A stretch of DNA of 64,000 bases from Alphaproteobacteria bacterium (GTDB lineage: Bacteria; Pseudomonadota; Alphaproteobacteria; Micropepsales; Micropepsaceae), in assembly GCA_028871345.1 (NCBI GenBank), contig JAGWNK010000019.1:1-64000 (forward strand), in the 5' to 3' direction. How positions within the stretch are numbered: the first letter of the stretch is position 1; the number at the start of each line of letters is the position of its first letter. Below, one piece after another: positions 1 through 64,000 of this stretch. The position numbers and the translations under genes were made by a program. Below the pieces are notes generated by a model. It was given only the letters and a program-made list of their open reading frames with translations, did not search any database and was not told the origin of the DNA.

Positions 1-13
1 CGGGAATGATGGG

Positions 14-28
14 GTGGATGGCCCCCTG
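14..28 (+). repeat. Left subterminal inverted repeat of the IS1111-group element
   Basis: The bases GTGGATGGCCCCCTG are the exact reverse complement of 1354-1368. This 15-bp match defines the left side of the element. Confidence 0.85.
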
Positions 29-84
29 ACGGCATCGGTGTGCCAAAGTTGGGTTGTCGAAACTCCAACGAACGGGAGCCATCC

Positions 85-1104
85 ATGAAGAAGATTAGCA
101 CGATTGGTCTGGATTTGGCGAAGAAGGTGTTTGAAGTGCACGCGGTGGATGAGGCTGGACAAGTTGTGGTTCGTCGCAGCCTTCGCCGTGCACAAGTTCT
201 TGGCTGGTTTGGCAAGTTGGCGCCATGCCTGATCGGCATGGAGGCCTGCGCCACGGCCCATTACTGGGGACGGGAACTGAGCAAGCTTGGCCACACGGTA
301 AAACTGATGCCGCCAGCCTACACTAAGCCCTACGTGCGGCGGAACAAGAACGACGCGGCAGATGCCGCGGCGATCTGCGAGGCGGTGAGCAGGCCGTCGA
401 TGCGATTTGTGGCGATCAAGAGCGAAGGGCAGCAGGCGGCCGCCGGCATCCACAAGGTGCGTGAGCTCCTGATGAAGCAGCGCACGATGACGATGAACGC
501 GCTGCGAAGCCTGATGGCGGAGTTCGGCATCGTGGTGCTGGAAGGACCGCGCCATATCTCCGAGTTGATGGCGATCCTCGCCGATCACGATGACACGCGC
601 GTGCCGCAGCCGCTGCATCATGCGCTTGGTCGACTGGCCGAGAGCTTGCGCGGCCTTCAGAAACGCATTGAGGCGATCGACAAGCAGATCGTCGCTTGGG
701 GACGAAACAGCGCGGCCTGCCGCCACCTGATCACGATCCCCGGCTACGGCCCGATCGTGTCGACTGCCATGGCGGCGATGGTGATTGACCCCAAAGCCTT
801 CCGAAGCGCCCGCCACTTCGCCGCCTCGCTTGGCCTGGTTCCACGCCAGGAAGGCACCGGTGGGAAAGTCAAGCTGGGCCCTATCAGCAAGCGCGGCAAC
901 GGCTATCTGCGACGACTTCTGGTCAACGCAGTGATGTCCGTGCTGTGCAGCAAACGCGCCAAGCAGGATCCCTGGCTGATCAAGCTGCTGGCCACCAAGA
1001 AGCGAAAGGTCGTGGCCGTCGCGCTCGCCAACAAATTGGCCCGCATCGGCTGGGTCTTGATGATGCGTCAGGAGAACTACCGCGCCACACCGTTGGCGGC
1101 ATAG
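85..1104 (+). CDS. IS110 family transposase (DEDD recombinase)
   Basis: This 339-residue protein is the recombinase of the insertion sequence. The N-terminal half has the RuvC-like DEDD layout: GLDLAKKVFEVHAVD near residue 10, GMEAC near 52, and KNDAADAAAICEAV near 90. The C-terminal half is the Transposase_20 domain, with TIPGYGPI and then ASLGLVPRQEGTGGK and a KRGNGYLRRLLV stretch carrying the expected serine/glycine region. Family members excise and insert the element as a circle and are guided by an element-encoded bridge RNA. The reading frame is open from 40, but the ATG at 85 begins the conserved MKKISTIGLDLAK sequence, so I start there. The frame is intact, with no sign of decay. Confidence 0.93.
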   Translation: MKKISTIGLDLAKKVFEVHAVDEAGQVVVRRSLRRAQVLGWFGKLAPCLIGMEACATAHYWGRELSKLGHTVKLMPPAYTKPYVRRNKNDAADAAAICEAVSRPSMRFVAIKSEGQQAAAGIHKVRELLMKQRTMTMNALRSLMAEFGIVVLEGPRHISELMAILADHDDTRVPQPLHHALGRLAESLRGLQKRIEAIDKQIVAWGRNSAACRHLITIPGYGPIVSTAMAAMVIDPKAFRSARHFAASLGLVPRQEGTGGKVKLGPISKRGNGYLRRLLVNAVMSVLCSKRAKQDPWLIKLLATKKRKVVAVALANKLARIGWVLMMRQENYRATPLAA

Positions 1105-1353
1105 ACCTCGGTCAGCCAAAGAAGGGGCCAGGAGCAAGGACGATTTGCGAGGGTGAACAGACGTGATGGCATTGTCGGTCAATCGACAGATCGAGGAGAA
1201 CCTGTCAACTGTCATGGGGCATTGCGACCCCGCGGGAATGATCAGGCCTCGATCCACGGTTCCCATCAGGGCCTGCGGTCTTGAACCGCAAAAACAGGCC
1301 GGACACATGACCGCAAGCGACCGCCGTCCATCACTCAAATTTGCCCTTGCAAA
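1105..1353 (+). ncRNA. Candidate bridge RNA region of the IS1111-group element
   Basis: This non-coding stretch lies between the transposase stop and the right inverted repeat, where IS1111-group elements encode their bridge RNA. It can fold: 1271-1299 forms a stem (GCCTGCGGT with ACCGC and CAGGC), and GGGAA at 1234-1238 can pair with TTCCC at 1260-1264 around a 21-base loop. Two short words repeat the element ends: CGGGAATGAT at 1233-1242 equals 1-10, and ACACATGAC at 1303-1311 equals 1367-1375. Guide loops of a bridge RNA are expected to match the donor ends and target in this way. Transcription and exact RNA limits are not visible. Confidence 0.45.
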
Positions 1354-1368
1354 CAGGGGGCCATCCAC
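1354..1368 (-). repeat. Right subterminal inverted repeat of the IS1111-group element
   Basis: The bases CAGGGGGCCATCCAC are the exact reverse complement of 14-28. They mark the right side of the element, about 250 bp past the transposase stop codon. Confidence 0.85.
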
Positions 1369-1371
1369 ACA

Positions 1372-1608
1372 TGACAAAGCCGACTCGAAGGGCGCCTTCG
1401 GCGCGTCGTGTCGCTGCGCCCGTCATTCTGCGAACCGATGTCTATCCGCGATAACCGGTTTGGCGTCTGCGATCGGTAACGGCGCGCGCCGCCTGGAACG
1501 CGCGCTGCGGGTTCCACGTTTCTCTGCCGGCTCTTTGGCGATCCCGGTTCCGTACCGTCAGGTGCCGCAACGGTCCATGACCATCTGTTCATGTCTCGGG
1601 AAAAGTGG
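1372..1608. other. Non-coding stretch between the IS element and the HlyIII gene
   Basis: No convincing gene is seen here. Just outside the element, 1386-1400 forms a short hairpin (CGAAGG, loop GCG, CCTTCG). The longer open frames crossing this region on both strands have no recognisable protein features. Confidence 0.5.
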
Positions 1609-2280
1609 ATGACGTATACTTCGCCGATGAACAAGACTGCCGAGCGTGTCGTCCGGCTCTACACGCGTCATGAGCACGCCGCCGATGCGGTGGTGCATGT
1701 GCTGGGCGTGCTGTTCGCCATCAACGCCAGCCTGTGGCTGTTGTGGCATGTCACGGGCCTGTCGGTGCTGGTCAGCGTCTCGGTCTACTGCCTCGGCCTG
1801 TTGGCGATGACGGGGTTCTCCGCCGCCTACAACCTGATGCCGCAGCACCGCCCCTCCAAGACGCTCCTGCGCCGCCTCGATCACGCCGCCATCTTCATCA
1901 TGATCGCCGCCACCTACACGCCATTCGCCGTCAACCGCCTGCGCGAGCCTTATGGCGACATCATCCTGGGCATCATCTGGGCCGCCGCCACTGTCGGCGT
2001 GGTGATGAAGCTCCTGTTCCCGCGCCGCTTCGAGGTGGCGAGCATCGCCATGTATCTCGCCATGGGCTGGGTGATCGTGGCGGTGATCCATCCCTTGGCC
2101 CACGCCCTGGCCACCGCCGACTTCTGGCTGCTGTTCGCCGGCGGCATCGTCTATTCGGCGGGCGTGATCTTCTACGTGCTGGAGCGCATCCCCTACCACA
2201 AGGCGATCTGGCACGGCTTCGTGCTCGCCGCCGCGGCGCTGCAGTTCTCCTCCATCTGGGGGGAATTCGTCCGCCGCTAG
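1609..2280 (+). CDS. HlyIII/PAQR family membrane protein
   Basis: This is a seven-helix integral membrane protein of the haemolysin III family (CREST superfamily, bacterial relatives of adiponectin receptors). The motifs fit well: an early histidine in VVHVLG, NLMPQHR followed by RLDHAAIFIMIAATYTPF, and near the C-terminus PYHKAIWHGFVLAAA with two spaced histidines. The conserved His and Asp residues are thought to bind zinc in a hydrolase-like core. The true bacterial role is unclear; 'haemolysin' is largely a historical label. The start is uncertain among ATGs at 1591, 1609 and 1627. I chose 1609, which has a GGGAAAAG stretch upstream. Length is usual for the family. Confidence 0.85.
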   Translation: MTYTSPMNKTAERVVRLYTRHEHAADAVVHVLGVLFAINASLWLLWHVTGLSVLVSVSVYCLGLLAMTGFSAAYNLMPQHRPSKTLLRRLDHAAIFIMIAATYTPFAVNRLREPYGDIILGIIWAAATVGVVMKLLFPRRFEVASIAMYLAMGWVIVAVIHPLAHALATADFWLLFAGGIVYSAGVIFYVLERIPYHKAIWHGFVLAAAALQFSSIWGEFVRR

Positions 2281-2281
2281 T

Positions 2282-3031
2282 CTAGAAGCGGTCCTTGCGG
2301 GCGCGGATCGCCGCGAATACCTCCACCGCCGAGGCCGTCTCCAGCCCGAGCGTGGCGCGGATCTCCGCAGAGTCGGTGCGCAGGAACGGATTGGTCGCCT
2401 TCTCCTCGCCGATCGTCGAAGGCATGGTGGGCATGCCGTGTCCCCGCATGGCGTGGACCTTGGCCAACCGCTCGCGCAGCGCGCGGTTGTTGGGCTCCAG
2501 CGTCATGGCGAAGCGGGCGTTGGTCACGGTGTATTCGTGGCCGCAATAGACCGCCGTGTCGTCTGGCAGGGCGGCGAACTTGGCGAGGCTCTCCACCATC
2601 ATCTGCGGCGTGCCTTCGAACAGCCTGCCGCAGCCCATGGCGAACAAGGTGTCGCCGGTGAAGACCGCGTCCCCGAACATGTAGGCGACGGCGCCGCGGG
2701 TGTGTCCCGGGACTTCGAGGACGGCGAGGGCGTGTGGCCCCAAGCGCCAGCCGCTCTCGTCGACGCCCGTGTCGATGGCGGGAATGCGCGTGCGGTCCTT
2801 CTCCGGGCCGACGACTTCGGCGCCGTGCCGGTCCTTGAGGGCGCGGTTGCCGCCGGAATGATCCCAGTGATGGTGGGTGTTGAGGATGTGGGTCAGCCGC
2901 CGTCCCTTGAGCGCCGCCTCGACCGGGGCCGCCTCGGACGGGTCGATGACCGCCACCAGCCCCTCGCCGCTGACGAGATAGGCGTAGTTGTCGGTCAGGC
3001 ACGGTATGATCTCGATGGTGAAGGCGGACAC
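2282..3031 (-). CDS. gloB: Hydroxyacylglutathione hydrolase (glyoxalase II)
   Basis: This 249-residue cytosolic enzyme hydrolyses S-lactoylglutathione to lactate and glutathione in methylglyoxal detoxification. It has the metallo-beta-lactamase fold with the metal motif THHHWDHSGG near residues 51-60, followed by VPGHTRGAVAYMFGDAVFTGDTLF and a CGHEYTVTNARFA segment typical of glyoxalase II. The C-terminal helical domain expected for GloB is present (NPFLRTDSAEIRATLG). The start is a GTG at 3031 preceded by a perfect AGGAGG ribosome site at 3037-3042. It is divergent from a methyltransferase gene; the two are often adjacent in alphaproteobacteria. Confidence 0.95.
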   Translation of the reverse strand: MSAFTIEIIPCLTDNYAYLVSGEGLVAVIDPSEAAPVEAALKGRRLTHILNTHHHWDHSGGNRALKDRHGAEVVGPEKDRTRIPAIDTGVDESGWRLGPHALAVLEVPGHTRGAVAYMFGDAVFTGDTLFAMGCGRLFEGTPQMMVESLAKFAALPDDTAVYCGHEYTVTNARFAMTLEPNNRALRERLAKVHAMRGHGMPTMPSTIGEEKATNPFLRTDSAEIRATLGLETASAVEVFAAIRARKDRF

Positions 3032-3036
3032 GGCGA

Positions 3037-3042
3037 CCTCCT
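3037..3042 (-). promoter_or_regulatory. Ribosome binding site fixing the GTG start of gloB
   Basis: A perfect AGGAGG on the minus strand lies five bases before the GTG at 3031. It supports that non-ATG start. Confidence 0.7.
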
Positions 3043-3108
3043 GGGCGGGGTTCTACCAGCCCGGCGCCCCGCGTTGAACCCGGCGGGTGATCGGCGTAGC
3101 ACTGCGGC

Positions 3109-3825
3109 ATGCGGCTGGATGCGGGCGAACTGGTCGACTTCTACGAGTCGGCGATGGGGCGTGCGGCGCGGCGGGCGGTCTTCCGCCGCATCCGGGAGAT
3201 TTGGCCCCACACCGCCGGCCTCCGGCTGCTCGGCTACGGCTTCGCCGCCCCCTATCTGAAGCCCTATCTGGGCGAATCAGAGAGGGTGGCGGCCCTGATG
3301 CCGGCTCGGCTGGGCGTCGTGGCATGGCCGTCGGGCCGTCCGCTCACGGTGCTGGGCGAGGAGGAGTCGCTGCCCTTCGCCGATGCCATGTTCGACCGCA
3401 TCCTGGTGGTCCACGGGCTGGAGGGTGCGGATGCCGTCCGCATCCTGTTGCGCCAGCTGTGGCGCATCCTGGCTCCGGAGGGCAGGCTCATGGTCGTGGC
3501 GCCGAACCGCGTCGGCCTTTGGGCCCAGGTGGAGGCCTCCCCCTTCGCCTGCGGACGTCCCTTCCGGCGCAACGAATTGTCGGCGCTGTTATGCGACACG
3601 ATGTTCGAACCGTTGCAGTGGACCAGGGCCCTCTACATGCCTCCACTCAAAGGCCGGCGCTTCGCACAGGTCAGCGCCGGATTCGAACGCTTGGGCCGCC
3701 GCCTGCTGCCGGGATTCGCGGGCGTGCATCTGGTGGAAGCGCGCAAGTCGTTTTACGGGGCCGCCCCCATCCAGTCGCGCCATCGTGCGGTCGTGCTCAG
3801 GCCTGCACACACGCTGCAATCATGA
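3109..3825 (+). CDS. Class I SAM-dependent methyltransferase
   Basis: This 238-residue protein looks like a Methyltransf_11-type enzyme. Visible features are a degenerate SAM-binding glycine segment (LRLLGYGFAAPYL near residue 36), an acidic-strand region followed by EEESLPFADAMFDRILVVHGLE, and the post-motif RILAPEGRLMVVAPNRVGLW typical of motif III. The C-terminal part (residues 150-238) has no familiar motif. It is divergently transcribed from gloB with 77 bp between the starts. The substrate is unknown. Confidence is good for the fold and low for function. Confidence 0.8.
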   Translation: MRLDAGELVDFYESAMGRAARRAVFRRIREIWPHTAGLRLLGYGFAAPYLKPYLGESERVAALMPARLGVVAWPSGRPLTVLGEEESLPFADAMFDRILVVHGLEGADAVRILLRQLWRILAPEGRLMVVAPNRVGLWAQVEASPFACGRPFRRNELSALLCDTMFEPLQWTRALYMPPLKGRRFAQVSAGFERLGRRLLPGFAGVHLVEARKSFYGAAPIQSRHRAVVLRPAHTLQS

Positions 3826-4072
3826 TTGCGTGGAGCGTCAATCTCACGAACGCGTGAAAGATTGTTGCGGAGCGCGAATACCGCCTATGCATCGCCTGCG
3901 GCGCAAACAACTACCGATTCAATTGCTTGAGCAAACAAGAAAATCCCCAAAGCGCATGAATTTTTCTTAGTGCAGATCACACGCCGATGACCTTTTGCCG
4001 ACTTCAAACCGACGATGCGAATACCTACCTGTGCGCCATTGCATCAACCGCAAGGTTCTCAGGAGGAATGAC

Positions 4073-4333
4073 ATGAAGTCCGCTGCTTTCGCCGCCATCG
4101 CCATCGTTAGTGCAAGCTTTGCCCTCGCCCCTGCTGCCAACGCCGCCGGCATCAGTGATTGCGTCCATCTTGCAAAGCAAGTCAGCGAAGCCATCAGTGT
4201 CGCGCAGCCCGGCAAGGCGACCGACGACGCCCGCGCTGAGGCAAGTGCCGCCCGCAGCTTCTGCGCCGCGGCGATGTATACGCAAGGCGTGGCGCGCTAC
4301 TCCAAGGCGCTCCAACTTCTCGGCAAGAGCTGA
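4073..4333 (+). CDS. Small exported protein of unknown function
   Basis: This 86-residue protein has a clear Sec signal peptide (MKSAAFAAIAIVSASFALAPAANA, cleavage near residue 24). The mature part of about 60 residues is mostly helical, contains two cysteines (in ISDCVHLAK and RSFCAAAMY) that could form a disulphide, and ends YSKALQLLGKS. I do not recognise a family. The ATG at 4073 is fixed by a strong AGGAGG at 4061-4066; the open frame extends further upstream without a better start. It is a single-gene unit followed directly by a strong hairpin terminator. Confidence 0.75.
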   Translation: MKSAAFAAIAIVSASFALAPAANAAGISDCVHLAKQVSEAISVAQPGKATDDARAEASAARSFCAAAMYTQGVARYSKALQLLGKS

Positions 4334-4360
4334 TCTCACATCCGACTTGTCGTCGGATAC

Positions 4361-4391
4361 GAAAGAGCGGTCCGCGCCGGACCGCTCTTTC
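4361..4391. terminator. Strong hairpin terminator between convergent genes
   Basis: A 14-bp perfect stem (GAAAGAGCGGTCCG and its complement) with a 3-base CGC loop lies between the stop codons of the small exported gene (plus strand) and metW (minus strand). It is well placed to end transcription from both sides. T-runs after the stem are short, so intrinsic termination is likely but not certain. Confidence 0.75.
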
Positions 4392-4394
4392 GGT

Positions 4395-4997
4395 CTATCG
4401 GGCCCGCAGCAGGAAAATGGCGCCGCCTGCCCGCACATTCGGACCCCAGGATTGGGGATGCATCGGCTTCGTGCGCCCGTACTCGTCCAACGCCAGAGCC
4501 TGCTCGATCGCCGCACCGCAATGCGCCGCCAGGGATACGAAATCGGCGATGGTGCAGAGATGGATGTTGGGCGTGTCGTACCATTCGTAGCCCAGGGCCC
4601 GAGTCCGCGGCATGCGACCGTGCAGCATCAGGCTCAACCGCACCCTCCAATGGCCGAAATTCGGCAGCGACACGGCCGTGCGCCGACCGATCCGCAGGAG
4701 GTGTCCCAAGACGGCCCGCGGATTGCGCGTCGCCTGGATGGTCTGGCTGAGGATCACGATGTCGAACACCTGTGAAGGATATTCGCCCAGATCGGTGTCC
4801 GCGTCGCCCTGGATGACCGCGAGGCCTCTTGCCACGCAGGCATTTACGTTCTGCTGTGACAATTCCAGCCCGCGTCCGTCGACCTTCTTGGTGGTGGCCA
4901 AATGCTCCAGAAGCGCGCCGTCGCCGCAACCCACGTCGAGAACACGGGCGCCTTCCGGCACCATCTCGGCAATCGCAGCCAGTTCGGGGCGCAGCAT
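4395..4997 (-). CDS. metW: Methionine biosynthesis protein MetW
   Basis: This 200-residue protein has a class I methyltransferase-like fold (LDVGCGDGALLEHL near residue 20, then GRGLELSQQNV). The family hallmarks QGDADTDLGEYP, FDIVILSQTIQAT, RIGRRTAVSLPNFGHWRVRLSLMLHGRMP and YEWYDTPNIHLCTIADF are all visible. MetW works with MetX in homoserine acylation on the way to methionine in alphaproteobacteria. It directly follows metX, and its ATG overlaps the metX stop by one base (TGA/ATG sharing), indicating translational coupling. Confidence 0.95.
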   Translation of the reverse strand: MLRPELAAIAEMVPEGARVLDVGCGDGALLEHLATTKKVDGRGLELSQQNVNACVARGLAVIQGDADTDLGEYPSQVFDIVILSQTIQATRNPRAVLGHLLRIGRRTAVSLPNFGHWRVRLSLMLHGRMPRTRALGYEWYDTPNIHLCTIADFVSLAAHCGAAIEQALALDEYGRTKPMHPQSWGPNVRAGGAIFLLRAR

Positions 4998-6163
4998 CAG
5001 GCGATCCCTTCGCGCGATGCGACCGAGTTCAGGAACCCGCGCACCGTGCCGAACATCTGCGGTTCGTCGAGCAGAAACGCGTCATGACCGCGATCGGTCT
5101 CGATCTCGACGAAGCTGACTGTCGCCGCCGCCGCGTTGAGCGCATGGGCGATACGTTTGTTCTCCGCCGTCGGGAACAACCAATCGCTGGTGAATGAGAT
5201 CAGGCAGAAGCGCGTCGTGGTAGTGCGGAAGGCCTCGGCCAGCGAACCGCCGTGGTCGGCTGCGAGGTCGAAATAATCCATTGCTCGCGTGATGTAGAGG
5301 TAGGAGTTGGCGTCAAAGCGGTCGACGAACGTCATGCCCTGATGATGCAGATAGGACTCGACCTGGAAGTCAGGGGCGAAAGCGAAGGAGACGCCGTTGC
5401 GGTTCTGCAGATTGCGCCCGAACTTGCGCTGTAGCGCGGCCTCCGACAAATAGGTGATGTGCGCCGCCATGCGGGCCACGGCGAGACCCTTCGACGGCTG
5501 CACGCCCGCAAGTTGGTAGGCGCCGCCTTTCCAGTCCGGGTCGGCCATGATTGCTTGGCGGCCTACTTCGTGGAAGGCAATGTTCTGGGCCGAGTGGCGC
5601 GCGGCACAGGCAATGGGCATGGCCGACACCACCCGGTCGGGATAGCTCGACGCCCATTGCAGGACCTGCATGCCCCCCATCGAGCCGCCGGTAACGCAGA
5701 GCAGCCGCTCGATGCCGAGCCGGTCGAGCAGCATCGCCTGGGCGCGGACCATGTCGCGGATCGTCACGAGGGGAAAGCTCAAACCATAGGGCTGTCCCGT
5801 GGCGGGGTTCGTTTCAGCCGGTCCCGTCGATCCCATGCAGCCGCCGATGACGTTGGCGCAGATGACGAAGAACCGGTCGGTGTCGATGGGTTTGCCGGGC
5901 CCCACCATCATTTCCCACCAGCCGGGCTTGCCGGTTACCGGGTGGGCGCTCGCGACGAATTGGTCGCCGGTCAGCGCATGGCAGACGAGTACGGCGTTGG
6001 AATGCGCTGCATTGAGCGTGCCATAGGTCATATAGGCGATGGACCAGGGCGCCAGCGACCTGCCGGCATCCAGCGCCAGCGCGCTGTCCGGTCCGAACTG
6101 GGCCGCTTTGCCTTTCTCTGCGTCCGGAGCGGTCATTGGACGCAGGAAGTTGGGTTCCGCCAT
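4997..6163 (-). CDS. metX: Homoserine O-acyltransferase MetX
   Basis: This 388-residue alpha/beta hydrolase-fold enzyme acylates homoserine, the first committed step to methionine. The nucleophile serine sits in [15 protein letters not shown] (Ser about 161), the acid in FTSDWLFPT and the histidine in [10 protein letters not shown] near the C-terminus. HALTGDQF and [12 protein letters not shown] are standard MetX motifs. Whether it uses acetyl- or succinyl-CoA cannot be settled by eye. It is first in the metX-metW operon, with its start codon about 105 bp from the divergent hisC start, so the promoters of the two units share this short region. Confidence 0.95.
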
Positions 6164-6267
6164 GCTGCCTCTCGGCGGGGCTTGCTAGAGCCCAAGTCAT
6201 CCCGTGTCAACGAAGCGGTTTTGATTTTGCCGCCGCCCCGCCTTATCAAGGCGCCAAGGAGCTGCGG

Positions 6268-7359
6268 ATGACGATTACACCCAAGCCGGGCGTGCTGGAC
6301 ATTGCGCCCTATGTCGGCGGCCGCGCGGTTGTGGAGGGCGTGGCCCATCCGATCAAGCTTTCCTCCAATGAATCGGCACTGGGACCAAGTGCGAAGGCGC
6401 TGGCTGCCTATGCCGAGGCGGCATCCGGTCTCTCCGTCTATCCTGAAGGCTCGGCCAGGATCCTGCGCGAAGCCGTGGCCCAATCCCATGGCCTCGACGC
6501 TGGGCGCATCGTCTGCGGCAACGGCTCCGATGAGCTGCTGACTCTGGTTGCCAACGCTTATCTGCGTCCCGGCGACGAGGTCCTCTTCAGCGCGCACGCC
6601 TTCCTCGTTTACCGCATTGCGACACTGGCCAACAGTTCCGTACCCATCTCGGTTGCGGAGACTGAACGACGCGTGGACGTTGACCGCATGCTGGCCCATG
6701 TGACAGCCAGGACACGGCTCGTCTATCTGGCGAACCCGAACAACCCGACCGGCACCTATCTGCCCCATGACGAGGTGCGCCGGCTACACGCTGGTTTGTC
6801 GTCCGACACGATCCTGGTGATTGATGCGGCCTATGCCGAATATGTGCGGCGCAACGATTACGAGGCCGGCCTCGAGATGGTCTCGAGTTTCTCGAACGTG
6901 ATGATGACGCGCACGTTCTCAAAGGTCTATGGGCTGGCCGGACTGCGAATCGGCTGGGCCTATTGCCCGACAGCGATTGCCGATGTGCTGCACCGCATCC
7001 GCGGACCCTTCAACGTGTCGGTGCCGGCCCAGCGGGCGGGCGCCGCGGCTCTCGCGGATCACGAGCATGTCCGCCGCTCGGTGGAGCACAACGAGCGCTG
7101 GCGCCGCTGGCTGACGGACGAGATCCGGGCCACGGGACTCGAAGTCGACGACTCCGTGGCGAATTTTGTCCTCATCCGCTTTCCCCACGCGGCCGGCAAG
7201 ACGGCGCAGGATGCCGATCGCTTCCTTTGCGCCCATGGTCTGATTTTGCGCGGGGTCGCCAATTACGGCTTGCCCGATTGCCTGCGTCTGACGGTGGGTC
7301 CCGAGGATGCGAACCGGCGCGTGGCCGCGGCGCTCAAGGAGTTCATGTCGTCCCGATGA
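6268..7359 (+). CDS. hisC: Histidinol-phosphate aminotransferase
   Basis: This 363-residue PLP-dependent class I/II aminotransferase has IKLSSNESALGPS at the start, CGNGSDELLTLVANAYL, the AEYVRRNDYEAGLEMV segment, the PLP-lysine motif TRTFSKVYGLAGLRIGWAY (Lys about 217) and a conserved C-terminal arginine in LRLTVG. HisC makes L-histidinol phosphate. Fused or paired with tyrA, as here, it often also transaminates aromatic keto acids (phenylpyruvate or prephenate). The ATG at 6268 follows AAGGAG with good spacing; the open frame upstream lacks a better site. Its stop overlaps the tyrA start as ATGA. Confidence 0.94.
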   Translation: MTITPKPGVLDIAPYVGGRAVVEGVAHPIKLSSNESALGPSAKALAAYAEAASGLSVYPEGSARILREAVAQSHGLDAGRIVCGNGSDELLTLVANAYLRPGDEVLFSAHAFLVYRIATLANSSVPISVAETERRVDVDRMLAHVTARTRLVYLANPNNPTGTYLPHDEVRRLHAGLSSDTILVIDAAYAEYVRRNDYEAGLEMVSSFSNVMMTRTFSKVYGLAGLRIGWAYCPTAIADVLHRIRGPFNVSVPAQRAGAAALADHEHVRRSVEHNERWRRWLTDEIRATGLEVDDSVANFVLIRFPHAAGKTAQDADRFLCAHGLILRGVANYGLPDCLRLTVGPEDANRRVAAALKEFMSSR

Positions 7360-8285
7360 CCGACTCTCCCGTGTTCAAGAAGGTGGCGCTCCTGGGCCTC
7401 GGTCTGATCGGCTCATCGATGGCCCACGCCATGCGGCGCGGCGGCTTGGCCGGACACGTCGCAGGCTATACCCACCGGCCTGAGACGTTGGAGCGCGCAC
7501 GCGCCATGAGGTTTGCGGATTCGCTGCACGGCGATCCGGGGCCCTGCGTGGCCGACGCCGATCTTGTCGTCTTGTGCACGCCGGTCGGCACCTTCGGCGA
7601 ACTGGCGCAGCAGATCACGCCTTCCCTCAGGCAGGGGGCGATCCTGTCCGATGTCGGCTCGGTCAAGAGCGCCGTGATCCGCGACGTCGGTCCCTACGTT
7701 CCGGAGGGCGTCCATTTCATCCCCGCCCATCCCATTGCCGGCACCGAGCAGTCGGGACCGGAAGCGGGATTCGCGGAGCTCTTCGACGGCCGCTGGTGCA
7801 TACTGACGCCGCCACCCGGCACCAATACCGAAGCCGTCGAGACGTTGAAGCACTTCTGGCAGCGTATCGGCAGCCAAGTGGACGTGATGGACGCACGCCA
7901 TCACGACCTCGTGCTGGCCATCACCTCGCATCTGCCGCACCTCATCGCCTACAACATCGTGGGTACGGCCGACGATCTCGAAACCGTGACCAAGGGCGAG
8001 GTCATCAAATACTCGGCCGGCGGCTTCCGCGACTTCACCCGCATCGCCGCCTCCGACCCGACCATGTGGCGCGACGTTTTCCTCAACAACCGCGAAGCCG
8101 TCCTGGAGATGTTGGGCCGTTTCGAAGAGGACCTGAACGTCCTCAAGCGGGCCATCCGCTGGAGCGACGGCGAGGTGTTGTTCAACTTCTTTACCCGCAC
8201 GCGTGCCATCCGCCGCGGCGTTGTCGACGCGGGGCAGGATACGGCAGCCCCGAACTTCGGCCGCGGCAAGAAGCAGGATCAGTAA
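7356..8285 (+). CDS. tyrA: Prephenate/arogenate dehydrogenase family protein
   Basis: This 309-residue NAD(P)-dependent enzyme of tyrosine synthesis has a Rossmann start VALLGLGLIGSSMAHAMR, then VVLCTPVGTFGELA, ILSDVGSVKSAV and the catalytic-region motif HPIAGTEQSGPEAG. A C-terminal helical domain contains ITSHLPHLIAYNIV and SAGGFRDFTRIAASDPTMWRDVF. Prephenate versus arogenate specificity is not decidable by eye. It overlaps hisC by four bases (ATGA), a common alphaproteobacterial hisC-tyrA pair. Its 3' end overlaps the convergent DUF2125 gene by seven bases. Confidence 0.93.
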   Translation: MTDSPVFKKVALLGLGLIGSSMAHAMRRGGLAGHVAGYTHRPETLERARAMRFADSLHGDPGPCVADADLVVLCTPVGTFGELAQQITPSLRQGAILSDVGSVKSAVIRDVGPYVPEGVHFIPAHPIAGTEQSGPEAGFAELFDGRWCILTPPPGTNTEAVETLKHFWQRIGSQVDVMDARHHDLVLAITSHLPHLIAYNIVGTADDLETVTKGEVIKYSAGGFRDFTRIAASDPTMWRDVFLNNREAVLEMLGRFEEDLNVLKRAIRWSDGEVLFNFFTRTRAIRRGVVDAGQDTAAPNFGRGKKQDQ

Positions 8286-9292
8286 AGCTTGCTCACGGTG
8301 TCGGCCGGTTCACCGCCCACCGTCACGAGGCCGTTGTCGAAGCCCAGCGTGGTGTCAAGGCGCGTGGCGGGGCCGGCCCGGTCAAGCAGGGCTGCAGCAA
8401 GGCCGTTGTTGGGTCCGCGCGCCAGCTTGGCGGCGTGGCCGCGCAGCGCCGCCAGGCCCTCGATGTGGAAGGCGATGCCGCCCTGGGGGCGGTGTCCGGT
8501 ATCGAGCTTCAGGGCGCCGTGGCCCTTCAGATGCAGGCCGCTCCATTCGAGCATCACCTCGTCGAGCTGCAGCACGCCGCTCTTCTGCCGCCATTGATCG
8601 ACTGAGGCCGTCCATCGCTCGCTTCCGGACAGCAGCCCGTCCAGGGCGCCTGCCGCCGCCAGTTGGCCCGAAAATCTCGCTGTCGGGATCTGGCCGCCCA
8701 GATCGGGCGCCTGGCCGGGCGCGAAGCGCAGGTCCTCAACCGTGGCGAAGAGGTCGAGGGCGGAGGCGTCACGCCGCAGATGGAACTGGAGGCGTTGGGC
8801 GGTGAACAATCGCGACCCGAAGCCCACGATATCCAGGTCGAAGCGCCGCAGGAGCCCCCGAGAGCGCGTGGCGCTGGCCCGCAAGCTGCCCACCGCAAAA
8901 GTGAGCGTGCGGCCCTTGCCGTCGTCCCGCGTCCAATGGACGACCTGCTGTCCGGCCGCTTCGAACAGAGTTTCATCGGGGCCGTAGGTCAGCGAATGCA
9001 TGGCAAAGCGGTCGGCATGCCATTGCGCGGGGCCATGCGGGGTCGCGATCGTGAAGGTCACATCTCGCATGTCGGTATCGAGATTGAACGGAAACCCGGC
9101 AATGCGGCTCGTGCCATAATAAAGGGTAATGCCGGGCGCGATTTCGCGCCCATTCAGCGCTTTGAGATGCGCCGACAGCGCGTCGGCCGCCAGCCACCAG
9201 CTGACGCACACGCCGAACACGATCAGGAGAAACAGCCCGATCGGGGCATAGAGGAAGATGCGGCTCGAATAGTCGAGGCCGCTCAGCCGCAT
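8279..9292 (-). CDS. DUF2125 domain-containing membrane-anchored protein
   Basis: This roughly 337-residue protein has one N-terminal transmembrane helix ([26 protein letters not shown]) and a large periplasmic part with the DUF2125 pattern: [24 protein letters not shown], repeated beta-rich segments and [22 protein letters not shown]2125 proteins are conserved in alphaproteobacteria and structurally resemble other periplasmic beta-rich domains; function is unknown. The start is uncertain between ATG 9292 and GTG 9325, both overlapping the 3' end of the ribonucleotide reductase gene. I chose the ATG. Confidence 0.85.
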
Positions 9293-11562
9293 TTGGAATA
9301 ACCGCAGGACAGGCACGAATCGCACCCCTCAAGCTTGACGAAGCTGGGCGAGGAGCAGCGCGGGCAGCGCCGGGCCGGGGCGCCTTCCGCGGCCACTACC
9401 GCGACCTTGCGCTCCTCGGGGACGAGCGGGGCATCGCGCGACGACATGAATCCGATGGCCACAAGGTGGCGCTCGATGATTTCGCCGATCGCCGCCAGGA
9501 GCGACGGCACGTAATGGCCTTCCATCCATTGGCCACCGCGCGGATCGAACACCGCCTTCAACTCGTCGACCACGAACGAGACGTCCCCGCCGCGCCGGAA
9601 CACTGCGGATATCATGCGCGTCAGCGCCAGCGTCCAGGCGTAGGCTTCCATGTTCTTGGAGTTGATGAAGACTTCGAATGGCCGCCGGCGCCCATCCTTC
9701 TCGACATCGTTGATCGTGATGTAGAAGGCGTGATCGGCGTCGAGCCATTTGATCTTGTAGGTCTGCCCCAACAGCACGGCGGGGCGGTCCAACGGCTTGG
9801 TCATGTAGACCACGTCGGCGGCCCTCGGCAGATCGAGCGGCAGCTGCGGCTCGTCTGCCTCTTCCCGTCGCGGCTCGGGGGTCGCCAACACCGAGCCGGT
9901 CACGAGGTTGGGGCGATAGGTCGTACAGCCCTTGCAGCCAAGCTGATAGGCCTGGACATAGACGTCCTTGAATGCGTCGAATGAAATGCCGGCCGGCACA
10001 TTGATCGTCTTGGAGATCGAGCTGTCGATGTATTTCTGCGCCGCGGCCTGCACCGCCAGATGGTCTTCTGGCCACAAGTTCTGCGCCGAGACGAAGTAGT
10101 CCGGCAACGCCGCGTCCCCGAAGCGGACGCGAAACTGCTCCACCGCGTAGTCTTCGATGGTCTCTTCTTTGTGGCTTCCGTCCGGCAACAGCACGCGCCG
10201 GGTGTAGCGATAGGCGAAAATCGGCTCGATGCCGCTCGACACGTTGCCGGCGAAGAGGCTGATCGTGCCGGTCGGCGCGATCGAGGTCAAAAGGCCGTTG
10301 CGGATGCCGTGTTCGCCGATCAGGGCGCGAATATCTTCCGGCAACGATCGGACGAAGGGCCGCGCCAGATATTCCTCCGCGTCGAACAGCGGGAAGGCTC
10401 CCTTCTCCGCCGCCAGCTCCGCCGAGGCGCGATAGGCCGCCCAGGACAGCGTGGAAAGCCACTGTTCGATAAGCGCCAAGCTTTCAGGCGATCCGTAGGT
10501 GGTGCGGCAGAACACCAGGGCATCGGCGAGGCCGGTCACCCCGAGTCCGATACGGCGCTTCGCATGGGCCTCCATCCGTTGCGCTTCGAGCGGAAAGCGC
10601 GAGATATCGATCACATCATCCAGCAGGCGGACGGCGGTCCTGGTCAGCGCCGCCAGTTCATCGAGATCGAGCGCGGCATCGTCGCCGAAGGGGTCCCTCA
10701 CCAGCCGCGCCAGGTTGACCGAGCCCAAGAGGCAGGCGCCATAAGGCGGCAACGGTTGCTCGCCGCACGGATTGGTCGCCCGGATGGTCTCGCAATAGCC
10801 GAGATTGTTCTTGCTGTTGATGCGGTCGATGAAGATCATGCCGGGCTCGGCATAGTCGAAGGTCGACCGCATGATGCGGTCCCACAATGCGCGCGCCGGC
10901 AGGGTCTTGTAGACGCGCCCGGCGAAGCGCAGCGCCCAAGGCCCGTCCGCCTTGACGGCCGCCATGAAGGCGTCGCTGGCGAGCACCGAGAGATTGAAAT
11001 TGGTGAGGCGCCCGGGCGCGCGTTTGGCGTCGATGAATTCCTCGATGTCGGGATGATCGCAACTGAGCGTCGCCATCATCGCACCGCGCCGGCTGCCGGC
11101 GCTCATGATGGTGCGGCACATGGCGTCCCACACGTCCATGAACGAGACCGGTCCCGAGGCATCCGCTCCCACGCCTTCCACCGGCGCGCCCTTGGGACGG
11201 AGCGTCGAGAAATCGTAACCGATACCGCCGCCCTGCTGCAGCGTGAGCGCCGCCTCGCGCAGATGCGAGAAGATGCCTTCCATGGAATCAGGGATGGCGC
11301 CCATGACGAAGCAGTTGAACAGCGTCACATCGCGCCCTGTGCCGGCGCCGGCAACGATGCGCCCCGCCGGAAGGAAGCGGTAGCCGGCCAGCGCCTTGGC
11401 AAATTCCACGGCCTTCGCAGGGCGGTTTTCGGGCGTCTCCGCCTGGCTCGCCGCCACGGCGACGCGCGCCCAGGTGGCGGCGACATCGTTGTCCACCGGC
11501 GTTCCGTCCGCCCGCTTGAAACGGTATTTCATGTCCCAGATCTGTTGGGCGATGTCGCTCAT
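9283..11562 (-). CDS. nrdJ: Adenosylcobalamin-dependent (class II) ribonucleotide reductase
   Basis: This 759-residue enzyme reduces ribonucleotides to deoxyribonucleotides using adenosylcobalamin, without oxygen dependence. Key features are the active-site cysteine pair partner in [10 protein letters not shown], the [22 protein letters not shown] segment, and the [22 protein letters not shown] motif of the barrel. A C-terminal zinc-ribbon-like tail, CPRC...[13 protein letters not shown], carries the redox-shuttle cysteines. I saw no cobalamin riboswitch or NrdR boxes in the 170 bp upstream. The start is set at ATG 11562 ([15 protein letters not shown]); the frame is open further upstream. 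No nrdA/B or nrdD is visible in the window. Confidence 0.93.
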
Positions 11563-11736
11563 GGCCACGCTCAGCTGTCCGCTCAAGCTTAGGCCGGCAA
11601 AGCCCAAGAGCGGATGAATGAATTAGGGCTTCGGGCACCGGGAGTCAATGACATGTTCGCTAAACGTTCTTACCGGAACAAGGTTTGGGGCGAAGCGTTC
11701 AACTTCACATAAGCCTCTGAATTTATTTGGAGTACT

Positions 11737-12513
11737 TCAGCTGTGGGCGGCAAGGGCGGTGCGCCCCTCGGCAATCAGCTTTGCGGCGGCGGTCTCGGTG
11801 CGCGCTTCGAGCAGCGCCGTGAATGCGGCACGCCCGAGCCCGGCGGGGATCGGCGGCAAAAACTCGATGATGATGCGTCCCGGCTTCTTCAGGAACCCCA
11901 TCGGCCCTGTCCAGAAAAGGCCGGAGTTGAGCGCCACCGGCACGCAGTCGACGCCCAGAAGTCCGTAGAGCCCCGCAACCCCCGGCTTGTAATCGGGCGG
12001 AGCGCCAGGACTCTTGCGCGTCCCCTCGGGGAAAATCACGATGGGCCGGCCCTCGGCGACAACCGCCTTGCCCTGCGCCGCCATCTGGCGCAGCGCGCTG
12101 GCGCCCGCGGCACGATCGATGGCGATCATGTGCGCCTTGCGCAAGTACCAGCCGTAGAACGGCACATTGAGAAGCTCGCGCTTGAGCACGATGACGGCGT
12201 CGTCCAGCAGCATGTAGAGCGCCAGCGTGTCCCACATGCTCATGTGCTTCGAGGCAACGAGCACGCCGCCTTGCGGGATCGTGCCGCGCACTTCCCAGTC
12301 GAGCCCGGCGATGTGCTTTAGGCCCCAGAGCAGGACCCGGCTCCAGCATTGCGAAGTGCGCACTATCGCCCGGCGCGGCATGAGAAGCGTCGGCAAGGCG
12401 CCCACATTCATGATCACCGATACGACGCCGAACCACAGGAAGTAGAGGAAGGAGCGGAAAAGGATCAACGGCGGAGCCTTAGGAAGCGCTGCCAGACTCG
12501 GCACGGCGCGCAT
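11737..12513 (-). CDS. plsC: 1-acyl-sn-glycerol-3-phosphate acyltransferase
   Basis: This roughly 258-residue inner-membrane acyltransferase makes phosphatidic acid from lysophosphatidic acid. It has an N-terminal hydrophobic anchor (LFRSFLYFLWFGVVSVIM), the catalytic HX4D motif in SKHMSMWDT, a central RAAGASALRQM segment and the glycerol-phosphate-binding motif VIFPEGTRKSPG. Length and motif order are normal for PlsC. The start is an ATG at 12513 without a clear ribosome site (a TTG lies nine bases further up). It overlaps the end of the preceding YdcF-type gene by about 35 bp, suggesting coupling. Confidence 0.9.
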   Translation of the reverse strand: MRAVPSLAALPKAPPLILFRSFLYFLWFGVVSVIMNVGALPTLLMPRRAIVRTSQCWSRVLLWGLKHIAGLDWEVRGTIPQGGVLVASKHMSMWDTLALYMLLDDAVIVLKRELLNVPFYGWYLRKAHMIAIDRAAGASALRQMAAQGKAVVAEGRPIVIFPEGTRKSPGAPPDYKPGVAGLYGLLGVDCVPVALNSGLFWTGPMGFLKKPGRIIIEFLPPIPAGLGRAAFTALLEARTETAAAKLIAEGRTALAAHS

Positions 12514-13090
12514 TGTGGTCAAAGTTCGGTTTGACGCCGAAGGACGTCAAGAGGGCCACGGCCAGGTACTTTGTATATTCGGCTCCCAATACACGCAGCG
12601 CCCGCGGATTGTGCCACCAGCCGTCCAGATGGATGCTTTCGGGATCGACCGGATAAGGCACGACCTTGACGTCGGGCATGGCGGCGCGGAATTCGGCCAG
12701 GCTGCGCGGCATGTGATAGCGTGCCGTGACGACCAGCAGCGAATGGTAGTGGTGGAATCGTGCCCAGGCGGCGGCTTCCTCGGCGTTGCCGCGCGTGTCT
12801 TCGGCAGCGTAGCCGAGGTCGGCGCAGCACTCGAAGCGCTTGCCGCCCCCCGAAAGTTTCTTCAGCTCGTCCTTGGTGATCTGGGGATGGACGCCCGAGA
12901 TCAGCAAGCGTTCGCCCACGCCGCGTTCAAACAGCGCCACTGCCGCGTCGAGCCGCGTATCGCCGCCCGTCAGCACGACGACTCCTTGGACGTATTTCGG
13001 CACACGCGGCGTCTTGGGCAGGCTGGCGACAAAAACGATGAAGCCTGCGATGTAAAGTCCGACCAGCACGACGATGAGGCGTCTGATCAC
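12479..13090 (-). CDS. YdcF/ElyC/SanA (DUF218) family protein
   Basis: This 203-residue protein has one N-terminal membrane helix (RRLIVVLVGLYIAGFIVFVASL) and a DUF218 Rossmann-like domain: VVVLTGGDTRLDAAVALFERGVGERLLISGVH, then DTRGNAEEAAAW and LLVVTARYHMPRS. Relatives such as ElyC and SanA act in envelope integrity and peptidoglycan or undecaprenyl-carrier metabolism; a specific role here is unknown. The GTG start at 13090 is fixed by AGGAGG seven bases upstream at 13097-13102. A TTG further upstream is a poorer choice. The gene lies between ftsX and plsC, on the same strand. Confidence 0.88.
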   Translation of the reverse strand: MIRRLIVVLVGLYIAGFIVFVASLPKTPRVPKYVQGVVVLTGGDTRLDAAVALFERGVGERLLISGVHPQITKDELKKLSGGGKRFECCADLGYAAEDTRGNAEEAAAWARFHHYHSLLVVTARYHMPRSLAEFRAAMPDVKVVPYPVDPESIHLDGWWHNPRALRVLGAEYTKYLAVALLTSFGVKPNFDHNARRAESGSAS

Positions 13091-13096
13091 GTCCGC

Positions 13097-13102
13097 CCTC
13101 CT
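13097..13102 (-). promoter_or_regulatory. Ribosome binding site fixing the GTG start of the DUF218 gene
   Basis: A perfect AGGAGG on the minus strand precedes the GTG at 13090 by six bases. This favours that start over the TTG at 13114. Confidence 0.65.
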
Positions 13103-13167
13103 TTTCCCGGGCAATCATGCGCCCGCGCGGGCGAGTCGTGAAGCCTTCCCCGAATCGGCCCGTGTCC

Positions 13168-14048
13168 TCAATAAATGCTTCGCAGCGCGGCCAGAACGGA
13201 AAGGCGCGCCGTGACCAGGGCGATGGCGCCCGCGCCCGCCGGCACAACCGAGAGCCAGAGCAACTCCTGCGCCTTCAATCCCAGGGGCGGCAAGAAAGGC
13301 ACGGCCTCTACGCCGGCAAACTGCAGCCCCCCTGCAATCATGAACAATAATGCCGCGAAGGCGGCCCCGGCGGCTGCTGCGACCAGCGTCGAACGGAAAT
13401 AGTGCCACTCAAAGGCGCGTGCGATGAAGCCCCCCTGCGCCCCCATCTGGTGCAGCAACGCCACCATCTCGTGATGGGTGTCCAGACCCGCCCGAGTGGC
13501 GAAGGACACTGCGGCCGCCATTGACACCGCAATGAGGATCAGGACCCCGTAGGCGGACCACATGAAGGTGTGCGCCAAGTCGCGCAGCCGCCCGATCCAG
13601 TGGCTGTGATCGTCGAGAACAGCATCCGGCACCGCCTGTTTGAGGCGCGTCGACAGCGCCGCGAGATCGACATCGGAGCCCGGTGCGATGTCGGCGTCGA
13701 CCAACTGCGGTAGCGGCAGGTCGGACACCAGATTTCCGGTGCCCAGCCAGGGCTGCACGAGTTTGACCTGCTCGGCCTGCGACAGCGCGTTGACGCGGGC
13801 GATGCCCGCTGTCGATCGCAGAATGCCCAGCACGGTCTGCGTCTCGGCGCCGAGCGTCTTGCCGGCGTCGCCGCGCTGCGGCGGCAGGATCTGCACGGTG
13901 ATCTTCCCCGCCAGTCCGTTCTGCCAGTTCTGCGCCGCGCGATCGGCGATAAGCGAGGCGCCGAGCGCCAGCGCGGCCAGGAACGCCATGACGGCAATCA
14001 TCAGGTCGAGCGGCGCAGCGCCTTTATCCCGTGGCAGGATCGCTTCGT

Positions 14049-14052
<4 letters not shown>
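13168..14052 (-). CDS. ftsX: Cell division ABC transporter permease FtsX
   Basis: This 294-residue inner-membrane protein partners with FtsE to activate peptidoglycan hydrolases at the septum. It has a cytoplasmic N-terminus, a first helix (LDLMIAVMAFLAALALGASLIA), a periplasmic domain of about 120 residues and a C-terminal FtsX domain with three further helices (SAYGVLILIAVSMAAAVSFATRAG, a middle pair, and LSVVPAGAGAIALVTARLSVLAAL). The start codon overlaps the ftsE stop by four bases. Size matches alphaproteobacterial FtsX. Confidence 0.9.
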
Positions 14053-14717
<665 letters not shown>

Positions 14718-14813
14718 CGGGGCCGACCATACCGGTCGGCGCGTCTGGTTTCGAGCCTTGCAGGGCGCTGATCAGGCGCCTATTTTCGCCCCTTGGGAGC
14801 TTTCGCAGCGGGC

Positions 14814-15539
14814 ATGATCCTTACCTGTCCAGCTTGTTCTACGCGCTACCAGGTGGAAACGTACATGTTTCCACCGCAGGGTCGCGACGTGCGTTGTGCC
14901 AAGTGCGGCCACACCTGGCATCAGGAACGCGCGGAGTGGGAGCGCGCGCCCCAGCCCGAACCCGAACCGGTAGCCTTCGAGCCGCCGCCACAACCGGAGC
15001 CCGCGCCGCCGCCCGAAACGTACGCGCGCCCGACTGTGCGCGACTTCGAGCCGCAGGACGAACCGGCTGCGCCACGCATGCGGCTGCCGGCGGCTTGGAA
15101 GACGCGCGGCGCGCTCGGAGCGGGCTGGATCGGACTCGCGGTGCTGATACTCCTGCTGGGGGTGTCCGCCTTTCACTATCGCCAGCACATCGTCAGGGCC
15201 TGGCCGCAGACCGCATCGCTCTATGCGGCCCTGGGGATGAAGGTCAGCGCCATGGGACTGCAGTTCGAAAGCTACACCTATCGCGAAGACACCCAGAGTG
15301 GCCGAGTGGTGCTGACAGTCACCGGTGCCATCCGCAACGTCACCAACAGCAATCAGCCCGTGCCGCCGGTGCGTGTCGCGCTCGTCGATGCGGGGCGGCG
15401 CGAACTTTACCACTGGACCTTCTCGCCCGACGTTATGACGTTGGGGCCGGGACAGTCGGCGCGATTCGTGACCAAGCTTCCCAGCCCGCCTGACGGCGCG
15501 CGCGAGCTTGAACTGCGTTTTGCGAGGGCCGGCGAATAA
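14814..15539 (+). CDS. MJ0042-type zinc-ribbon protein with DUF3426-like domain
   Basis: This 241-residue protein starts with an MJ0042 zinc ribbon: Cys5 and Cys8 (CPAC) and Cys28 and Cys31 (CAKCGHTWH). A proline/glutamate-rich linker (residues about 40-85) leads to one transmembrane helix (LGAGWIGLAVLILLLGVSAFHY) and a periplasmic DUF3426-like domain with VTGAIRNVTNSNQPVPPVRVAL. Such proteins are common beside ftsEX in alphaproteobacteria, but their function is not established. The ATG at 14814 gives the canonical MILTCPAC start. Its stop codon overlaps the start of the phosphoribosyltransferase gene by one base. Confidence 0.85.
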   Translation: MILTCPACSTRYQVETYMFPPQGRDVRCAKCGHTWHQERAEWERAPQPEPEPVAFEPPPQPEPAPPPETYARPTVRDFEPQDEPAAPRMRLPAAWKTRGALGAGWIGLAVLILLLGVSAFHYRQHIVRAWPQTASLYAALGMKVSAMGLQFESYTYREDTQSGRVVLTVTGAIRNVTNSNQPVPPVRVALVDAGRRELYHWTFSPDVMTLGPGQSARFVTKLPSPPDGARELELRFARAGE

Positions 15540-16057
15540 TGGACCGTGACGTCATCATTTCGGAAGCGGAGATCGCGCAAAAGGTGACTTCGCTGGCGAA
15601 GCAGATTGCGGCTTCGCCCATACGCCCTCATCTGGCGGCGCCGATTCTGGTGGGTGCCTATGTGTTTGCCGCCGATTTGCTCCGCGCGCTGGCGCGCGAA
15701 GGCATTTCACTGCCGACAGAATTTCTCTGGCTGCGCAGCTATATCGGGCGCACCGCCACCAAGGGCATCTCGGTGCTCGTGGGTCCAAACGAGAATTTTC
15801 GCGACAAGAACGTTCTGGTGATAGATGGCGTGCTGGACGGCGGCCACACCATACGCAAGGCGCGCGAGATCGCGTTCGAGGCAGGGGCAAAGGCGGTCCA
15901 GTCCGTGGTGGTGGTGGACAAGCTGCGCAGCGATGCCGTCGCCGTGGCTGATTATGCCGCCTTCACCGGCGTCCACGAGTTCATCGTCGGCTACGGCATG
16001 GACGATTCCGGCGCCGATCGCGCGCTGCCCTATATCGGCAAGGCGGGGCTGCTGTAG
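15539..16057 (+). CDS. Phosphoribosyltransferase family protein (HPRT-like)
   Basis: This 172-residue type I phosphoribosyltransferase resembles hypoxanthine-guanine enzymes of purine salvage: a hydrophobic strand LAAPILVGAYVFAADLLRAL in the pyrophosphate-loop region, an LRSYIGRTATKG flexible loop and the PRPP-binding motif VLVIDGVLDGGHTIRKA. The usual double acid of that motif is changed (one aspartate followed by glycine), so substrate choice is uncertain. It is translationally coupled to the upstream zinc-ribbon gene. Confidence 0.8.
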   Translation: MDRDVIISEAEIAQKVTSLAKQIAASPIRPHLAAPILVGAYVFAADLLRALAREGISLPTEFLWLRSYIGRTATKGISVLVGPNENFRDKNVLVIDGVLDGGHTIRKAREIAFEAGAKAVQSVVVVDKLRSDAVAVADYAAFTGVHEFIVGYGMDDSGADRALPYIGKAGLL

Positions 16058-16085
16058 CGCTGCGACCCGTGCGGCAAACACAGCT

Positions 16086-16994
16086 TCAAAACGCGTAGGC
16101 AATACTTGATTTGAACAGCGTCGAAGCGACGAGCTGGTTTCCTATGACGTTCTGGTACACCGGAAAATCGACTTCCGCGTGAACAATCCAGCTGTCGATG
16201 CCGAAATCGACGCCTGGCGCGAGAATTATGCGGCTGTACCCACTGTCTGTGAGCTTTGCTTCTGGTCCGCTGTCATGCCGTCTGGTCGAACCCAACACCT
16301 GGAAGAGTGGCGACAACTCTATTCCACCGATGCGGCCGGTGTCATATGAGACGCCTGCAGTCCCGTTCAACTCATCGCCGGGGCGATAGCCCCCGTGCTG
16401 CAACACGGCTGCTTGGTACCGAGCCTGCGCAAAATACCGCCAGTTGCCCATGGCATCCAGGCTGCCGCGGTGATAGGCCCCGACGGTGATGTCCGTCGAG
16501 CCCGAGCCGATTTCGGTGTCCCTGTCGAAATTCGGATATGCGAAGTCTCCCGACGGGAGCTTGACGCCGAAGGTCACGCCTGTGTCCCGATCCTCCGAAA
16601 ATCCGGAATAAGCCCCGGTCAGGCGGATGTCCCCCAGAGCGCTGTGGTCGAAGGACATGAGAGAACTGCTGCCGGTCGTTGCGAAATGCCGGCTCCAGTA
16701 AGGTACTTCCGCCATGACCCCGAAACCGGATGCGAAAAGGTATTGGGCACCCAAGGTGTAGAAGCTGGTTCGGATATCCTTGTCGTCGTTGTTGGTGGCG
16801 GGGGCACGCGAAGGGCCGCTCCAATTCTTGCTCTGATCCATGAAGTCGTATTCGAGGAATGCTGCACCGCCGGGTTGGTCTGTGAACAGGTTTCCGATCT
16901 CGAACACACCACAGCCGCATGCACAGGCAAAGCTCGCCGTCGGCGATGCGATGACAAAGGCTGCCATCAAGGCGAATGCGCGAGGCTTCAGCAT
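16086..16994 (-). CDS. Outer-membrane beta-barrel protein with CxCxC N-terminus
   Basis: This 302-residue protein has a Sec signal peptide (ending about ASPTASFA), then a cysteine cluster CACGCGVFEIG directly after cleavage, and alternating beta-strand segments to the C-terminus (residues SSIAYAF), which ends in phenylalanine as outer-membrane proteins do. The pattern LGAQYLFASGFGVMAEVPYW and FGVKLPSGDF recalls the 'transporter' barrels of the Phenol_MetA_deg type. Substrate is unknown. The cysteine cluster could bind metal or be lipid-modified; neither can be shown here. It stands alone between the phosphoribosyltransferase and DUF4175 genes. Confidence 0.72.
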   Translation of the reverse strand: MLKPRAFALMAAFVIASPTASFACACGCGVFEIGNLFTDQPGGAAFLEYDFMDQSKNWSGPSRAPATNNDDKDIRTSFYTLGAQYLFASGFGVMAEVPYWSRHFATTGSSSLMSFDHSALGDIRLTGAYSGFSEDRDTGVTFGVKLPSGDFAYPNFDRDTEIGSGSTDITVGAYHRGSLDAMGNWRYFAQARYQAAVLQHGGYRPGDELNGTAGVSYDTGRIGGIELSPLFQVLGSTRRHDSGPEAKLTDSGYSRIILAPGVDFGIDSWIVHAEVDFPVYQNVIGNQLVASTLFKSSIAYAF

Positions 16995-17176
16995 GTCTCA
17001 CCGGATCATATTTGAGGTATCGTAGGCACCTCTTTACCTGAGGGTATTGGTCCGGGCCAAACGCCGCAGGCGACCGGGGGCGAATGCCGGAATGCACGGT
17101 TCGTGATTCCTGTTCGTGATGGCGGGGCTTGACTGGAATATCCAGATTCTTCTCGAAAACCCGTGATTTCTCGGAT

Positions 17177-17195
17177 GGCCGCATCAAGAGCGGCC
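17177..17195 (-). terminator. Weak hairpin downstream of the DUF4175 gene
   Basis: GGCCGC and GCGGCC pair across a 7-base loop about 45 bp past the stop of the DUF4175 gene. No T-run follows, so this is only a possible terminator or processing site. Apart from this I see nothing in the 245-bp gap 16995-17239. Confidence 0.3.
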
Positions 17196-17239
17196 AGGCA
17201 AAACGAGTCAGTGACCTAAGCCAAATTGTATGGCTCGTC

Positions 17240-19585
17240 TCAGAATTGCTTCAGCAGGCGGTCGATGTAGTCGAGCTCTTCTTTCGGGCGACCCTGCTGG
17301 CCGGCGCGCCGGCGCAGTTCCTCCAGGATGTCGTGGGCGCGCTTGAGCGTCGAGGCGTCGGGGATGTTGAGATTTCCTCCCGTGCCGGCCCCCGTCGCAC
17401 CAGTCGCGTTGCCGACGGCGCGTCCGAAGGGGTCCGACTTGCCCTGCCCTTGTCCGCGTGATCCTGCCATGGATTCCGCGCCCTTGCGCAGCGCGTCGAG
17501 GACGTCCTTCTGCAGCGTAGTGGCGCGCGGAAAGTCCCCCATGCCGATGGCCTGCTGCGCCTGGTCCATCAATTTGCCTGCCTCATCGAGACTCTGCCGC
17601 GCGGGGCTGTTCTTGCCGCCGAACTGCTTGGCGACGCCGTTGAGATCGCTGTGCAGCTGGCCTTGCTGCTGCGACAGGCCTTTGGGGCCACCGTCTTTCG
17701 GGTCGCCGCGGCCCTGGCTTTGACGGAAGGTCTTGTCGAGCAGCATGCGCTGCTTGCCCATCAATTCGCCGAGCCCGCGCAACGCTTCGTTGTCGGCGGC
17801 GGTGCCGCCGGCGCCCCCTGTCGTCACGCGCGTGTTCTCGAGCAGTTGCTGCAGGAAAGCGAGGAGTTGCGCCGCCCTGGCCCGGTCGCCGTTCTGCGTA
17901 AGCTGCTCGATGGCCTTGAGCAGCGTCGCCAGGTCCTGTTCGCCAAGCACCTTAGCGTTCGGGTCCGACGCCGACGGATTCTGAGCTCCGTTCTGCGCCA
18001 TCGCGGTAAGGTACTGCTGCATCAGTTCCGCATAGCGCTGCAGCATCGCATCAATGTCTTCCTGCGGCGCGCCTTGGGCGAGCATCTGCGTGATCGCCTG
18101 CTGCATCCTTCGCAGCTGCTCCGCCATGGTGAGCAGGCCGCCCTGTTCCAGCGCCACGGCTGTCTGCCACAGAAGGTCTTCCACCCGTTCGAAGTCCGCC
18201 CGGCCGTCGGCGTATTTGAGGGCGTGGAACGCGTCGCGCAACGCCAGATAGACGGGCATGTGGCCTTCGTAAAAGTCTTGCGGCGCCAGAGTCAGGGCGT
18301 CGAGCGTTCGCAGCACCCGCGCCCGGGCCGGCTCGCCGATGCTCGCCAGGGCCTGCCGCTGCTCGATCAGCGCCCGCGCCAGCGGATCGGTGAACACGCG
18401 CTGCGGCAGCCTGAAGGTGACGGTGTTGCTGCTCGCGGTCTGTCCCGCCGCGTCCTCCGCCTCGAGCGTGATGTCGACCGGCAGCCCGGCATAGGGATGT
18501 TCGGTCAGGTCGCGATAGATCGTCTCCGACACCGCCTTGGCGGAGCGCTCCGGAAGCTGCAGGTCAAGGATGATCGGCGCTCCGTTGCGGCCATGCGGGC
18601 GGATGATCGCCTTGGCCGAGACGACGCCGTAATCGTCGCTCGCTTTGTAAGACAGTTTCAAGGCTTGGCGGTCGGTGGCCGAGGGCCGGCCGACGAACGC
18701 GATCGTTGGCTTGCGATCAGGAATGATCGCGATCTTCCAGCTCCCGATAGTGTGGCCGCCGGCGCGCACATGGACGTGTCCGGTGTCCTTGAGCGTTGCG
18801 GTGGCCGCGTATTCGCCGTCCCGGCCGTCGAAGCGCACGTCGTCGAGTGTCACCGACGGCGGATGATCGGCGCCATGCACGCGCAGATTCAGGACAGATC
18901 CTTGCGGCACGTGCAGCGTGTATGGCCCGTCCTTGGCGAGATAGATCGGGGCCTCGCCGGTGTAGGTCGGCGGATCGATCCAGGCATCGATCGTGGCGAT
19001 GCTGGCGGCGTCGGGCCCCAGCGCCGCCTGCAGGCGCCGGTTCCAGTCGGAGCCTGCGATGATCGCGCCGAAGGCGACGAGGGCCAGCACCACGAAGCGC
19101 AATCCTCGAGGATCGCGCTTGGCGAGGTCGGAATGCGGCAGCCTGAGGCGCATCCGCCGCACCGAGCGCAGCCGCAGCAGAAGATGGGCGCGCCACAATT
19201 CCTCGGCCACGGGATCGCCGCTGCCGGCGGCCAGGACGTCGTGTCCTTCCGAGACCGGGCGGTGCGCCAGGCCGCTGTCGCGTTCCAGCCGGCGGGCCCC
19301 GTCGTCCCAGTTGGGCCAGGTGAAATGCTGCAGATTGAAGTAGAGCGCCAGTGCGATGGCGGTCACGATCGCTGCCAGCAGCAGCGCGTGCAGCGGCCAG
19401 GGCATGGGCGCCAGGACATCGAACAATGCGACGGCGACCGCCAGCCCCGCAATGCCCGTGGCGGGCCACAGCAGCGGCCATATCCGTTCCCAGGCAACGA
19501 CCAGGCGAGCCGCCGCGATGCGGCGCGCGAAGCGATCAGGCTTCGAGCCAGCCGGGAATTCGGTCGGTTGCGAGTAACGCGTCAT
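17240..19585 (-). CDS. TIGR02302/DUF4175 family membrane protein
   Basis: This 781-residue protein carries two N-terminal transmembrane helices (residues about 30-85: LLWPATGIAGLAVAVALFDVL and LHALLLAAIVTAIALALYF). A large extracytoplasmic beta-rich region follows (WIDPPTYTGEAPIYLAK; SYKASDDYGVVSAKAII). The last 300 residues are Gln/Gly/Arg-rich and probably coiled (LEQGGLLTMAEQLRRMQQAITQML, then glycine-rich stretches). This order matches the alphaproteobacterial TIGR02302 family, which has no known function and is commonly near lysA. The start overlaps the end of lysA by 50 bp. Confidence 0.88.
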   Translation of the reverse strand: MTRYSQPTEFPAGSKPDRFARRIAAARLVVAWERIWPLLWPATGIAGLAVAVALFDVLAPMPWPLHALLLAAIVTAIALALYFNLQHFTWPNWDDGARRLERDSGLAHRPVSEGHDVLAAGSGDPVAEELWRAHLLLRLRSVRRMRLRLPHSDLAKRDPRGLRFVVLALVAFGAIIAGSDWNRRLQAALGPDAASIATIDAWIDPPTYTGEAPIYLAKDGPYTLHVPQGSVLNLRVHGADHPPSVTLDDVRFDGRDGEYAATATLKDTGHVHVRAGGHTIGSWKIAIIPDRKPTIAFVGRPSATDRQALKLSYKASDDYGVVSAKAIIRPHGRNGAPIILDLQLPERSAKAVSETIYRDLTEHPYAGLPVDITLEAEDAAGQTASSNTVTFRLPQRVFTDPLARALIEQRQALASIGEPARARVLRTLDALTLAPQDFYEGHMPVYLALRDAFHALKYADGRADFERVEDLLWQTAVALEQGGLLTMAEQLRRMQQAITQMLAQGAPQEDIDAMLQRYAELMQQYLTAMAQNGAQNPSASDPNAKVLGEQDLATLLKAIEQLTQNGDRARAAQLLAFLQQLLENTRVTTGGAGGTAADNEALRGLGELMGKQRMLLDKTFRQSQGRGDPKDGGPKGLSQQQGQLHSDLNGVAKQFGGKNSPARQSLDEAGKLMDQAQQAIGMGDFPRATTLQKDVLDALRKGAESMAGSRGQGQGKSDPFGRAVGNATGATGAGTGGNLNIPDASTLKRAHDILEELRRRAGQQGRPKEELDYIDRLLKQF

Positions 19586-20804
19586 CGTCCATCCGCGGCC
19601 TTACCACGGCCCAGTCGCCGTCCCTGACCAGCACCTCGGCCGCGGGCGGACGGGCATTGTAGGCGGATGACATGACTGCGCCATAGGCCCCGGCGCTCAA
19701 AATCGCCACGAGGTCGCCGTCCTTTAACCGTGGCAAGTCGCGGTCAGCCGCGAAAATGTCCGAGGTTTCACACACCGGCCCGACCACGTCGTAGCGCACG
19801 CGTTCCGCGTCGGGGCCCGGTTCGCGCACCGCGACGATGTCGTGGAAGGCGTCGTACATGGCGGGCCGCACCAAGTCGTTCATTCCGGCGTCGACGATGA
19901 GGAAGGTCTTGCCTTCGCCCTTTTTCACATAGATCACGCGGGCGACGAGGATGCCGGCGTTGGCGGCGATCATCCGGCCGGGCTCCAGGATCAGCCGGGC
20001 ATGCGTCGAGTCCACCGCCTCGCGCACCATGGCGCCGTAGGCATGCGGCAGCGGCGGAGGTTCGTTGTCGGCGCGGTACGGCACGCCCAGCCCCCCGCCC
20101 AGGTCGATGCGGCCGATCGCATGGCCGTCGCCGCGCAACTGTCCCACCAGTTCCACCACGCGCCGGAAGGCCGCCTCGAAGGGCGCGAGATCGGTGATCT
20201 GGCTGCCGATATGCACGTCGACGCCGACGATCTCGATGGCCTTGAGCTTAGCTGCCTCGGCATAGACGGCGCGCGCTCGCGACCAGGGAATGCCAAACTT
20301 GGTCTCGGAATGGCCCGTGGAGATCTTCGCGTGAGTCTTTGCGTCCACGCCCGGATTGATGCGGAAGGCGACCGGCGCCCGCAGGCCGAGGCTTGCCGCA
20401 GTCTCGTCCAGGGCACGCAGCTCAGGCTCGCTCTCGACGTTGAACTGGTAGATCCCCGCTTGCAGGGCGGCGCAGAGCTCGACCTTGGTCTTGCCGACGC
20501 CCGAGAACACGATCTTGGAGGCGGGAATGCCCGCCTTCAGCGCTTTCCTCAACTCGCCGCCCGAGACGACGTCGGCACCGGCGCCTTGCCTCGCCAGGGT
20601 CTTCAGGACCGCCAGATTGCCATTTGCCTTCACCGAAAAGGCGATCAGTGTGTCCTTGGAAAAGGCTTCTGCGAAGACGCGGTAATGGCGCTCCAGGGTC
20701 GCCGTCGAATAGCAGTAGAACGGCGTGCCGACCTTGTCGGCCAGCGCGGCCAGATCCACCTCCTCGGCGTGGAGCACACCATCGCGGTACGAGAAATGAT
20801 TCAT
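19536..20804 (-). CDS. lysA: Diaminopimelate decarboxylase
   Basis: This 422-residue PLP enzyme makes L-lysine from meso-diaminopimelate, the last lysine step. It has the N-terminal signature TPFYCYSTATLERHYRVFAEAF, the PLP lysine in LIAFSVKANGN (Lys about 60), HIGSQI, DLGGGLGVPY, the EPGRMIAANAG motif and the substrate-cysteine motif GPVCETSDIFAADRDLP. The ATG at 20804 ([16 protein letters not shown]) overlaps the lptM stop as ATGA, which excludes the longer open frame that runs through lptM in another frame. Confidence 0.95.
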   Translation of the reverse strand: MNHFSYRDGVLHAEEVDLAALADKVGTPFYCYSTATLERHYRVFAEAFSKDTLIAFSVKANGNLAVLKTLARQGAGADVVSGGELRKALKAGIPASKIVFSGVGKTKVELCAALQAGIYQFNVESEPELRALDETAASLGLRAPVAFRINPGVDAKTHAKISTGHSETKFGIPWSRARAVYAEAAKLKAIEIVGVDVHIGSQITDLAPFEAAFRRVVELVGQLRGDGHAIGRIDLGGGLGVPYRADNEPPPLPHAYGAMVREAVDSTHARLILEPGRMIAANAGILVARVIYVKKGEGKTFLIVDAGMNDLVRPAMYDAFHDIVAVREPGPDAERVRYDVVGPVCETSDIFAADRDLPRLKDGDLVAILSAGAYGAVMSSAYNARPPAAEVLVRDGDWAVVRPRMDDDALLATDRIPGWLEA

Positions 20805-20950
20805 CGGCCCATCGGAGAAGGCGGCCTGGAGGGATCCTTCTCGCTCTTCTGCGTCGGCTGACCGTCCGGCTTCAACAAGTCGCTTTTCACGCCGCAGCCG
20901 GCGGCAATCAGCAGCAGGGCGAGGGCGAGCACAATCCGCAAAGGCTTCAT
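20801..20950 (-). CDS. lptM: LptM-type small lipoprotein
   Basis: This 49-residue protein reads [20 protein letters not shown] with a lipobox (IAAGC, lipidated Cys19), followed by a short polar tail rich in Pro, Lys and Ser ([19 protein letters not shown]). LptM (YifL) lipoproteins help the LPS translocon LptD fold and form its native disulphides. In alphaproteobacteria a gene of this shape sits between argH and lysA, exactly as here. Both ends overlap the neighbours as ATGA (argH stop/lptM start and lptM stop/lysA start), strong evidence that it is translated. It is too short for many gene finders. Confidence 0.85.
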
Positions 20951-22329
20951 GGCAGTCTCTTTCCCCAGAGGATGATCTGTTCGCGCACGCGTTCGGGCGC
21001 CGTTCCGCCATAGCTCATGCGCGAAGCGACGGACGCCTCCAGGCTGAGCACGTTGAGAACGTCGGCCGTGATGGCGGGTTCGATCGCCTGCATCTCGGCG
21101 AGCGGCAGCTTGTCGAGGTCGAGTTTCAGTTCCTCGGCGTGCTTGACGATGGCGCCGGCGATGTGATGCGCCTCGCGGAAGGGCTTCTGCAGCACGCGCA
21201 CCAGCCAGTCGGCGAGATCGGTGGCGGTGGGATAGCCCGCATTGGCTGCCGCCCGCATGGCCTCGGCGTTGACCGCGAGATCCGCGATCATTCCCGTCAT
21301 CACGGCCAGCGACCGCTCGAGCGTATCGGCCGCGTCGAAGACGCGCTCCTTGTCCTCCTGCAGGTCGCTGCCATAGGCGAGAACCAGACCCTTCACCACC
21401 GTGGCCAGCGCCACGAAATCGCCCAGCACGCGGCCCGTCTTGCCGCGCACCAGTTCGGCGGCATCAGGGTTGCGCTTTTGCGGCATGATCGAGGAGCCGG
21501 TGGTGAAGGCGTCAGACAGGCGCACGAAGCGGAACTGCGGCGAGCACCATTGCACCAGTTCGCCCGCCAGCTTCGAGAGGTGCGTGGCCGCGATCGTCGC
21601 CGCGGCGAGGTACTCCAGCGCGAAGTCGCGCGCCGACACCGCGTCGAGCGAATTGCGCATGGGTCGGGCAAACCCCAGCGCCCGCGCCACGGTCTCGCGG
21701 TCCACGGGGAACGACGTGCCGGCCAGCGCAGCCGAGCCCAGCGGACATTCATTGAGCCGCTTCTGCGCGTCGGCGAATCGGTCGCGGTCACGCCCGAACA
21801 TCTCCGCGTAGGCGAGGCAGTGATGGCCGAAGGTCACCGGCTGGGCGCCCTGCATGTGCGTGAAACCGGGCATGATGGTGGCGGTGTGCTCGCCGGCCCG
21901 CTTCACCAGCGTGCCAATCAGTTCGGTGAGCTTTCCGTCGGCCCTCTCGCAGGCGGCGCGCACCCACAGGCGGAAATCGGTCGCCACCTGGTCGTTGCGC
22001 GAGCGCGCCGTGTGCAAGCGCCCCGCGGCGGGGCCCACGATCTCGGCCAGTCGCGCTTCGATGTTGAGGTGGATGTCCTCCAAATCCCGGCGAAACGCGA
22101 ATTTGCCTTCGGCGATCTCGGCGGCGACGGCGTCCAGGCCCTTAAGGATGACGTCGGCGTCCGTCTTGGAAATGATGCCTTGGCTCGCCAGCATGCGGGC
22201 GTGGGCACGCGACCCGGCGAGGTCCTGCTCAGCCAGGCGTTTGTCGAAATCGATGGAGGGCGTAAACTCCTCCATGATCTTGGCGGGCCCGCCCTCGAAG
22301 CGTCCGCCCCACATCTTGTTCGCAACCAT
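20947..22329 (-). CDS. argH: Argininosuccinate lyase
   Basis: This 460-residue enzyme cleaves argininosuccinate to arginine and fumarate. It shows [12 protein letters not shown] at the N-terminus, [41 protein letters not shown], the [14 protein letters not shown] loop and the superfamily signature [22 protein letters not shown]. It is the first gene of argH-lptM-lysA-DUF4175. Its ATG is only nine bases from the GTG of the divergent tlpA gene, so promoters for one or both must lie inside the neighbouring coding region. Confidence 0.95.
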
Positions 22330-22338
22330 GAGACGCCC

Positions 22339-22902
22339 GTGACCTTTCCCCGCCTTCGCTCCGTCACCATTGCGGCCGCGGTCGGAGCGGTCGCGCTCCT
22401 GGGGGTTCTATATTGGATGGCGGCGGTTTCTGTCCACGCGCCGCCGGCGACTCTGGCTGCGCTCCGCCTCGTGAAACCGCCAAAACCAGCCCCGGCCGTG
22501 GTGTTCACCGACGCCGGCGGGTCGGCGCACAGTCTATCGGAGTTCCGGGGGAAAGTTGTCCTTCTCAACCTCTGGGCCACTTGGTGCGCCCCCTGCGTGC
22601 AGGAACTTCCCGCGTTGGCCGCCCTGCAAAAAGGGCTGCCGCGCGGCCGTTTCATCGTGGTGCCGGTTAACGTGGGACGCGAAGGCGGCATCGGCCAGGA
22701 TTTCTTCAAGGCCCACGGGGCGGGCGGCCTTACCGGCTATGTCGATGCGAATTCCTCGCTGTTTCGGGCCTTCGGCGCTTATGGCCTGCCGATGAGCGTG
22801 CTGATCGATGCGCAGGGACGCGAGATCGCCCGCGCCATGGGCCCTGCCGACTGGTCGGCCCCGGATTCGGTCGAATACTTCAAGCGGTTGTCGGGGTCTT
22901 AG
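22339..22902 (+). CDS. TlpA-type membrane-anchored thiol-disulphide oxidoreductase
   Basis: This 187-residue protein has an N-terminal membrane anchor ([20 protein letters not shown]) and a periplasmic thioredoxin domain with the redox motif WATWCAPC (Cys83 and Cys86) and the cis-proline in [10 protein letters not shown]. It probably reduces apo-cytochrome c or CuA thiols in cytochrome maturation. The GTG at 22339 is the only start that keeps the anchor; an internal ATG at 22415 would remove it. It is convergent and overlapping (4 bp) with the hydroxyacyl-CoA dehydrogenase gene. Confidence 0.9.
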
Positions 22903-23774
22903 CGGGTCGGCACGGGGTGCTCGCCGCGGTAATCGTAGAAGCCGCGCCCCGTCTTGCGGCCGAGCCAGCCGGCTTCGACATACTTCACCAGCAGCGGGCA
23001 GGGACGGTACTTGGAGTCTGCCAAGCCTTCATAAAGTACCTGCATCACCGACAGGCAGGTGTCCAGCCCGATGAAATCGGCCAATTGCAGGGGGCCCATC
23101 GGGTGGTTGGCGCCCAGCCGCATGGCCGTGTCGATGGCCTCCACGTTGCCCACGCCCTCGTAGAGCGTGTAGACGGCCTCGTTGATCATCGGCAGCAGGA
23201 TGCGGTTGACGATGAAGGCCGGAAAATCCTCGGCATAGGCCGCCGTCTTGCCCACGCGCTTCACGATGTCGAGCGCCACCTGATAGGTGGCGTCGTCGGT
23301 GGCGATGCCGCGGATGACCTCAACCAGCTGCATCACCGGAACCGGATTCATGAAATGCAGGCCGATGAAGCGCTCGGGCCGGTCGGTGGCCGAGCCCAGC
23401 CGCGTCACCGAGATCGACGAGGTGTTGGTGGCGATCATGGCCGTGGGCGACAGCCTCGGACACAGATCCTGGTAGATCTTGCGCTTGATGGACTCGTCTT
23501 CGGTGGCGGCCTCGATCACCAGATCGCGGTCCTTGAGATCGTCGAGACCGGTCGAGGTGTGGATGCGCGCCAGGGCGGGTTCGATATCGCTGTCCGTGAT
23601 GAGGCCGCGATGGGCTTGGCGCTGCATGTTCTTGCGGATGACCGCGGTGGCGCGCCCGAGCTGGTCGGCGTTGATATCCTCGAGAACGACGTCGTACCCG
23701 GCAAGAGCCAGGACGTGGGCGATCCCGTTGCCCATTTGACCGGCGCCGATGACTCCGATTCGGTCGATGCTCAT
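22899..23774 (-). CDS. 3-hydroxybutyryl-CoA dehydrogenase
   Basis: This 291-residue enzyme interconverts acetoacetyl-CoA and 3-hydroxybutyryl-CoA using NAD(P). Its Rossmann start is [30 protein letters not shown]; then follow [11 protein letters not shown], the catalytic histidine in [15 protein letters not shown] and the C-terminal domain [21 protein letters not shown] and [24 protein letters not shown]. It ends the etfB-etfA block, consistent with fatty acid or polyhydroxybutyrate metabolism. Confidence 0.94.
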
Positions 23775-23784
23775 GCGAGTGCCC

Positions 23785-24729
23785 CTAATAGCCGCGCTTC
23801 GTCAGTTCCTGCTCCATCTCCGGCATTGCCTGGAACAGGTCGGCCACGAGGCCGTAATCGGCGACCTGGAAGATGGGCGCTTCTTCGTCCTTGTTGATGG
23901 CAGCGATGACCTTGGAATCCTTCATCCCCGCCAGATGCTGGATCGCGCCGGAAATGCCGACCGCGATGTAGAGCTCGGGCGCCACCACCTTGCCGGTCTG
24001 CCCGACCTGATAGTCGTTGGGCACGAAGCCGGCATCGACGGCCGCACGGCTCGCGCCGACAGCGGCGTGCAGCTTGTCGGCCACGCGCTCGAGAAGCGCG
24101 AAGTTTTCGCCCGACTGCAGCCCGCGCCCGCCCGAGATGATGATCTTGGCCGAGGTCAGTTCCGGCCGCTCCGACTTCGAAAGAGCTTCACCCACGAAGG
24201 AAGATGATGCGGCGACGTCTGCCGGTGCCACGCTCTGCACCGGCGCCGAACCCGAGTCTTCTGCGGGCTTGAAGGCGGTGGAGCGCACCGTGATGACTTT
24301 CTTGCCCGGACCGGCCTGCACCGTCTGGATGGCGTTGCCGGCATAGATCGGCCGCTCGAAGGTATCGGGCGACACGACCTTCAGCACTTCCGAGATCTGC
24401 GCGACGTCGAGCCTGGCCGCGACCCGCGGCAGAATGTTCTTCCCGTTGGTCGTCGCCGGCGCCAGGATGACGTCATAGTCCTTGGCCAGCGACAGGATCA
24501 GCGCAGCCATCGGTTCGGCCAGCGCGTGGGCATAGCGCGCGTCGTCGACCACCAGGATCTTCTCGGCGCCCCGCAGCTTCGCGGCCGCCTGCGCCGCAGC
24601 CGCACAATCCTGACCTGCCACCAGTACATGGACCGGCGCCCCGAGCTGGGTGGCGGCTGTGACCGCTTTTGCCGTTGCATCCTTGAGCGTGGCATTGTCG
24701 TGTTCGGCGAGGACCAGCGACGTCATCAC
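23785..24729 (-). CDS. etfA: Electron transfer flavoprotein subunit alpha
   Basis: This 314-residue subunit has the variable N-terminal domain ([34 protein letters not shown]) and the FAD-binding C-terminal domain with the ETF alpha signature: [36 protein letters not shown], followed by [29 protein letters not shown]. With EtfB it carries electrons from acyl-CoA dehydrogenases to ETF-ubiquinone oxidoreductase. Its ATG overlaps the etfB stop by four bases, supporting coupled synthesis of the heterodimer. Confidence 0.95.
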
Positions 24730-25475
24730 AGGACTCCCGCTTCGTTCTTCAGCTTGTCCAGCAGCTCGCCCACGCTCTTCACCTTGACGCCCGCCTGCCG
24801 CTTGGGCGGCTCGGCGACCTTGAGCACCTTGAGCCGCGGCGCGGCGTCGACGCCGAGCTCGGCAGGCGTCTTCTCGACAATAGGTTTCTTCTTGGCTTTC
24901 ATGATGTTCGGCAGCGATGCGTAGCGCGGCTCGTTAAGCCGCAGATCCGTGGTCATCACCGCCGGCAGCCTGATCTCGACCGTCTGCAGGCCTCCGTCGA
25001 TCTCGCGTTCGACGGTCGCCTTGCCGTCGCCCAGTTCCAGCTTGTGGGCGAAGGTCGCCTGCGGCCAGTCGTTGAGCGCCGCCAGCATCTGGCCGGTCTG
25101 GTTGGAATCGTCGTCGATCGCCTGCTTGCCCGTGATCACCAGGTCGGGCTTCTCGCCGTCGCAGAGCGCCTTGAGGATCTTGGCGACCGCCAGGGGTTCG
25201 GTGTCGCCTTCGGCTTTCACAAGGATGCCGCGGTCGGCGCCCATGGCCAGGGCGGTGCGGATTGTCTCGCAGGCCTGGGCCGGACCGATGGAGACGGCGA
25301 CGACCTCGGTGACCTTGCCCTTCTCCTTCAAACGAACGGCTTCTTCGACGGCGATCTCGTCGAAGGGATTCATCGACATCTTGACGTTGGCGAGTTCCAC
25401 ACCCGACTGGTCGGCTTTGACGCGGACCTTCACGTTGTAATCAATCACCCGCTTGACGGGCACCAGAACCTTCAT
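24726..25475 (-). CDS. etfB: Electron transfer flavoprotein subunit beta
   Basis: This 249-residue AMP-binding subunit of ETF starts [20 protein letters not shown] and carries [21 protein letters not shown], the [29 protein letters not shown] segment, [20 protein letters not shown] and [44 protein letters not shown]. All are normal for group I ETF. I chose the ATG at 25475 because the frame upstream has no family match. It leads an etfB-etfA-hydroxyacyl-CoA dehydrogenase operon. Confidence 0.95.
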
Positions 25476-25711
25476 GGCGTCCGAGGATCCCTGTTGAGTG
25501 GCCCGGCAATGAACAGTCTTTGCTGCCGTCCGCAACGCAGGCGGAGGTCTCTGTTCCGAGCCATTCCGAGTTTGTGCGGCGCAAAAGCTAGGCCTGCCTC
25601 CGTTGCCGTGTCAACGAAGGAGACCTAGCTATGCCCACGCTTTATGAAGGGTGAAGCAGAAATGCTGCATCGCACAAAAGTCGGCGCGTGCGGCTTTCCG
25701 CCGCGGCACTG

Positions 25712-26110
25712 CTACTTCTTGGTGTGCAGGTACGCGATGACGTTATGCACGTCGTCGGGGTTCGACAGGCCGGCAAAGGTCATCCGGGTTCCCGGCACCA
25801 ATTTCTGCGGATTCGCGACCCACTGTGCCAGCTTATCGTCGGTCCAGGTGATGCCGGAGCTCTTCAGCGCCGTGGAGTAGGAGAAGTTGGGCAGCGCCGC
25901 CGACTTGCGCCCTACGACGTCGAACAGATTGGGGCCGAGCCGGTTGCCGGCGCCCTGATCGGCCGTATGGCACATGGCGCAACGCTGGAAGACCGCAGCG
26001 CCTTTGGCTGCGTCTCCCGCCGAAGGACTAACCGACATCGCCAGCGCCGGGCTGGCCAGAAGGGCGGCCACGGCGGCCATGCCCAGGACTGATGCTAGAG
26101 AGCGAACCAT
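25712..26110 (-). CDS. Periplasmic class I cytochrome c
   Basis: This 132-residue protein has a Sec signal peptide (cleavage near PALA, residue 24) and one haem site, CAMCH (Cys44, Cys47, His48). It then shows GAGNRLGPNLFDVVGRK and the distal methionine in PGTRMTFAGL (Met about 110), the arrangement of cytochrome c2-type carriers. It is the second gene of a two-gene unit with the cytochrome-barrel protein, overlapping its 3' end by 16 bp. It may accept electrons from that protein in the periplasm and pass them to an oxidase or reaction centre; this is inferred from context. Confidence 0.92.
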   Translation of the reverse strand: MVRSLASVLGMAAVAALLASPALAMSVSPSAGDAAKGAAVFQRCAMCHTADQGAGNRLGPNLFDVVGRKSAALPNFSYSTALKSSGITWTDDKLAQWVANPQKLVPGTRMTFAGLSNPDDVHNVIAYLHTKK

Positions 26111-27429
26111 GTGAAGATCCTCAGGGTGTTGTTGTCGGACGCGTTGTGACCCAGGCCGTCATAGTTGGTGCTGGCGCCATCGAACTTCGAGTACATCGTG
26201 TATTGCAGGCCGACGCGCATGCCGAAGCGGCCGAAGGGCGGATCGTTGCCCCAGGGTGTGCCGTCGATCTGGAACATGACGCCGGAGCTGTCGGGCTTGA
26301 AGGTCGAATTGCCGCCGTACAGCGTCGTATCGGCGGAACCCCAGGTGTCGAACCACTGCACGGTCGCGCCGATCAGGTTGTGCCAGTAGTAGGAGCCGTC
26401 GACCCGGAAATCCTCCAGCGTGTCGCTTGTGTTTGTGGAAAGGCCCAGGACCTGCGACGCGCCAAGGTGCTGGTGCTCGTTCGTGTAGCGCGCATTGACA
26501 GTGTAGATGTTCGAGCCGTCGCCCATGAACTGGTACGAGCCGTCGATGCCCACGTCGGAATAGGAATCGGTGTTCGGCGTGGTCGTGTCGCCGCCGGGAT
26601 GCAGAGCAGGGAAGAAGCCGAACCCGCCGATTTCAAAGTTCTGGTCGCCGAAGTCCTTCTGATAGGCAACGCGGACATAAGGCGCCACGCCCGAGATCGG
26701 GCCCGGCCCGAAGTCCGTTCCCATGGCGCTCAGGAATCCGCTCGAGGGCGTCCAGTACATGCCGGCCTCGGCGTAGATGCTCTGGTCGATCCAGGCATAG
26801 GCCGTGGCGCCGAGCACGCTCTGCGCCAGTCCGCCGTCGAAGATGGTGCCGGCCGCCGGCGCCGGAGCCATGGCGCTGGCGGCATAGGGATAGCCCCAGG
26901 CCGGCAAGGTGTTCCACGCGTCCTCGACGCCCGGGTTGTTGTTGATGCTGAGGCCGAACTGCACGTCGCTGCCAGCCAGCGTGGCGCGGTCCACAACGCG
27001 GAAATCGAGATTGTCCCACGAGAACGAGCGCCCGATGCCGTCATAGGTCCATTGCGAGAAGACGCCCACATGGTCGCCGTAGCCGCCGGCCAGGAACAGG
27101 CTGGCCTGGTCGAGCGAGGTGTTGTCGTTCACGCTGTAATGGTCCGCCGGAGGCGACGCCTGATCCTTCTCCGTGTGCACGAACGAGGCCTCCGCCATCG
27201 CCGAGATCGGGAATGCGTCGGTCCCCGCATCCATCGTATAGCCGCCCATCTTGAAGGCGCGGCCGAACGGAGTCAGTTGCGGACCGAAGCCACCGACGTG
27301 GCAGGCGCTGCAAGGCTGACCGGTCTTCACGGCGAAAGCCGGAACGGCGTGTGCGGGCGTCGCGGCAATCGCAGCCACGGCTGCCACGGTATAGAGCTTG
27401 ATAAATTTGCGATTGGTAGTCGACGTCAT
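26095..27429 (-). CDS. Cyc2-like outer-membrane monohaem cytochrome fused to a predicted barrel
   Basis: This 444-residue protein has a signal peptide (residues 1-28, ending PAHA). A single haem site CSACH (Cys40, Cys43, His44) is embedded in VPAFAVKTGQPCSACHVGGF and followed by LTPFGRAFKMGGYTMDAG. About 380 residues of alternating beta-strand segments rich in Tyr, Trp, Asn and Gly follow. The order Phe-Ala, Thr-Gly, CxxCH, Phe-Gly-Arg-x-Phe-Lys, Gly-Tyr closely resembles the motif of Cyc2, the fused cytochrome-porin of iron oxidisers. Many undescribed alphaproteobacterial relatives share it, so iron oxidation is not proved. An ideal GGAGGGA lies before the ATG. Directly downstream is a periplasmic cytochrome c. 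Confidence 0.75.
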   Translation of the reverse strand: MTSTTNRKFIKLYTVAAVAAIAATPAHAVPAFAVKTGQPCSACHVGGFGPQLTPFGRAFKMGGYTMDAGTDAFPISAMAEASFVHTEKDQASPPADHYSVNDNTSLDQASLFLAGGYGDHVGVFSQWTYDGIGRSFSWDNLDFRVVDRATLAGSDVQFGLSINNNPGVEDAWNTLPAWGYPYAASAMAPAPAAGTIFDGGLAQSVLGATAYAWIDQSIYAEAGMYWTPSSGFLSAMGTDFGPGPISGVAPYVRVAYQKDFGDQNFEIGGFGFFPALHPGGDTTTPNTDSYSDVGIDGSYQFMGDGSNIYTVNARYTNEHQHLGASQVLGLSTNTSDTLEDFRVDGSYYWHNLIGATVQWFDTWGSADTTLYGGNSTFKPDSSGVMFQIDGTPWGNDPPFGRFGMRVGLQYTMYSKFDGASTNYDGLGHNASDNNTLRIFTWFAL

Positions 27430-27773
27430 CTCGATCCCTCCGTTCGGCGGTTGGCGATGTGCCGAACACCAATGATTATAGGGAGCGGTACGTTTCGATC
27501 AGGTACGTATTTTGACGTACGAAAAATGCGGGCGTTTTGTAAGTTGTTGTTCTCTTTGCGATTCGCAATTTCGCAGCGACATGCGATGATGTTCTGCGAC
27601 ACCACGCCGCAAATGCAAATCAAGTTGAAGTTCCGTGGTCGCGCAGTTCACGACGGATCACGATGTTCTGCGACACCACGTCGCAAATGCAAATCAAGTT
27701 GAGTTTCTATCCGCTCGCAAATCCGTGACGACACGCGATGGTCTGCGACATCGCGCCGCAAATTCAAATCAGC
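27430..27773. other. Non-coding region with operator-like and tandem repeats
   Basis: This 344-bp gap separates the start of the cytochrome-barrel gene from the end of the PH-domain gene. It holds a GTACGT repeat cluster at 27487-27520 and three imperfect copies of a roughly 75-bp unit from 27563 into the end of the next gene. I see no credible protein-coding frame. Base composition is more AT-rich than in flanking genes. Confidence 0.6.
27487..27520. promoter_or_regulatory. GTACGT repeat cluster, candidate operator
   Basis: GGTACGT occurs at 27487-27493 and 27502-27508 (15-bp spacing), and the second copy forms a perfect inverted repeat with ACGTAC at 27515-27520 (GTACGT, 6 bases, ACGTAC). 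It lies about 60-90 bp before the ATG of the cytochrome-barrel gene, where a dimeric regulator could act. The binding protein is unknown. Confidence 0.45.
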
Positions 27774-27783
27774 CTAAACTTTC
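27563..27783. repeat. Three imperfect tandem repeats, about 75 bp each
   Basis: Best-conserved cores lie at 27588-27632, 27662-27704 and 27737-27782, sharing the words TCTGCGACA, CGCAAAT and CAAATCA. The first two cores are almost identical (one substitution over the first 40 bases); the third has diverged and runs into the last codons of the PH-domain gene. In the first unit CTGCGACACCACG can pair with CGTGGTCGCGCAG 27 bases later. Role unknown: tandem small RNA, regulator sites or an intergenic repeat family are possible. Confidence 0.75.
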
Positions 27784-28187
27784 GCCGACCCGCCTCTGGC
27801 CGTCTCGATCGCGGCGCGGAAGGTAATGGGATCGGCAATGTCGGGGATGGTGACCGCATCGATGCCGGTGCCTTCGATGCGCAGATGGCCATAGCCCAGC
27901 ACGCGCCCCCATAGGCCTTGGGTCACGCGCACGCCTTCGATGTTCTGCAAGGCGATCTCGTTGGTGGAGAGCGTGAAAAGGCCGGTCTTCTCGACGAAGC
28001 GATGGGTCGTCACGCCGATCTCGGTGGTCCATTTGCGGATCATCATGGCGAAGAAGATCCAGATGCCGATGAGGATCCAGCCGAGGAAGACGAGGGCGAG
28101 CCAGGCCTTGGCGCTGTACCACCAGTGGAACTGGGCGCGCCTGACCAGCTTTTCGCCCTGGCCCAACGATTGTTCGATGTAGGGCAT
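27774..28187 (-). CDS. PH domain-containing membrane protein (bPH_2/YdbS-like)
   Basis: This 137-residue protein has a membrane hairpin (AWLALVFLGWILIGIWIFFAMMI) followed by a bacterial PH domain: TTEIGVTTHRFVEKTGLFTLSTNEIALQNIEGVRVTQGLWGRVLGYGHLRIEGTG, then a C-terminal DPITFRAAIETAR helix. bPH_2 proteins are common but poorly understood. Its last codons lie inside the third tandem repeat, so the repeat array either invaded the 3' end or began from it. No operon partner is obvious. Confidence 0.85.
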   Translation of the reverse strand: MPYIEQSLGQGEKLVRRAQFHWWYSAKAWLALVFLGWILIGIWIFFAMMIRKWTTEIGVTTHRFVEKTGLFTLSTNEIALQNIEGVRVTQGLWGRVLGYGHLRIEGTGIDAVTIPDIADPITFRAAIETARGGSAKV

Positions 28188-28300
28188 GCGCCGCTCTCCG
28201 TCGTGGTTCTGTCGCTCATCAATGCCAGAACGAACGAGGCTTTTTGAGGGTCATTTTTCGGTCCGCGCCGGCTGGGCGCGGTTCCGGCCTCAATGGCCGC

Positions 28301-30691
28301 CTATTGGTCGTGCTCCGGCAACAGGACTTCGCGCATGCCCTTGTGATTGGGCTTGGAGATGACCTGCTCTTCTTCCATGCGCTCAATCAGGCGGGCGGCA
28401 CGGTTGTAACCGATCTGCAGGCGGCGCTGGATGTAGCTTGTCGTCGCCTTGCGTTCGCGGGCCACGATGGCGAGGGCCTTGTCGTACAGGTCGTCACCCG
28501 ACTCGCCGTTGCCTTCGCCATAGAGCGAATAAGGGTCGTCACCGTCCTCGTCGGGCTCCTCGGTGATGGCTTCCAGGTAATCCGGCGTGCCCTGCGTCTT
28601 GAGGAACCTCACGACGTCCTCGACCTCGTGGTCCGAGACGAACGGGCCGTGCACGCGCCGGATGCGCCCGCCCGCCATCATGTAGAGCATGTCGCCCTGG
28701 CCGAGCAGCTGTTCGGCGCCCTGTTCGCCGAGGATGGTGCGGCTGTCGACCTTGGAGGTCACCTGGAACGAGATGCGCGTCGGGAAGTTAGCCTTGATCG
28801 TGCCGGTGATGACGTCGACCGAAGGTCGCTGTGTCGCCGCGATGAGGTGGATGCCGGCCGCGCGCGCCATCTGCGCCAGGCGCTGCACCGCACCTTCGAC
28901 TTCCTTGCCGGATGTCATCATCAGGTCGGCCACTTCGTCGACCACCACGACGATGTAGGGCATGGGCTCGAGTTCGAGCACTTCGTCTTCGTAGACCGGC
29001 TTGCCGGTCTCACGATCGAAGCCGGTCTGCACCGTGCGCTTCAGGGTCTCGCCCTTGATCTTGGCCTTCTTGACGCGCTCGTTGAACGCTTCGACGCCGC
29101 GCACGCCGAGCTTCGACATCTTGCGGTAACGCTCTTCCATCTCGCGCACCGTCCATTTGAGCGCGACCACGGCCTTGCGCGGATCGGTGACCACCGCGGC
29201 CAGCAGGTGCGGGATGCCGTCATAGGCGCTGAGCTCGAGCATCTTGGGATCGATCATGATCAGGCGGCACTGGTCCGGCGGCATGCGGTAGAGCAGCGAC
29301 AGGATCATGGTGTTGAGCGCCACCGACTTGCCCGAGCCGGTCGTGCCGGCGATCAACAGGTGGGGCATCTTGGCGAGATCGGCCATCACCGGTTCACCGC
29401 CGATGGTCTTGCCCAGCGCCAGGGTCAGTGGGGCGCGGGCCTTCTCGAACTCGGTGGCCGCCAAGAGTTCGCGCAGATAGACCATCTCGCGCGTCTGGTT
29501 GGGCAGCTCGATGCCGAGCACGTTGCGTCCGGGGATGACGGCGATGCGCGCCGCCACCGCCGACATGGAGCGCGCCACGTCGTCGGCAAGGGAGATCACG
29601 CGCGAGGACTTCACGCCGGCCGCAGGCTCGAATTCGTAGAGCGTCACGACGGGGCCCGGGCGCACCGCCACGATGCGGCCTTTGACGCCGAAATCGCTCA
29701 GCACCGCCTCCAGCATGCGGGCGTTCTCTTCCAGAGACTCGTCGGAAAAGGCGGACTGGTCGCCGGCGTGCACCGGTTCCGCAAGAAGCCCCAGCGCCGG
29801 CAGCTCGTACTCGCCGGTGTCCAGCTTGAGCGCCGGCTGTTGCGGTCGCTTGACGACGGGCGCCTTGCGCACCTCCTCGCGCTTGACGCGGGTGGCCCGT
29901 GATGACGCGGCGAGGGGCTCGGGCGCGATGTCGAGGCCGAAATCCTCCTCGCGCTCGACGTCGGGCTCGATGTCGTCCTCTTCCTCGTTGACATGCGCGG
30001 CGGGGCGCAAACTGAGCGAGGGGATCTTCACGAGCGACCCCAGCCAGTAGACGAAGGCCGCGGCGTTCACGCTGTGGTGCACGAGGCGCCGCAAGCGCAG
30101 GTCAGATGCCGCCAGCGCCAGAGCGAAGCCGGCGGCGAACAACAGAACAGGCGCGGCCCAGCCGATCCAGCCGGCGTGGTAGAGCATCCCGAAGCGGTGG
30201 GAGAGGGCAGTGGATGCAATGCCGATCACGCCGCCCGCCCCGGCGGGGAATCCGCCCGGTTTGGGCAGGATGCCGAGGCCCGCAGCCAATAGGATGGTGG
30301 CGCACGGCCAGGCGAAGGCACGTGCCACGGCGTGGTCGAGCGTCTTGCCCAGAAGGGCGCGCGTGCCCCAGACGATCGGTGGGGCGAGGAAGGCCAGCGA
30401 CGCAAAACCGAAGAACTGCAGCAGCAGGTCCGCCGCCGTCGCCCCGAATGGTCCCATCAAGTTGGCGACATCGCCGCTGTTGGCGTTGTTGAAGCTGGTA
30501 TCGCCGGAATCGTAGCTGATGAGGGCAAGCAGCACCGCACCGCAGGCCGCCAGCACCAGCATGCCGGCGCCGCGCAGGATCAGGATCCGGGTGAAGCGGC
30601 CCAGTGCGTGGCGCGCCTCGGCAAGCGCCTCGGCCATGGCGGCGCCGCGCGGCCGCGGCTGATACACCCCCGTCGAGCGGGCTCCGCTCAT
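28301..30691 (-). CDS. ftsK: DNA translocase FtsK
   Basis: This 796-residue protein has four N-terminal membrane helices (residues about 35-200), a proline/acidic linker shorter than in Escherichia coli, and the RecA-type motor. The motor has Walker A GTTGSGKSVALN (about residue 450), Walker B YIVVVVDEVADLMM and QRPSVDVITGTIKANFP. A C-terminal winged-helix gamma domain (residues about 730-796: DKALAIVARERKATTSYIQRRLQIGYNRAARLIE) reads KOPS sites. It pumps chromosome DNA and links segregation to division. Its ATG overlaps the stop of the upstream aminotransferase gene by four bases. Confidence 0.95.
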   Translation of the reverse strand: MSGARSTGVYQPRPRGAAMAEALAEARHALGRFTRILILRGAGMLVLAACGAVLLALISYDSGDTSFNNANSGDVANLMGPFGATAADLLLQFFGFASLAFLAPPIVWGTRALLGKTLDHAVARAFAWPCATILLAAGLGILPKPGGFPAGAGGVIGIASTALSHRFGMLYHAGWIGWAAPVLLFAAGFALALAASDLRLRRLVHHSVNAAAFVYWLGSLVKIPSLSLRPAAHVNEEEDDIEPDVEREEDFGLDIAPEPLAASSRATRVKREEVRKAPVVKRPQQPALKLDTGEYELPALGLLAEPVHAGDQSAFSDESLEENARMLEAVLSDFGVKGRIVAVRPGPVVTLYEFEPAAGVKSSRVISLADDVARSMSAVAARIAVIPGRNVLGIELPNQTREMVYLRELLAATEFEKARAPLTLALGKTIGGEPVMADLAKMPHLLIAGTTGSGKSVALNTMILSLLYRMPPDQCRLIMIDPKMLELSAYDGIPHLLAAVVTDPRKAVVALKWTVREMEERYRKMSKLGVRGVEAFNERVKKAKIKGETLKRTVQTGFDRETGKPVYEDEVLELEPMPYIVVVVDEVADLMMTSGKEVEGAVQRLAQMARAAGIHLIAATQRPSVDVITGTIKANFPTRISFQVTSKVDSRTILGEQGAEQLLGQGDMLYMMAGGRIRRVHGPFVSDHEVEDVVRFLKTQGTPDYLEAITEEPDEDGDDPYSLYGEGNGESGDDLYDKALAIVARERKATTSYIQRRLQIGYNRAARLIERMEEEQVISKPNHKGMREVLLPEHDQ

Positions 30692-31872
30692 GGCGCAGCC
30701 TCCTCAAGGATTTTGCTCATCCTTTCGAGTGCCGCCGCAATGGTTGATAAATCGTTGACGAGCGCCACTCTGATATACGGAAAGCCAGGGTTTGTGCGGC
30801 TTTTCCCCCGCTCGATTTCTCGTCCCATGAAGGCGCCGGGCAGCACGCGGACCCCGGCCTCGCGCCACAGGGTCAGGGCCATCTGTACGCCGTCGCCGAC
30901 CTCGAGCCACAGGAAGAAACCGCCATCGGGCAGCCGCACGCGATTTCCGAGGATCTGCTGCGCCAGAGCGAAGCGCTCGGCATAGCGGGCCCGGTTGGCG
31001 GTCACATGGGCTTCGTCCGACCACGCCGCGGCCGACGCCGCCAGGAGCGGCATCGGCACCTGCGGCCCGGCGTAGGTCCGCAAGGCTCGGAACTTGGCCA
31101 TGACGACGCCATCCCCGGCCACGATTCCCGAGCGCAGGCCGGGCAGCCCAGAGCGCTTGGACAGGGAATGAAAGGTGAGGAGGCGGTCGAATGGAGGCCG
31201 GCGCACGCTCAGGGCACCAAGCGGCGCCTTGTTACGGTAGATGTCGGCATAGCATTCGTCCGCGAACACCGTAAACTCATATTGGTCGGCCAATCCGAAC
31301 AGCGTTCGCCAATAAAGCTCGTCGGCGCAGGCGCCTTCGGGGTTGGAAGGCGAGCACAGATAGGCAGCGGCCGTCCGCTCCAGCAGTGCATGGGGCAGAG
31401 CTGCGTAGTCCGGTAGATGACCGTGCTCGGCCAGCGCGGGCACGAACACCGGTTCGGCTCCCGCCGCCAACACGGCAGCTGCGTAGCACTGGTAGAACGG
31501 ATTCGGCAGCAGGATGACCGGCCTTCCGCCGCCCTTGCGCTCGGGTGTTACGGCGAACGCGGCGAGGAACAAGCCTTCGCGCGTCCCGTTCAGTGGCAGG
31601 ATCTGGGTCTCGGTATCGAGCTCGACGCCGAAGCGGCGCCTGAGCCAGCCTTGTGCCGCCAGCCGCCATTCGGCGGTACCAACGATGGGCGGGTATTCCC
31701 CGAAACGGGCGGCTTCGCGGACGATCGTTTGGGTGACGAACGCCGGCACCTCCCCGCGGGGATCGCCGACCGCCAAGCTGATGGGCTCCGCGCCCGGCGC
31801 GACACCGGCGAGCAGGTCGGCGAGCTGTATGAACGAGCCCGGTGGCAGATCGGCGAGACGGCCCGGAAGCAC
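30688..31872 (-). CDS. Class I/II aminotransferase (DapC-like)
   Basis: This 394-residue PLP enzyme shows ISLAVGDPRGEVPAFV near the N-terminus, YPPIVGTAEWRLAAQGWLRRRFG, ILPLNGTREGLFLAAFA, YLCSPSNPEGACA and the PLP-lysine motif FHSLSKRSGLPGLRSGIVAGD. The pattern matches the alphaproteobacterial aminotransferases annotated as succinyldiaminopimelate transaminase (DapC) in lysine and peptidoglycan precursor synthesis. Exact substrate is inferred. It precedes ftsK and overlaps it by four bases. The 298-bp gap upstream (31873-32170) holds only the amtB terminator. Confidence 0.87.
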   Translation of the reverse strand: MLPGRLADLPPGSFIQLADLLAGVAPGAEPISLAVGDPRGEVPAFVTQTIVREAARFGEYPPIVGTAEWRLAAQGWLRRRFGVELDTETQILPLNGTREGLFLAAFAVTPERKGGGRPVILLPNPFYQCYAAAVLAAGAEPVFVPALAEHGHLPDYAALPHALLERTAAAYLCSPSNPEGACADELYWRTLFGLADQYEFTVFADECYADIYRNKAPLGALSVRRPPFDRLLTFHSLSKRSGLPGLRSGIVAGDGVVMAKFRALRTYAGPQVPMPLLAASAAAWSDEAHVTANRARYAERFALAQQILGNRVRLPDGGFFLWLEVGDGVQMALTLWREAGVRVLPGAFMGREIERGKSRTNPGFPYIRVALVNDLSTIAAALERMSKILEEAAP

Positions 31873-32121
31873 GGTGGTCCCCTGAATTGGCGAGTTGGGA
31901 TTCTAGCCGCACGACGACTCCCGCGTCCAATCTCGTTTTGCTTGCCGTTCGCTATAAGGGCGCAAACGCGCGCAGACCTTCCCGGCGGTCGAAGGTCGCG
32001 AAATCCTTCGAGCCGATGTGAGGGTTTCGATCTTCTGTGGCAGTTGGCGCGGGGATCGCCGGCCATCGTGAACCGGATGTCACCGTTCGCTGTGATGAAC
32101 ATTCGTCGTGGGCCGGCAAGA

Positions 32122-32148
32122 AAGAAGGGCGCCCCTTTCGGGGCGCCC
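32122..32148 (-). terminator. Intrinsic terminator of amtB
   Basis: A 9-bp GC stem (GGGCGCCCC and its complement, 32127-32148) lies about 23 bp after the amtB stop. On the minus strand it is followed by TTCTTTCTT, the T-rich tail of a factor-independent terminator. Confidence 0.8.
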
Positions 32149-32170
32149 AGCGCAAGACGATGTGCGGGGA

Positions 32171-33502
32171 TCAGCCGTGCACCGTTTCACCATGCAGGTT
32201 GATGTCGAGGCCCTCGATCTCGACTTCGGGAGCGACTCTCAGACCGATTACCATGTCGATGGCCTTCAGGATGATGAAGGTGACGACGGCGCAGTAGGCG
32301 AACACGGCCGCGACATCGACGAACTGGACGTACATCTGGTGGAAATTGCCGTCGATCAGCCAGCCCTTACCTGACGGATTGATGGCGTTGGACGCGAACA
32401 TGCCGGTCATCATGGCACCGAGCGCTCCGCCCACACCGTGCACGCCCCAGGCGTCGAGCGAGTCGTCGTAACCGATCATCTTCTTCACCCACACGGCCGA
32501 GGTGTAGCAGACCACGCCCGCCGCCAGACCGATGATCAGTGCGCCGGTCGGATCGACGAAGCCTGACGCGGGGGTGATGGCGACGAGGCCTGCCACCGCA
32601 CCCGAGATCATGCCCAGGACCGAAGGCTTTTTGGCGATGATCCATTCGGCGCCCATCCAGCTCAGCGAGGCGGCTGCGGTGGCGATCTGCGTAGCGGCGG
32701 CGGCCATGCCGGCGTTGACGTTGGAGGTTGCCGCCGAGCCGGCGTTGAAGCCGAACCAGCCGACCCACAGCAGCGAGGCGCCGATGACGGAGAGCACGAG
32801 GTTGTGCGGCGCCATGTTGTCGACGCCGTAGCCCTTGCGCTTGCCCAGCATGAGGCAGGTGACGAGCGCTGCGGTGCCGGCGTTGAGATGCACGACCGAT
32901 CCGCCCGCATAATCGAGCGCGCCCATGCCGCCGAGCCAGCCATTGCCCCAGACCCAATGGGCGATCGGGCAGTAGTCGAAGATCAGCCACAGGCCCATGA
33001 ACCACAGGAAGGCGGAGAACTTCATGCGATCGGCCAAGGCGCCGGCGATCAATGCCGGCGTGATGATCGCGAAGGTCATCTGGAAGAACATGTAGACGGA
33101 TTCGGGAATGGTCGGGGCCAGCGCGTTGGTGGCGTTCAATCCCATCGGCCTCAGGAACAGGTAACCGAAGCCGCCGATGAATTGCTGCAGACCGGCATCG
33201 GAGTTGTTGGTGAAGGCGATGGAATAGCCGATCACCATCCACAACACGGTAATCACGCAGGTGGCGCCGAAGCTCTGCGCCAGCGTCGCCAGCACGTTCT
33301 TCCGCCGCACCATGCCGCCGTAGAACAGTGCCAGGCCCGGAATGGTCATCATGAGGACGAGTGCGCTCGATGTGAGCATCCAGGCGGTGTCGCCGGAGTC
33401 GATCTTCGGCGCGGCGGCGAGCGCGGCGCCCGAGGACGCGACGAGGGCGCCCATTCCCGCCAGCGCCCTGTGCACCGGCCTTCTTGAAGTCACGAGTTTC
33501 AT
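32171..33502 (-). CDS. amtB: Ammonium transporter
   Basis: This 443-residue Amt family channel starts with a signal-like N-terminus and then GDTAWMLTSSALVLMMTIPGLALFYGGMVRRKNVL. It follows with multiple membrane helices, the DYAGGSVVHLNAGTAALV segment containing the pore histidine, and GWFGFNAGSAAT and WGVHGVGGALGAMMTGMFA with the second pore histidine. It moves ammonia/ammonium across the inner membrane and is blocked by the PII protein encoded just upstream (39-bp gap). The glnK-amtB order is standard, and a dedicated terminator follows. Confidence 0.96.
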   Translation of the reverse strand: MKLVTSRRPVHRALAGMGALVASSGAALAAAPKIDSGDTAWMLTSSALVLMMTIPGLALFYGGMVRRKNVLATLAQSFGATCVITVLWMVIGYSIAFTNNSDAGLQQFIGGFGYLFLRPMGLNATNALAPTIPESVYMFFQMTFAIITPALIAGALADRMKFSAFLWFMGLWLIFDYCPIAHWVWGNGWLGGMGALDYAGGSVVHLNAGTAALVTCLMLGKRKGYGVDNMAPHNLVLSVIGASLLWVGWFGFNAGSAATSNVNAGMAAAATQIATAAASLSWMGAEWIIAKKPSVLGMISGAVAGLVAITPASGFVDPTGALIIGLAAGVVCYTSAVWVKKMIGYDDSLDAWGVHGVGGALGAMMTGMFASNAINPSGKGWLIDGNFHQMYVQFVDVAAVFAYCAVVTFIILKAIDMVIGLRVAPEVEIEGLDINLHGETVHG

Positions 33503-33541
33503 CAGCAGTTCCCCTTGATGGATCCCAAGTATGTTTCGGAG

Positions 33542-33904
<363 letters not shown>

Positions 33905-33913
33905 TTAACAGTT

Positions 33914-33930
33914 CATCAAGAACCGTGCCG
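33914..33930 (-). promoter_or_regulatory. Sigma-54-like promoter for glnK-amtB
   Basis: The minus strand reads CGGCACGGTTCTTGATG. Compared with the consensus TGGCACG-N4-TTGCA, the -24 GG and CACG are kept and the -12 element is TTGA rather than TTGC, two mismatches in all. Location before glnK fits NtrC/RpoN control under nitrogen limitation. I found no convincing NtrC site upstream. Confidence 0.5.
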
Positions 33931-34095
33931 GATCGGCCTAGTCTGCTAAGATATTGACAAGACATGGATTATTCCCGATCGGCAGCAATTTTCCGGTCGG
34001 CGCATGGGATATGCAGCCCAAAAACTGTGCGGCGCTTGGTGTTTGTCTAATTATTAGGCGTTGACCCGCCCTGGGGCGGCATGGGAATCGGGGCC

Positions 34096-35319
34096 ATGGA
34101 TGTGGATGTGGTCGTCGGCGGTGGCGGATTGGTGGGCTTGCCGCTGGCTATCGCCCTGGCCCGGGGCGGTCTCTCGGTGGCAATTGCCGACCCGGCCCCC
34201 AAAACCGAGGTGCTCGCGGCCGCGTATGACGGGCGGGTGTCGGCCCTGGCCTATGCCTCCGTCCGCATGGCCCGAGCCCTTGGAGTCTGGACGCACCTCG
34301 AGGCCGACGCCCAGCCGATCGACGAAATCCTGGTGACCGACGCCGCCCTCGACCAGGCGCCGTCGCCCTTTTCGCTGCATTTCGACCATGGCGAGATCGG
34401 TACAGTGCCGCTCGGCGTCATTGCCGAAAATCGCCACATCCGCCAGGCGCTTTACAGGGTCGCTGAGGCGACCGCGGGACTGACGATCATCGCGCCGGCA
34501 GCGGTCAAGGCGCTCGCGAGCGACGCGCAGCGCATCAAGGCGTACCTCTCGGACGGACAGGAAATCTCCGCCCGCCTCGCAGTGGCCGCCGACGGCCGGG
34601 AATCACCGCTGCGCGAGTCGATGGGTATCAGCGTCGTGCAGTGGTCCTACCCGCAGCAGGGCATCGTCACGACCGTGCATCATGAACACCCGCACCGCGG
34701 CGTCGCCTACGAGCATTTCCTGCCCTCGGGGCCGTTCGCCATCCTGCCCATGACCGGCAATCGCTCGTCGCTGGTGTGGACGGAGCGCAATGAGGTGGCG
34801 CGCCGCATGATGGCGCTGGACCATGCAGGGTTTGACGCCGAAATCGCGCGCCGCTTCGGCGCCCATCTCGGCAGCACGCGGGCCGAAGCGCTGCGCTGGT
34901 CCTATCCGCTGCGCTTCCACCTGGCGCGCGCTTATGTAAGGCCGCGCTTCGCGCTGGCCGGCGACGCGGCGCACGGCATCCATCCCATCGCGGGGCAGGG
35001 GCTCAATCTCGGTCTCAAGGATGCAGCCGCCCTCGCCGACGTGATCCTCGAGGCGGCTGCGCTGGGGCTCGACATCGGCGCGCTGCACGTCCTGGCCCGC
35101 TATGAGCGCTGGCGGCGCTTCGATTCCTTCACCATGGCGGCCTCGACGGATGCCTTGAACCGCCTGTTTTCCAACGACATTGCGCCGTTGCGGTTGGCGC
35201 GCGGGCTGGGTCTCGCCATCGTCGATCAGATCGGTCCGCTGCGCCGTTTCTTCATGCGCCAGGCAGGCGGCGATCTCGGTGATCTTCCCACGTTGATGCG
35301 GGAAGATGCGGCGGGGTGA
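34096..35319 (+). CDS. UbiH/UbiF/COQ6-type FAD-dependent hydroxylase
   Basis: This 407-residue flavin monooxygenase probably hydroxylates the ubiquinone ring. It has the dinucleotide-binding start VDVVVGGGGLVGLPLAIALARGGLSVAIAD, the DGRVSALAYAS segment of the UbiH/COQ6 group, LAVAADGRESPLRESMGI, and the FAD ribityl motif RFALAGDAAHGIHPIAGQGLNLGLKDAAALADVI. Ring position is not decidable by eye; alphaproteobacteria use differing sets (UbiH, UbiL, UbiM). ATGs at 34081 and 34096 are both possible; I chose the one beginning MDVDVVV. Confidence 0.9.
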   Translation: MDVDVVVGGGGLVGLPLAIALARGGLSVAIADPAPKTEVLAAAYDGRVSALAYASVRMARALGVWTHLEADAQPIDEILVTDAALDQAPSPFSLHFDHGEIGTVPLGVIAENRHIRQALYRVAEATAGLTIIAPAAVKALASDAQRIKAYLSDGQEISARLAVAADGRESPLRESMGISVVQWSYPQQGIVTTVHHEHPHRGVAYEHFLPSGPFAILPMTGNRSSLVWTERNEVARRMMALDHAGFDAEIARRFGAHLGSTRAEALRWSYPLRFHLARAYVRPRFALAGDAAHGIHPIAGQGLNLGLKDAAALADVILEAAALGLDIGALHVLARYERWRRFDSFTMAASTDALNRLFSNDIAPLRLARGLGLAIVDQIGPLRRFFMRQAGGDLGDLPTLMREDAAG

Positions 35320-35388
35320 CCATAGGACTGCTATGCGCGCAATGATTTGGGCGGGTATACTGGTCTCGCATCGGTCTGCGATTGCGAA

Positions 35389-35922
35389 ATGCGCCTGCCT
35401 TCGACGGTTCTGATCGGCGGTGGAGCCGTCGGCCTGCTCTTGTTGTCCAACGCGGCGCTCGCCTTGCATGATATGCGCCCACCCCTGCCTGAAGCGGCGC
35501 GCGCGGATCTTGTACTCATCGAGAAATCACAGCACCGTTTGACGCTCATTGCCAACGGGCACCGCTTACGAAGCTACATGGTCGCGCTGGGACGCGGCGG
35601 TCTGGCGCGCAAAGAGCGAGAAGGGGATGGACGTACCCCTGAAGGGCTTTATCGCATCGACCGTCAGCTTGCGCACAGCCGCTATCATCGCGCCTTGCAC
35701 ATCAATTACCCCTCCGTGGAAGACGCGGACGCTGCGCGAAGACGTCACGAGGCGCCGGGAGGCGCTGTCATGATCCATGGCATGCGCAACGGGCTGGGCT
35801 GGATCGGCCCTTGGCATCGCCTCATGGATTGGACAAACGGCTGTGTTGCCGTGACCGATGACGAAATCGATGAAATCGCGCGCGTCGCGCCAGAAGGTAC
35901 GCGCGTCGACATCCGGCATTAG
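35389..35922 (+). CDS. L,D-transpeptidase (YkuD) family protein
   Basis: This 177-residue exported or anchored protein has a hydrophobic N-terminus (VLIGGGAVGLLLLSNAALAL) and a YkuD domain: VLIEKSQHRLTLIANGHRLRSYMVALGRG, DGRTPEGLYRI, the histidine in MIHGMRN (His130) and the nucleophile cysteine in DWTNGCVAV (Cys152), where Ser/Thr-x-Gly-Cys is expected. It may crosslink peptidoglycan or attach proteins to it. A downstream ATG (35389) was preferred over the open frame from 35347 because it starts the signal-like segment. Confidence 0.88.
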   Translation: MRLPSTVLIGGGAVGLLLLSNAALALHDMRPPLPEAARADLVLIEKSQHRLTLIANGHRLRSYMVALGRGGLARKEREGDGRTPEGLYRIDRQLAHSRYHRALHINYPSVEDADAARRRHEAPGGAVMIHGMRNGLGWIGPWHRLMDWTNGCVAVTDDEIDEIARVAPEGTRVDIRH

Positions 35923-36094
35923 ATGCGCCGTGAACGGGTGCCGAACGATGTCCTGAACGTCTGCCGGGCGCCGGCTCCGGCACAGGATCTTTCCCGTGCG
36001 TCACTTCAAGGCCTGTTAACCACCTGCGGCCATTATCTGAAATGCAACTAAGGTGCGCCCTCGGAGCTCATGCTTTCCGGCGCTCAGCGCAGCC

Positions 36095-37432
36095 ATGGCG
36101 TGGAAGATCACCAACGTGCCTGATGATGCAAAAGCCGCCGCCCGCGAGGGTGCGCGGCGGGCGGGCGTTCCCGTCGGTGCCTGGGTGTCGGAGAGAATCC
36201 TGTCGCCTTCGAACGATGCGCACCTTGACCTCAACGATCATCTGGTCGGGCTGCTGAAACGGCTTTGCGAGATCGAAAAGCGCGACGTCGCGGAGGTCGA
36301 CGGCAATCTGCTGCGATCGCTGCAAGCCGAACTTGCCCGGGTCACGCCGGGTGTTCCGGATTGCGATGCGCCCGAACAACAGATGTCCGGCGCGCAGGAC
36401 GAATCGACTTCCGTCGTCGAATGGGATGATGGCGATCGCGTCGTACGCCCGCCTCCTCTCTGTGCCGTTGAAGAGGCATCGCTTGACGACGGATCCGGAT
36501 CCCCGGCCGAGAGCTGCGAGACGCCCGTTGCAGCCGTTCAGCCGCCCATCGATGTGGCGGAGGCGGGCGCCCAGGCCGCGTACGAACCTCTCCCGCCTTT
36601 CGTTCTTCCTCGCGTGGATAGCACCGGTCCGCGCGTGCGTGCGCCCTATCTTCTCGCGGCGCGGCAGGCTGCCGGTGCGGCGCAGCCTGCGGAGGCGGAG
36701 CGCTTCTCGTTTGTATTCGCTGACCGGCTACCTCGGGAGTGGCTGGAGAGGCGCAGAACAGTTCTTGCCGCCGTCGCCGTGCTTGTTCTGGTCGTGTGCG
36801 GCGGCGCAGCGTCATGGATGCTATCCGGCCGCGATTCCGCGGCCGAAGCCGTGCAGCCGGCGATGTCTCAGGCGCAGGTGATGCAGGCTCTGCACGATCT
36901 CGAGACGGCGCGGAATCCTGCCGCGCTCGCCGCTGCGGTGCCGCGGCTCGAGAAGGCGGCGGCCCAAGGCGAGCCGATCGCGCAGTTCCGCTTGGCGAAG
37001 CTCTACGCATCCGGCCGCGGCGTTGTCCGCGACGAGCCCAGGGCGGCCCGCCTTTACGCCCTCGCCGCCGAGGCGGGCAATCGCAGCGCCATGTACGATC
37101 TAGCCGTCGCACTGGTGGAAGGCCGGGGCCTGCGAGCAAACCCGGACGAGGCCGCGCGCTGGTTCTTGAAGGCTGCACAGCTGGGACTGGTGGACGCCCA
37201 GTTCAATCTGGCGGTCATGTATGAGCGCGGCATGGGCACGCCGCAGAGCGCGGTCGAGGCGTACCGCTGGTACGCGATTGCCGCGCAGTCGGGTGACCGG
37301 CAGGCCGCCAAGCGAGCTGCACTTCTCGACAACCAGCTTACGACCGACGAGCGGCAAGCCGCTCTTGCCGAAGTCAGAACGTTCAAGGTCCTGGCCTTGA
37401 ACGTCGCCGCCAATTTCGTCGGCCGGCCCTAG
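36095..37432 (+). CDS. PodJ-like SEL1-repeat membrane protein
   Basis: This 445-residue protein has three parts. Residues 1-36 (MAWKITNVPDDAKAAAREGARRAGVPVGAWVSERIL) resemble the N-terminal segment of alphaproteobacterial PodJ/SEL1 polarity proteins. An acidic, proline-rich middle of about 190 residues leads to one transmembrane helix (TVLAAVAVLVLVVCGGAASWML). The periplasmic C-terminus has at least three SEL1 repeats (AQFRLAKLYASGRGVVRDEPRAARLY and following). A role in cell polarity or envelope signalling is plausible by family. The ATG at 36095 is preferred over an upstream GTG. Confidence 0.8.
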   Translation: MAWKITNVPDDAKAAAREGARRAGVPVGAWVSERILSPSNDAHLDLNDHLVGLLKRLCEIEKRDVAEVDGNLLRSLQAELARVTPGVPDCDAPEQQMSGAQDESTSVVEWDDGDRVVRPPPLCAVEEASLDDGSGSPAESCETPVAAVQPPIDVAEAGAQAAYEPLPPFVLPRVDSTGPRVRAPYLLAARQAAGAAQPAEAERFSFVFADRLPREWLERRRTVLAAVAVLVLVVCGGAASWMLSGRDSAAEAVQPAMSQAQVMQALHDLETARNPAALAAAVPRLEKAAAQGEPIAQFRLAKLYASGRGVVRDEPRAARLYALAAEAGNRSAMYDLAVALVEGRGLRANPDEAARWFLKAAQLGLVDAQFNLAVMYERGMGTPQSAVEAYRWYAIAAQSGDRQAAKRAALLDNQLTTDERQAALAEVRTFKVLALNVAANFVGRP

Positions 37433-37450
37433 GAACTGCGGAACGCGGGG

Positions 37451-37852
37451 CTAATCCCGCCCCAGCTTGCCGTTGCCCCGGCGCGCCGTGAGCGCGGTTG
37501 GCAAGTCGCGATAGAAGCCTCGCGCGATGTCGCCGATCTTCCGGGCTCGCGCCTGTTCGGCCTCGTCACGGCTGGCGTACCACACGCCTTCGAACACGTA
37601 GCGCGCGGCGGGCGTGCCGGTGCGCGGATCTGTCTCGAAGATCTCGACGATCTCCTCCACCTGTTCCTGTGCGACATCGAGCGTGTGACGGAAGTGGGCG
37701 AGATGATCGCGCCGGTCGCGCCGCTCGGCTTCGATGCGGGCCCTGTTTTGGGCGTCGAAGCGCTTCAGCGACGCCAAGATCCGCGGCCAGAACCGGTAGA
37801 AAAGCAGCGCGGCGACGATGAAGGCGAAGGTGGTCCAGATGTTCCAGAACAT
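37451..37852 (-). CDS. Small membrane-anchored protein of unknown function
   Basis: This 133-residue protein has one N-terminal helix (IWTTFAFIVAALLFYRFWPRIL). A charged, probably coiled segment follows (RFDAQNRARIEAERRDRRDHLAHF, then VAQEQVEEIVEIFE), and then a compact C-terminal part (ARYVFEGVWYASRDEAEQARARKIGDIARGFY). I do not recognise a family. It lies 8 bp after zapE on the same strand, so it is probably cotranscribed. The frame is open far upstream through zapE, but only the ATG at 37852 follows the zapE stop. Confidence 0.7.
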   Translation of the reverse strand: MFWNIWTTFAFIVAALLFYRFWPRILASLKRFDAQNRARIEAERRDRRDHLAHFRHTLDVAQEQVEEIVEIFETDPRTGTPAARYVFEGVWYASRDEAEQARARKIGDIARGFYRDLPTALTARRGNGKLGRD

Positions 37853-37860
37853 GACGGCCG

Positions 37861-38913
37861 TCAGGATTGCGCCCGCGCAGTATAGGCGGGGCTGCGCATT
37901 TCGAGGAGGCGCGAGACCGTGCGCCTGAAGCTGTCGGTCCCGTCGCCGGACGGATAAAGGTGCTCGGGAGGCACCGCGGCCGAGCAGACAAGCGCCACGC
38001 GGGCATCGTACAGCGTGTCGATCAGCAGGGTCAGCCGCCGCGCCGGGTCGCGCGCGGCGGGCTTCAGCGCCGGAACGCCCTCCAGGAACACAATATCGAA
38101 GGCTTCGGCGATGGCCAGATAGTCCGCCGCCGCGAGCGGCTTTTCGCACAAATCGTGGAACGCGAAGCGGGCCGCCCGCCCCGCTGCGTGCGGCACCCGC
38201 AGCCGCCGGCCAAGCACCGTCAAGACGCGTTCGTCGGGAACACTGTCGCTGGTTTGCGCCTGCCAGGCGGCCTCGAACGCAGCGGCCGCATCGGGTCCCG
38301 TCAGATAGCCCTCCCCGTGATAGCCGCGGCGGTAATCGACCTCGCCGTTCACGCTCACGACCTCCATCCGCTGCTTGATCAGCGCGATGAAGGGCAGGAA
38401 GAGCTGGCGGTTGAGGCCGCCCTCATAGAGGTTGTCCGGCGCCACGTTGGAGGTGGCGACGATCACGCAGCCGCGCGCCAAGAACTGCTCGAACAGGCGC
38501 CCCAGGATCATGGCGTCCGCCACATCGGCGACCTGGAACTCGTCGAAGCACAACAGCCGCACATCGCGGATCGTCGCCCTGGCCACCACGGCGATCGGAT
38601 CGTGCGCGCCGCGCCGGGCGTGATGCAGCTTGGCATGGATATCCGCCATGAAGGCGTTGAAATGCACCCGCCGCTTGCCCGGCACCGCGGCGGCGGCGAA
38701 GAACATGTCCATCAGCATCGACTTGCCGCGCCCGACGTCGCCCCACAGATAGAGGCCGCGCGGCGCCGCCCGACCCAGTCCGAAGGGACCCGAAGGCCAT
38801 GCCGCGATCCGCTGTCCCACTTCGTCGAATTTGCGGGCGGCTTCCTCCTGCACCGGATCGGGCTTCAGGTCGCCGTTCGCCACGGCGGCGCGGAAATGTT
38901 CGAGGAATCGCAT
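37861..38913 (-). CDS. zapE: Cell division ATPase ZapE (AFG1 family)
   Basis: This 350-residue AAA-type ATPase has Walker A in LYLWGDVGRGKSMLMDMFF, FNAFMADIHAKLHHARR, Walker B in RLLCFDEFQVADVADAMILGRLFEQF, the sensor-like VIVATSNVAPDNLYEGGLNRQLFLPFI and FHDLCEKPLAAADYLAIAEAFDIVFLEGVP. ZapE destabilises FtsZ filaments late in division; mitochondrial AFG1/LACE1 relatives act in protein quality control. It follows the CoA lyase gene by 6 bp and precedes a small membrane-protein gene. Confidence 0.93.
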   Translation of the reverse strand: MRFLEHFRAAVANGDLKPDPVQEEAARKFDEVGQRIAAWPSGPFGLGRAAPRGLYLWGDVGRGKSMLMDMFFAAAAVPGKRRVHFNAFMADIHAKLHHARRGAHDPIAVVARATIRDVRLLCFDEFQVADVADAMILGRLFEQFLARGCVIVATSNVAPDNLYEGGLNRQLFLPFIALIKQRMEVVSVNGEVDYRRGYHGEGYLTGPDAAAAFEAAWQAQTSDSVPDERVLTVLGRRLRVPHAAGRAARFAFHDLCEKPLAAADYLAIAEAFDIVFLEGVPALKPAARDPARRLTLLIDTLYDARVALVCSAAVPPEHLYPSGDGTDSFRRTVSRLLEMRSPAYTARAQS

Positions 38914-38919
38914 GGCGGC

Positions 38920-39708
38920 TCAGTCGCGCTCCGCAATGGCGTCGGCCAGCGCCACGAGGCGGCGCGCCGCCTCCGCATGCAGGCGCTCGATCATGTGCCC
39001 GTCGAGCTGGATTGCGCCCTTGCCGGCATTCTCCGGGTGCTCGAAGGCGGCAATGATGCGCCGCGCCGCGGCGATTTCCTCGGCAGAGGGCGCGAAGATC
39101 GTATTGCAGGGTTCGATCTGCGCCGGATGGATCACGGTCTTGCCGTCGAAACCGAACGCCCGTCCCTGCCGGCATTCCCCGGCGAAGCCCTCGGCGTCGC
39201 CGAGATCGTTGAAGACGCCGTCGATGGCGGTGAGTCCATTGGCCCGCGCCGCCAGCACGCACAAGGACAGCGCCGCCAGCAGGTTCTGGCGTTCCGGCAA
39301 GCGGCAACCTGCGGTCTCCTTGACGAGATCGTTGGTGCCCATGACCAGGCATTGCAGGCGCCCGCCGGCGCTCGCGATGCCGCTGAGGTCGAGGATGGCG
39401 CGCGCCGTCTCCACCATCGCCCATACCGCCGCTTGGCTGGCGCCGTGCTGCAGCCTGTGTTCCAGCCGGTGCAGGTCGCGCGCCGAATTCACCTTGGGCA
39501 GGAGCACCGCGTCGGGCCCGGCTTCGGCAACCGCCAGGGCGTCGTGCTCGCCCCAGTCGCTGTCGAGCGCATTGATGCGCACAATGACCTCGCGCCGGCC
39601 GAAGGGCTTCGCCTTGAGCGCGGCGCACACCTGGGCGCGCGCCTTTTCCAGCGCCCGGGCGTTGGAGCCCGGCATGTACAGAACGGAGCGGCGCGGTCTG
39701 GGCAGCAT
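38920..39708 (-). CDS. HpcH/HpaI-type CoA ester lyase, apparently shortened
   Basis: This 262-residue member of the CitE-like family (citryl-, malyl- or methylmalyl-CoA lyases or thioesterases) starts RRSVLYMPGSNARALEKA and has VIRVNALD-type, DAVLLPKVNSARDL, MVETARAIL (metal glutamate), CLVMGTNDLVKET and KTVIHPAQIEP motifs. Between ALEKAR and AQVCAALKAKPFGRREV the usual strand ending in LEDAV, about 25 residues, is missing with the frame kept. That segment lies at the active-site end of the barrel, so activity is doubtful. The protein is shorter than the usual 280-300 residues. It sits between asd and zapE. Confidence 0.82.
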   Translation of the reverse strand: MLPRPRRSVLYMPGSNARALEKARAQVCAALKAKPFGRREVIVRINALDSDWGEHDALAVAEAGPDAVLLPKVNSARDLHRLEHRLQHGASQAAVWAMVETARAILDLSGIASAGGRLQCLVMGTNDLVKETAGCRLPERQNLLAALSLCVLAARANGLTAIDGVFNDLGDAEGFAGECRQGRAFGFDGKTVIHPAQIEPCNTIFAPSAEEIAAARRIIAAFEHPENAGKGAIQLDGHMIERLHAEAARRLVALADAIAERD

Positions 39709-39764
39709 GGTGCAGACCTAGCCCAACGCGGCCCGCGCGCCAAGGCAGGCGCTGCGCCGCCCGG

Positions 39765-40784
39765 TCACGCCGGCTTCAGGATTCCGCGGTTCACCAGGCA
39801 CTCGGCGATCTGCACCGCATTGAGCGCCGCGCCCTTGCGAAGGTTGTCGGAGACCACCCATAGGGACAGGCCGTGCTCCACGGTCGGGTCCTTGCGGATG
39901 CGGCTGATATAGGTGGCGTCCTCGCCCGCGCATTCGATCGGTGTCACATAACCGCCGTCCTCGCGCTTGTCGACGACCAGGCAACCGGGCGCCTCGCGCA
40001 GCACGGCGCGGGCGCGCTCCGCCGTGATCGGCTTCTCGAATTCCACGGTGACGGCTTCCGAATGGCCGATGAACACCGGCACGCGCACGCAGGTGGCCGT
40101 CACCTGAATGTCCGGGTCGAGGATCTTCTGCACCTCGACCATCATCTTCCATTCCTCCTTGGTGTAGCCCGAATCCAGGAACACGTCGATGTGCGGGATG
40201 ACGTTGAAGGCGATCTGCTTGGTGAACTTGACCACGTCGATGGGATCGGTGACGAAAACGGCGCGAGTCTGACGGAACAGTTCATCCATGGCGTCCTTGC
40301 CGGCACCCGACACGGATTGATAGGTCGCCACCACGACGCGCTTGATCGTGGCCTCGTCGTGCAGCGGTTTCAGGGCCACCACGAGTTGCGCCGTCGAGCA
40401 GTTGGGATTGGCGATGATTCCCTTCTTGATCGTGTCGAGCGCCGCGGCGTTCACTTCCGGCACCACGAGCGGCACCTCGCGATCCATGCGCCAGGTCGAG
40501 GAGTTATCGATGACGATCGCGCCCTGCGCGGCGATCCTGGGGGCCCATTCCTTGGACACCTTGCCGCCGGCGCTCATCAGCACCACGTCGGTGTCGCGGA
40601 AATCGTAATAATCGAGCGCTTTGACCTTCAGCGTGCCCTCGCCGAACGACACATCGGTGCCCACCGACCTCGTGGAGGCGAGCGCCACGACCTCGCGGGC
40701 CGGAAACTGGCGTTCGGCCAGCACCCCCAGCATTTCGCGGCCGACATTTCCGGTGGCGCCGACGACGGCGACTTTGAACGACAT
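39765..40784 (-). CDS. asd: Aspartate-semialdehyde dehydrogenase
   Basis: This 339-residue enzyme makes aspartate semialdehyde for lysine, threonine, methionine and diaminopimelate. It shows the NADP site VAVVGATGNVGREMLGVLAERQFP, ASTRSVG, LMSAGGKVSKEWAPRIAAQGAIVIDNSSTWR, the catalytic cysteine in IIANPNCSTAQLVVAL and ATYQSVSGAGKDAM. VFIGHSEAVTVEFEK carries the catalytic histidine. Together with lysA and metX in this window it covers several aspartate-family steps, though the genes are not in one operon. Confidence 0.96.
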   Translation of the reverse strand: MSFKVAVVGATGNVGREMLGVLAERQFPAREVVALASTRSVGTDVSFGEGTLKVKALDYYDFRDTDVVLMSAGGKVSKEWAPRIAAQGAIVIDNSSTWRMDREVPLVVPEVNAAALDTIKKGIIANPNCSTAQLVVALKPLHDEATIKRVVVATYQSVSGAGKDAMDELFRQTRAVFVTDPIDVVKFTKQIAFNVIPHIDVFLDSGYTKEEWKMMVEVQKILDPDIQVTATCVRVPVFIGHSEAVTVEFEKPITAERARAVLREAPGCLVVDKREDGGYVTPIECAGEDATYISRIRKDPTVEHGLSLWVVSDNLRKGAALNAVQIAECLVNRGILKPA

Positions 40785-40847
40785 CGTGTACCCTCGCTTG
40801 AGGCGGCAGCAATACAGGACATGGGGAGGACAGGAAAGCCCGGGTCG

Positions 40848-41141
40848 CTATTCGTCCGCGCGCCAGCGCAGTTGGATTTCGGCGGCGTCCTTGCGGATGG
40901 TGCCGGACACGATGGGGTAGCCGGGCTCGTTCGACAGCCGGTCCTCGAACACGTCCAGCTTGCCGTTCCTGACCCCGAGCCAGCGGCCCAAGGCGTCGCC
41001 GAGGAGCTCCTTCTGCCGCCACGGGTCGGGGTTCGGCGCCTGCTCGGCGCGCGCGATCGAAGATGGCGGGCTCGGAGATGTTTCTCGTGCCTCCGCCGCG
41101 ATCGCGACAAGAACAAGCGCGGCTGCCAGAGCGATGCGCAT
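40848..41141 (-). CDS. Small exported protein of unknown function
   Basis: This 97-residue protein has a short signal peptide (MRIALAAALVLVAIAAEA) and a mature part of about 80 residues: a Ser/Pro-rich start, then WRQKELLGDALGRWLGVRNGKLDVFEDRLS and a beta-like tail ending EIQLRWRADE. I do not recognise the family. It lies 63 bp upstream of asd on the same strand and is divergent from another exported protein gene at 41267. Confidence 0.6.
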   Translation of the reverse strand: MRIALAAALVLVAIAAEARETSPSPPSSIARAEQAPNPDPWRQKELLGDALGRWLGVRNGKLDVFEDRLSNEPGYPIVSGTIRKDAAEIQLRWRADE

Positions 41142-41266
41142 GTTGATGATAGTACGCGGTCTATCTGAACGGTTGGTTGAGATTTTTTTAATTCTGACGT
41201 CTCGTTGGATTCGCGCGGCGCAGAGAGTCGATGTTAAGGTCGTCTCGAAGCTGGACGGGTTTCTCT

Positions 41267-41914
41267 ATGACAATCAAGAACACAGCCATGATGGCGGGCG
41301 CGTGCGTGCTCGCGTTCGGCTTGGTGGCGGGGCAGGCGGAAGCGCGCAAGGTCCTCAAATGCGCCGGACCGGAAGAAGTCACGGCGATGCAGGCTGCTGC
41401 GGTGCAGCAGGAATTGATGGATGCCGCCCTGACCTGCGGTGACGATGCACGGGTCGCCTACAACGCATTTCAGACAAGCTTTGGCCCGGAACTGCGCCGG
41501 TCCGATTCCACGATGTTGCGCATGTTCAAGCGCGTGCTCGGTTCCTCGCGCGGCGACAAGGCCTACAACCTCTTCAAGACCGAACTTGCGGCCAAGGCGG
41601 AGCTTCGCCGCGTTCACGGCAATGCCGACTTTTGCAGTGAAGCCAAGCTCGTCGCCGCGGCGGCCCTGGCGCCGGACAAGCCGGCGTTGAGCGATTTCGT
41701 CAGCGGCATTCCGGTCGCCGATATCTCAGGCGGCGGCGTGGACCGTTGCGATGTCCAGGTCCAGGTGACGCTGCGCGGAGCGATGGCAGCCCCCTCGATC
41801 GTCCCGACACCCAATCCGCTGCGCGACGGGGCGCTGTCCGATCCGCCGCCGGTCCCGAACGCCGTTCAACTGGCTGCGCCGGTGCCGACGCCACCGCAGT
41901 CGGCGCAGCAATAA
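41267..41914 (+). CDS. Exported protein of unknown function
   Basis: This 215-residue protein has a signal peptide (cleavage near GQAEA), then a helical domain with four cysteines at LKCAGPEE, LTCGDDA, DFCSEAK and DRCDVQ and the segments AYNAFQTSFGPELRR and KRVLGSSRGDKAYNLFKTELAAKAEL. A proline-rich tail of about 50 residues ends TPPQSAQQ. Two disulphides are plausible. I cannot name a family. The ATG at 41267 directly begins the signal sequence. A strong bidirectional terminator separates it from the convergent ompA gene. Confidence 0.72.
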   Translation: MTIKNTAMMAGACVLAFGLVAGQAEARKVLKCAGPEEVTAMQAAAVQQELMDAALTCGDDARVAYNAFQTSFGPELRRSDSTMLRMFKRVLGSSRGDKAYNLFKTELAAKAELRRVHGNADFCSEAKLVAAAALAPDKPALSDFVSGIPVADISGGGVDRCDVQVQVTLRGAMAAPSIVPTPNPLRDGALSDPPPVPNAVQLAAPVPTPPQSAQQ

Positions 41915-41956
41915 GGACGCTTGCCGCGGGCGGGCGCAACAGGCCCCACTAACGAA

Positions 41957-41990
41957 AAGGGCGGACCGTGAGGTCCGCCCTTCCGTTTTT
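41957..41990. terminator. Bidirectional intrinsic terminator
   Basis: An 11-bp stem (AAGGGCGGACC and complement, loop GTGA) is followed on the plus strand by CCGTTTTT and on the minus strand by TTCGTT. It ends transcription of the exported-protein gene on one side and ompA on the other. Confidence 0.88.
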
Positions 41991-42005
41991 CAGCTCTGAG
42001 GAGCC

Positions 42006-43094
42006 TTAGCTGCCCAAATCGATGACCGCGCGGCGGTTCTGAGGCTCACGCACGCCCGGGCCCGTCGGAACGAGCAGATCGTGGAAGCCCTTGCCTTCGA
42101 TGGCGATGGACGAGCCGTCCATGCCTTCGCGGACCATCTCGTCCTTCACGGACTGCGCACGGGCCACCGACAACCTCATGTTGTACTTGTCGGAGCCGAC
42201 CGTGTCCGTGTGACCGGTGACCTGTACCTTGACGAAGCCGTTGGCCTTCGCGGTCTTCACCGCTTCCTGGACCACAGCCTGCGCGGCTTCCGTCAGGTTC
42301 GACTTATTGAAGTCGAAGAAGACGATGTACGTCTTCACCGGCGGAGGCGGCGGCGGGGGCGGCGGAGGAGGCGGCGGAGGAGGCGGCGGCGGAGGCGGCG
42401 GAGGCGGCGGCGACAGATAGAACCGCACGTTGAACATGATCGCCTGCTCGTTCAGGTCGCCCACGCTCACGGTTCCACCGCCACTCGTCACGACCGTGTT
42501 GAACACGCCAGGCGTCACCGTCTGATAGGCCGGCAGCGCTTCTTTCTGAGTGCCGAAGAACTCGCGATAGCGGTAGTCGACGCCGATTGTCGCGGAGTCG
42601 CTGATCCAGTAGTTGACGCCGACAATACCTTGCGCCGCGAAGCGGATCTCGCTGTCGTCGAAATAGGTCGTGCCACCGTACGCGATCTTGAGATCCGTCG
42701 CGGCTGCGCCGATGCCGCCGCCGAACGTCAAATCCCAGCGGTCGCTGAGCGGATGGTCGAACATGAAGTTTACGAAGTCCGACTTGACCGCGGCATGGCC
42801 GGTGAACGCCAGATCACCGCCCTTGATGTCATGGCTGTCGTAACCGACCTCGTTCTCCAAACGGAAGCCGCTATCCCAGCGGTATCCGAACGAGCCGATG
42901 AACAGCGCCGTGTCGCTGGTCTTGGTCTTGTAGTCCGTGGTCGCCGACGGCAGAACGACGTGTTGCTTGAAGTCGCTCATCATGTCCCAGCCGACGCCGA
43001 GACCGATGTACCAGCCGGTCGTATCACTAGCCGCTGCCGGTACCGACAGGGCCAGTACCGCAACGCTCGCCAAAGCGATTGAACGAAGTTTCAT
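42006..43094 (-). CDS. OmpA family outer-membrane protein
   Basis: This 362-residue protein has a signal peptide (MKLRSIALASVAVLALSVPAAA), an N-terminal eight-stranded barrel (GWYIGLGVGWDMMSDF onwards, ending NVRFYLS), a polyproline linker of about 24 residues, and a C-terminal OmpA domain. That domain, IVFFDFNKSNLTEAAQAVVQEAVKTAK followed by VTGHTDTVGSDKYNMRLSVARAQSV, binds peptidoglycan through its conserved Asp and Arg (EPQNRRAVIDL). The ATG at 43094 starts the signal peptide and follows GAGGGTGGAAA. Monocistronic, ended by the bidirectional terminator. Confidence 0.92.
   Translation of the reverse strand: MKLRSIALASVAVLALSVPAAASDTTGWYIGLGVGWDMMSDFKQHVVLPSATTDYKTKTSDTALFIGSFGYRWDSGFRLENEVGYDSHDIKGGDLAFTGHAAVKSDFVNFMFDHPLSDRWDLTFGGGIGAAATDLKIAYGGTTYFDDSEIRFAAQGIVGVNYWISDSATIGVDYRYREFFGTQKEALPAYQTVTPGVFNTVVTSGGGTVSVGDLNEQAIMFNVRFYLSPPPPPPPPPPPPPPPPPPPPPPPPVKTYIVFFDFNKSNLTEAAQAVVQEAVKTAKANGFVKVQVTGHTDTVGSDKYNMRLSVARAQSVKDEMVREGMDGSSIAIEGKGFHDLLVPTGPGVREPQNRRAVIDLGS
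42339..42410 (-). repeat. Polyproline-coding simple repeat in ompA
   Basis: A run of 24 consecutive proline codons (mostly CCG and CCT) forms the linker between barrel and peptidoglycan-binding domain. Such GGN/CCN runs are prone to length change by slippage. Confidence 0.9.
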
Positions 43095-43279
43095 TTTCCA
43101 CCCTCGCATCAGAATAAACCGACGGGTAAGGCTTCCCCCACCACAACGTCAGGCATCAAGTGCATGCGGCGGTATAATGGCTAATGTGAACAGTGCTTGT
43201 CTATCCGCAGAGGTAGTTCAACGGTGTCTTACACGGATTTGGATAAGGTCTGTGACCGGGCTGCAACAGCATTGATAAA

Positions 43280-43957
43280 TCAACAAAAATCAGTGGCGTG
43301 CGTCTTCAATAAGAATGAGTAGCGGCCAGGCAGGAGTCTCAGAGACTCTGCGTGTTTTTGTTCCAGGTTATGCAGCAGCTCGACGCGCGGGGCGACATGG
43401 AACAGGCCAAGCCAGGCCATCAAGACGGCACGGCCGACCCGGCCCAGGCCATCGAGGTCGCCGAAATCGACGACATGGATTTGGCCGGCCGGTGACAGCG
43501 CCGCTGACGCAGCGTTAAGCGCCTGCTTCCAATCGGGAATCATCGACAGGCTGTAGGAGAAAATACAGGCGTCGAAGGGCGCCGTCTGGCCGAACATCGC
43601 CGGCGACAGGTTCTCCGCATAGCCATGGGCCAGTGTCACGCGGCCGTCGAGTTTTGCGCGGTGCAGCGTCTCCGCGGCGCTCTTCAACATCTCCTGCGAG
43701 GCATCGAGGCCGAACAGACGGGCATCGGGATATTGCGCCGCGATGCGCACCAGATTGCGGGCCGTGCCGCAGCCGATCTCCACCACCCGGGCCGCAGGGG
43801 GTAGGTCGAGTTCCCGGATCAGCCTGTCGCGCCCGAAGAGGTAATATTTACGAGTAAGATCATAGATATAGCGCTGGTGCCGGTAGATCCGGTCCATCAG
43901 CGCCGCATGGTCGGCATCAGTGGAGCGGGCGGCGGGCGTAGACGTGGAAGCCTCCAT
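43280..43957 (-). CDS. btaB: Betaine lipid N-methyltransferase BtaB
   Basis: This 225-residue SAM methyltransferase converts diacylglycerylhomoserine to the betaine lipid DGTS by three N-methylations. It has RIYRHQRYIYDLTRKYYLFGRDRLIREL, typical of BtaB, followed by the SAM motif VVEIGCGTARNLVRIA, ARLFGLDASQEML and FDACIFSYSLSMIPDW. The start lies inside the 3' end of btaA (41-bp overlap in another frame), supporting joint expression. The pair allows phospholipid replacement under phosphate limitation. Confidence 0.9.
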   Translation of the reverse strand: MEASTSTPAARSTDADHAALMDRIYRHQRYIYDLTRKYYLFGRDRLIRELDLPPAARVVEIGCGTARNLVRIAAQYPDARLFGLDASQEMLKSAAETLHRAKLDGRVTLAHGYAENLSPAMFGQTAPFDACIFSYSLSMIPDWKQALNAASAALSPAGQIHVVDFGDLDGLGRVGRAVLMAWLGLFHVAPRVELLHNLEQKHAESLRLLPGRYSFLLKTHATDFC

Positions 43958-45140
43958 AGATGGACGATCGGTCGCGGGCGTGGAAGGCCCGGCTCTCGGC
44001 TTCCAGGTACTGCCAAGGCATCAGCAGCGATTCCGGCAGTTTGCGCGGCAGGGGCGTGGCCGGCCCGGCCGTGCGGAAGATCACCCGGCCGTCGCGCACA
44101 TCCGCCGTGCGGTCGATCTCGGCCCACAACGAGGCAAGCTGGGCGGGGCTCATCCAGTCCTGGGCGTCAAGCAGCACGAAGCGGTGCAGCGAGTGGGCGT
44201 CCTGCCGGCCGAGGAAGTCGGTGATCGAGGCGTGGTGTACTTCCACCCGATCGGTCCGAGTACGGATTTTCTCGTAGACGTCGCGGCGCAGATAGGCGGG
44301 GATCGCTTCGCGCTTGGCGGTGTCGTAACCGCGTCCGAAGGCCTGCCAGGCGAAATAGTTGTCGCTGATCGGGAAGTTGCAGGCCAGCCGCTCGACGCGT
44401 TCGCGCAGTACCGCGATGGCGTTGCCGCCCGAGCCGGCGACAAGCTCGTCGTACTGCGCCGGAGGAATACCCAGGGCGTACAGGGAAACCGGGCTTTTCG
44501 AGAGCAGACGCACCGATTTGTAGTCGAACAGCGGCGCGATCAGCCGGTCGAACGCCGCGCGCTGCTCGGCGGGCGTGCGTGCCTGCAGGATGTGCTCGAG
44601 CTTCTTGCCGTGAAGCTTCGCCACCGCGTGCAGGATGCCGATGAAGCGGCCGAGAAGCCCGTAGCGGTAGAGATTGCGCGCGAACATGTTGATGCGGCGG
44701 CCATGCAGCGGGATGTGCTTCTCCCAGTGATGGCGCGTCTGCGGGTCCAATTTCTCCGCCAGGTACGTGTCGTAGGCGCGGCGATTGGCCTTGTCGTTGG
44801 CGTCGCCGAAGAAGCGGAAGAACTCCTCGTAGCTCGGCAGATGCTGGAGGGCGGCGAGCTTGAGCCTGGTCAGCGCCACGTGATTGGGGTTCAGGTCCAC
44901 GGCGATGATCTTCGCCGGGTCGGCGGCCAGATAGTTGAGGACGTTGCAGCCGCCCGAGGCGATCGTGATCAGCCGGTGGTGCGCCTCGAGGTCGAGCGCC
45001 TTCAGGTCAACTTCCGGGTCTTCCCAGATCTGGTTGTACACAAACCCTTGGAACATAAGGGTAAAAAGACGCTCCAGAGCGCCGCGCTTGGTGACCGCCG
45101 GCTTCTGATGGGCCGCGCGTTCGAGGAGTTGATTGGCCAT
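43917..45140 (-). CDS. btaA: Diacylglycerol 3-amino-3-carboxypropyltransferase BtaA
   Basis: This 407-residue DUF3419 protein transfers the aminocarboxypropyl group of SAM to diacylglycerol, the first step of DGTS synthesis. Motifs are FTLMFQGFVYNQIWEDPEVDLKAL, ITIASGGCNVLNYLAADPAKIIAVDLNPNHVAL (SAM site), ISDNYFAWQAFGRGYD and RFVLLDAQDWM. It is first in btaA-btaB. I looked for a PhoB box in the 108 bp before the start and saw no convincing one, so control by phosphate is known for the family but not visible here. Confidence 0.92.
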   Translation of the reverse strand: MANQLLERAAHQKPAVTKRGALERLFTLMFQGFVYNQIWEDPEVDLKALDLEAHHRLITIASGGCNVLNYLAADPAKIIAVDLNPNHVALTRLKLAALQHLPSYEEFFRFFGDANDKANRRAYDTYLAEKLDPQTRHHWEKHIPLHGRRINMFARNLYRYGLLGRFIGILHAVAKLHGKKLEHILQARTPAEQRAAFDRLIAPLFDYKSVRLLSKSPVSLYALGIPPAQYDELVAGSGGNAIAVLRERVERLACNFPISDNYFAWQAFGRGYDTAKREAIPAYLRRDVYEKIRTRTDRVEVHHASITDFLGRQDAHSLHRFVLLDAQDWMSPAQLASLWAEIDRTADVRDGRVIFRTAGPATPLPRKLPESLLMPWQYLEAESRAFHARDRSSIYGGFHVYARRPLH

Positions 45141-45248
45141 GGACCTGCTTGGTTAGTCTCGCTGTCGTCATCCAACGGGAAGACTGCTTATCTAGGCTGG
45201 AACGGCCCGCCGTAGCAAAGGGATTCATCCGGGCCGGGGAAAGGCAAC

Positions 45249-46127
45249 ATGAACGACAAGACGGCGGTCGAGGAAGTCTTGGAGCTGCTCGATCTCGAAG
45301 CGATCGAAGTCAACATCTTCCGCGGCAAGAGCCCCGAACACCGCATGCAGCGGGTGTTCGGTGGGCAGGTCCTGGGACAGGCCCTGGTGGCGGCGGGACG
45401 CACGGTGGAGGGGCGGCTGTGCCATTCCTTTCATGCCTATTTCCTGCGCGCCGGCGACCCCAGAGTTCCCATTCTCTATGAAGTCGACCGCTCGCGTGAC
45501 GGCACCAGCTTCACCTCGCGGCGCGTGCAGGCGATCCAGCACGGCCGGCCGATCTTCACCCTCGAGGCCTCGTTTCAGGTTGACGAAGCCGGTTACGACC
45601 ACAGTTTCGAGATGCCCAGGGCTCCCGCTCCGGAGTCGCTGCAGGACGAGGCCGTGCTGCGCGCCGCCGCCGCGGCGAACCTGCCCGATGAGTGGAAGGT
45701 CTGGGCCACACGGCCGCGCCCGATCGAAACGCGCCCCGTCGATCCGCGCAGCTATTTCGGGCCCGACAAGCGTCCCCCGCACGAGATGCTGTGGATCCGC
45801 GCGGCGGCGCGGCTCCCGGATTCGCCGGCGCTGCACCAGTGCCTGCTGGCCTATGCCTCGGACATGTCGCTGCTCGATACCGGCCTGCTGCCCCACGGCA
45901 TCGGATGGTTCGACAACAAGGTGCAAATGGCGAGCCTCGACCACGCCATGTGGTTCCACCGGCCGTTCCGCGTCGACGAATGGCTGCTCTATGTCCAGGA
46001 CAGTCCTTCGGCCAGCGGCGCGCGCAGCTTCAACCGCGGCACCATTTTTACACGCGATGGGCGTCTGGTGGCCTCGGTGACCCAGGAAGGATTGATGCGG
46101 CCCCGCCGCGACGTGACGCGCGCCTAG
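45249..46127 (+). CDS. tesB: Acyl-CoA thioesterase II
   Basis: This 292-residue double-hotdog enzyme hydrolyses acyl-CoA to free fatty acid and CoA. It starts with VEEVLELLDLEAIEVNIFRGKSPEHRMQRVFGGQVLGQALVAAGRTV, then SFHAYFLRAGDP, IFTLEASFQVDE, and in the second half LLAYASDMSLLDTGLLPHG (catalytic Asp), LDHAMWFHRPF and GARSFNRGTIFTRDGRLVASVTQEGLMR. A GGGGAAAGG site precedes the ATG. Its stop overlaps the convergent TadE-like gene by four bases. Confidence 0.94.
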   Translation: MNDKTAVEEVLELLDLEAIEVNIFRGKSPEHRMQRVFGGQVLGQALVAAGRTVEGRLCHSFHAYFLRAGDPRVPILYEVDRSRDGTSFTSRRVQAIQHGRPIFTLEASFQVDEAGYDHSFEMPRAPAPESLQDEAVLRAAAAANLPDEWKVWATRPRPIETRPVDPRSYFGPDKRPPHEMLWIRAAARLPDSPALHQCLLAYASDMSLLDTGLLPHGIGWFDNKVQMASLDHAMWFHRPFRVDEWLLYVQDSPSASGARSFNRGTIFTRDGRLVASVTQEGLMRPRRDVTRA

Positions 46128-46660
46128 CTGTGGGTGACGGTCAGGCTGCGGCGCGGCTTGGAATAGAAGGTGGCGGTCATGGTGATGCCGCCGGTGAGGA
46201 ACACCATGGTCGGAGACGTGTAAGTGTAGGTCACTTCGGCCATGATCACGCTGCCGCCCGAACCGGCGGTGATGAGGCCGGCGGGGATCGCCACCGTCGC
46301 ATTGACGGTGCGCGCCGTCGAATTCTGCTCGTCGCTCCAGGCCACCTTGGCGCTGCCGGCATTGCCGCTGTCCACCAGGCTCGTGATCACGATCTGCGCC
46401 CCCGAATCGGCGAAGGGGTACATGATCGAGTTTAGCGCCGCAAAGACGTTGGACATGTCCGAGTTCGAGACGCTCGTCTCCTGCGCCACAAGGTCCGCGG
46501 CGGTCGCGGCCACGTCGTTGACGCGCGAGCGGCAATCCACGGCTTGGGTCAGTTCGATCGCCCCGAAGAACAGGGCGATCAGCAGCGGCGCCACAAGGGC
46601 GAACTCGACGGCGGCAAGCCCTTCGCGGGCGCGCTGGAACCGGCGCAGGCGCTTCAGCAT
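46124..46660 (-). CDS. TadE-like pilus assembly protein (second copy)
   Basis: This 178-residue minor-pilin-like protein has the TadE N-terminal segment GLAAVEFALVAPLLIALFFGAIELTQAV with the conserved glutamate five residues into the mature part, and a periplasmic C-terminus of about 130 residues rich in beta strands and Ser/Thr. TadE/TadF pseudopilins are processed by the TadV/CpaA peptidase and help form the Flp pilus base. It follows the other TadE gene with a 7-bp overlap, so this pair likely serves as TadE and TadF. Confidence 0.85.
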   Translation of the reverse strand: MLKRLRRFQRAREGLAAVEFALVAPLLIALFFGAIELTQAVDCRSRVNDVAATAADLVAQETSVSNSDMSNVFAALNSIMYPFADSGAQIVITSLVDSGNAGSAKVAWSDEQNSTARTVNATVAIPAGLITAGSGGSVIMAEVTYTYTSPTMVFLTGGITMTATFYSKPRRSLTVTHS

Positions 46661-47208
46661 CCGGCGACCCCCGTGGAATAGGGTTCATTGCGGAACGCCG
46701 CCGAGGCCGCGATCAGATGCTGGTTGTTCGCCATGTTCGACAGGAACGGCGTCAGCAGCGGCGTCACCACATCCCAGGTGTAGAACACGCGCACCAGCAC
46801 GATGCTGCAATAGGTGCCGGGCAACCAGTTGTCGAGCGTGGGATCGAGCGTGTTGCCGGCCGTCAGCGGGTTGCCGAAATTCGCGCCGGAAAATCCATTG
46901 TACGACTCGACGTCGATCTGCAGATTGGTACCGCAGCCCATGACCGGACCGATCTCGCTGCAGACCAGGGCGCGAAACTGCGCTTGGGTCATGGCGGAGG
47001 CCGCGACCTGGCCGGTGCGGATCTGTCGCGCCGCGTCGTTGACCGCGTTCTGCAGCACGAACTGGGCGAAGAAGATGACTCCCGTTTCGATGATGCCCAT
47101 CAGGAAGACGAAGAGCACGGGCGCGATGAGCGCGAACTCGATGGCCGCGGAACCGCTGCGGTCACGGCGCATGGCGCCGGTCCGCCGTTGTTTGGCATTC
47201 AGTCTCAT
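46654..47208 (-). CDS. TadE family pilus assembly protein
   Basis: This 184-residue protein has a short basic N-terminus (RRDRSGSAAIEFALIAPVLFVFLMGIIETGVIFF) with the TadE prepilin-like motif and conserved glutamate. A region follows resembling TadE proteins (LQNAVNDAARQIRTGQVAASAMTQAQFRALVCSEIGPVMGC), and then a C-terminal domain with cysteines at GCGTN, TYCSI and the terminal GC. The start is uncertain: ATG 47208 or TTG 47229; I chose the ATG. It is divergent from tadG. Confidence 0.85.
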   Translation of the reverse strand: MRLNAKQRRTGAMRRDRSGSAAIEFALIAPVLFVFLMGIIETGVIFFAQFVLQNAVNDAARQIRTGQVAASAMTQAQFRALVCSEIGPVMGCGTNLQIDVESYNGFSGANFGNPLTAGNTLDPTLDNWLPGTYCSIVLVRVFYTWDVVTPLLTPFLSNMANNQHLIAASAAFRNEPYSTGVAGC

Positions 47209-47337
47209 CGTCGGCGCGCGCACGAACAATCCTTTCTGCGTCCCGACTGTAACGCGGCGGCATCACGCGCTGGTTGCGGTGATCGCGGGATCACAGAACA
47301 CGATGAACAGGCACCTAACGTTATTTGTGGATGCGTT

Positions 47338-47352
47338 TTAGTCGCGATTTAA
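47338..47352. promoter_or_regulatory. CtrA-like site between tadE and tadG
   Basis: TTAG-N7-TTAA differs by one base from the full CtrA box TTAA-N7-TTAA. It lies in the divergent promoter region of the two tad units, about 110 bp before the tadG start. A weaker GTAA-N7-CTAA match is at 47375-47389. Confidence 0.4.
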
Positions 47353-47462
47353 TTGATGCTTTTTGCACGCATCGGTAACGCGGACCTAACCAGGGTGGCT
47401 TAGAAACGCTGCAAGTCGTGGTTGCCGCGCAAACGCTGCGCCTGCATCCGGAGTGCGGATCT

Positions 47463-48938
47463 ATGGGTCATTCCGCCGTCCCCAAACGTCTCAACGCGTG
47501 CTTGCGCGGGCGGCTGCGCCGCTTCTTCGGCGGCCGCGGCGGCAACGTTGCGACCATCTTCGCGCTGTCGCTGGTGCCTCTCGCTCTTGCCGCCGGCGCC
47601 GGCCTCGATTATGCGCGCGCCGTCGTCGTGCGCAGCCACATGAGCCAGGCGCTCGACGCTGCGGCATTGGCCGTGGGCGCCACCAACGGATTGTCGCAAT
47701 CTTCGATGCAGACTTTGGCGCAGCAGTATTTCGACGCCAACTACAGGCTGGATTCCTCCTACGGCACGCCGTCGGCGCTGAGCTTCCCGGCTACGGGGGC
47801 GCAATCGTTCCAGATCACCGCCAGCGACGCCATGCCGACCACGCTCCTGACGGTGATCGGCATCAGGACTCTGCAGATTTCGACCTCCACGACCGTCAAA
47901 TGGGGCCAGACCAAGCTGTGGGTCGCCCTCGTGCTCGACAACACCGGGTCGATGTGCCAATCGGACACCTATCCCAACGCCTCGAGCCCGTGCCCCAGCC
48001 CGTATTCGGGCAGCAAGATCGCCCAGCTCCAGTCCGCGACGCACAGTCTGCTCACCATGCTGCAAGGCGCGGCTGCCAATGCCGGCGACGTGCAGGTCGC
48101 CATCATTCCTTTCGTCAAAGACGTCAATGCCGGGACCGGCAATGTCAATGCGTCGTGGATCGATTGGACGAACTGGAACGCGACGAACGGCAGTTGCAGC
48201 GGCGGCAGCGGATCCACGCAGAGCCTCTGCACGGTCGCGCACTGCTCCAAGTCCTGGTACACGACGAAGACGACGTGTCAAAGCGCGCATGGCACCTGGT
48301 ACAACGCGGGCACCTGGACACCCAAGAATCACAGCACTTGGACCGGCTGCGTGATGGATCGCGGCACAAATAGCGGCCCTGATGCCTCCTACAATTACGA
48401 CGTGATGAACACCTCGCCGGTGTCCGGATCGGCGTCCAGCCTGTTTCCGGCGGAACAGTATTCGAACTGTCCGCAGTCTCTCATGGGACTGAGCTACGAC
48501 TGGACGGCGCTCGACAACAAGGTGGACGCAATGGTGGCCGGCGGCTCGACCAACCAGACGATCGGTCTGGTGTGGGGCTGGCACGCGCTCAGCCAGGGTG
48601 ATCCGCTGGACGCGGCGGCGTTGCCGGCGAACACGACGCGATACATCATCATCCTGAGCGACGGCGTGAACACGCAGGACCGCTGGTATGGCAACGGATC
48701 GACGCAGTCGACCCAGGTCGACGCGCGCATGTCGGCGGTGTGCAGCAATGCCAAGGCGGGCGGCGTCGTCATCTATGCCGTGTTCGTCGACATCGGGGGC
48801 ACCCAGGGCAACTCGTCGGTGCTGCAGTCCTGCGCCACGGATTCGAGCAAGTATTTCGATCTGACCAGCGCCGACCAGATCGTCTCCACCTTCAACGCCA
48901 TCGGACAGCAGATCACCAATCTGCATGTGGCCCAATAG
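47463..48938 (+). CDS. TadG-like pilus protein with von Willebrand A domain
   Basis: This 491-residue protein has a TadE/G-type N-terminal membrane segment (GNVATIFALSLVPLALAAGAGLDYARAVV, residues 26-55) and a periplasmic VWA domain with the MIDAS motif VLDNTGSM (159-164) and later IILSDGVNTQ. Between these, residues about 235-305 form a cysteine- and tryptophan-rich insert. TadG helps assemble Flp pili. The start at 47463 (MGHSAVPKRLNACL) is preferred over an upstream ATG because the extra 15 residues have no family match. Confidence 0.87.
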   Translation: MGHSAVPKRLNACLRGRLRRFFGGRGGNVATIFALSLVPLALAAGAGLDYARAVVVRSHMSQALDAAALAVGATNGLSQSSMQTLAQQYFDANYRLDSSYGTPSALSFPATGAQSFQITASDAMPTTLLTVIGIRTLQISTSTTVKWGQTKLWVALVLDNTGSMCQSDTYPNASSPCPSPYSGSKIAQLQSATHSLLTMLQGAAANAGDVQVAIIPFVKDVNAGTGNVNASWIDWTNWNATNGSCSGGSGSTQSLCTVAHCSKSWYTTKTTCQSAHGTWYNAGTWTPKNHSTWTGCVMDRGTNSGPDASYNYDVMNTSPVSGSASSLFPAEQYSNCPQSLMGLSYDWTALDNKVDAMVAGGSTNQTIGLVWGWHALSQGDPLDAAALPANTTRYIIILSDGVNTQDRWYGNGSTQSTQVDARMSAVCSNAKAGGVVIYAVFVDIGGTQGNSSVLQSCATDSSKYFDLTSADQIVSTFNAIGQQITNLHVAQ

Positions 48939-49016
48939 GCGGCATTCCCCGGCACCGGCCACGCCCTGTTAACGATTGGGCTGGCACCATGGGCGCGTGG
49001 CGAAAACGGATCGCTG

Positions 49017-49841
49017 ATGCAGGTCCTTCTCGAAGTCTGCGACCAAGTCTTCCAGTCGCTGTGGTACGTGCTGCCCTATCTGGCGGTGGCAGGCGCGATC
49101 TTCAGCGTCTTGTCGCACTTCACGCCGTGCAACGGCGAACGCCCCTGGTGGAGAAAGCGGGGCCTCGGCGTCGATCTCGTCTACTGGATCGTCGTGCCGG
49201 TCATCACGCGCTTCGGCCGCCTGGGCTTCACGGTGATGTTCACGGTGTACCTGCTGGGCATCAGGAAGGTGGACGACATCACGCGCTTCTACGCCGAGGG
49301 TCACGGCTTCTTGGCATCGCTGCCGCTTTGGGCGCAGGTCGTCATCTACCTCGTGGTCTCGGATCTGGCGCTCTACTGGATCCACCGCGCCTTCCACGAC
49401 GTGTCGCTGTGGCGCTTCCACGCGGTGCATCACGCCCCGGTCGATCTCGACTGGACGTCGGCGGCACGTTTCCACCCGGTCAACCTGTTCCTCGGCACCA
49501 CACTGGTGGACGTATTTGCGCTCGTCGCCGGCATCAAGCCCGAGGTGTTCGTTTTCCTCATGCCTTTCACGACGCTGACTTCGGCCTTCGTACATGCCGA
49601 CCTCGACTGGACGCTGGGGCCGCTGCGCTACGTTTTCGTCTCGCCGGTATTCCACCGCTGGCATCACACGCTGCCGAACGAAGGCGGTAACCGCAACTTT
49701 GCCAGCAATTTCGCGATCTTCGACCTGCTGTTCGGGACCTTCTACATGCCCGCTGGCAAGCTGCCGCGCGTCTACGGCATCGTCGACGCCGACATGCCGG
49801 AGAACGTCGGCCTGCAGCTCCTCTATCCCTTGATGCGCTGA
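49017..49841 (+). CDS. Sterol desaturase / fatty acid hydroxylase family protein
   Basis: This 274-residue multi-helix membrane di-iron enzyme has the three histidine motifs: HRAFH in YWIHRAFHDVS, HAVHH directly after, and HRWHH near residue 225 (VFHRWHHTLPNEGG). Hydrophobic helices occupy residues about 15-130. Family members hydroxylate or desaturate lipids such as fatty acids, hopanoids or sterols; the substrate is unknown. It sits inside the Tad pilus locus between tadG and the pilN-domain gene without obvious functional link. Confidence 0.88.
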   Translation: MQVLLEVCDQVFQSLWYVLPYLAVAGAIFSVLSHFTPCNGERPWWRKRGLGVDLVYWIVVPVITRFGRLGFTVMFTVYLLGIRKVDDITRFYAEGHGFLASLPLWAQVVIYLVVSDLALYWIHRAFHDVSLWRFHAVHHAPVDLDWTSAARFHPVNLFLGTTLVDVFALVAGIKPEVFVFLMPFTTLTSAFVHADLDWTLGPLRYVFVSPVFHRWHHTLPNEGGNRNFASNFAIFDLLFGTFYMPAGKLPRVYGIVDADMPENVGLQLLYPLMR

Positions 49842-49859
49842 GCGCCGCAGCCGTGTCGG

Positions 49860-50318
49860 CTACTGGCCGTCGGTCGCCGCCTTGGCGAGCATCGACTGAT
49901 GCTTGCTGATCTGCTCCAGCTGCGAGTCATAGCTGTCTTTGCCGTCGCCGGGGGTCGGCGTCACGTCACAACGCGAGGCGGCGCAGGAATAGGTCGTCTG
50001 CGAGGCGCCGCGCTGCAGCGTCACCACGGCGGGGCCGCCGCCGGCCACGACGATGCGGCTGTTCGAAACCTGACGGCCGTCGGCGTCGAGGGCGATGATG
50101 TTGGTCGTGCCGAAAGCCTTGCCCTGCACGAAGGCGTGCCGCTTGTCGATCATCGTCACGTCCGCGATCAGCGGATTGCCGACATAGAGCGTCGACACCG
50201 GCTTCTTGAAAACGATCATGCGCACTTCGTCGAGCGGCACGGCCGTGCCCGCCGCGCTGGCGGGAATGCTGGCGCAGGCGATCAGCGCGGTCGCGGCAAA
50301 AAGGATGGAGCGGCGCAT
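49860..50318 (-). CDS. Stand-alone pilus/secretin N-terminal domain protein
   Basis: This 152-residue exported protein has a signal peptide (MRRSILFAATALIACASIPASA) and one pilN/secretin-N-type domain (VPLDEVRMIVFKKPVSTLYVGNPLIADVTMIDKRHAFVQGKAFGTTNIIALDADG), the same module found at the N-terminus of CpaC. A Cys-containing tail (TYSCAASRCDVTPT) follows. It probably assists the Tad secretin. The ATG at 50318 is supported by AAGGA seven bases upstream. It is transcribed away from flp, on the opposite strand. Confidence 0.82.
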   Translation of the reverse strand: MRRSILFAATALIACASIPASAAGTAVPLDEVRMIVFKKPVSTLYVGNPLIADVTMIDKRHAFVQGKAFGTTNIIALDADGRQVSNSRIVVAGGGPAVVTLQRGASQTTYSCAASRCDVTPTPGDGKDSYDSQLEQISKHQSMLAKAATDGQ

Positions 50319-50677
50319 CGTCATGTCCTTGAAGATCACGCGCCAAGGCTAGGCGTGTGCCGTAAAAGAACTTTTAAGTTTTGCCGCACGATCGGCGCGA
50401 GTTTGCTTGCGCCTGGGTTCACGCCGTCGGCCTTCAAGGGCCCGAAGAAGGTCGCGCCAACGCATTCGTCGGGCTTGGTGAAGCGAGCCCTAACATTAAC
50501 TCTCACGGTGCTGCGCAACTCGCCCGTTCCGTGCCATGCCGGCACAACTACGTCGTCGCGCAATAATCGCGATTAAGAGCGCCTTAATCGACCCGCCATA
50601 CGCTGGCGCCGTCCTGGGGATCGACCGTTTCGACAAGGCGGCGCGGCCGGGGCGGGTGTCCACAAGTGGAGGCATGT
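50319..50677. other. Non-coding region upstream of the Flp pilin gene
   Basis: This 359-bp gap between the divergent pilN-domain gene and flp holds a perfect CtrA-type box at 50573-50587. No convincing coding frame is seen; the short open frames here have no recognisable features. Confidence 0.55.
50573..50587. promoter_or_regulatory. CtrA-type site upstream of flp
   Basis: TTAA-GAGCGCC-TTAA is an exact match to the full CtrA box TTAA-N7-TTAA, 90 bp before the flp ATG. In Caulobacter the pilin gene pilA is a CtrA target. The site is also palindromic (ATTAA...TTAAT), so another dimeric regulator could bind instead. Confidence 0.6.
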
Positions 50678-50842
50678 ATGAGACAGCTTTTGACGCGGTT
50701 CGCGCGCGATGTGCAGGGCGCGACCGCCATTGAATACGGACTGATCGCGGCCCTGATCGCGGTCGTCATCATCGGTGCGCTGACGAACATCGGCACCAGC
50801 CTGAGTGCGACTCTCAATTCCGTGGCGACGAGTCTGCATTAA
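50678..50842 (+). CDS. flp: Flp family type IVb pilin
   Basis: This 54-residue pilin reads MRQLLTRFARDVQG, then ATAIEYGLIAALIAVV. The Flp motif is clear: cleavage after Gly14, Glu at mature position 5, Tyr at 6, and a hydrophobic helix ending before a short Ser/Thr-rich tail. It polymerises into the Tad pilus after processing by CpaA. AGTGGAGG lies a few bases before the ATG at 50678. It is shorter than most gene-finder limits but is certain from its motif and its position before cpaA. Confidence 0.95.
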   Translation: MRQLLTRFARDVQGATAIEYGLIAALIAVVIIGALTNIGTSLSATLNSVATSLH

Positions 50843-50906
50843 GGCCGACACAGGGGCGGAAATTCGGGCGGCCGCCGCAAGGCGGCCGTTCGCGCATGAG
50901 GTGACG

Positions 50907-51416
50907 ATGAGCGCGGCGTTGCTGGTGATGGTGGTTCTGCCGGTCATCCTTGCCTTGGCGGCGGGATGCGATCTGACCAGCTATACGATCCCCAATCTGC
51001 TGCAGCTGGCGCTGGTCGCTTCGTTCATCGTTTTCGCGCTGGCCTCCGGCATGTCGCCGGTGGTGGTCGGCCTGCACGTCGCGGCCGGAATTGTCGGCCT
51101 TATCGCGGGGTTCACCCTCTTTGCGCTGGGTCTTGTCGGCGGCGGCGATGCCAAGCTCTTCGCCAGCGTCGTCTTGTGGCTGGGCCTCGCTGATCTGGCC
51201 TCCTACGCGCTCATGGCCTCGATCATGGGCGGGATGCTCACCCTGGCGCTGCTCGGGCTGCGCACGTTGCCGCTGCCGGGGCAGCTGATGCGCTTCGGCT
51301 GGCTGGTACGTCTGCACGACAAGAAGTCCGGCATACCCTACGGCGTCGCGCTGGCCGCGGGCGCCCTTCTGCTGCTTCCGCAGACGGAGATATTCCGTCT
51401 CGCAGCCGGTTCATAA
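50907..51416 (+). CDS. cpaA: Prepilin peptidase CpaA/TadV
   Basis: This 169-residue membrane aspartyl protease removes the leader of Flp and TadE-type pseudopilins. The two catalytic aspartates are in GCDLTSYTIPN (about residue 22) and GLVGGGDAKLFASVV (GxGD motif, about residue 80), spaced as in TadV. It has about five membrane helices and an IPYGVALAAGALLLL tail. I chose the ATG at 50907, 64 bp after flp; the frame is open upstream into flp in another frame. Confidence 0.93.
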   Translation: MSAALLVMVVLPVILALAAGCDLTSYTIPNLLQLALVASFIVFALASGMSPVVVGLHVAAGIVGLIAGFTLFALGLVGGGDAKLFASVVLWLGLADLASYALMASIMGGMLTLALLGLRTLPLPGQLMRFGWLVRLHDKKSGIPYGVALAAGALLLLPQTEIFRLAAGS

Positions 51417-51460
51417 AAGCTCGGTAACGCGGGCATTTACATCGCTTTGCCGGGCCAACG

Positions 51461-51475
51461 TTAAGTATTTTCTAA
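51461..51475. promoter_or_regulatory. CtrA-like site upstream of cpaB
   Basis: TTAA-GTATTTT-CTAA matches TTAA-N7-TTAA with one mismatch and lies 40 bp before the cpaB start, in the 98-bp gap after cpaA. Confidence 0.4.
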
Positions 51476-51514
51476 ATGGTTCCGTGCTCGGATTGAGACA
51501 AAGGAGCCACTCTC

Positions 51515-52318
51515 ATGAACCCGCGGCGTATCGTTGTGCTGTTGCTGGCCGCTGTGGCGGCGGGCGGAGTTGCTTTGCTGGTACGCGGCTTGTTCGGCGG
51601 AGGCACGCCTGACGCCAGCGCGCGCACGACGCCGCCGCCGATCAGCGAGGCGCAGGTCCTCGTCGCCGCCAGCGATCTTCAGCCGGGTCAGCCTCTGTCG
51701 GCGAGCCAGGTGCAATGGCAGGCGTGGCCCTCCAACGGAGTCAGCGCCGGTCTCATCACCAAATCGAGCGGCGTGTCCGCCGCGGCCGCCGTGGAAGGCA
51801 CCGTCGTGCGTTCGCCGATCGTCGCCGGCGAACCGATCACCTACAACAAGATCGTCAAGACGCAATCCGCCGGGTTCATGGCGGCGACGCTGACGCCGGG
51901 CATGCGTGCCGTGGCGATCACCGTTTCCGTCGCCTCGGTGGCTGGCGGCTTCATCCTGCCCAACGATCGCGTGGACATCATCCAGACTCAGAATGCCGGC
52001 GGCGCCGCGCATGCCACGTCGAGCATCGTGCTCTCCGATGTGCGCGTGCTCGCCATCGACCAGGCATCCGACGGCAAGAACCAGAAGGCCGTCTCGGACG
52101 TGAAGACCGCCACGCTCGAACTGGCGCCCTCGCAGGCCGAGGCGGTGGCGCGCGCCCAGGCGTCGGGCACGCTGTCGCTGGCGCTGCGCGGCTTGAGCGA
52201 CAGTGCAGCCGCTACCGACAAGGTCGCCAGCACACAGGATGTCAGCGACGACGATCGCGGCACGGTCTCGATCATCCGCTACGGCATGACGGGTCGCGGC
52301 AACGCAGGGGGCAACTGA
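51515..52318 (+). CDS. cpaB: Flp pilus assembly protein CpaB (RcpC)
   Basis: This 267-residue protein has an N-terminal membrane helix (RIVVLLLAAVAAGGVALLVRGLF) and a SAF domain (AQVLVAASDLQPGQPLSASQVQWQAWP and VVRSPIVAGEPITYNKIV). A RcpC/CpaB domain follows (TPGMRAVAITVSVASVAGGFILPNDRVDIIQTQ, SSIVLSDVRVLAIDQ). It belongs to the periplasmic/outer-membrane part of the Tad secretin complex. An AAGGAG site precedes the ATG. It ends directly before cpaC (TGA then ATG with no gap). Confidence 0.95.
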   Translation: MNPRRIVVLLLAAVAAGGVALLVRGLFGGGTPDASARTTPPPISEAQVLVAASDLQPGQPLSASQVQWQAWPSNGVSAGLITKSSGVSAAAAVEGTVVRSPIVAGEPITYNKIVKTQSAGFMAATLTPGMRAVAITVSVASVAGGFILPNDRVDIIQTQNAGGAAHATSSIVLSDVRVLAIDQASDGKNQKAVSDVKTATLELAPSQAEAVARAQASGTLSLALRGLSDSAAATDKVASTQDVSDDDRGTVSIIRYGMTGRGNAGGN

Positions 52319-53803
52319 ATGCGCAGGATATTCCTTCCGCTCGTCTGCCTCGCGGCGGCGCTGTCGTTTTCGGCGACGGACGCCGCCCTGCCGCAGGATG
52401 ACGGCGCCTCGCCGCGGGTCATCTCGGTTGCCACGCATTCCGGCGAGCCGGTGCACCAGCGCCTGACCTTGGGGCTGGGCAAGGCCGTGATCGTCGAGAT
52501 GGATACCGATACGCGCGACGTATTGGTCTCGAGCCCGGACATCGTCGATGCCGTGGTGCGCACGCCGCGGCGCATCTACCTCATGGCGCAGAAAGGCGGA
52601 CAGACCAACGCCTTCTTCTTCGACGGCGCCGGCCGCCAGTTGCTGTCGCTCGACATCCGCGTCGAGAAGGACGTCACCGACCTGGGCCGGTTGATCCATC
52701 AGGCCTTCCCCGATTCCAGCATCAAGGTCGACGCGGTAAACGACAATGTCGTGCTTTCCGGCCACGCCGCGAACCCGCTCGAATCTTCGCGGGCGCAGGA
52801 CATGGCGGCGCGTTTCGCAGGCGATCCCGCCAAGGTCGTCAACATGCTGCAGATCGGCACCAACGACCAGGTGATGCTCAAGGTCCGCATTGCCGAGGTC
52901 CAGCGCAACATCGCCAAGCAGCTCGGCTTCAACTTCGCCGGCGGCGGCATGGTCGGCGGCACGCCATGGGGCGCCTCGACCGACAACCAGTTCAGTCTGG
53001 TCGGACAAGCGCTGGCCGATCTGTCCGGCGCCCAAGTGGGGCAGGTCTGCAATACGGCCTCCACGGCGATCAATCCCATCGCGGCCTTCGGCGGCGCCGG
53101 CATCTGCAACTTCCAGAACAACATCCAGGGCTCGATGAAGGCGCTGGAGCGCGTCGGCCTCATCCACATCCTGGCCGAGCCGAATCTCACGGCGGTGTCG
53201 GGCGAGACCGCCAAGTTCCTGGCCGGCGGCGAGTTCCCGGTGCCCGCCGCGCGCGACCGCGACGGCAACGTGACGATCGTCTTCAAGCAGTTCGGCGTCG
53301 GACTGTCGTTCACGCCGGTGGTCATCGGTCCGGGTCGCATTTCGCTGCAGCTGTCGACCGAGGTGAGCGAGCTCACCAACACGGGATCCTTCACCCTGCA
53401 GGGGGCGACTACGTCGTCGAACTTCACCATTCCGGCGCTCAATGTGCGCCGCGCCGAGACCACGGTCGAATTGCCCTCCGGCGGCAGCTTCGCCATCGCA
53501 GGGCTGATGCAGCACACCACCAAGCAGGTGCTCGACGCTTTCCCGGGCCTCAAGGACATGCCGGTGCTGGGCGCCCTGTTCCGCAGCCGCGACTTCCAGA
53601 ACAACGAGACCGAGCTGGTCGTGGTGGTGACGGCCTACCTGGTGCATCCGGTCCAGGAGGCCAAGCTCGCCGCGCCGACCGACGGCTTCGTGCCGCCGAC
53701 CGACCTCGAAACGATTTTCCTCGGCCGCCTCAACGCGGTCTATCCGCACGACAAGTCAGCGGTCACGGCCGACCGCGGGCAAGTCGGCTACATCGTGCAA
53801 TAG
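52319..53803 (+). CDS. cpaC: Flp pilus outer-membrane secretin CpaC (RcpA)
   Basis: This 494-residue secretin has a signal peptide, a pilN/secretin N-domain (LTLGLGKAVIVEMDTDTRDVLVSSPDIVDAVVRTPRRIYLMAQKGGQTNAFFFD) and a BON-like segment (DAVNDNVVLSGHAANPLES). The secretin core carries RVGLIHILAEPNLTAVSGETAKFLAGGEFPVP, VFKQFGVGLSFTPVVIGPGRISLQL and FAIAGLMQHTTKQ...FPGLKDMPVLGALFRS. It forms the outer-membrane pore for the pilus. Confidence 0.96.
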   Translation: MRRIFLPLVCLAAALSFSATDAALPQDDGASPRVISVATHSGEPVHQRLTLGLGKAVIVEMDTDTRDVLVSSPDIVDAVVRTPRRIYLMAQKGGQTNAFFFDGAGRQLLSLDIRVEKDVTDLGRLIHQAFPDSSIKVDAVNDNVVLSGHAANPLESSRAQDMAARFAGDPAKVVNMLQIGTNDQVMLKVRIAEVQRNIAKQLGFNFAGGGMVGGTPWGASTDNQFSLVGQALADLSGAQVGQVCNTASTAINPIAAFGGAGICNFQNNIQGSMKALERVGLIHILAEPNLTAVSGETAKFLAGGEFPVPAARDRDGNVTIVFKQFGVGLSFTPVVIGPGRISLQLSTEVSELTNTGSFTLQGATTSSNFTIPALNVRRAETTVELPSGGSFAIAGLMQHTTKQVLDAFPGLKDMPVLGALFRSRDFQNNETELVVVVTAYLVHPVQEAKLAAPTDGFVPPTDLETIFLGRLNAVYPHDKSAVTADRGQVGYIVQ

Positions 53804-53812
53804 GGAGCGGCC

Positions 53813-54490
53813 ATGACCAACTTCGCAACCGCATGGCGCCTGGCTTCGATCGCTGCCGTGATCCTGGCCGGCAGCTGCGCCCCGCCCATGAACGACGGCA
53901 GCGGCTTGGCGCAGGACGGCGCCGTGAACCATCCGATCTCCGTCGAGCCACACTATACCTCGATCAAACTGAGCTTCTCGGCGCCGAATGCGGGCTTGCT
54001 GCCTGACGACACCGCCAAGCTCTCCGCCTTCGTCGCCGATTATCTGTCGCGCGGCAACGGCGCCATCTCGGTGACGGCGCCTTCGGGGCCCGGCGCCGCG
54101 GCGACGCTCAGCTATTTCGGCGAACGCCTCTTTGACATGGGCGTTCCCCGCTCGCGCATCCTGGTGGGCACGCATGAAGCGTCCCAGGGCGGCCAGGTGG
54201 AGATCGGCTACATCGCCTACGAGGCGCACACCGCGCCTTGCGGCGACTGGTCGGCGAGCGTGACCGACACCTCCGACAACCGCACTTCGCCCAATTTCGG
54301 CTGCGCCGTTCAGCAGAACATCGCCGCCCAGATCGCCGACCCGCGCGACTTGATCCAACCGCGCGAATCCGACGCCGCCGACGCGGTGCGCCGCGCCACG
54401 GTCATGGACAATTACGAGAAGGGCAAGGTCACCTCATCGGACAAGACGCAGGACCAGTCGGGCAAGGTGTCCGAGGTCGGCCAGCAATAG
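53813..54490 (+). CDS. cpaD: Flp pilus assembly lipoprotein CpaD
   Basis: This 225-residue CpaD family protein has a signal peptide with lipobox LAGSC (Cys22) and a periplasmic domain related to OmpA-like folds (PNAGLLPDDTAKLSAFVADYLSRGNGAISVTAPSG). It carries the family pattern CGDWSASVTDTSDNRTSPNFGCAVQQNIAAQIADPRDLIQPR. The Ser/Gln/Lys-rich tail is variable. It is believed to support the CpaC secretin. Ten bases separate it from cpaC. Confidence 0.93.
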   Translation: MTNFATAWRLASIAAVILAGSCAPPMNDGSGLAQDGAVNHPISVEPHYTSIKLSFSAPNAGLLPDDTAKLSAFVADYLSRGNGAISVTAPSGPGAAATLSYFGERLFDMGVPRSRILVGTHEASQGGQVEIGYIAYEAHTAPCGDWSASVTDTSDNRTSPNFGCAVQQNIAAQIADPRDLIQPRESDAADAVRRATVMDNYEKGKVTSSDKTQDQSGKVSEVGQQ

Positions 54491-54503
54491 GAGCCGTGAT
54501 ACG

Positions 54504-55763
54504 ATGAACAGGTCGCGCCCGTCGGAAGATGCGGAAGCGTTCGGGGCCGCCCCGCACGAACGTCCCGTGCCGCGCATCACGATCCATGCCTTCTGCGAAT
54601 TCCCCGACTCGGGGGCGGCGCTGCAGCGGGCCGGCAGCGATCGCCGCTTCGCCAAGGCGCATCTCACGGTGCAGCTGGGCGGCATCGCGGCGGCGGTCGA
54701 ATTCTTCCGCTCGCAGGTGACCCCCAATCTCCTGATGGTCGAGACCAGATTGTCCGGCCGCGAGGCGCTCGAAGAGCTCGACCGCTTGGCCGAAGTGTGC
54801 GATCCCGCCACCAAAGTCGTGGTCATCGGCCGTTCCAACGACGTCGAATTGTACCGCGAGCTGATGCGCCGCGGGGCTTCCGAATACCTGGTGGCGCCGC
54901 TCGAGCCGCTGCATGTCATCGAGGTGGTCGCTGCGCTCTACGCGGATCCGGAAAGCCGTCCGCTGGGACGCGTCGTCGCCTTCGTGGGCGCCCGCGGCGG
55001 CACGGGCGCCTCGACGCTCTGCCACAATGCCGGCTGGTGCATCGCCGAGGAACAGCGCATCGGCACCACCATCATCGACTTCGATCTGCCCTTCGGCACG
55101 GTGGCCCTCGACTACAATGACGAGCCCGGCCAGACCATCGCCGACGCGCTGATGTCGCCGGAACGCCTGGACGACGTGCTGCTCGAGCGCGTGCTGGTGA
55201 AGCGCGGCGAGCACCTGTCGCTGTTCGCGGCGCCCGCCGAGATCGAACGCGAATACGAGATAGCGCCGGAGGCCTACGAGTTCGTGGTCGACGCCGTGCG
55301 CCACGCCTCGCCGTCGGTGCTGATCGACGTGCCCCACCATTGGGCGCCCTGGGTCAAGGCGACGCTGATCGCCGCCGACGACATCGTCGTGGTCGCCACG
55401 CCCGATCTCGCCTCGCTGCGCAACGCCAAGAACATCGTCGAGCATCTGCGCCATGCTCGTCCCAACGACGCGGCGCCCAAGCTGGTGATCAACCAGGTCG
55501 GTCAGCCCAAGCGGCCCGAGATCCCGGTGAAGGACTTCGCCGAGACCATCGGCATCGAGCCGTCGCTGGTTCTCGCCTACGAGCCCATGATGTTCGGCCA
55601 GGCCGCCAATAACGGACAGATGCTGGCGGAGATGGCGCAGAAGTCGGCCGTGGTCGAGGGCATCCGCAGCCTCGCCGCCCAGCTCACCGGACGCAAGATC
55701 GTCGTCGCCGAAGCGCCCGCCAACCACCTGTTGTCGCTGCTCAAGGGAAGGAAACGAGCCTAA
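54504..55763 (+). CDS. cpaE: Pilus localisation ATPase-like protein CpaE (TadZ)
   Basis: This 419-residue protein combines a receiver-like N-terminal domain (residues about 20-145: HLTVQLGGIAAAVEFFRSQVTPNLLMVETRLSGREALEEL) with a ParA/MinD-like domain. The nucleotide loop is VGARGGTGASTLCHNAGW, a deviant Walker A without the usual lysines. FDLPFGTVALDYNDEPGQTIADAL and KLVINQVGQPKRPEIP are further ParA-like regions. CpaE positions the pilus machine at the pole. The ATG lies 14 bases after cpaD. Confidence 0.93.
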   Translation: MNRSRPSEDAEAFGAAPHERPVPRITIHAFCEFPDSGAALQRAGSDRRFAKAHLTVQLGGIAAAVEFFRSQVTPNLLMVETRLSGREALEELDRLAEVCDPATKVVVIGRSNDVELYRELMRRGASEYLVAPLEPLHVIEVVAALYADPESRPLGRVVAFVGARGGTGASTLCHNAGWCIAEEQRIGTTIIDFDLPFGTVALDYNDEPGQTIADALMSPERLDDVLLERVLVKRGEHLSLFAAPAEIEREYEIAPEAYEFVVDAVRHASPSVLIDVPHHWAPWVKATLIAADDIVVVATPDLASLRNAKNIVEHLRHARPNDAAPKLVINQVGQPKRPEIPVKDFAETIGIEPSLVLAYEPMMFGQAANNGQMLAEMAQKSAVVEGIRSLAAQLTGRKIVVAEAPANHLLSLLKGRKRA

Positions 55764-55766
55764 GCG

Positions 55767-57209
55767 ATGTTCGGAAAGCGCGTCGCAACCGAATCCATGC
55801 CGCGGCCGCGCCCTCAGGGGCCGGCAGAGGCGGCGCGCGCCGCCGCGCGCCCGGAGGGTCCCGCCGCGCCGCCCGTCATCGCTTCGGTAAAGACCGCTCC
55901 CCCGCCGCCGGCTGTGTTCGCCGCCGACACGCGCTCCGAGGACTACTACCAGATCAAGGGCCTCATCTTCTCGGCCCTGATCGACACCATCGACCTGGCG
56001 CAACTCGCGCAGCTCGATCCCGATTCCGCGCGCGAAGAAATCCGCGACATCGTCAACGAGATCATTTCGATCAAAGCGGTGGTGATGTCCATCGCCGAGC
56101 AGGAGCACCTGTTGCAGGACATCTGCAACGACGTGCTCGGCTACGGACCGCTGGAGCCGCTGCTGGCGCGCGACGACATCGCCGACATCATGGTCAACGG
56201 CGCCGGGCGGGTCTTCATCGAAGTGGGCGGCAAGGTGCAGCTCACCAATGTGCGCTTCCGCGACAACGCGCAGCTGATGAACATCTGCCAGCGCATCGTC
56301 AGCCAGGTCGGCCGCCGCGTCGACGAGTCCTCGCCGATCTGCGATGCGCGCCTGCTCGACGGCTCCCGCGTCAACGTCATCGCCCCGCCCTTGTCGCTCG
56401 ACGGCCCGACGCTGACCATCCGAAAGTTCAAGAAAGACAAGCTGAAGATGGAGGACCTGGTCAAGTTCGGCTCCATCAACGAGCCGGGCGCCAAGCTCCT
56501 GGGCATCGTAGGCCATTCGCGCTGCAACGTGCTGATCTCGGGCGGCACGGGTTCGGGCAAGACGACGCTGCTCAACTGCATGACCGCCTTCATCGACGCC
56601 GAGGAACGCATCATCACCTGCGAGGACGCCGCCGAACTCCAGCTGCAGCAGCCCCATGTGGTGCGCCTGGAAACGCGCCCGCCCAACCTCGAAGGCCAGG
56701 GCCAGATCACCATGCGCGACCTGGTGCGGAACTGCCTGCGCATGCGTCCCGAGCGGATCATCGTGGGCGAGGTGCGCGGGCCGGAGGCGTTCGACCTGTT
56801 GCAGGCCATGAACACCGGGCATGACGGCTCCATGGGCACGCTGCACGCCAACAGCCCGCGCGAAGCCATGAGCCGCCTGGAATCCATGATCACCATGGGC
56901 GGCTTCCAGCTACCGACCAAGACCATCCGCGAGATGATCGTGGGCTCGATAGACGTCATCATCCAGGCCGAGCGCCTGCGCGACGGCTCGCGCCGCATCA
57001 CCAAGGTGACCGAAGTGGTGGGCACCGAGGGTGACGTCATCATCACCCAGGATCTCCTCAACTACGACATCACCGGCGAGGACGAGGCCGGCCGCATCAA
57101 GGGCCGCCATGTCGGCACCGGCATCGTACGTCCCACCTTCTGGGAGCGCGTGCGCTATTTCGGCCTCGAACGGGAGCTCGCGGAAGCTCTCGACAAGCTC
57201 CAGACCTGA
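55767..57209 (+). CDS. cpaF: Pilus assembly ATPase CpaF (TadA)
   Basis: This 480-residue hexameric type II/IV secretion ATPase powers Flp pilus assembly. After a Pro/Ala-rich N-terminus come an N-terminal domain (GYGPLEPLLARDDIADIMVNGAGRVFIEVGGKVQLTNVRFRD), Walker A GGTGSGKTTLLNCM (about residue 256), the Asp box EERIITCEDAAELQLQQPHVVRLETRPPN and Walker B RMRPERIIVGEVRGPEAFDLLQAMNTGHDGSMGTLHANSPREAMSRLE with the His box. It starts four bases after cpaE. Confidence 0.97.
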   Translation: MFGKRVATESMPRPRPQGPAEAARAAARPEGPAAPPVIASVKTAPPPPAVFAADTRSEDYYQIKGLIFSALIDTIDLAQLAQLDPDSAREEIRDIVNEIISIKAVVMSIAEQEHLLQDICNDVLGYGPLEPLLARDDIADIMVNGAGRVFIEVGGKVQLTNVRFRDNAQLMNICQRIVSQVGRRVDESSPICDARLLDGSRVNVIAPPLSLDGPTLTIRKFKKDKLKMEDLVKFGSINEPGAKLLGIVGHSRCNVLISGGTGSGKTTLLNCMTAFIDAEERIITCEDAAELQLQQPHVVRLETRPPNLEGQGQITMRDLVRNCLRMRPERIIVGEVRGPEAFDLLQAMNTGHDGSMGTLHANSPREAMSRLESMITMGGFQLPTKTIREMIVGSIDVIIQAERLRDGSRRITKVTEVVGTEGDVIITQDLLNYDITGEDEAGRIKGRHVGTGIVRPTFWERVRYFGLERELAEALDKLQT

Positions 57210-57214
57210 CCGAC

Positions 57215-58186
57215 ATGATGATCGCTCTGGCAACGGCCTTGTTGGTTCTGGCGCTGGGAGGCGCGGCCTTCGCCTATGCCGGCGGCCAGGGGCCTTCGCA
57301 GAAGCGCGTCGATGCGGCCACTTCGCGGTCCGGCAGCGCGGCGCGCGTGCGCGGCGGTTCCGAAGCGGGCACCCAGAAGCGCCGCAACATGCAGCAGGCG
57401 CTGAAGGAATTCGAGAAGAAGCAGGCCGAGAAGAAGCCGACCATGACGCTGCGGCGGCGCCTCGACATGGCCGGGCTGATGACGGTCTCCGCGCGCAAGT
57501 TCTGGATGGCCTCTGCCGGCGTGGGCCTGGCCGTCGTCATCTTCTGCTTCGTGGAGCATCAGGGCGTGATGATCGCCCTGCTGGCGGCCTTCGCCGCGGG
57601 CCTCGGTCTGCCGCGCTGGGTCCTTTCCTTTCTCAGGCACCGCCGCGAGAAGCGGTTCACCGACGACTTCGCCAACGCCATCGACGTCATCGTGCGGAGC
57701 GTGAAATCGGGCCTGCCGACCTCGGATGCGCTCAAGATCGTGGCCACCGAGTTCCGCGATCCCGTGGGCGGCGAGTTCAAGCGCCTGTGCGAAAGCATGA
57801 AAGTCGGCGTCACGCTCGAGCAAGCGCTCAAGAAGATGCACGAGAGCATGCCGACAACCGAAGTCGGCTTCTTCGCGATCGTGATGTCCATCCAGCAGAA
57901 ATCGGGCGGCAACCTGTCCGAAGCGCTGGGCAACCTGTCCGCCGTACTGCGCGACCGCAAGCGCCTCCTGGGCAAGATCAAGGCGATGTCGTCGGAAGCC
58001 AAGGCGTCGGCCATGATCATCGGTTCGCTGCCGCCGGTGGTGGGCGGCATCGTCTATCTGACGACGCCCGCCTACATTTCCCTGTTGTTCACCGAGCGGC
58101 TGGGCAACCTCCTGCTGCTGGGCTGCGCGGTGTGGATGGGGCTCGGCATCTTCGTCATGCGCAAGATGATCAACTTCAAGCACTGA
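57215..58186 (+). CDS. tadB: Flp pilus inner-membrane platform protein TadB
   Basis: This 323-residue T2SSF-type protein has an N-terminal helix (IALATALLVLALGGAAFAYAGG), a basic linker, two central helices (ASAGVGLAVVIFCFVEHQGVMIALLAAF), the T2SSF domain (FANAIDVIVRSVKSGLPTSDALKIVATEF and FFAIVMSIQQKSGGNLSEALGNLSAVLRDR) and C-terminal helices. With TadC it forms the membrane platform turned by CpaF. It starts six bases after the cpaF stop. Confidence 0.95.
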   Translation: MMIALATALLVLALGGAAFAYAGGQGPSQKRVDAATSRSGSAARVRGGSEAGTQKRRNMQQALKEFEKKQAEKKPTMTLRRRLDMAGLMTVSARKFWMASAGVGLAVVIFCFVEHQGVMIALLAAFAAGLGLPRWVLSFLRHRREKRFTDDFANAIDVIVRSVKSGLPTSDALKIVATEFRDPVGGEFKRLCESMKVGVTLEQALKKMHESMPTTEVGFFAIVMSIQQKSGGNLSEALGNLSAVLRDRKRLLGKIKAMSSEAKASAMIIGSLPPVVGGIVYLTTPAYISLLFTERLGNLLLLGCAVWMGLGIFVMRKMINFKH

Positions 58187-58197
58187 GGCGCCGCACC

Positions 58198-59181
58198 ATG
58201 TTCGACATCGGCGTTTTCGACCTTCTGTTCGATCCGCGCTTCGTGGTGACCTCCATCGCTGCGGTGGCGGCCTTCGCCACCATCCTCACCCTGGGCATGC
58301 CGCTCCTCGACCGCGATACGCTGAACCAGCGCCTCAAGGCGGTCTCCGAACGGCGCGAGGAGCTGCGGGCCAAGCACCATGCCGCGCTCAACGCCAAGCG
58401 CAGCGCCCTGCGCGGCGAAGCGGTGGGGTCGGCCCGGTTGGTCAAGAACATCGTCGACCGCTTCAACCTGGCCAAGCTCGTGGCCTCCGAGGAATCGGCC
58501 GACAAGCTGCAGCGCGCCGGCCTGCGCGGCCCCACGCCGCTCGTGGTCTTCAACTTCTGCCGCTTCGTCATGCCGTTCGTGCTGTTCGGCGCGGCGCTCC
58601 TCTACCTCTTCGTCATCACGAATTTCCACTGGACGGGAATGATGAAGCTGGCGGCGTCGGTCGCCGCGGCGCTGGTCGGCTATTACGCGCCGGACATCTT
58701 CATCTCCAACATCATCGCCCGGCGGCAGGAATCAATCATGCGCGCCTTCCCCGACGCGCTCGACCTCCTGCTGATCTGCGTAGAGTCGGGCATGAGCGTG
58801 GAATCAGGCTTCGCCAAGGTGGCGACCGAGATCGGCACCCAGTCGGCGGAGCTCGCCGAGGAGCTGGCGCTGGCCACCGCCGAGCTCAGCTATCTGCCCG
58901 ACCGCAAGCAGGCCTTCGAGAACCTGGCCAAGCGCTGCGGCCATCAGGGCGTCAAGGCGGTGGCGACCGCGCTCAACCAGGCGGAGCGATACGGCACGCC
59001 CCTCGGCCAGGCGCTGCGCGTCTGCGCCCAGGAAAACCGCGAGATGCGCATGGCCGAGGCCGAAAAGAAGGCGGCCTCCCTGCCGGCGAAGCTGACCGTG
59101 CCGATGATCGTCTTCTTCCTGCCCTGCCTCTTCGTGGTCATCATGGGCCCGGCGATCATGAAGGTCATGCACATGATGTAG
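58198..59181 (+). CDS. tadC: Flp pilus inner-membrane platform protein TadC
   Basis: This 327-residue partner of TadB has an N-terminal helix (VVTSIAAVAAFATILTLGMPLLD), a conserved linker (LVASEESADKLQRAGLRGPTPLVVFNFCRFVMPF), the T2SSF domain (MRAFPDALDLLLICVESGMSVESGFAKVATEIG, CGHQGVKAVATALNQAERYGTPLGQALRVCAQENREMRMAEAEKKAASLPAKLTVPM) and a C-terminal helix. I chose the ATG at 58198, 12 bases after tadB. It is the last pilus gene; no tadD-type TPR gene follows. Confidence 0.95.
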   Translation: MFDIGVFDLLFDPRFVVTSIAAVAAFATILTLGMPLLDRDTLNQRLKAVSERREELRAKHHAALNAKRSALRGEAVGSARLVKNIVDRFNLAKLVASEESADKLQRAGLRGPTPLVVFNFCRFVMPFVLFGAALLYLFVITNFHWTGMMKLAASVAAALVGYYAPDIFISNIIARRQESIMRAFPDALDLLLICVESGMSVESGFAKVATEIGTQSAELAEELALATAELSYLPDRKQAFENLAKRCGHQGVKAVATALNQAERYGTPLGQALRVCAQENREMRMAEAEKKAASLPAKLTVPMIVFFLPCLFVVIMGPAIMKVMHMM

Positions 59182-59236
59182 CCGGGCTGCGTCGGCGCGA
59201 CGGCAACCGGTCCTCAATCTGGGGCAAGCTCTGACG

Positions 59237-60085
59237 TCAGTCGCTGTCGCGGTGCCTTCGGGACCGGCGCGGTTCCGGCGCGCACTGTTCGGCCATCTGC
59301 TGGGCGACCTGGTCGAGATAGGTCGGGTTGACGACGCTCAGGGGCGGCAGACGATCGGCGGCCGCGTCAAGGCCGCTGGCCGGCGCCCTCTCGACGTTCT
59401 TCTCGAAGACGAGGGCGTTCGCATTCCTCACGATGTAGGTGTGATCTGCGCATTTCAGGACCGACGTGCGGTCGCCCAGCCAGATGATTCCGACGCCGCA
59501 GGCGCAGCCGGCAAGCTGGCTCGGTCCCAGGACCAGATGGGTGCGATAGCCCGCCGGCGCTCCATTGCGCCATTCGTAGAAGTTCGCCTCGTTGAACAGC
59601 GCGAACACATAGCCGCCGAGCGCGAAGAGGATGCCGATCAGGAACGGACTGGTCTGGTTCAGGAAGATCTGTACCCGGAAGGGCAGCCAGCCGGTGTTGA
59701 GGAGCAGGAAAACCCCGAGCACCGACGAAACGGCCAGGACGCCCCAGGAGATCAGGTAGTAGTTGAGCGGAACGGAGAAATCCGAAAGGACCCTGAATTT
59801 CACCTGGACGATCAGGAACAGAGAAACCGCGAAAAGCAGCGGCACCACGACGTAGCCGACGTATTTCCACTGGATCAGCAGCGACAGCACGAAGCCGCAA
59901 AGCGCGAAACAGGCCGTGAACAGGATGATGTCGCCGAACGACACCACCTCCAGGACCGAAACGTTGTAGCGGAAGAAGTAGACGATGAGCGCCAGGAGCG
60001 CCCCTCCGATCAGCATCGCATACATGATCGGAGACAAAGAGCCGACAGCACTTATCGCACCGATGATCTCGTCCTCGTCCGACAT
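59237..60085 (-). CDS. Multi-helix membrane protein of unknown function
   Basis: This 282-residue protein has about six hydrophobic helices in residues 20-175 (LSPIMYAMLIGGALLALIVYFF, FGDIILFTACFALCGFVLSLLI and others). A soluble C-terminal part of about 110 residues has a CACGVGIIWLGDRTSVLKC cysteine group and an Arg/Asp-rich tail (RRSRRHRDSD). I do not recognise a family. GGGGGG a few bases before ATG 60085 supports that start. It is convergent with tadC and lies 97 bp downstream of the K+ channel gene on the same strand. Confidence 0.7.
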   Translation of the reverse strand: MSDEDEIIGAISAVGSLSPIMYAMLIGGALLALIVYFFRYNVSVLEVVSFGDIILFTACFALCGFVLSLLIQWKYVGYVVVPLLFAVSLFLIVQVKFRVLSDFSVPLNYYLISWGVLAVSSVLGVFLLLNTGWLPFRVQIFLNQTSPFLIGILFALGGYVFALFNEANFYEWRNGAPAGYRTHLVLGPSQLAGCACGVGIIWLGDRTSVLKCADHTYIVRNANALVFEKNVERAPASGLDAAADRLPPLSVVNPTYLDQVAQQMAEQCAPEPRRSRRHRDSD

Positions 60086-60182
60086 CGGAAATCCCCCCAA
60101 CCCCCGGGCACTCTACAGCGGCCGAAGTCGCGGCACCAATCCGTCGCGAAATGGCCGGCGATTCAATCGCTTCGCGCTGTGT

Positions 60183-61423
60183 TCAATCGTCCTCGCGGTA
60201 GTCGAACAGCCGCCGGCCGGCGGCGGCGATTTCCGAGGCGGCGAGGTCGCCCTCGTGGCCGTGCGCCTTCAGGTGCTCCTTGGCGGCCTCTTCGATGCGC
60301 TGGCGCAGCAGGGGATGCTTGCGCACCAGCATGGTGAAATCCTCCGCCGACAGCGCCAGAAGCCGGCAGCTCGACTGGGTCACGATGGTGGCGCGCCGAT
60401 GCGTCTCGTGCAGCAGCGCCAGCTCGCCGAAGAAATCGCCCGGCCCGAACTGCACCTTCTTGTGCGGCAGCTCGGCCTCCACTTCGCCCGAGACGACGAA
60501 ATACATGGCATGGGCCGGCGCGCCTTTCACCGCGATGATGGTGCCGCGCGGCACCGCCTGCGAGCGCAGCACTTCCATGATCTCGCCCAACAGCCGCGCG
60601 TCGAGGTCCCGGAACAGCGGCACGCGCGCCAGCATGCCGAAGGTGATGACGAAATCGCGCTGGTGAATGGTGTTGAGGAAGCCTGTGGCGATGATGCCCA
60701 CGGGCAGAGCCAGGATGCCCATGCCCGTCACCATGGTGCAGGCGCCGACGAGGCGGCCCAGGAAGGTGACCGGCACCGCATCGCCATAGCCCACGGTGGT
60801 CAAGGTGGTGATCGCCCACCACATGGAATCCGGGATGGTGCCGAACAGCCTGGGTTGCACCGCCCCTTCCACCGCATGCATGGCGGCGGCCGCAAACACC
60901 GTGGCGCAGAACAGCAGCAGCAGCGTTCCGAACAGGGCCCGCCGCTCCGAGACGATGACCTGGCCCAGCGTCGACAGGGCCGGCGAATAGCGGGCGATCT
61001 TGAGCAGCCGCAGCAGGCGCACGGCGCGCAGGAAGCGCAGGTCGAGAATGGGGAAGAAGACCGTGAAATAGACCGGCGCCACGGCCAGGAAATCGATGAG
61101 CATGAGCGGCTTGAGCGCCGCGCGCAGCCTCCCCCGCCAGCGTCCCAGCTCGCGCACCGAAGGATCCTCGATCGAAACCCACAGGCGCAGGGCGTATTCG
61201 ATCGAGAAGATCGCCACCGAGGTGATCTCGAACAGCTCGAGATCGAACCAGTACGGCTTCTCGATCCACGGCACGCTCTGCACCGTGAAGGCCACGATGT
61301 TGAGGATGATGAGGATGATGAGGAACCCTTCGACCAGGCCGCCGGGCAATCCGCCTGCGCGCCCACCTTCCAGCACCAGATATGCGCGGTGGCGCAAGCG
61401 ATGAAGCCTCTTGGTGGCCGTCG

Positions 61424-61427
<4 letters not shown>
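60183..61427 (-). CDS. Cyclic nucleotide-binding potassium channel
   Basis: This 414-residue inner-membrane channel of the MlotiK1 type has six helices with a voltage-sensor-like S4 ([21 protein letters not shown]) and the K+ selectivity filter [13 protein letters not shown] (about residue 210). A C-terminal cyclic-nucleotide-binding domain (residues about 290-385) carries [34 protein letters not shown], in which the phosphate-binding cassette with Glu and Arg is intact. Probably opened by cAMP. It overlaps alaS by four bases (ATGA), an unexpected translational link with a tRNA synthetase gene. Confidence 0.92.

Positions 61428-64000
<2,573 letters not shown>

What the first reader, a model, noticed from the sequence alone, without database searches (positions are those of the whole stretch)
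1..1375. IS1111-group element whose 3' non-coding region repeats both of its own ends (bridge-RNA guides)
Seen: a 15-bp inverted repeat (14-28 and 1354-1368) bounds an intact IS110-family transposase plus about 250 bp of structured 3' non-coding DNA. That stretch contains CGGGAATGAT (1233-1242), identical to the first ten bases of the window next to the left repeat, and ACACATGAC (1303-1311), identical to the right end and junction (1367-1375). Known: IS110-family recombinases use an element-encoded bridge RNA whose loops pair with donor ends and target, and in the IS1111 group it is encoded 3' of the gene. Inference: these two words are parts of the guide loops. The left match may extend beyond the window edge.
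Basis: partly seen in the sequence, partly recalled or inferred. Interest (0 to 1): 0.75.

Follow-up and report, generated by a model that had tools for sequence, protein, structure and literature searches.

The report
Jumping gene with bridge-RNA guides

Summary
Window 7-1371 is an intact IS1111-group (IS110-family) insertion sequence of 1365 bp, with a 339-aa DEDD recombinase. A covariance model built only from 32 relatives finds its bridge RNA (seekRNA) at 1188-1334 (95.7 bits, E 1.6e-26). Seventeen of the model's 24 base pairs show two-sided compensatory changes. Across 38 related elements the non-coding columns that track the insertion-site flanks are exactly those of the predicted guides. 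CGGGAATGAT (1233-1242) is the left target guide, plus the TG core, plus two bases matching the element's left end. ACACATGAC (1303-1311) is the left donor guide, plus the core, plus two bases matching the right target. One correction: the first six bases of the window are host target DNA, not an element end. The window starts where two copies' left flanks diverge, an assembly break; those flanks look like intergenic palindromes. This is a new member of a known kind. A modest extra: IS1111 relatives carry crossed 'handshake' bases like those described for IS621.

The parts
1..6 (+). Left target (host) flank CGGGAA, last bases of a palindromic intergenic repeat
   Evidence: Same 10 bases then divergent flanks in two copies; position set by ends of relatives
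7..1371 (+). IS1111-group insertion sequence, 1365 bp (core TG at 7-8 repeated at 1372-1373, so the end is ambiguous by the core)
   Evidence: Ends aligned with about 75 related elements: TGATGGG before IRL and ACA after IRR
7..13 (+). Left 7-bp terminal extension TGATGGG (right donor in the circle)
   Evidence: complement of 1262-1268
14..28 (+). Left subterminal inverted repeat
85..1104 (+). DEDD (IS110-type) recombinase, 339 aa, from ATG at 85
   Evidence: NF033542 324 bits, PF01548, PF02371; similarity to ISCro4 and IS621 structures
1188..1334 (+). Predicted bridge RNA (seekRNA) region
   Evidence: Model built without this sequence: 95.7 bits, E 1.6e-26
1189..1254 (+). Target-binding loop: helix 1189-1196/1247-1254, helix 1201-1204/1243-1246, inner hairpin 1216-1219/1228-1231
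   Evidence: Single-sequence fold; compensatory changes in relatives
1207..1214 (+). Right target guide AACTGTCA (complement TGACAGTT; right target here is TGACAAAG, 5 of 8)
   Evidence: RT+1..+6 track columns 1212..1207 as complements, best column for each
1233..1240 (+). Left target guide CGGGAATG (LT plus core)
   Evidence: LT-5..-1 track columns 1234-1238 as identity, best column for each
1241..1242 (+). Handshake bases AT of the target loop, matching left end bases 9-10
   Evidence: First post-core base matches donor, not target, in 20 of 24 informative relatives and 22 of 23 in outer clades
1262..1268 (+). Right donor guide CCCATCA, exact complement of 7-13
   Evidence: Sequence; LE6 tracks column 1263 as complement
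1270..1300 (+). Inner stem of the donor-binding loop: 1270-1273/1297-1300 and 1275-1279/1285-1289
1303..1309 (+). Left donor guide ACACATG (right end ACACA plus core TG)
   Evidence: RE-4 and RE-2 match columns 1304 and 1306 in 100% of relatives
1310..1311 (+). Handshake bases AC of the donor loop, matching right target bases 1374-1375
   Evidence: 20/24 and 31/33 informative relatives; weaker in outer clades
1354..1368 (+). Right subterminal inverted repeat
1369..1371 (+). Right 3-bp terminal extension ACA
1372..1379 (+). Core TG and right target flank TGACAAAG

Best explanation
The element at 7-1371 is an IS1111-group insertion sequence that moves by bridge-RNA (seekRNA)-guided recombination. 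The 3' non-coding region is transcribed into an RNA with two internal loops. The target loop (RTG 1207-1214, LTG 1233-1240) pairs with both strands of a host site CGGGAA-TG-ACA. The donor loop (RDG 1262-1268, LDG 1303-1309) pairs with both strands of the RE-TG-LE junction of the excised circle. The DEDD recombinase cuts at the TG core of both and exchanges strands. The two bases after each core (1241-1242 and 1310-1311) are placed to pair with the incoming, non-cognate partner (handshake), which is why both words read straight across the element-host junctions. Shown here: gene family, ends, RNA structure conservation, guide-flank covariation, more than one copy at like sites. Inferred: transcription, RNA-protein complex, circle, strand exchange, current activity.
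For: Recombinase NF033542 'IS110 family RNA-guided transposase' 324 bits (cut-off 140), with both Pfam halves. Ends 7 bp and 3 bp outside the repeats, as in relatives. Model from 32 relatives without this sequence hits 1188-1334 at 95.7 bits; next-best hit in 64 kb is 6.1 bits. 17 of 24 pairs with two-sided changes against 6.7 in shuffles, 93.8% of cells paired against at most 42% when slid. For LT-5..-1, RT+1..+6 and RE-4, RE-2 the best-tracking column (leaving aside the end itself) is the guide position. Right-target guide 6/6 in 37 of 75 elements with their own flank versus 93 of 5490 with others' flanks. Five copies of a same-genus relative all sit at YCGC|TGCGCT.
Against: The right target here matches the right target guide at only 5 of 8 positions, and only one right flank is in the assembly. 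No empty site could be recovered: the intergenic flank is not conserved in 69 same-genus genomes. The lowest-energy fold of 1187-1316 alone forms the target loop but not the donor loop; the donor loop rests on comparison. No transcript or activity data.
Confidence: 0.95

Rival explanations
1. The two repeated words are chance matches in an otherwise ordinary terminator or regulatory 3' region.
For: Each word alone occurs at that length in 0.8% and 3.3% of shuffles.
Against: Both together 0 of 5000; the same columns hold flank-matching words in dozens of elements with other targets.
Confidence: 0.01
2. The words are binding sites or end duplications (for example remnants of earlier insertions or recombinase-protein sites) and not RNA guides.
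For: They are same-strand repeats of end sequences.
Against: The partner guides are complementary, not identical (RTG, RDG); all lie in internal loops of a helix set with compensatory changes on RNA pairing rules; they change with the host flank, which an end-binding protein site would not.
Confidence: 0.03
3. A real bridge-RNA element that is now inactive in this genome.
For: Right target guide mismatches at three outer positions; only two or so copies.
Against: Intact reading frame with DEDD residues and the GL-P----TG motif, intact repeats, intact guides, identical 149-base ends in copies.
Confidence: 0.2

Closest known systems
IS1111-group elements with seekRNA (ISEc11, ISPa11, ISKpn4, ISPst6; PMC11187229)
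   Same: 3' non-coding RNA, subterminal repeats with a 7-bp left extension (3-bp right extension from my own knowledge of the group), top-strand-complementary guide 5' of the bottom-strand-complementary guide
   Different: Different target (CGGGAATGACA at palindromic intergenic repeats). Full-length relatives in the collections searched reach at most about 58% protein identity
IS621 bridge RNA and recombinase (PMC11208160, PMC11208158)
   Same: Two-loop RNA with LTG/RTG and LDG/RDG, core dinucleotide inside each guide, bases 3' of the core fitting the non-cognate DNA (handshake), insertion at palindromic repeats
   Different: RNA lies 3' not 5' of the gene, strand order of the guides reversed, core TG not CT, long inverted repeats, threonine (TG motif) where IS621 and ISCro4 have the serine
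IS elements targeting REP sequences (PMC1525189; ISPpu9, PMC8450116)
   Same: Insertion at repeated extragenic palindromes
   Different: The REP-like repeat here is one I could not match to a named family

Membership tests
IS1111 group of IS110 family | DEDD recombinase with Transposase_20 C-terminal half, 330-350 aa, GL-P----S/TG motif | tested here: met
   339 aa, GLVPRQEGTG
IS1111 group of IS110 family | Long subterminal inverted repeats with 7-bp and 3-bp extensions | tested here: met
   15 bp perfect; TGATGGG and ACA
IS1111 group of IS110 family | Long non-coding region downstream of the gene | tested here: met
   249 bp between stop and right repeat
Bridge RNA / seekRNA | Conserved two-loop RNA structure | tested here: met
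   donor loop is not the single-sequence minimum
Bridge RNA / seekRNA | Guides matching both strands of target and of donor junction | tested here: met
   RTG 5 of 8 at this copy
Bridge RNA / seekRNA | RNA expressed, bound to recombinase and needed for transposition | not testable with these tools
   Needs experiment
IS1111 group of IS110 family | Circular intermediate and no net target duplication beyond the core | tested here: inconclusive
   No empty site recovered; core TG on both sides as in relatives
Handshake guides as in IS621 | Bases 3' of the core match the non-cognate DNA rather than the cognate DNA | tested here: met
   20/24 target loop, 20/24 and 31/33 donor loop; 22/23 target loop but donor loop only 8/23 and 12/23 in outer clades

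The most novel reading that the evidence does not exclude
IS1111-group bridge RNAs carry crossed handshake bases on the strand opposite to IS621 (extending the bottom-strand-pairing guides LTG and LDG past the core), so strand exchange in this group would proceed by the same handshake logic with the strands mirrored. I found no statement of this for IS1111 in the parts of the three open papers on the mechanism that I read.
Probability: 0.55. Interest if true: 0.45.

Novelty: new member of a known kind. Interest (0 to 1): 0.3.

Why it matters
It is a clean natural bridge-RNA system with all four guides, core and ends assigned, in a subgroup (IS1111) for which a sequence search of the PDB found no close solved complex (one search lists only ISCro4 and IS621). 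The alignment of relatives gives ready-made guide-target pairs. If the crossed handshake bases are general in IS1111 elements, they would matter for designing guides for this group.

Tried and rejected
Rfam has no family for it (only sub-threshold chance hits). PADLOC gave nothing. An empty site by orthology failed because only the downstream gene, not the intergenic flank, is conserved. Plain RNAalifold on the full alignment gave a weak consensus, because the window's right-target guide is one base longer and mafft shifted one arm (inner hairpin only 21% paired); an alignment without the window row solved this. A first guide test using the best match anywhere in the region gave only a weak left-guide signal (mean 4.3 versus 3.8); the position-resolved test was decisive. 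The idea that the left word is an element end was rejected: bases 1-6 are host.

Full report
Observation. The window is the start of contig C82 of a 3.9-Mb, 113-contig genome. Two other contigs, C108 and C92, begin with the reverse complement of bases 1-149 and then carry different left flanks. Both flanks end in CGGGAATGAT and diverge at the base just before it, so position 1 is the assembly's branch point between at least two copies, not an arbitrary cut. Both flanks are palindromic (GGCATGAAGCGCGCGGCACTTCATGCTCGG and GGCGCGAGCCGCAACGCGGCTCGCGTTCGC). CGGGAATGAC occurs 29 times in the genome against 4 for the reversed control, and CGGGAATG 243 against 43. Some of the other occurrences lie in similar palindromic repeats (e.g. 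L120, L124, L139) and others look like ordinary sequence; I did not sort them further.

The element. The ORF at 85-1104 is an IS110-family recombinase (NF033542, 324 bits; PF01548 and PF02371), with IS621 and ISCro4 as the only solved relatives by sequence. About 100 relatives were collected. For about 75 the ends could be anchored on the inverted repeats. In most of the alphaproteobacterial ones the left repeat is preceded by a 7-bp extension of the type TGATGGG or TGATGC and the right repeat followed by ACA and then TG; the 7-bp left extension is the one described for IS1111 elements (PMC11187229). By this the element is 7-1371 with a TG core, the left target is ...CGGGAA and the right target TG-ACAAAG.

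The RNA. The region 1187-1256 folds into helix, internal loop, hairpin (-28.8 kcal/mol, z -2.6). A structure drawn from relatives has 24 pairs, 93.8% of cells paired, 17 pairs with two-sided changes (shuffles 6.7, none of 500 as high) and falls to at most 42% paired when slid. Helix 4 of the donor loop is nearly invariant and so says nothing by itself. A covariance model of the relatives without the window finds 1188-1334 at 95.7 bits and nothing else meaningful in 64 kb. It also finds the RNA in nearly all of 45 further loci, including betaproteobacterial and gammaproteobacterial ones.

The guides. In 38 aligned elements (the window's among them) each flank position was compared with each column of the non-coding region. 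For left target -5 to -1 the best column is 1234 to 1238 in order (identity). For right target +1 to +6 it is 1212 to 1207 in order (complement). For right-end positions -4 and -2, columns 1304 and 1306 agree in every element. Left-end position 6 is best tracked by 1263 (complement). Common descent alone would not put the best column on the right diagonal each time. A separate test with each element's own flank against all others' flanks gives 37 of 75 perfect right-target guides against 93 of 5490. The order, top-strand-complementary guide first, is that reported for IS1111 seekRNAs (PMC11187229).

What the two words are. CGGGAA-TG-AT is left target guide, core and two bases equal to left-end bases 9-10. 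ACACA-TG-AC is left donor guide, core and two bases equal to the right target. Each word therefore reads across a host-element junction. In IS621 the two bases 3' of the core in the second guide of each loop are handshake guides that pair with the incoming strand of the other DNA (PMC11208158). In relatives where donor and target differ at the first post-core base, the target loop matches the donor in 20 of 24 (target in 4) and the donor loop matches the target in 20 of 24 (donor in 2); at the second base the donor loop matches the target in 31 of 33. In outer clades the target-loop pattern holds (22 of 23), but the donor loop matches the target in only 8 and 12 of 23, while still rarely matching the donor (4 and 0 of 23). 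The sequences are related, so these counts are not independent events.

Verdict. The mechanism steps from transcription onward are inferred from published IS621 and ISEc11 work, not shown here.

Noticed in passing
L085, L089, L098, L106, L111 and others: In beta/gamma IS1111 relatives the left end starts TA or CA although the right flank and the guide cores read TG or CG (LE second base A in 27 of 29; guide core equals right target in 25 of 29). The core mismatch at the left junction is unexplained.
   Followed up: partly
G000:C43:7811-8773: A second, distant IS110-family recombinase (27% identity) in the same genome.
   Followed up: no
L002 150-250, L003 150-250, L120, L124, L139: A family of REP-like intergenic palindromes ending in CGGGAATGAC, the likely target repeat of this element.
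   Followed up: partly
L011, L029, L151, L156, L158: A same-genus relative with five chromosomal copies, all at YCGC|TGCGCT, with outer flanks that partly recur between copies (e.g. the right flanks of L156 and L158, the left flanks of L151 and L156), suggesting recombination between copies or insertion within one repeat family.
   Followed up: partly
window 1372-1590: The intergenic flank between the element and the downstream gene at 1591-2280 is not conserved in the genus, only the gene is.
   Followed up: yes

Follow-up and report, generated by a model that had tools for sequence, protein, structure and literature searches.

Microbial iron oxidation is traced with Cyc2 as a marker gene. 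As defined by Keffer et al. in 2021, Cyc2 combines a single CXXCH haem site with a fused 16-strand porin, with AXPXFAR[QK][TY] upstream and PXL downstream, and the accompanying screen drops sequences without PXFAR[QK][TY] (PMC8406198). Three characterized Cyc2-type proteins use Fe(II) as donor; the same authors allow that Cyc2 may have additional functions and treat distant homologues as uncertain (PMC8406198). In Acetobacteraceae, Cyc2 genes often adjoin genes for mono- or dihaem cytochromes (PMC10715153). The MtrAB, PioAB and MtoAB conduits likewise carry electrons across the outer membrane but are of another design, with a separate decahaem protein and a 26-strand porin.

We analyzed a gene for a Cyc2-like protein and its surroundings in the window, by which we mean the whole stretch of 64,000 nucleotides. 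The features of the locus are as follows.

24726 to 25484, minus strand: etfB, one edge of the genomic slot (PF01012; genus survey)
25712 to 26110, minus strand: periplasmic class I cytochrome c, cytochrome c550-like, 132 aa (PF00034, PDB cytochromes c, slot survey and tree)
26095 to 26110, minus strand: 16-nt overlap of the barrel stop and the cytochrome c start, with ATGG from the conserved C-terminal Trp codon
26095 to 27429, minus strand: barrel gene, 444 aa, Cyc2-like fused monohaem cytochrome-porin (ORF, homologues, 16-strand model)
26101 to 27207, minus strand: predicted 16-stranded beta barrel, residues 75-443 (AlphaFold2 model, porin matches)
27274 to 27282, minus strand: PQL (the PXL motif), residues 50-52, two residues farther from CXXCH than in canonical relatives
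27298 to 27312, minus strand: CXXCH haem-binding site CSACH, residues 40-44 (from sequence; invariant among relatives)
27328 to 27330, minus strand: Val34 codon, at the Arg position of the published AXPXFAR[QK][TY] Cyc2 motif (PMC8406198 motif, per-sequence table, tree)
27346 to 27429, minus strand: signal peptide, residues 1-28 (...TPAHA|VPAF), predicted from sequence; Ala28 is invariant in 46 relatives
27588 to 27782, plus strand: three 46-nt direct repeats spaced 74 and 75 nt apart, between the PH gene and the barrel start
27774 to 28187, minus strand: bacterial PH-domain protein, the other slot edge (PF03703), followed by ftsK at 28301-30691

The core of the 46-nt repeats was absent from all other loci compared.

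We compared the barrel protein with the McAllister 2020 / Keffer 2021 definition of Cyc2, which includes a PXL 4 aa downstream of CXXCH and a length of at least 365 aa. The protein has a signal peptide and a single N-terminal CXXCH, is 444 aa long and, in a model of moderate confidence, has a 16-strand C-terminal porin. The mature chain begins VPAFAVKTGQPCSACHVGGFGPQLTPFGRAFKMGGY (after ...TPAHA), and its only CXXCH lies 12 residues in, with FGRxFK and GY downstream. PXFAR[QK][TY] is not present: the protein reads PAFAVKT (AVPAFAVKT), with Val34 in place of the Arg. Its PXL, read as PQL, is invariant and comes two residues late, and Arg-bearing relatives have the same spacing. The CXXCH, FGRxFK and GY that the initial annotation had described near the signal peptide stood. 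Because the protein fails the published screen, we filed it as a Cyc2-like variant and not as Cyc2 proper. In design and descent it is Cyc2-like, and one tested feature sets it outside the published definition. This is also how far the label of Cyc2-like cytochrome-barrel held: homology to motif-bearing proteins, 16 strands and neighboring carriers bear it out, up to the limit set by the screen. Judged by the published motif and features, it resembles Cyc2 of Mariprofundus PV-1 and Acidithiobacillus ferrooxidans in having a signal peptide, a single CXXCH near the mature N terminus, 16 strands, more than 365 aa, and a neighboring or partner periplasmic cytochrome c. It differs from them in having Val for Arg, in a PXL two residues later, and in its partner, where a resident class I cytochrome c takes the place of the c4-type Cyc1. 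Since the signature Arg is Val, the donor or the haem potential may differ from that of characterized Cyc2.

A barrel of about 380 residues had been predicted from the sequence, and a fold of 14-16 strands named as what a structure model should show. The barrel part is predicted here at about 370 residues, and our AlphaFold2 model, of moderate confidence and built from six aligned sequences only, placed 16 strands over residues 75-443 (pTM 0.69, mean pLDDT 64.8). The closest solved structures were 16-stranded porins, namely OmpC (VIA Z 20.9), with OprO 4rjx among the top Foldseek matches, in agreement with the prediction. The haem region was modeled with low confidence (pLDDT of <50 for the CXXCH region, residues 39-52).

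The barrel protein had no match in Pfam, NCBIfam or PDB sequences. Intact homologues were found in 19 of the 41 genomes of the genus, with a fragment in one more, and a second copy in the same genome is 56% identical and ends at the contig end. Further homologues occur in a Caulobacteraceae MAG, Thermomonas, Acetobacteraceae and Verrucomicrobia, and plasmid-borne ones in Polymorphobacter, Caballeronia, Paraburkholderia, Methylocystis, Acidiphilium and Ideonella. An alignment of 23 homologues has 42 invariant columns. This conservation, together with intact homologues in the genus and in other classes and phyla, demonstrates that the barrel gene is not a chance ORF. Two sets of positions varied in no more than one of 46 relatives: the haem patch (A28, P30, T36, CXXCH, P50, L52, G56, F59, K60 and Y64) and seven charged barrel residues (D139, R144, D170, R253, D292, D296 and E318). 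Conservation of both sets was the same with or without the signature Arg. As for a sixth haem ligand, no Met or His besides H44 was invariant among the 46 relatives; the next best kept was M78, in 41 of them.

The initial annotation had named phylogeny as a check on the family assignment. In our tree of 58 proteins, which was built without Cyc2 of A. ferrooxidans and PV-1, the barrel protein sits inside the tree of motif-bearing Cyc2-type proteins, as the assignment had it. It belongs to a 15-member Arg-less clade (support 100/99), which is nested in a 25-member group that shares the shifted PXL (99/95); some of that group, Thermomonas included, retain the Arg. The signature Arg changed at least three separate times in the tree, to V, A, E, Q, D or M. 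Additional Arg-less cases outside the clade are a pair of members of the phylum and an Acidiphilium plasmid. Among the plasmid copies (L082 and L084), the match scores of an Arg-less protein from a plasmid listed under Acidithiobacillus ferrooxidans YQ-N3 equal those from the Acidiphilium cryptum plasmid, and the annotation divides the copy on Acidiphilium multivorum pACMV3 between two ORFs.

Profile comparisons separated two kinds of relatives. Against proteins of the genus and related ones with AVPS[FY]ARQTGLACxACHT, hhalign gave an E value of 9E-106 for the whole protein and 7.5E-86 for the barrel alone. Profile matches were also found in 89 of 398 sampled genomes of the phylum; many were in one family (f61) and covered the N-terminal haem domain only. 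Against the f61 set, the whole protein gave 1.3E-16 and the barrel alone a probability of 9%, so that homology is carried by the haem domain; the f61 motif AIPAFARQTGAACLSCHFQxFPxL suggests a Cluster 1-type Cyc2. The canonical Cyc2-type proteins of the genus (L039-L046) are about 40% identical to the barrel protein over the full length and occupy the same ftsK-etfB slot in sister species. Unlike it, they retain PS[FY]ARQTG...CHTVFP[EQ]L, and a dihaem cytochrome of the c4 type is encoded after them.

We then counted the electron carriers encoded within 2 kb of Arg-less barrels at 15 loci with readable context (the 15-member clade minus the contig-end paralogue plus an Acetobacteraceae neighbor, L025). 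A soluble one-electron carrier was present at 14 of the 15: a class I cytochrome c at 10, a HiPIP at 3 (one of these also with a cupredoxin) and a cupredoxin at 1. L025, with no carrier within 2 kb, was the sole exception. A dihaem cytochrome of the c4 type follows the canonical relatives, often with a HiPIP, and barrels of the genus outside the slot are accompanied by a HiPIP, a cupredoxin, a c4 or another cytochrome c. That chemically unrelated carriers adjoin one type of barrel favors electron transfer over solute transport. The same logic of gene neighborhood has already been published for the Acetobacteraceae Cyc2 homologues (PMC10715153), but the accessible portion of that report contains neither the Arg-less signature, nor the switch to HiPIP or cupredoxin, nor the history of the slot. 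At one locus (L087, 4136-6444), the genes after an Arg-bearing relative encode a class I cytochrome c and, as a possible direct link to quinones, a NapC-like tetrahaem cytochrome.

The overlapping class I cytochrome c gene was found where it had been described, at 25712-26110 on the minus strand with a 16-nt overlap. Its product has a CXXCH and matches PF00034 (E 2.2e-9, 39 bits against a cut-off of 21.3); the nearest NCBIfam model is CycA c-550, with a score far under its cut-off. The two genes had further been called a pair, and a dedicated partnership is not borne out. We examined the DNA beside etfB in 34 genomes of the genus and found a class I cytochrome c there in 29. A barrel was also present in 10 of these, and 19 had no intact barrel in the slot. 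Thus, the resident gene is that for the cytochrome c, the barrel gene is an accessory newcomer, and we rejected a dedicated, co-evolved partnership as a shown fact. The slot barrels are Arg-less in the window and in L027, L028, L032, L033, L035 and L163, and canonical, alongside a class I cytochrome c, in L043, L044 and L045. In L041, the slot has no class I cytochrome c and holds a HiPIP, a canonical Cyc2-type barrel and a c4; canonical Cyc2-type genes in the ftsK-etfB slot of other species of the genus come with a dihaem c4 or a HiPIP (L041, L044, L045). In another genome, G030 (L143 ~1286-1384, contig C83), a 33-residue piece resembling the barrel C terminus, with an in-frame stop, directly precedes the cytochrome c start and looks, by its sequence, like a decayed barrel copy. 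In the cytochrome tree, which is poorly resolved and patchily supported, the cytochrome c of the window clusters with other slot cytochromes. One slot (L163 2416-6850, genome G458) holds two cytochromes c beside its Arg-less barrel, one overlapping the barrel gene and the other closer to etfB.

The same form of overlap was seen at five other loci (L027, L032, L023, L078 and L163), and the 16-nt overlap also occurs in the Caulobacteraceae MAG and on the Polymorphobacter plasmid. The barrel and the cytochrome c may have moved jointly between families. However, a shared overlap can also arise without joint transfer, since ATGG results simply from the Trp codon conserved at the C terminus.

The sequence analysis shows the homology, the motif, the predicted barrel, the linkage to carriers and an aa3 oxidase in the genome; that haem is attached, where the protein and its haem sit, which way electrons flow and what donates them are what we infer. 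On this basis, the barrel protein is probably a Cyc2-like outer-membrane cytochrome-porin that moves electrons inward from an external donor, via a carrier, to an aa3 oxidase. The mature N terminus, about 45 residues with one covalent haem c, would plug the periplasmic mouth of the 16-strand barrel. A small reduced external donor, most plausibly Fe2+, would enter the pore and give its electron to the haem. From there, the electron would pass to a soluble periplasmic one-electron carrier, which would be the resident class I cytochrome c here and a HiPIP, a cupredoxin or a dihaem c4 in relatives. The carrier would in turn reduce the aa3 cytochrome c oxidase, which the genome encodes (CtaD above cut-off). 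One HiPIP gene lies elsewhere in the genome. Fe(II) is a plausible donor, and the likeliest one, by analogy with the three characterized Cyc2-type proteins (PMC8406198). Autotrophy is not indicated, because a search of the genome for RuBisCO gave only a weak RuBisCO-like match.

The genome also encodes, judging from sequence, a second and unrelated gene set for extracellular electron transfer. Contig C36 (L173 10203-16176; L174 2599-10856) holds two gene pairs, in each of which a decahaem cytochrome of the DmsE/MtrA family precedes a porin of the MtrB/PioB family. Also encoded there are a NapC-family cytochrome, two 9-haem proteins, one of them a cytochrome fused to a membrane domain, and response regulators. 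The NCBIfam cut-offs were exceeded by the decahaem matches and by one MtrB/PioB match, and the Pfam cut-off by both porins. This set is of the MtrAB/PioAB/MtoAB kind and is separate from the barrel locus. An association between the barrel and MtrAB in the genus was considered and rejected: both MtrB and a Cyc2-like gene occur in 5 of the 41 genomes, with 4.6 expected.

We weighed three other explanations. The first keeps the same conduit and changes its donor: the Arg-less branch could be specialized for Mn(II), a reduced organic or humic compound, a phenazine-like shuttle or copper. The repeated replacement of the Arg (V, A, E, Q, D or M, on at least three occasions) in an otherwise conserved haem patch fits such a change, as does the room that Keffer et al. 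leave for additional functions and for uncertainty about distant homologues (PMC8406198). However, the invariant acidic and basic residues of the barrel are identical with and without the Arg, and Arg-bearing and Arg-less genes share a genomic slot in sister species. We therefore regard a donor other than Fe(II) as a real but minority possibility. That the haem is structural, vestigial or sensory in an ordinary porin is very improbable. General porins are the best structural matches of the predicted barrel, but across classes no part of the protein is better conserved than the CXXCH and the residues around it, and soluble electron carriers recur beside the gene.

The direction of flow can also be questioned. 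The barrel could pass electrons to an external acceptor, such as Fe(III) or humics, when oxygen is limited. Consistent with this, the genome has two MtrAB-type pairs and a NapC-family cytochrome, the relative at L087 has a NapC-like tetrahaem cytochrome beside its barrel and cytochrome c, and a Cyc2 isoform is reported in ferric iron reduction by acidithiobacilli (PMC10715153). However, most of the partners (class I cytochrome c, HiPIP, cupredoxin) are carriers of high potential, whose usual role is to supply oxidases, and MtrB and Cyc2-like genes are independent in the genus (5 of 41 genomes with both, against 4.6). Outward flow is thus less likely than inward flow, and we consider it unlikely overall.

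With inward transfer by a Cyc2-like conduit as the preferred reading, the Arg-less branch bears on how such proteins are surveyed. The branch would be missed, because the published census removes sequences without PXFAR[QK][TY] (PMC8406198), and electron uptake at the outer membrane in Alphaproteobacteria may be undercounted as it escapes the motif screen. We suggest, tentatively and with more doubt than confidence, that the branch is a separate, horizontally mobile class of cytochrome-porin that uses the existing one-electron carrier of the cell, has a donor or haem potential unlike that of iron-oxidizing Cyc2, and is left out by motif-filtered Cyc2 surveys. The repeated loss of the Arg offers a ready set of natural variants for testing the role of this residue.

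One further gene of the genome deserves mention. A 772-aa protein on contig C50 (L141 2601-4919) has a COX1-type domain by Pfam and no NCBIfam match, and it is possibly a quinol nitric oxide reductase.
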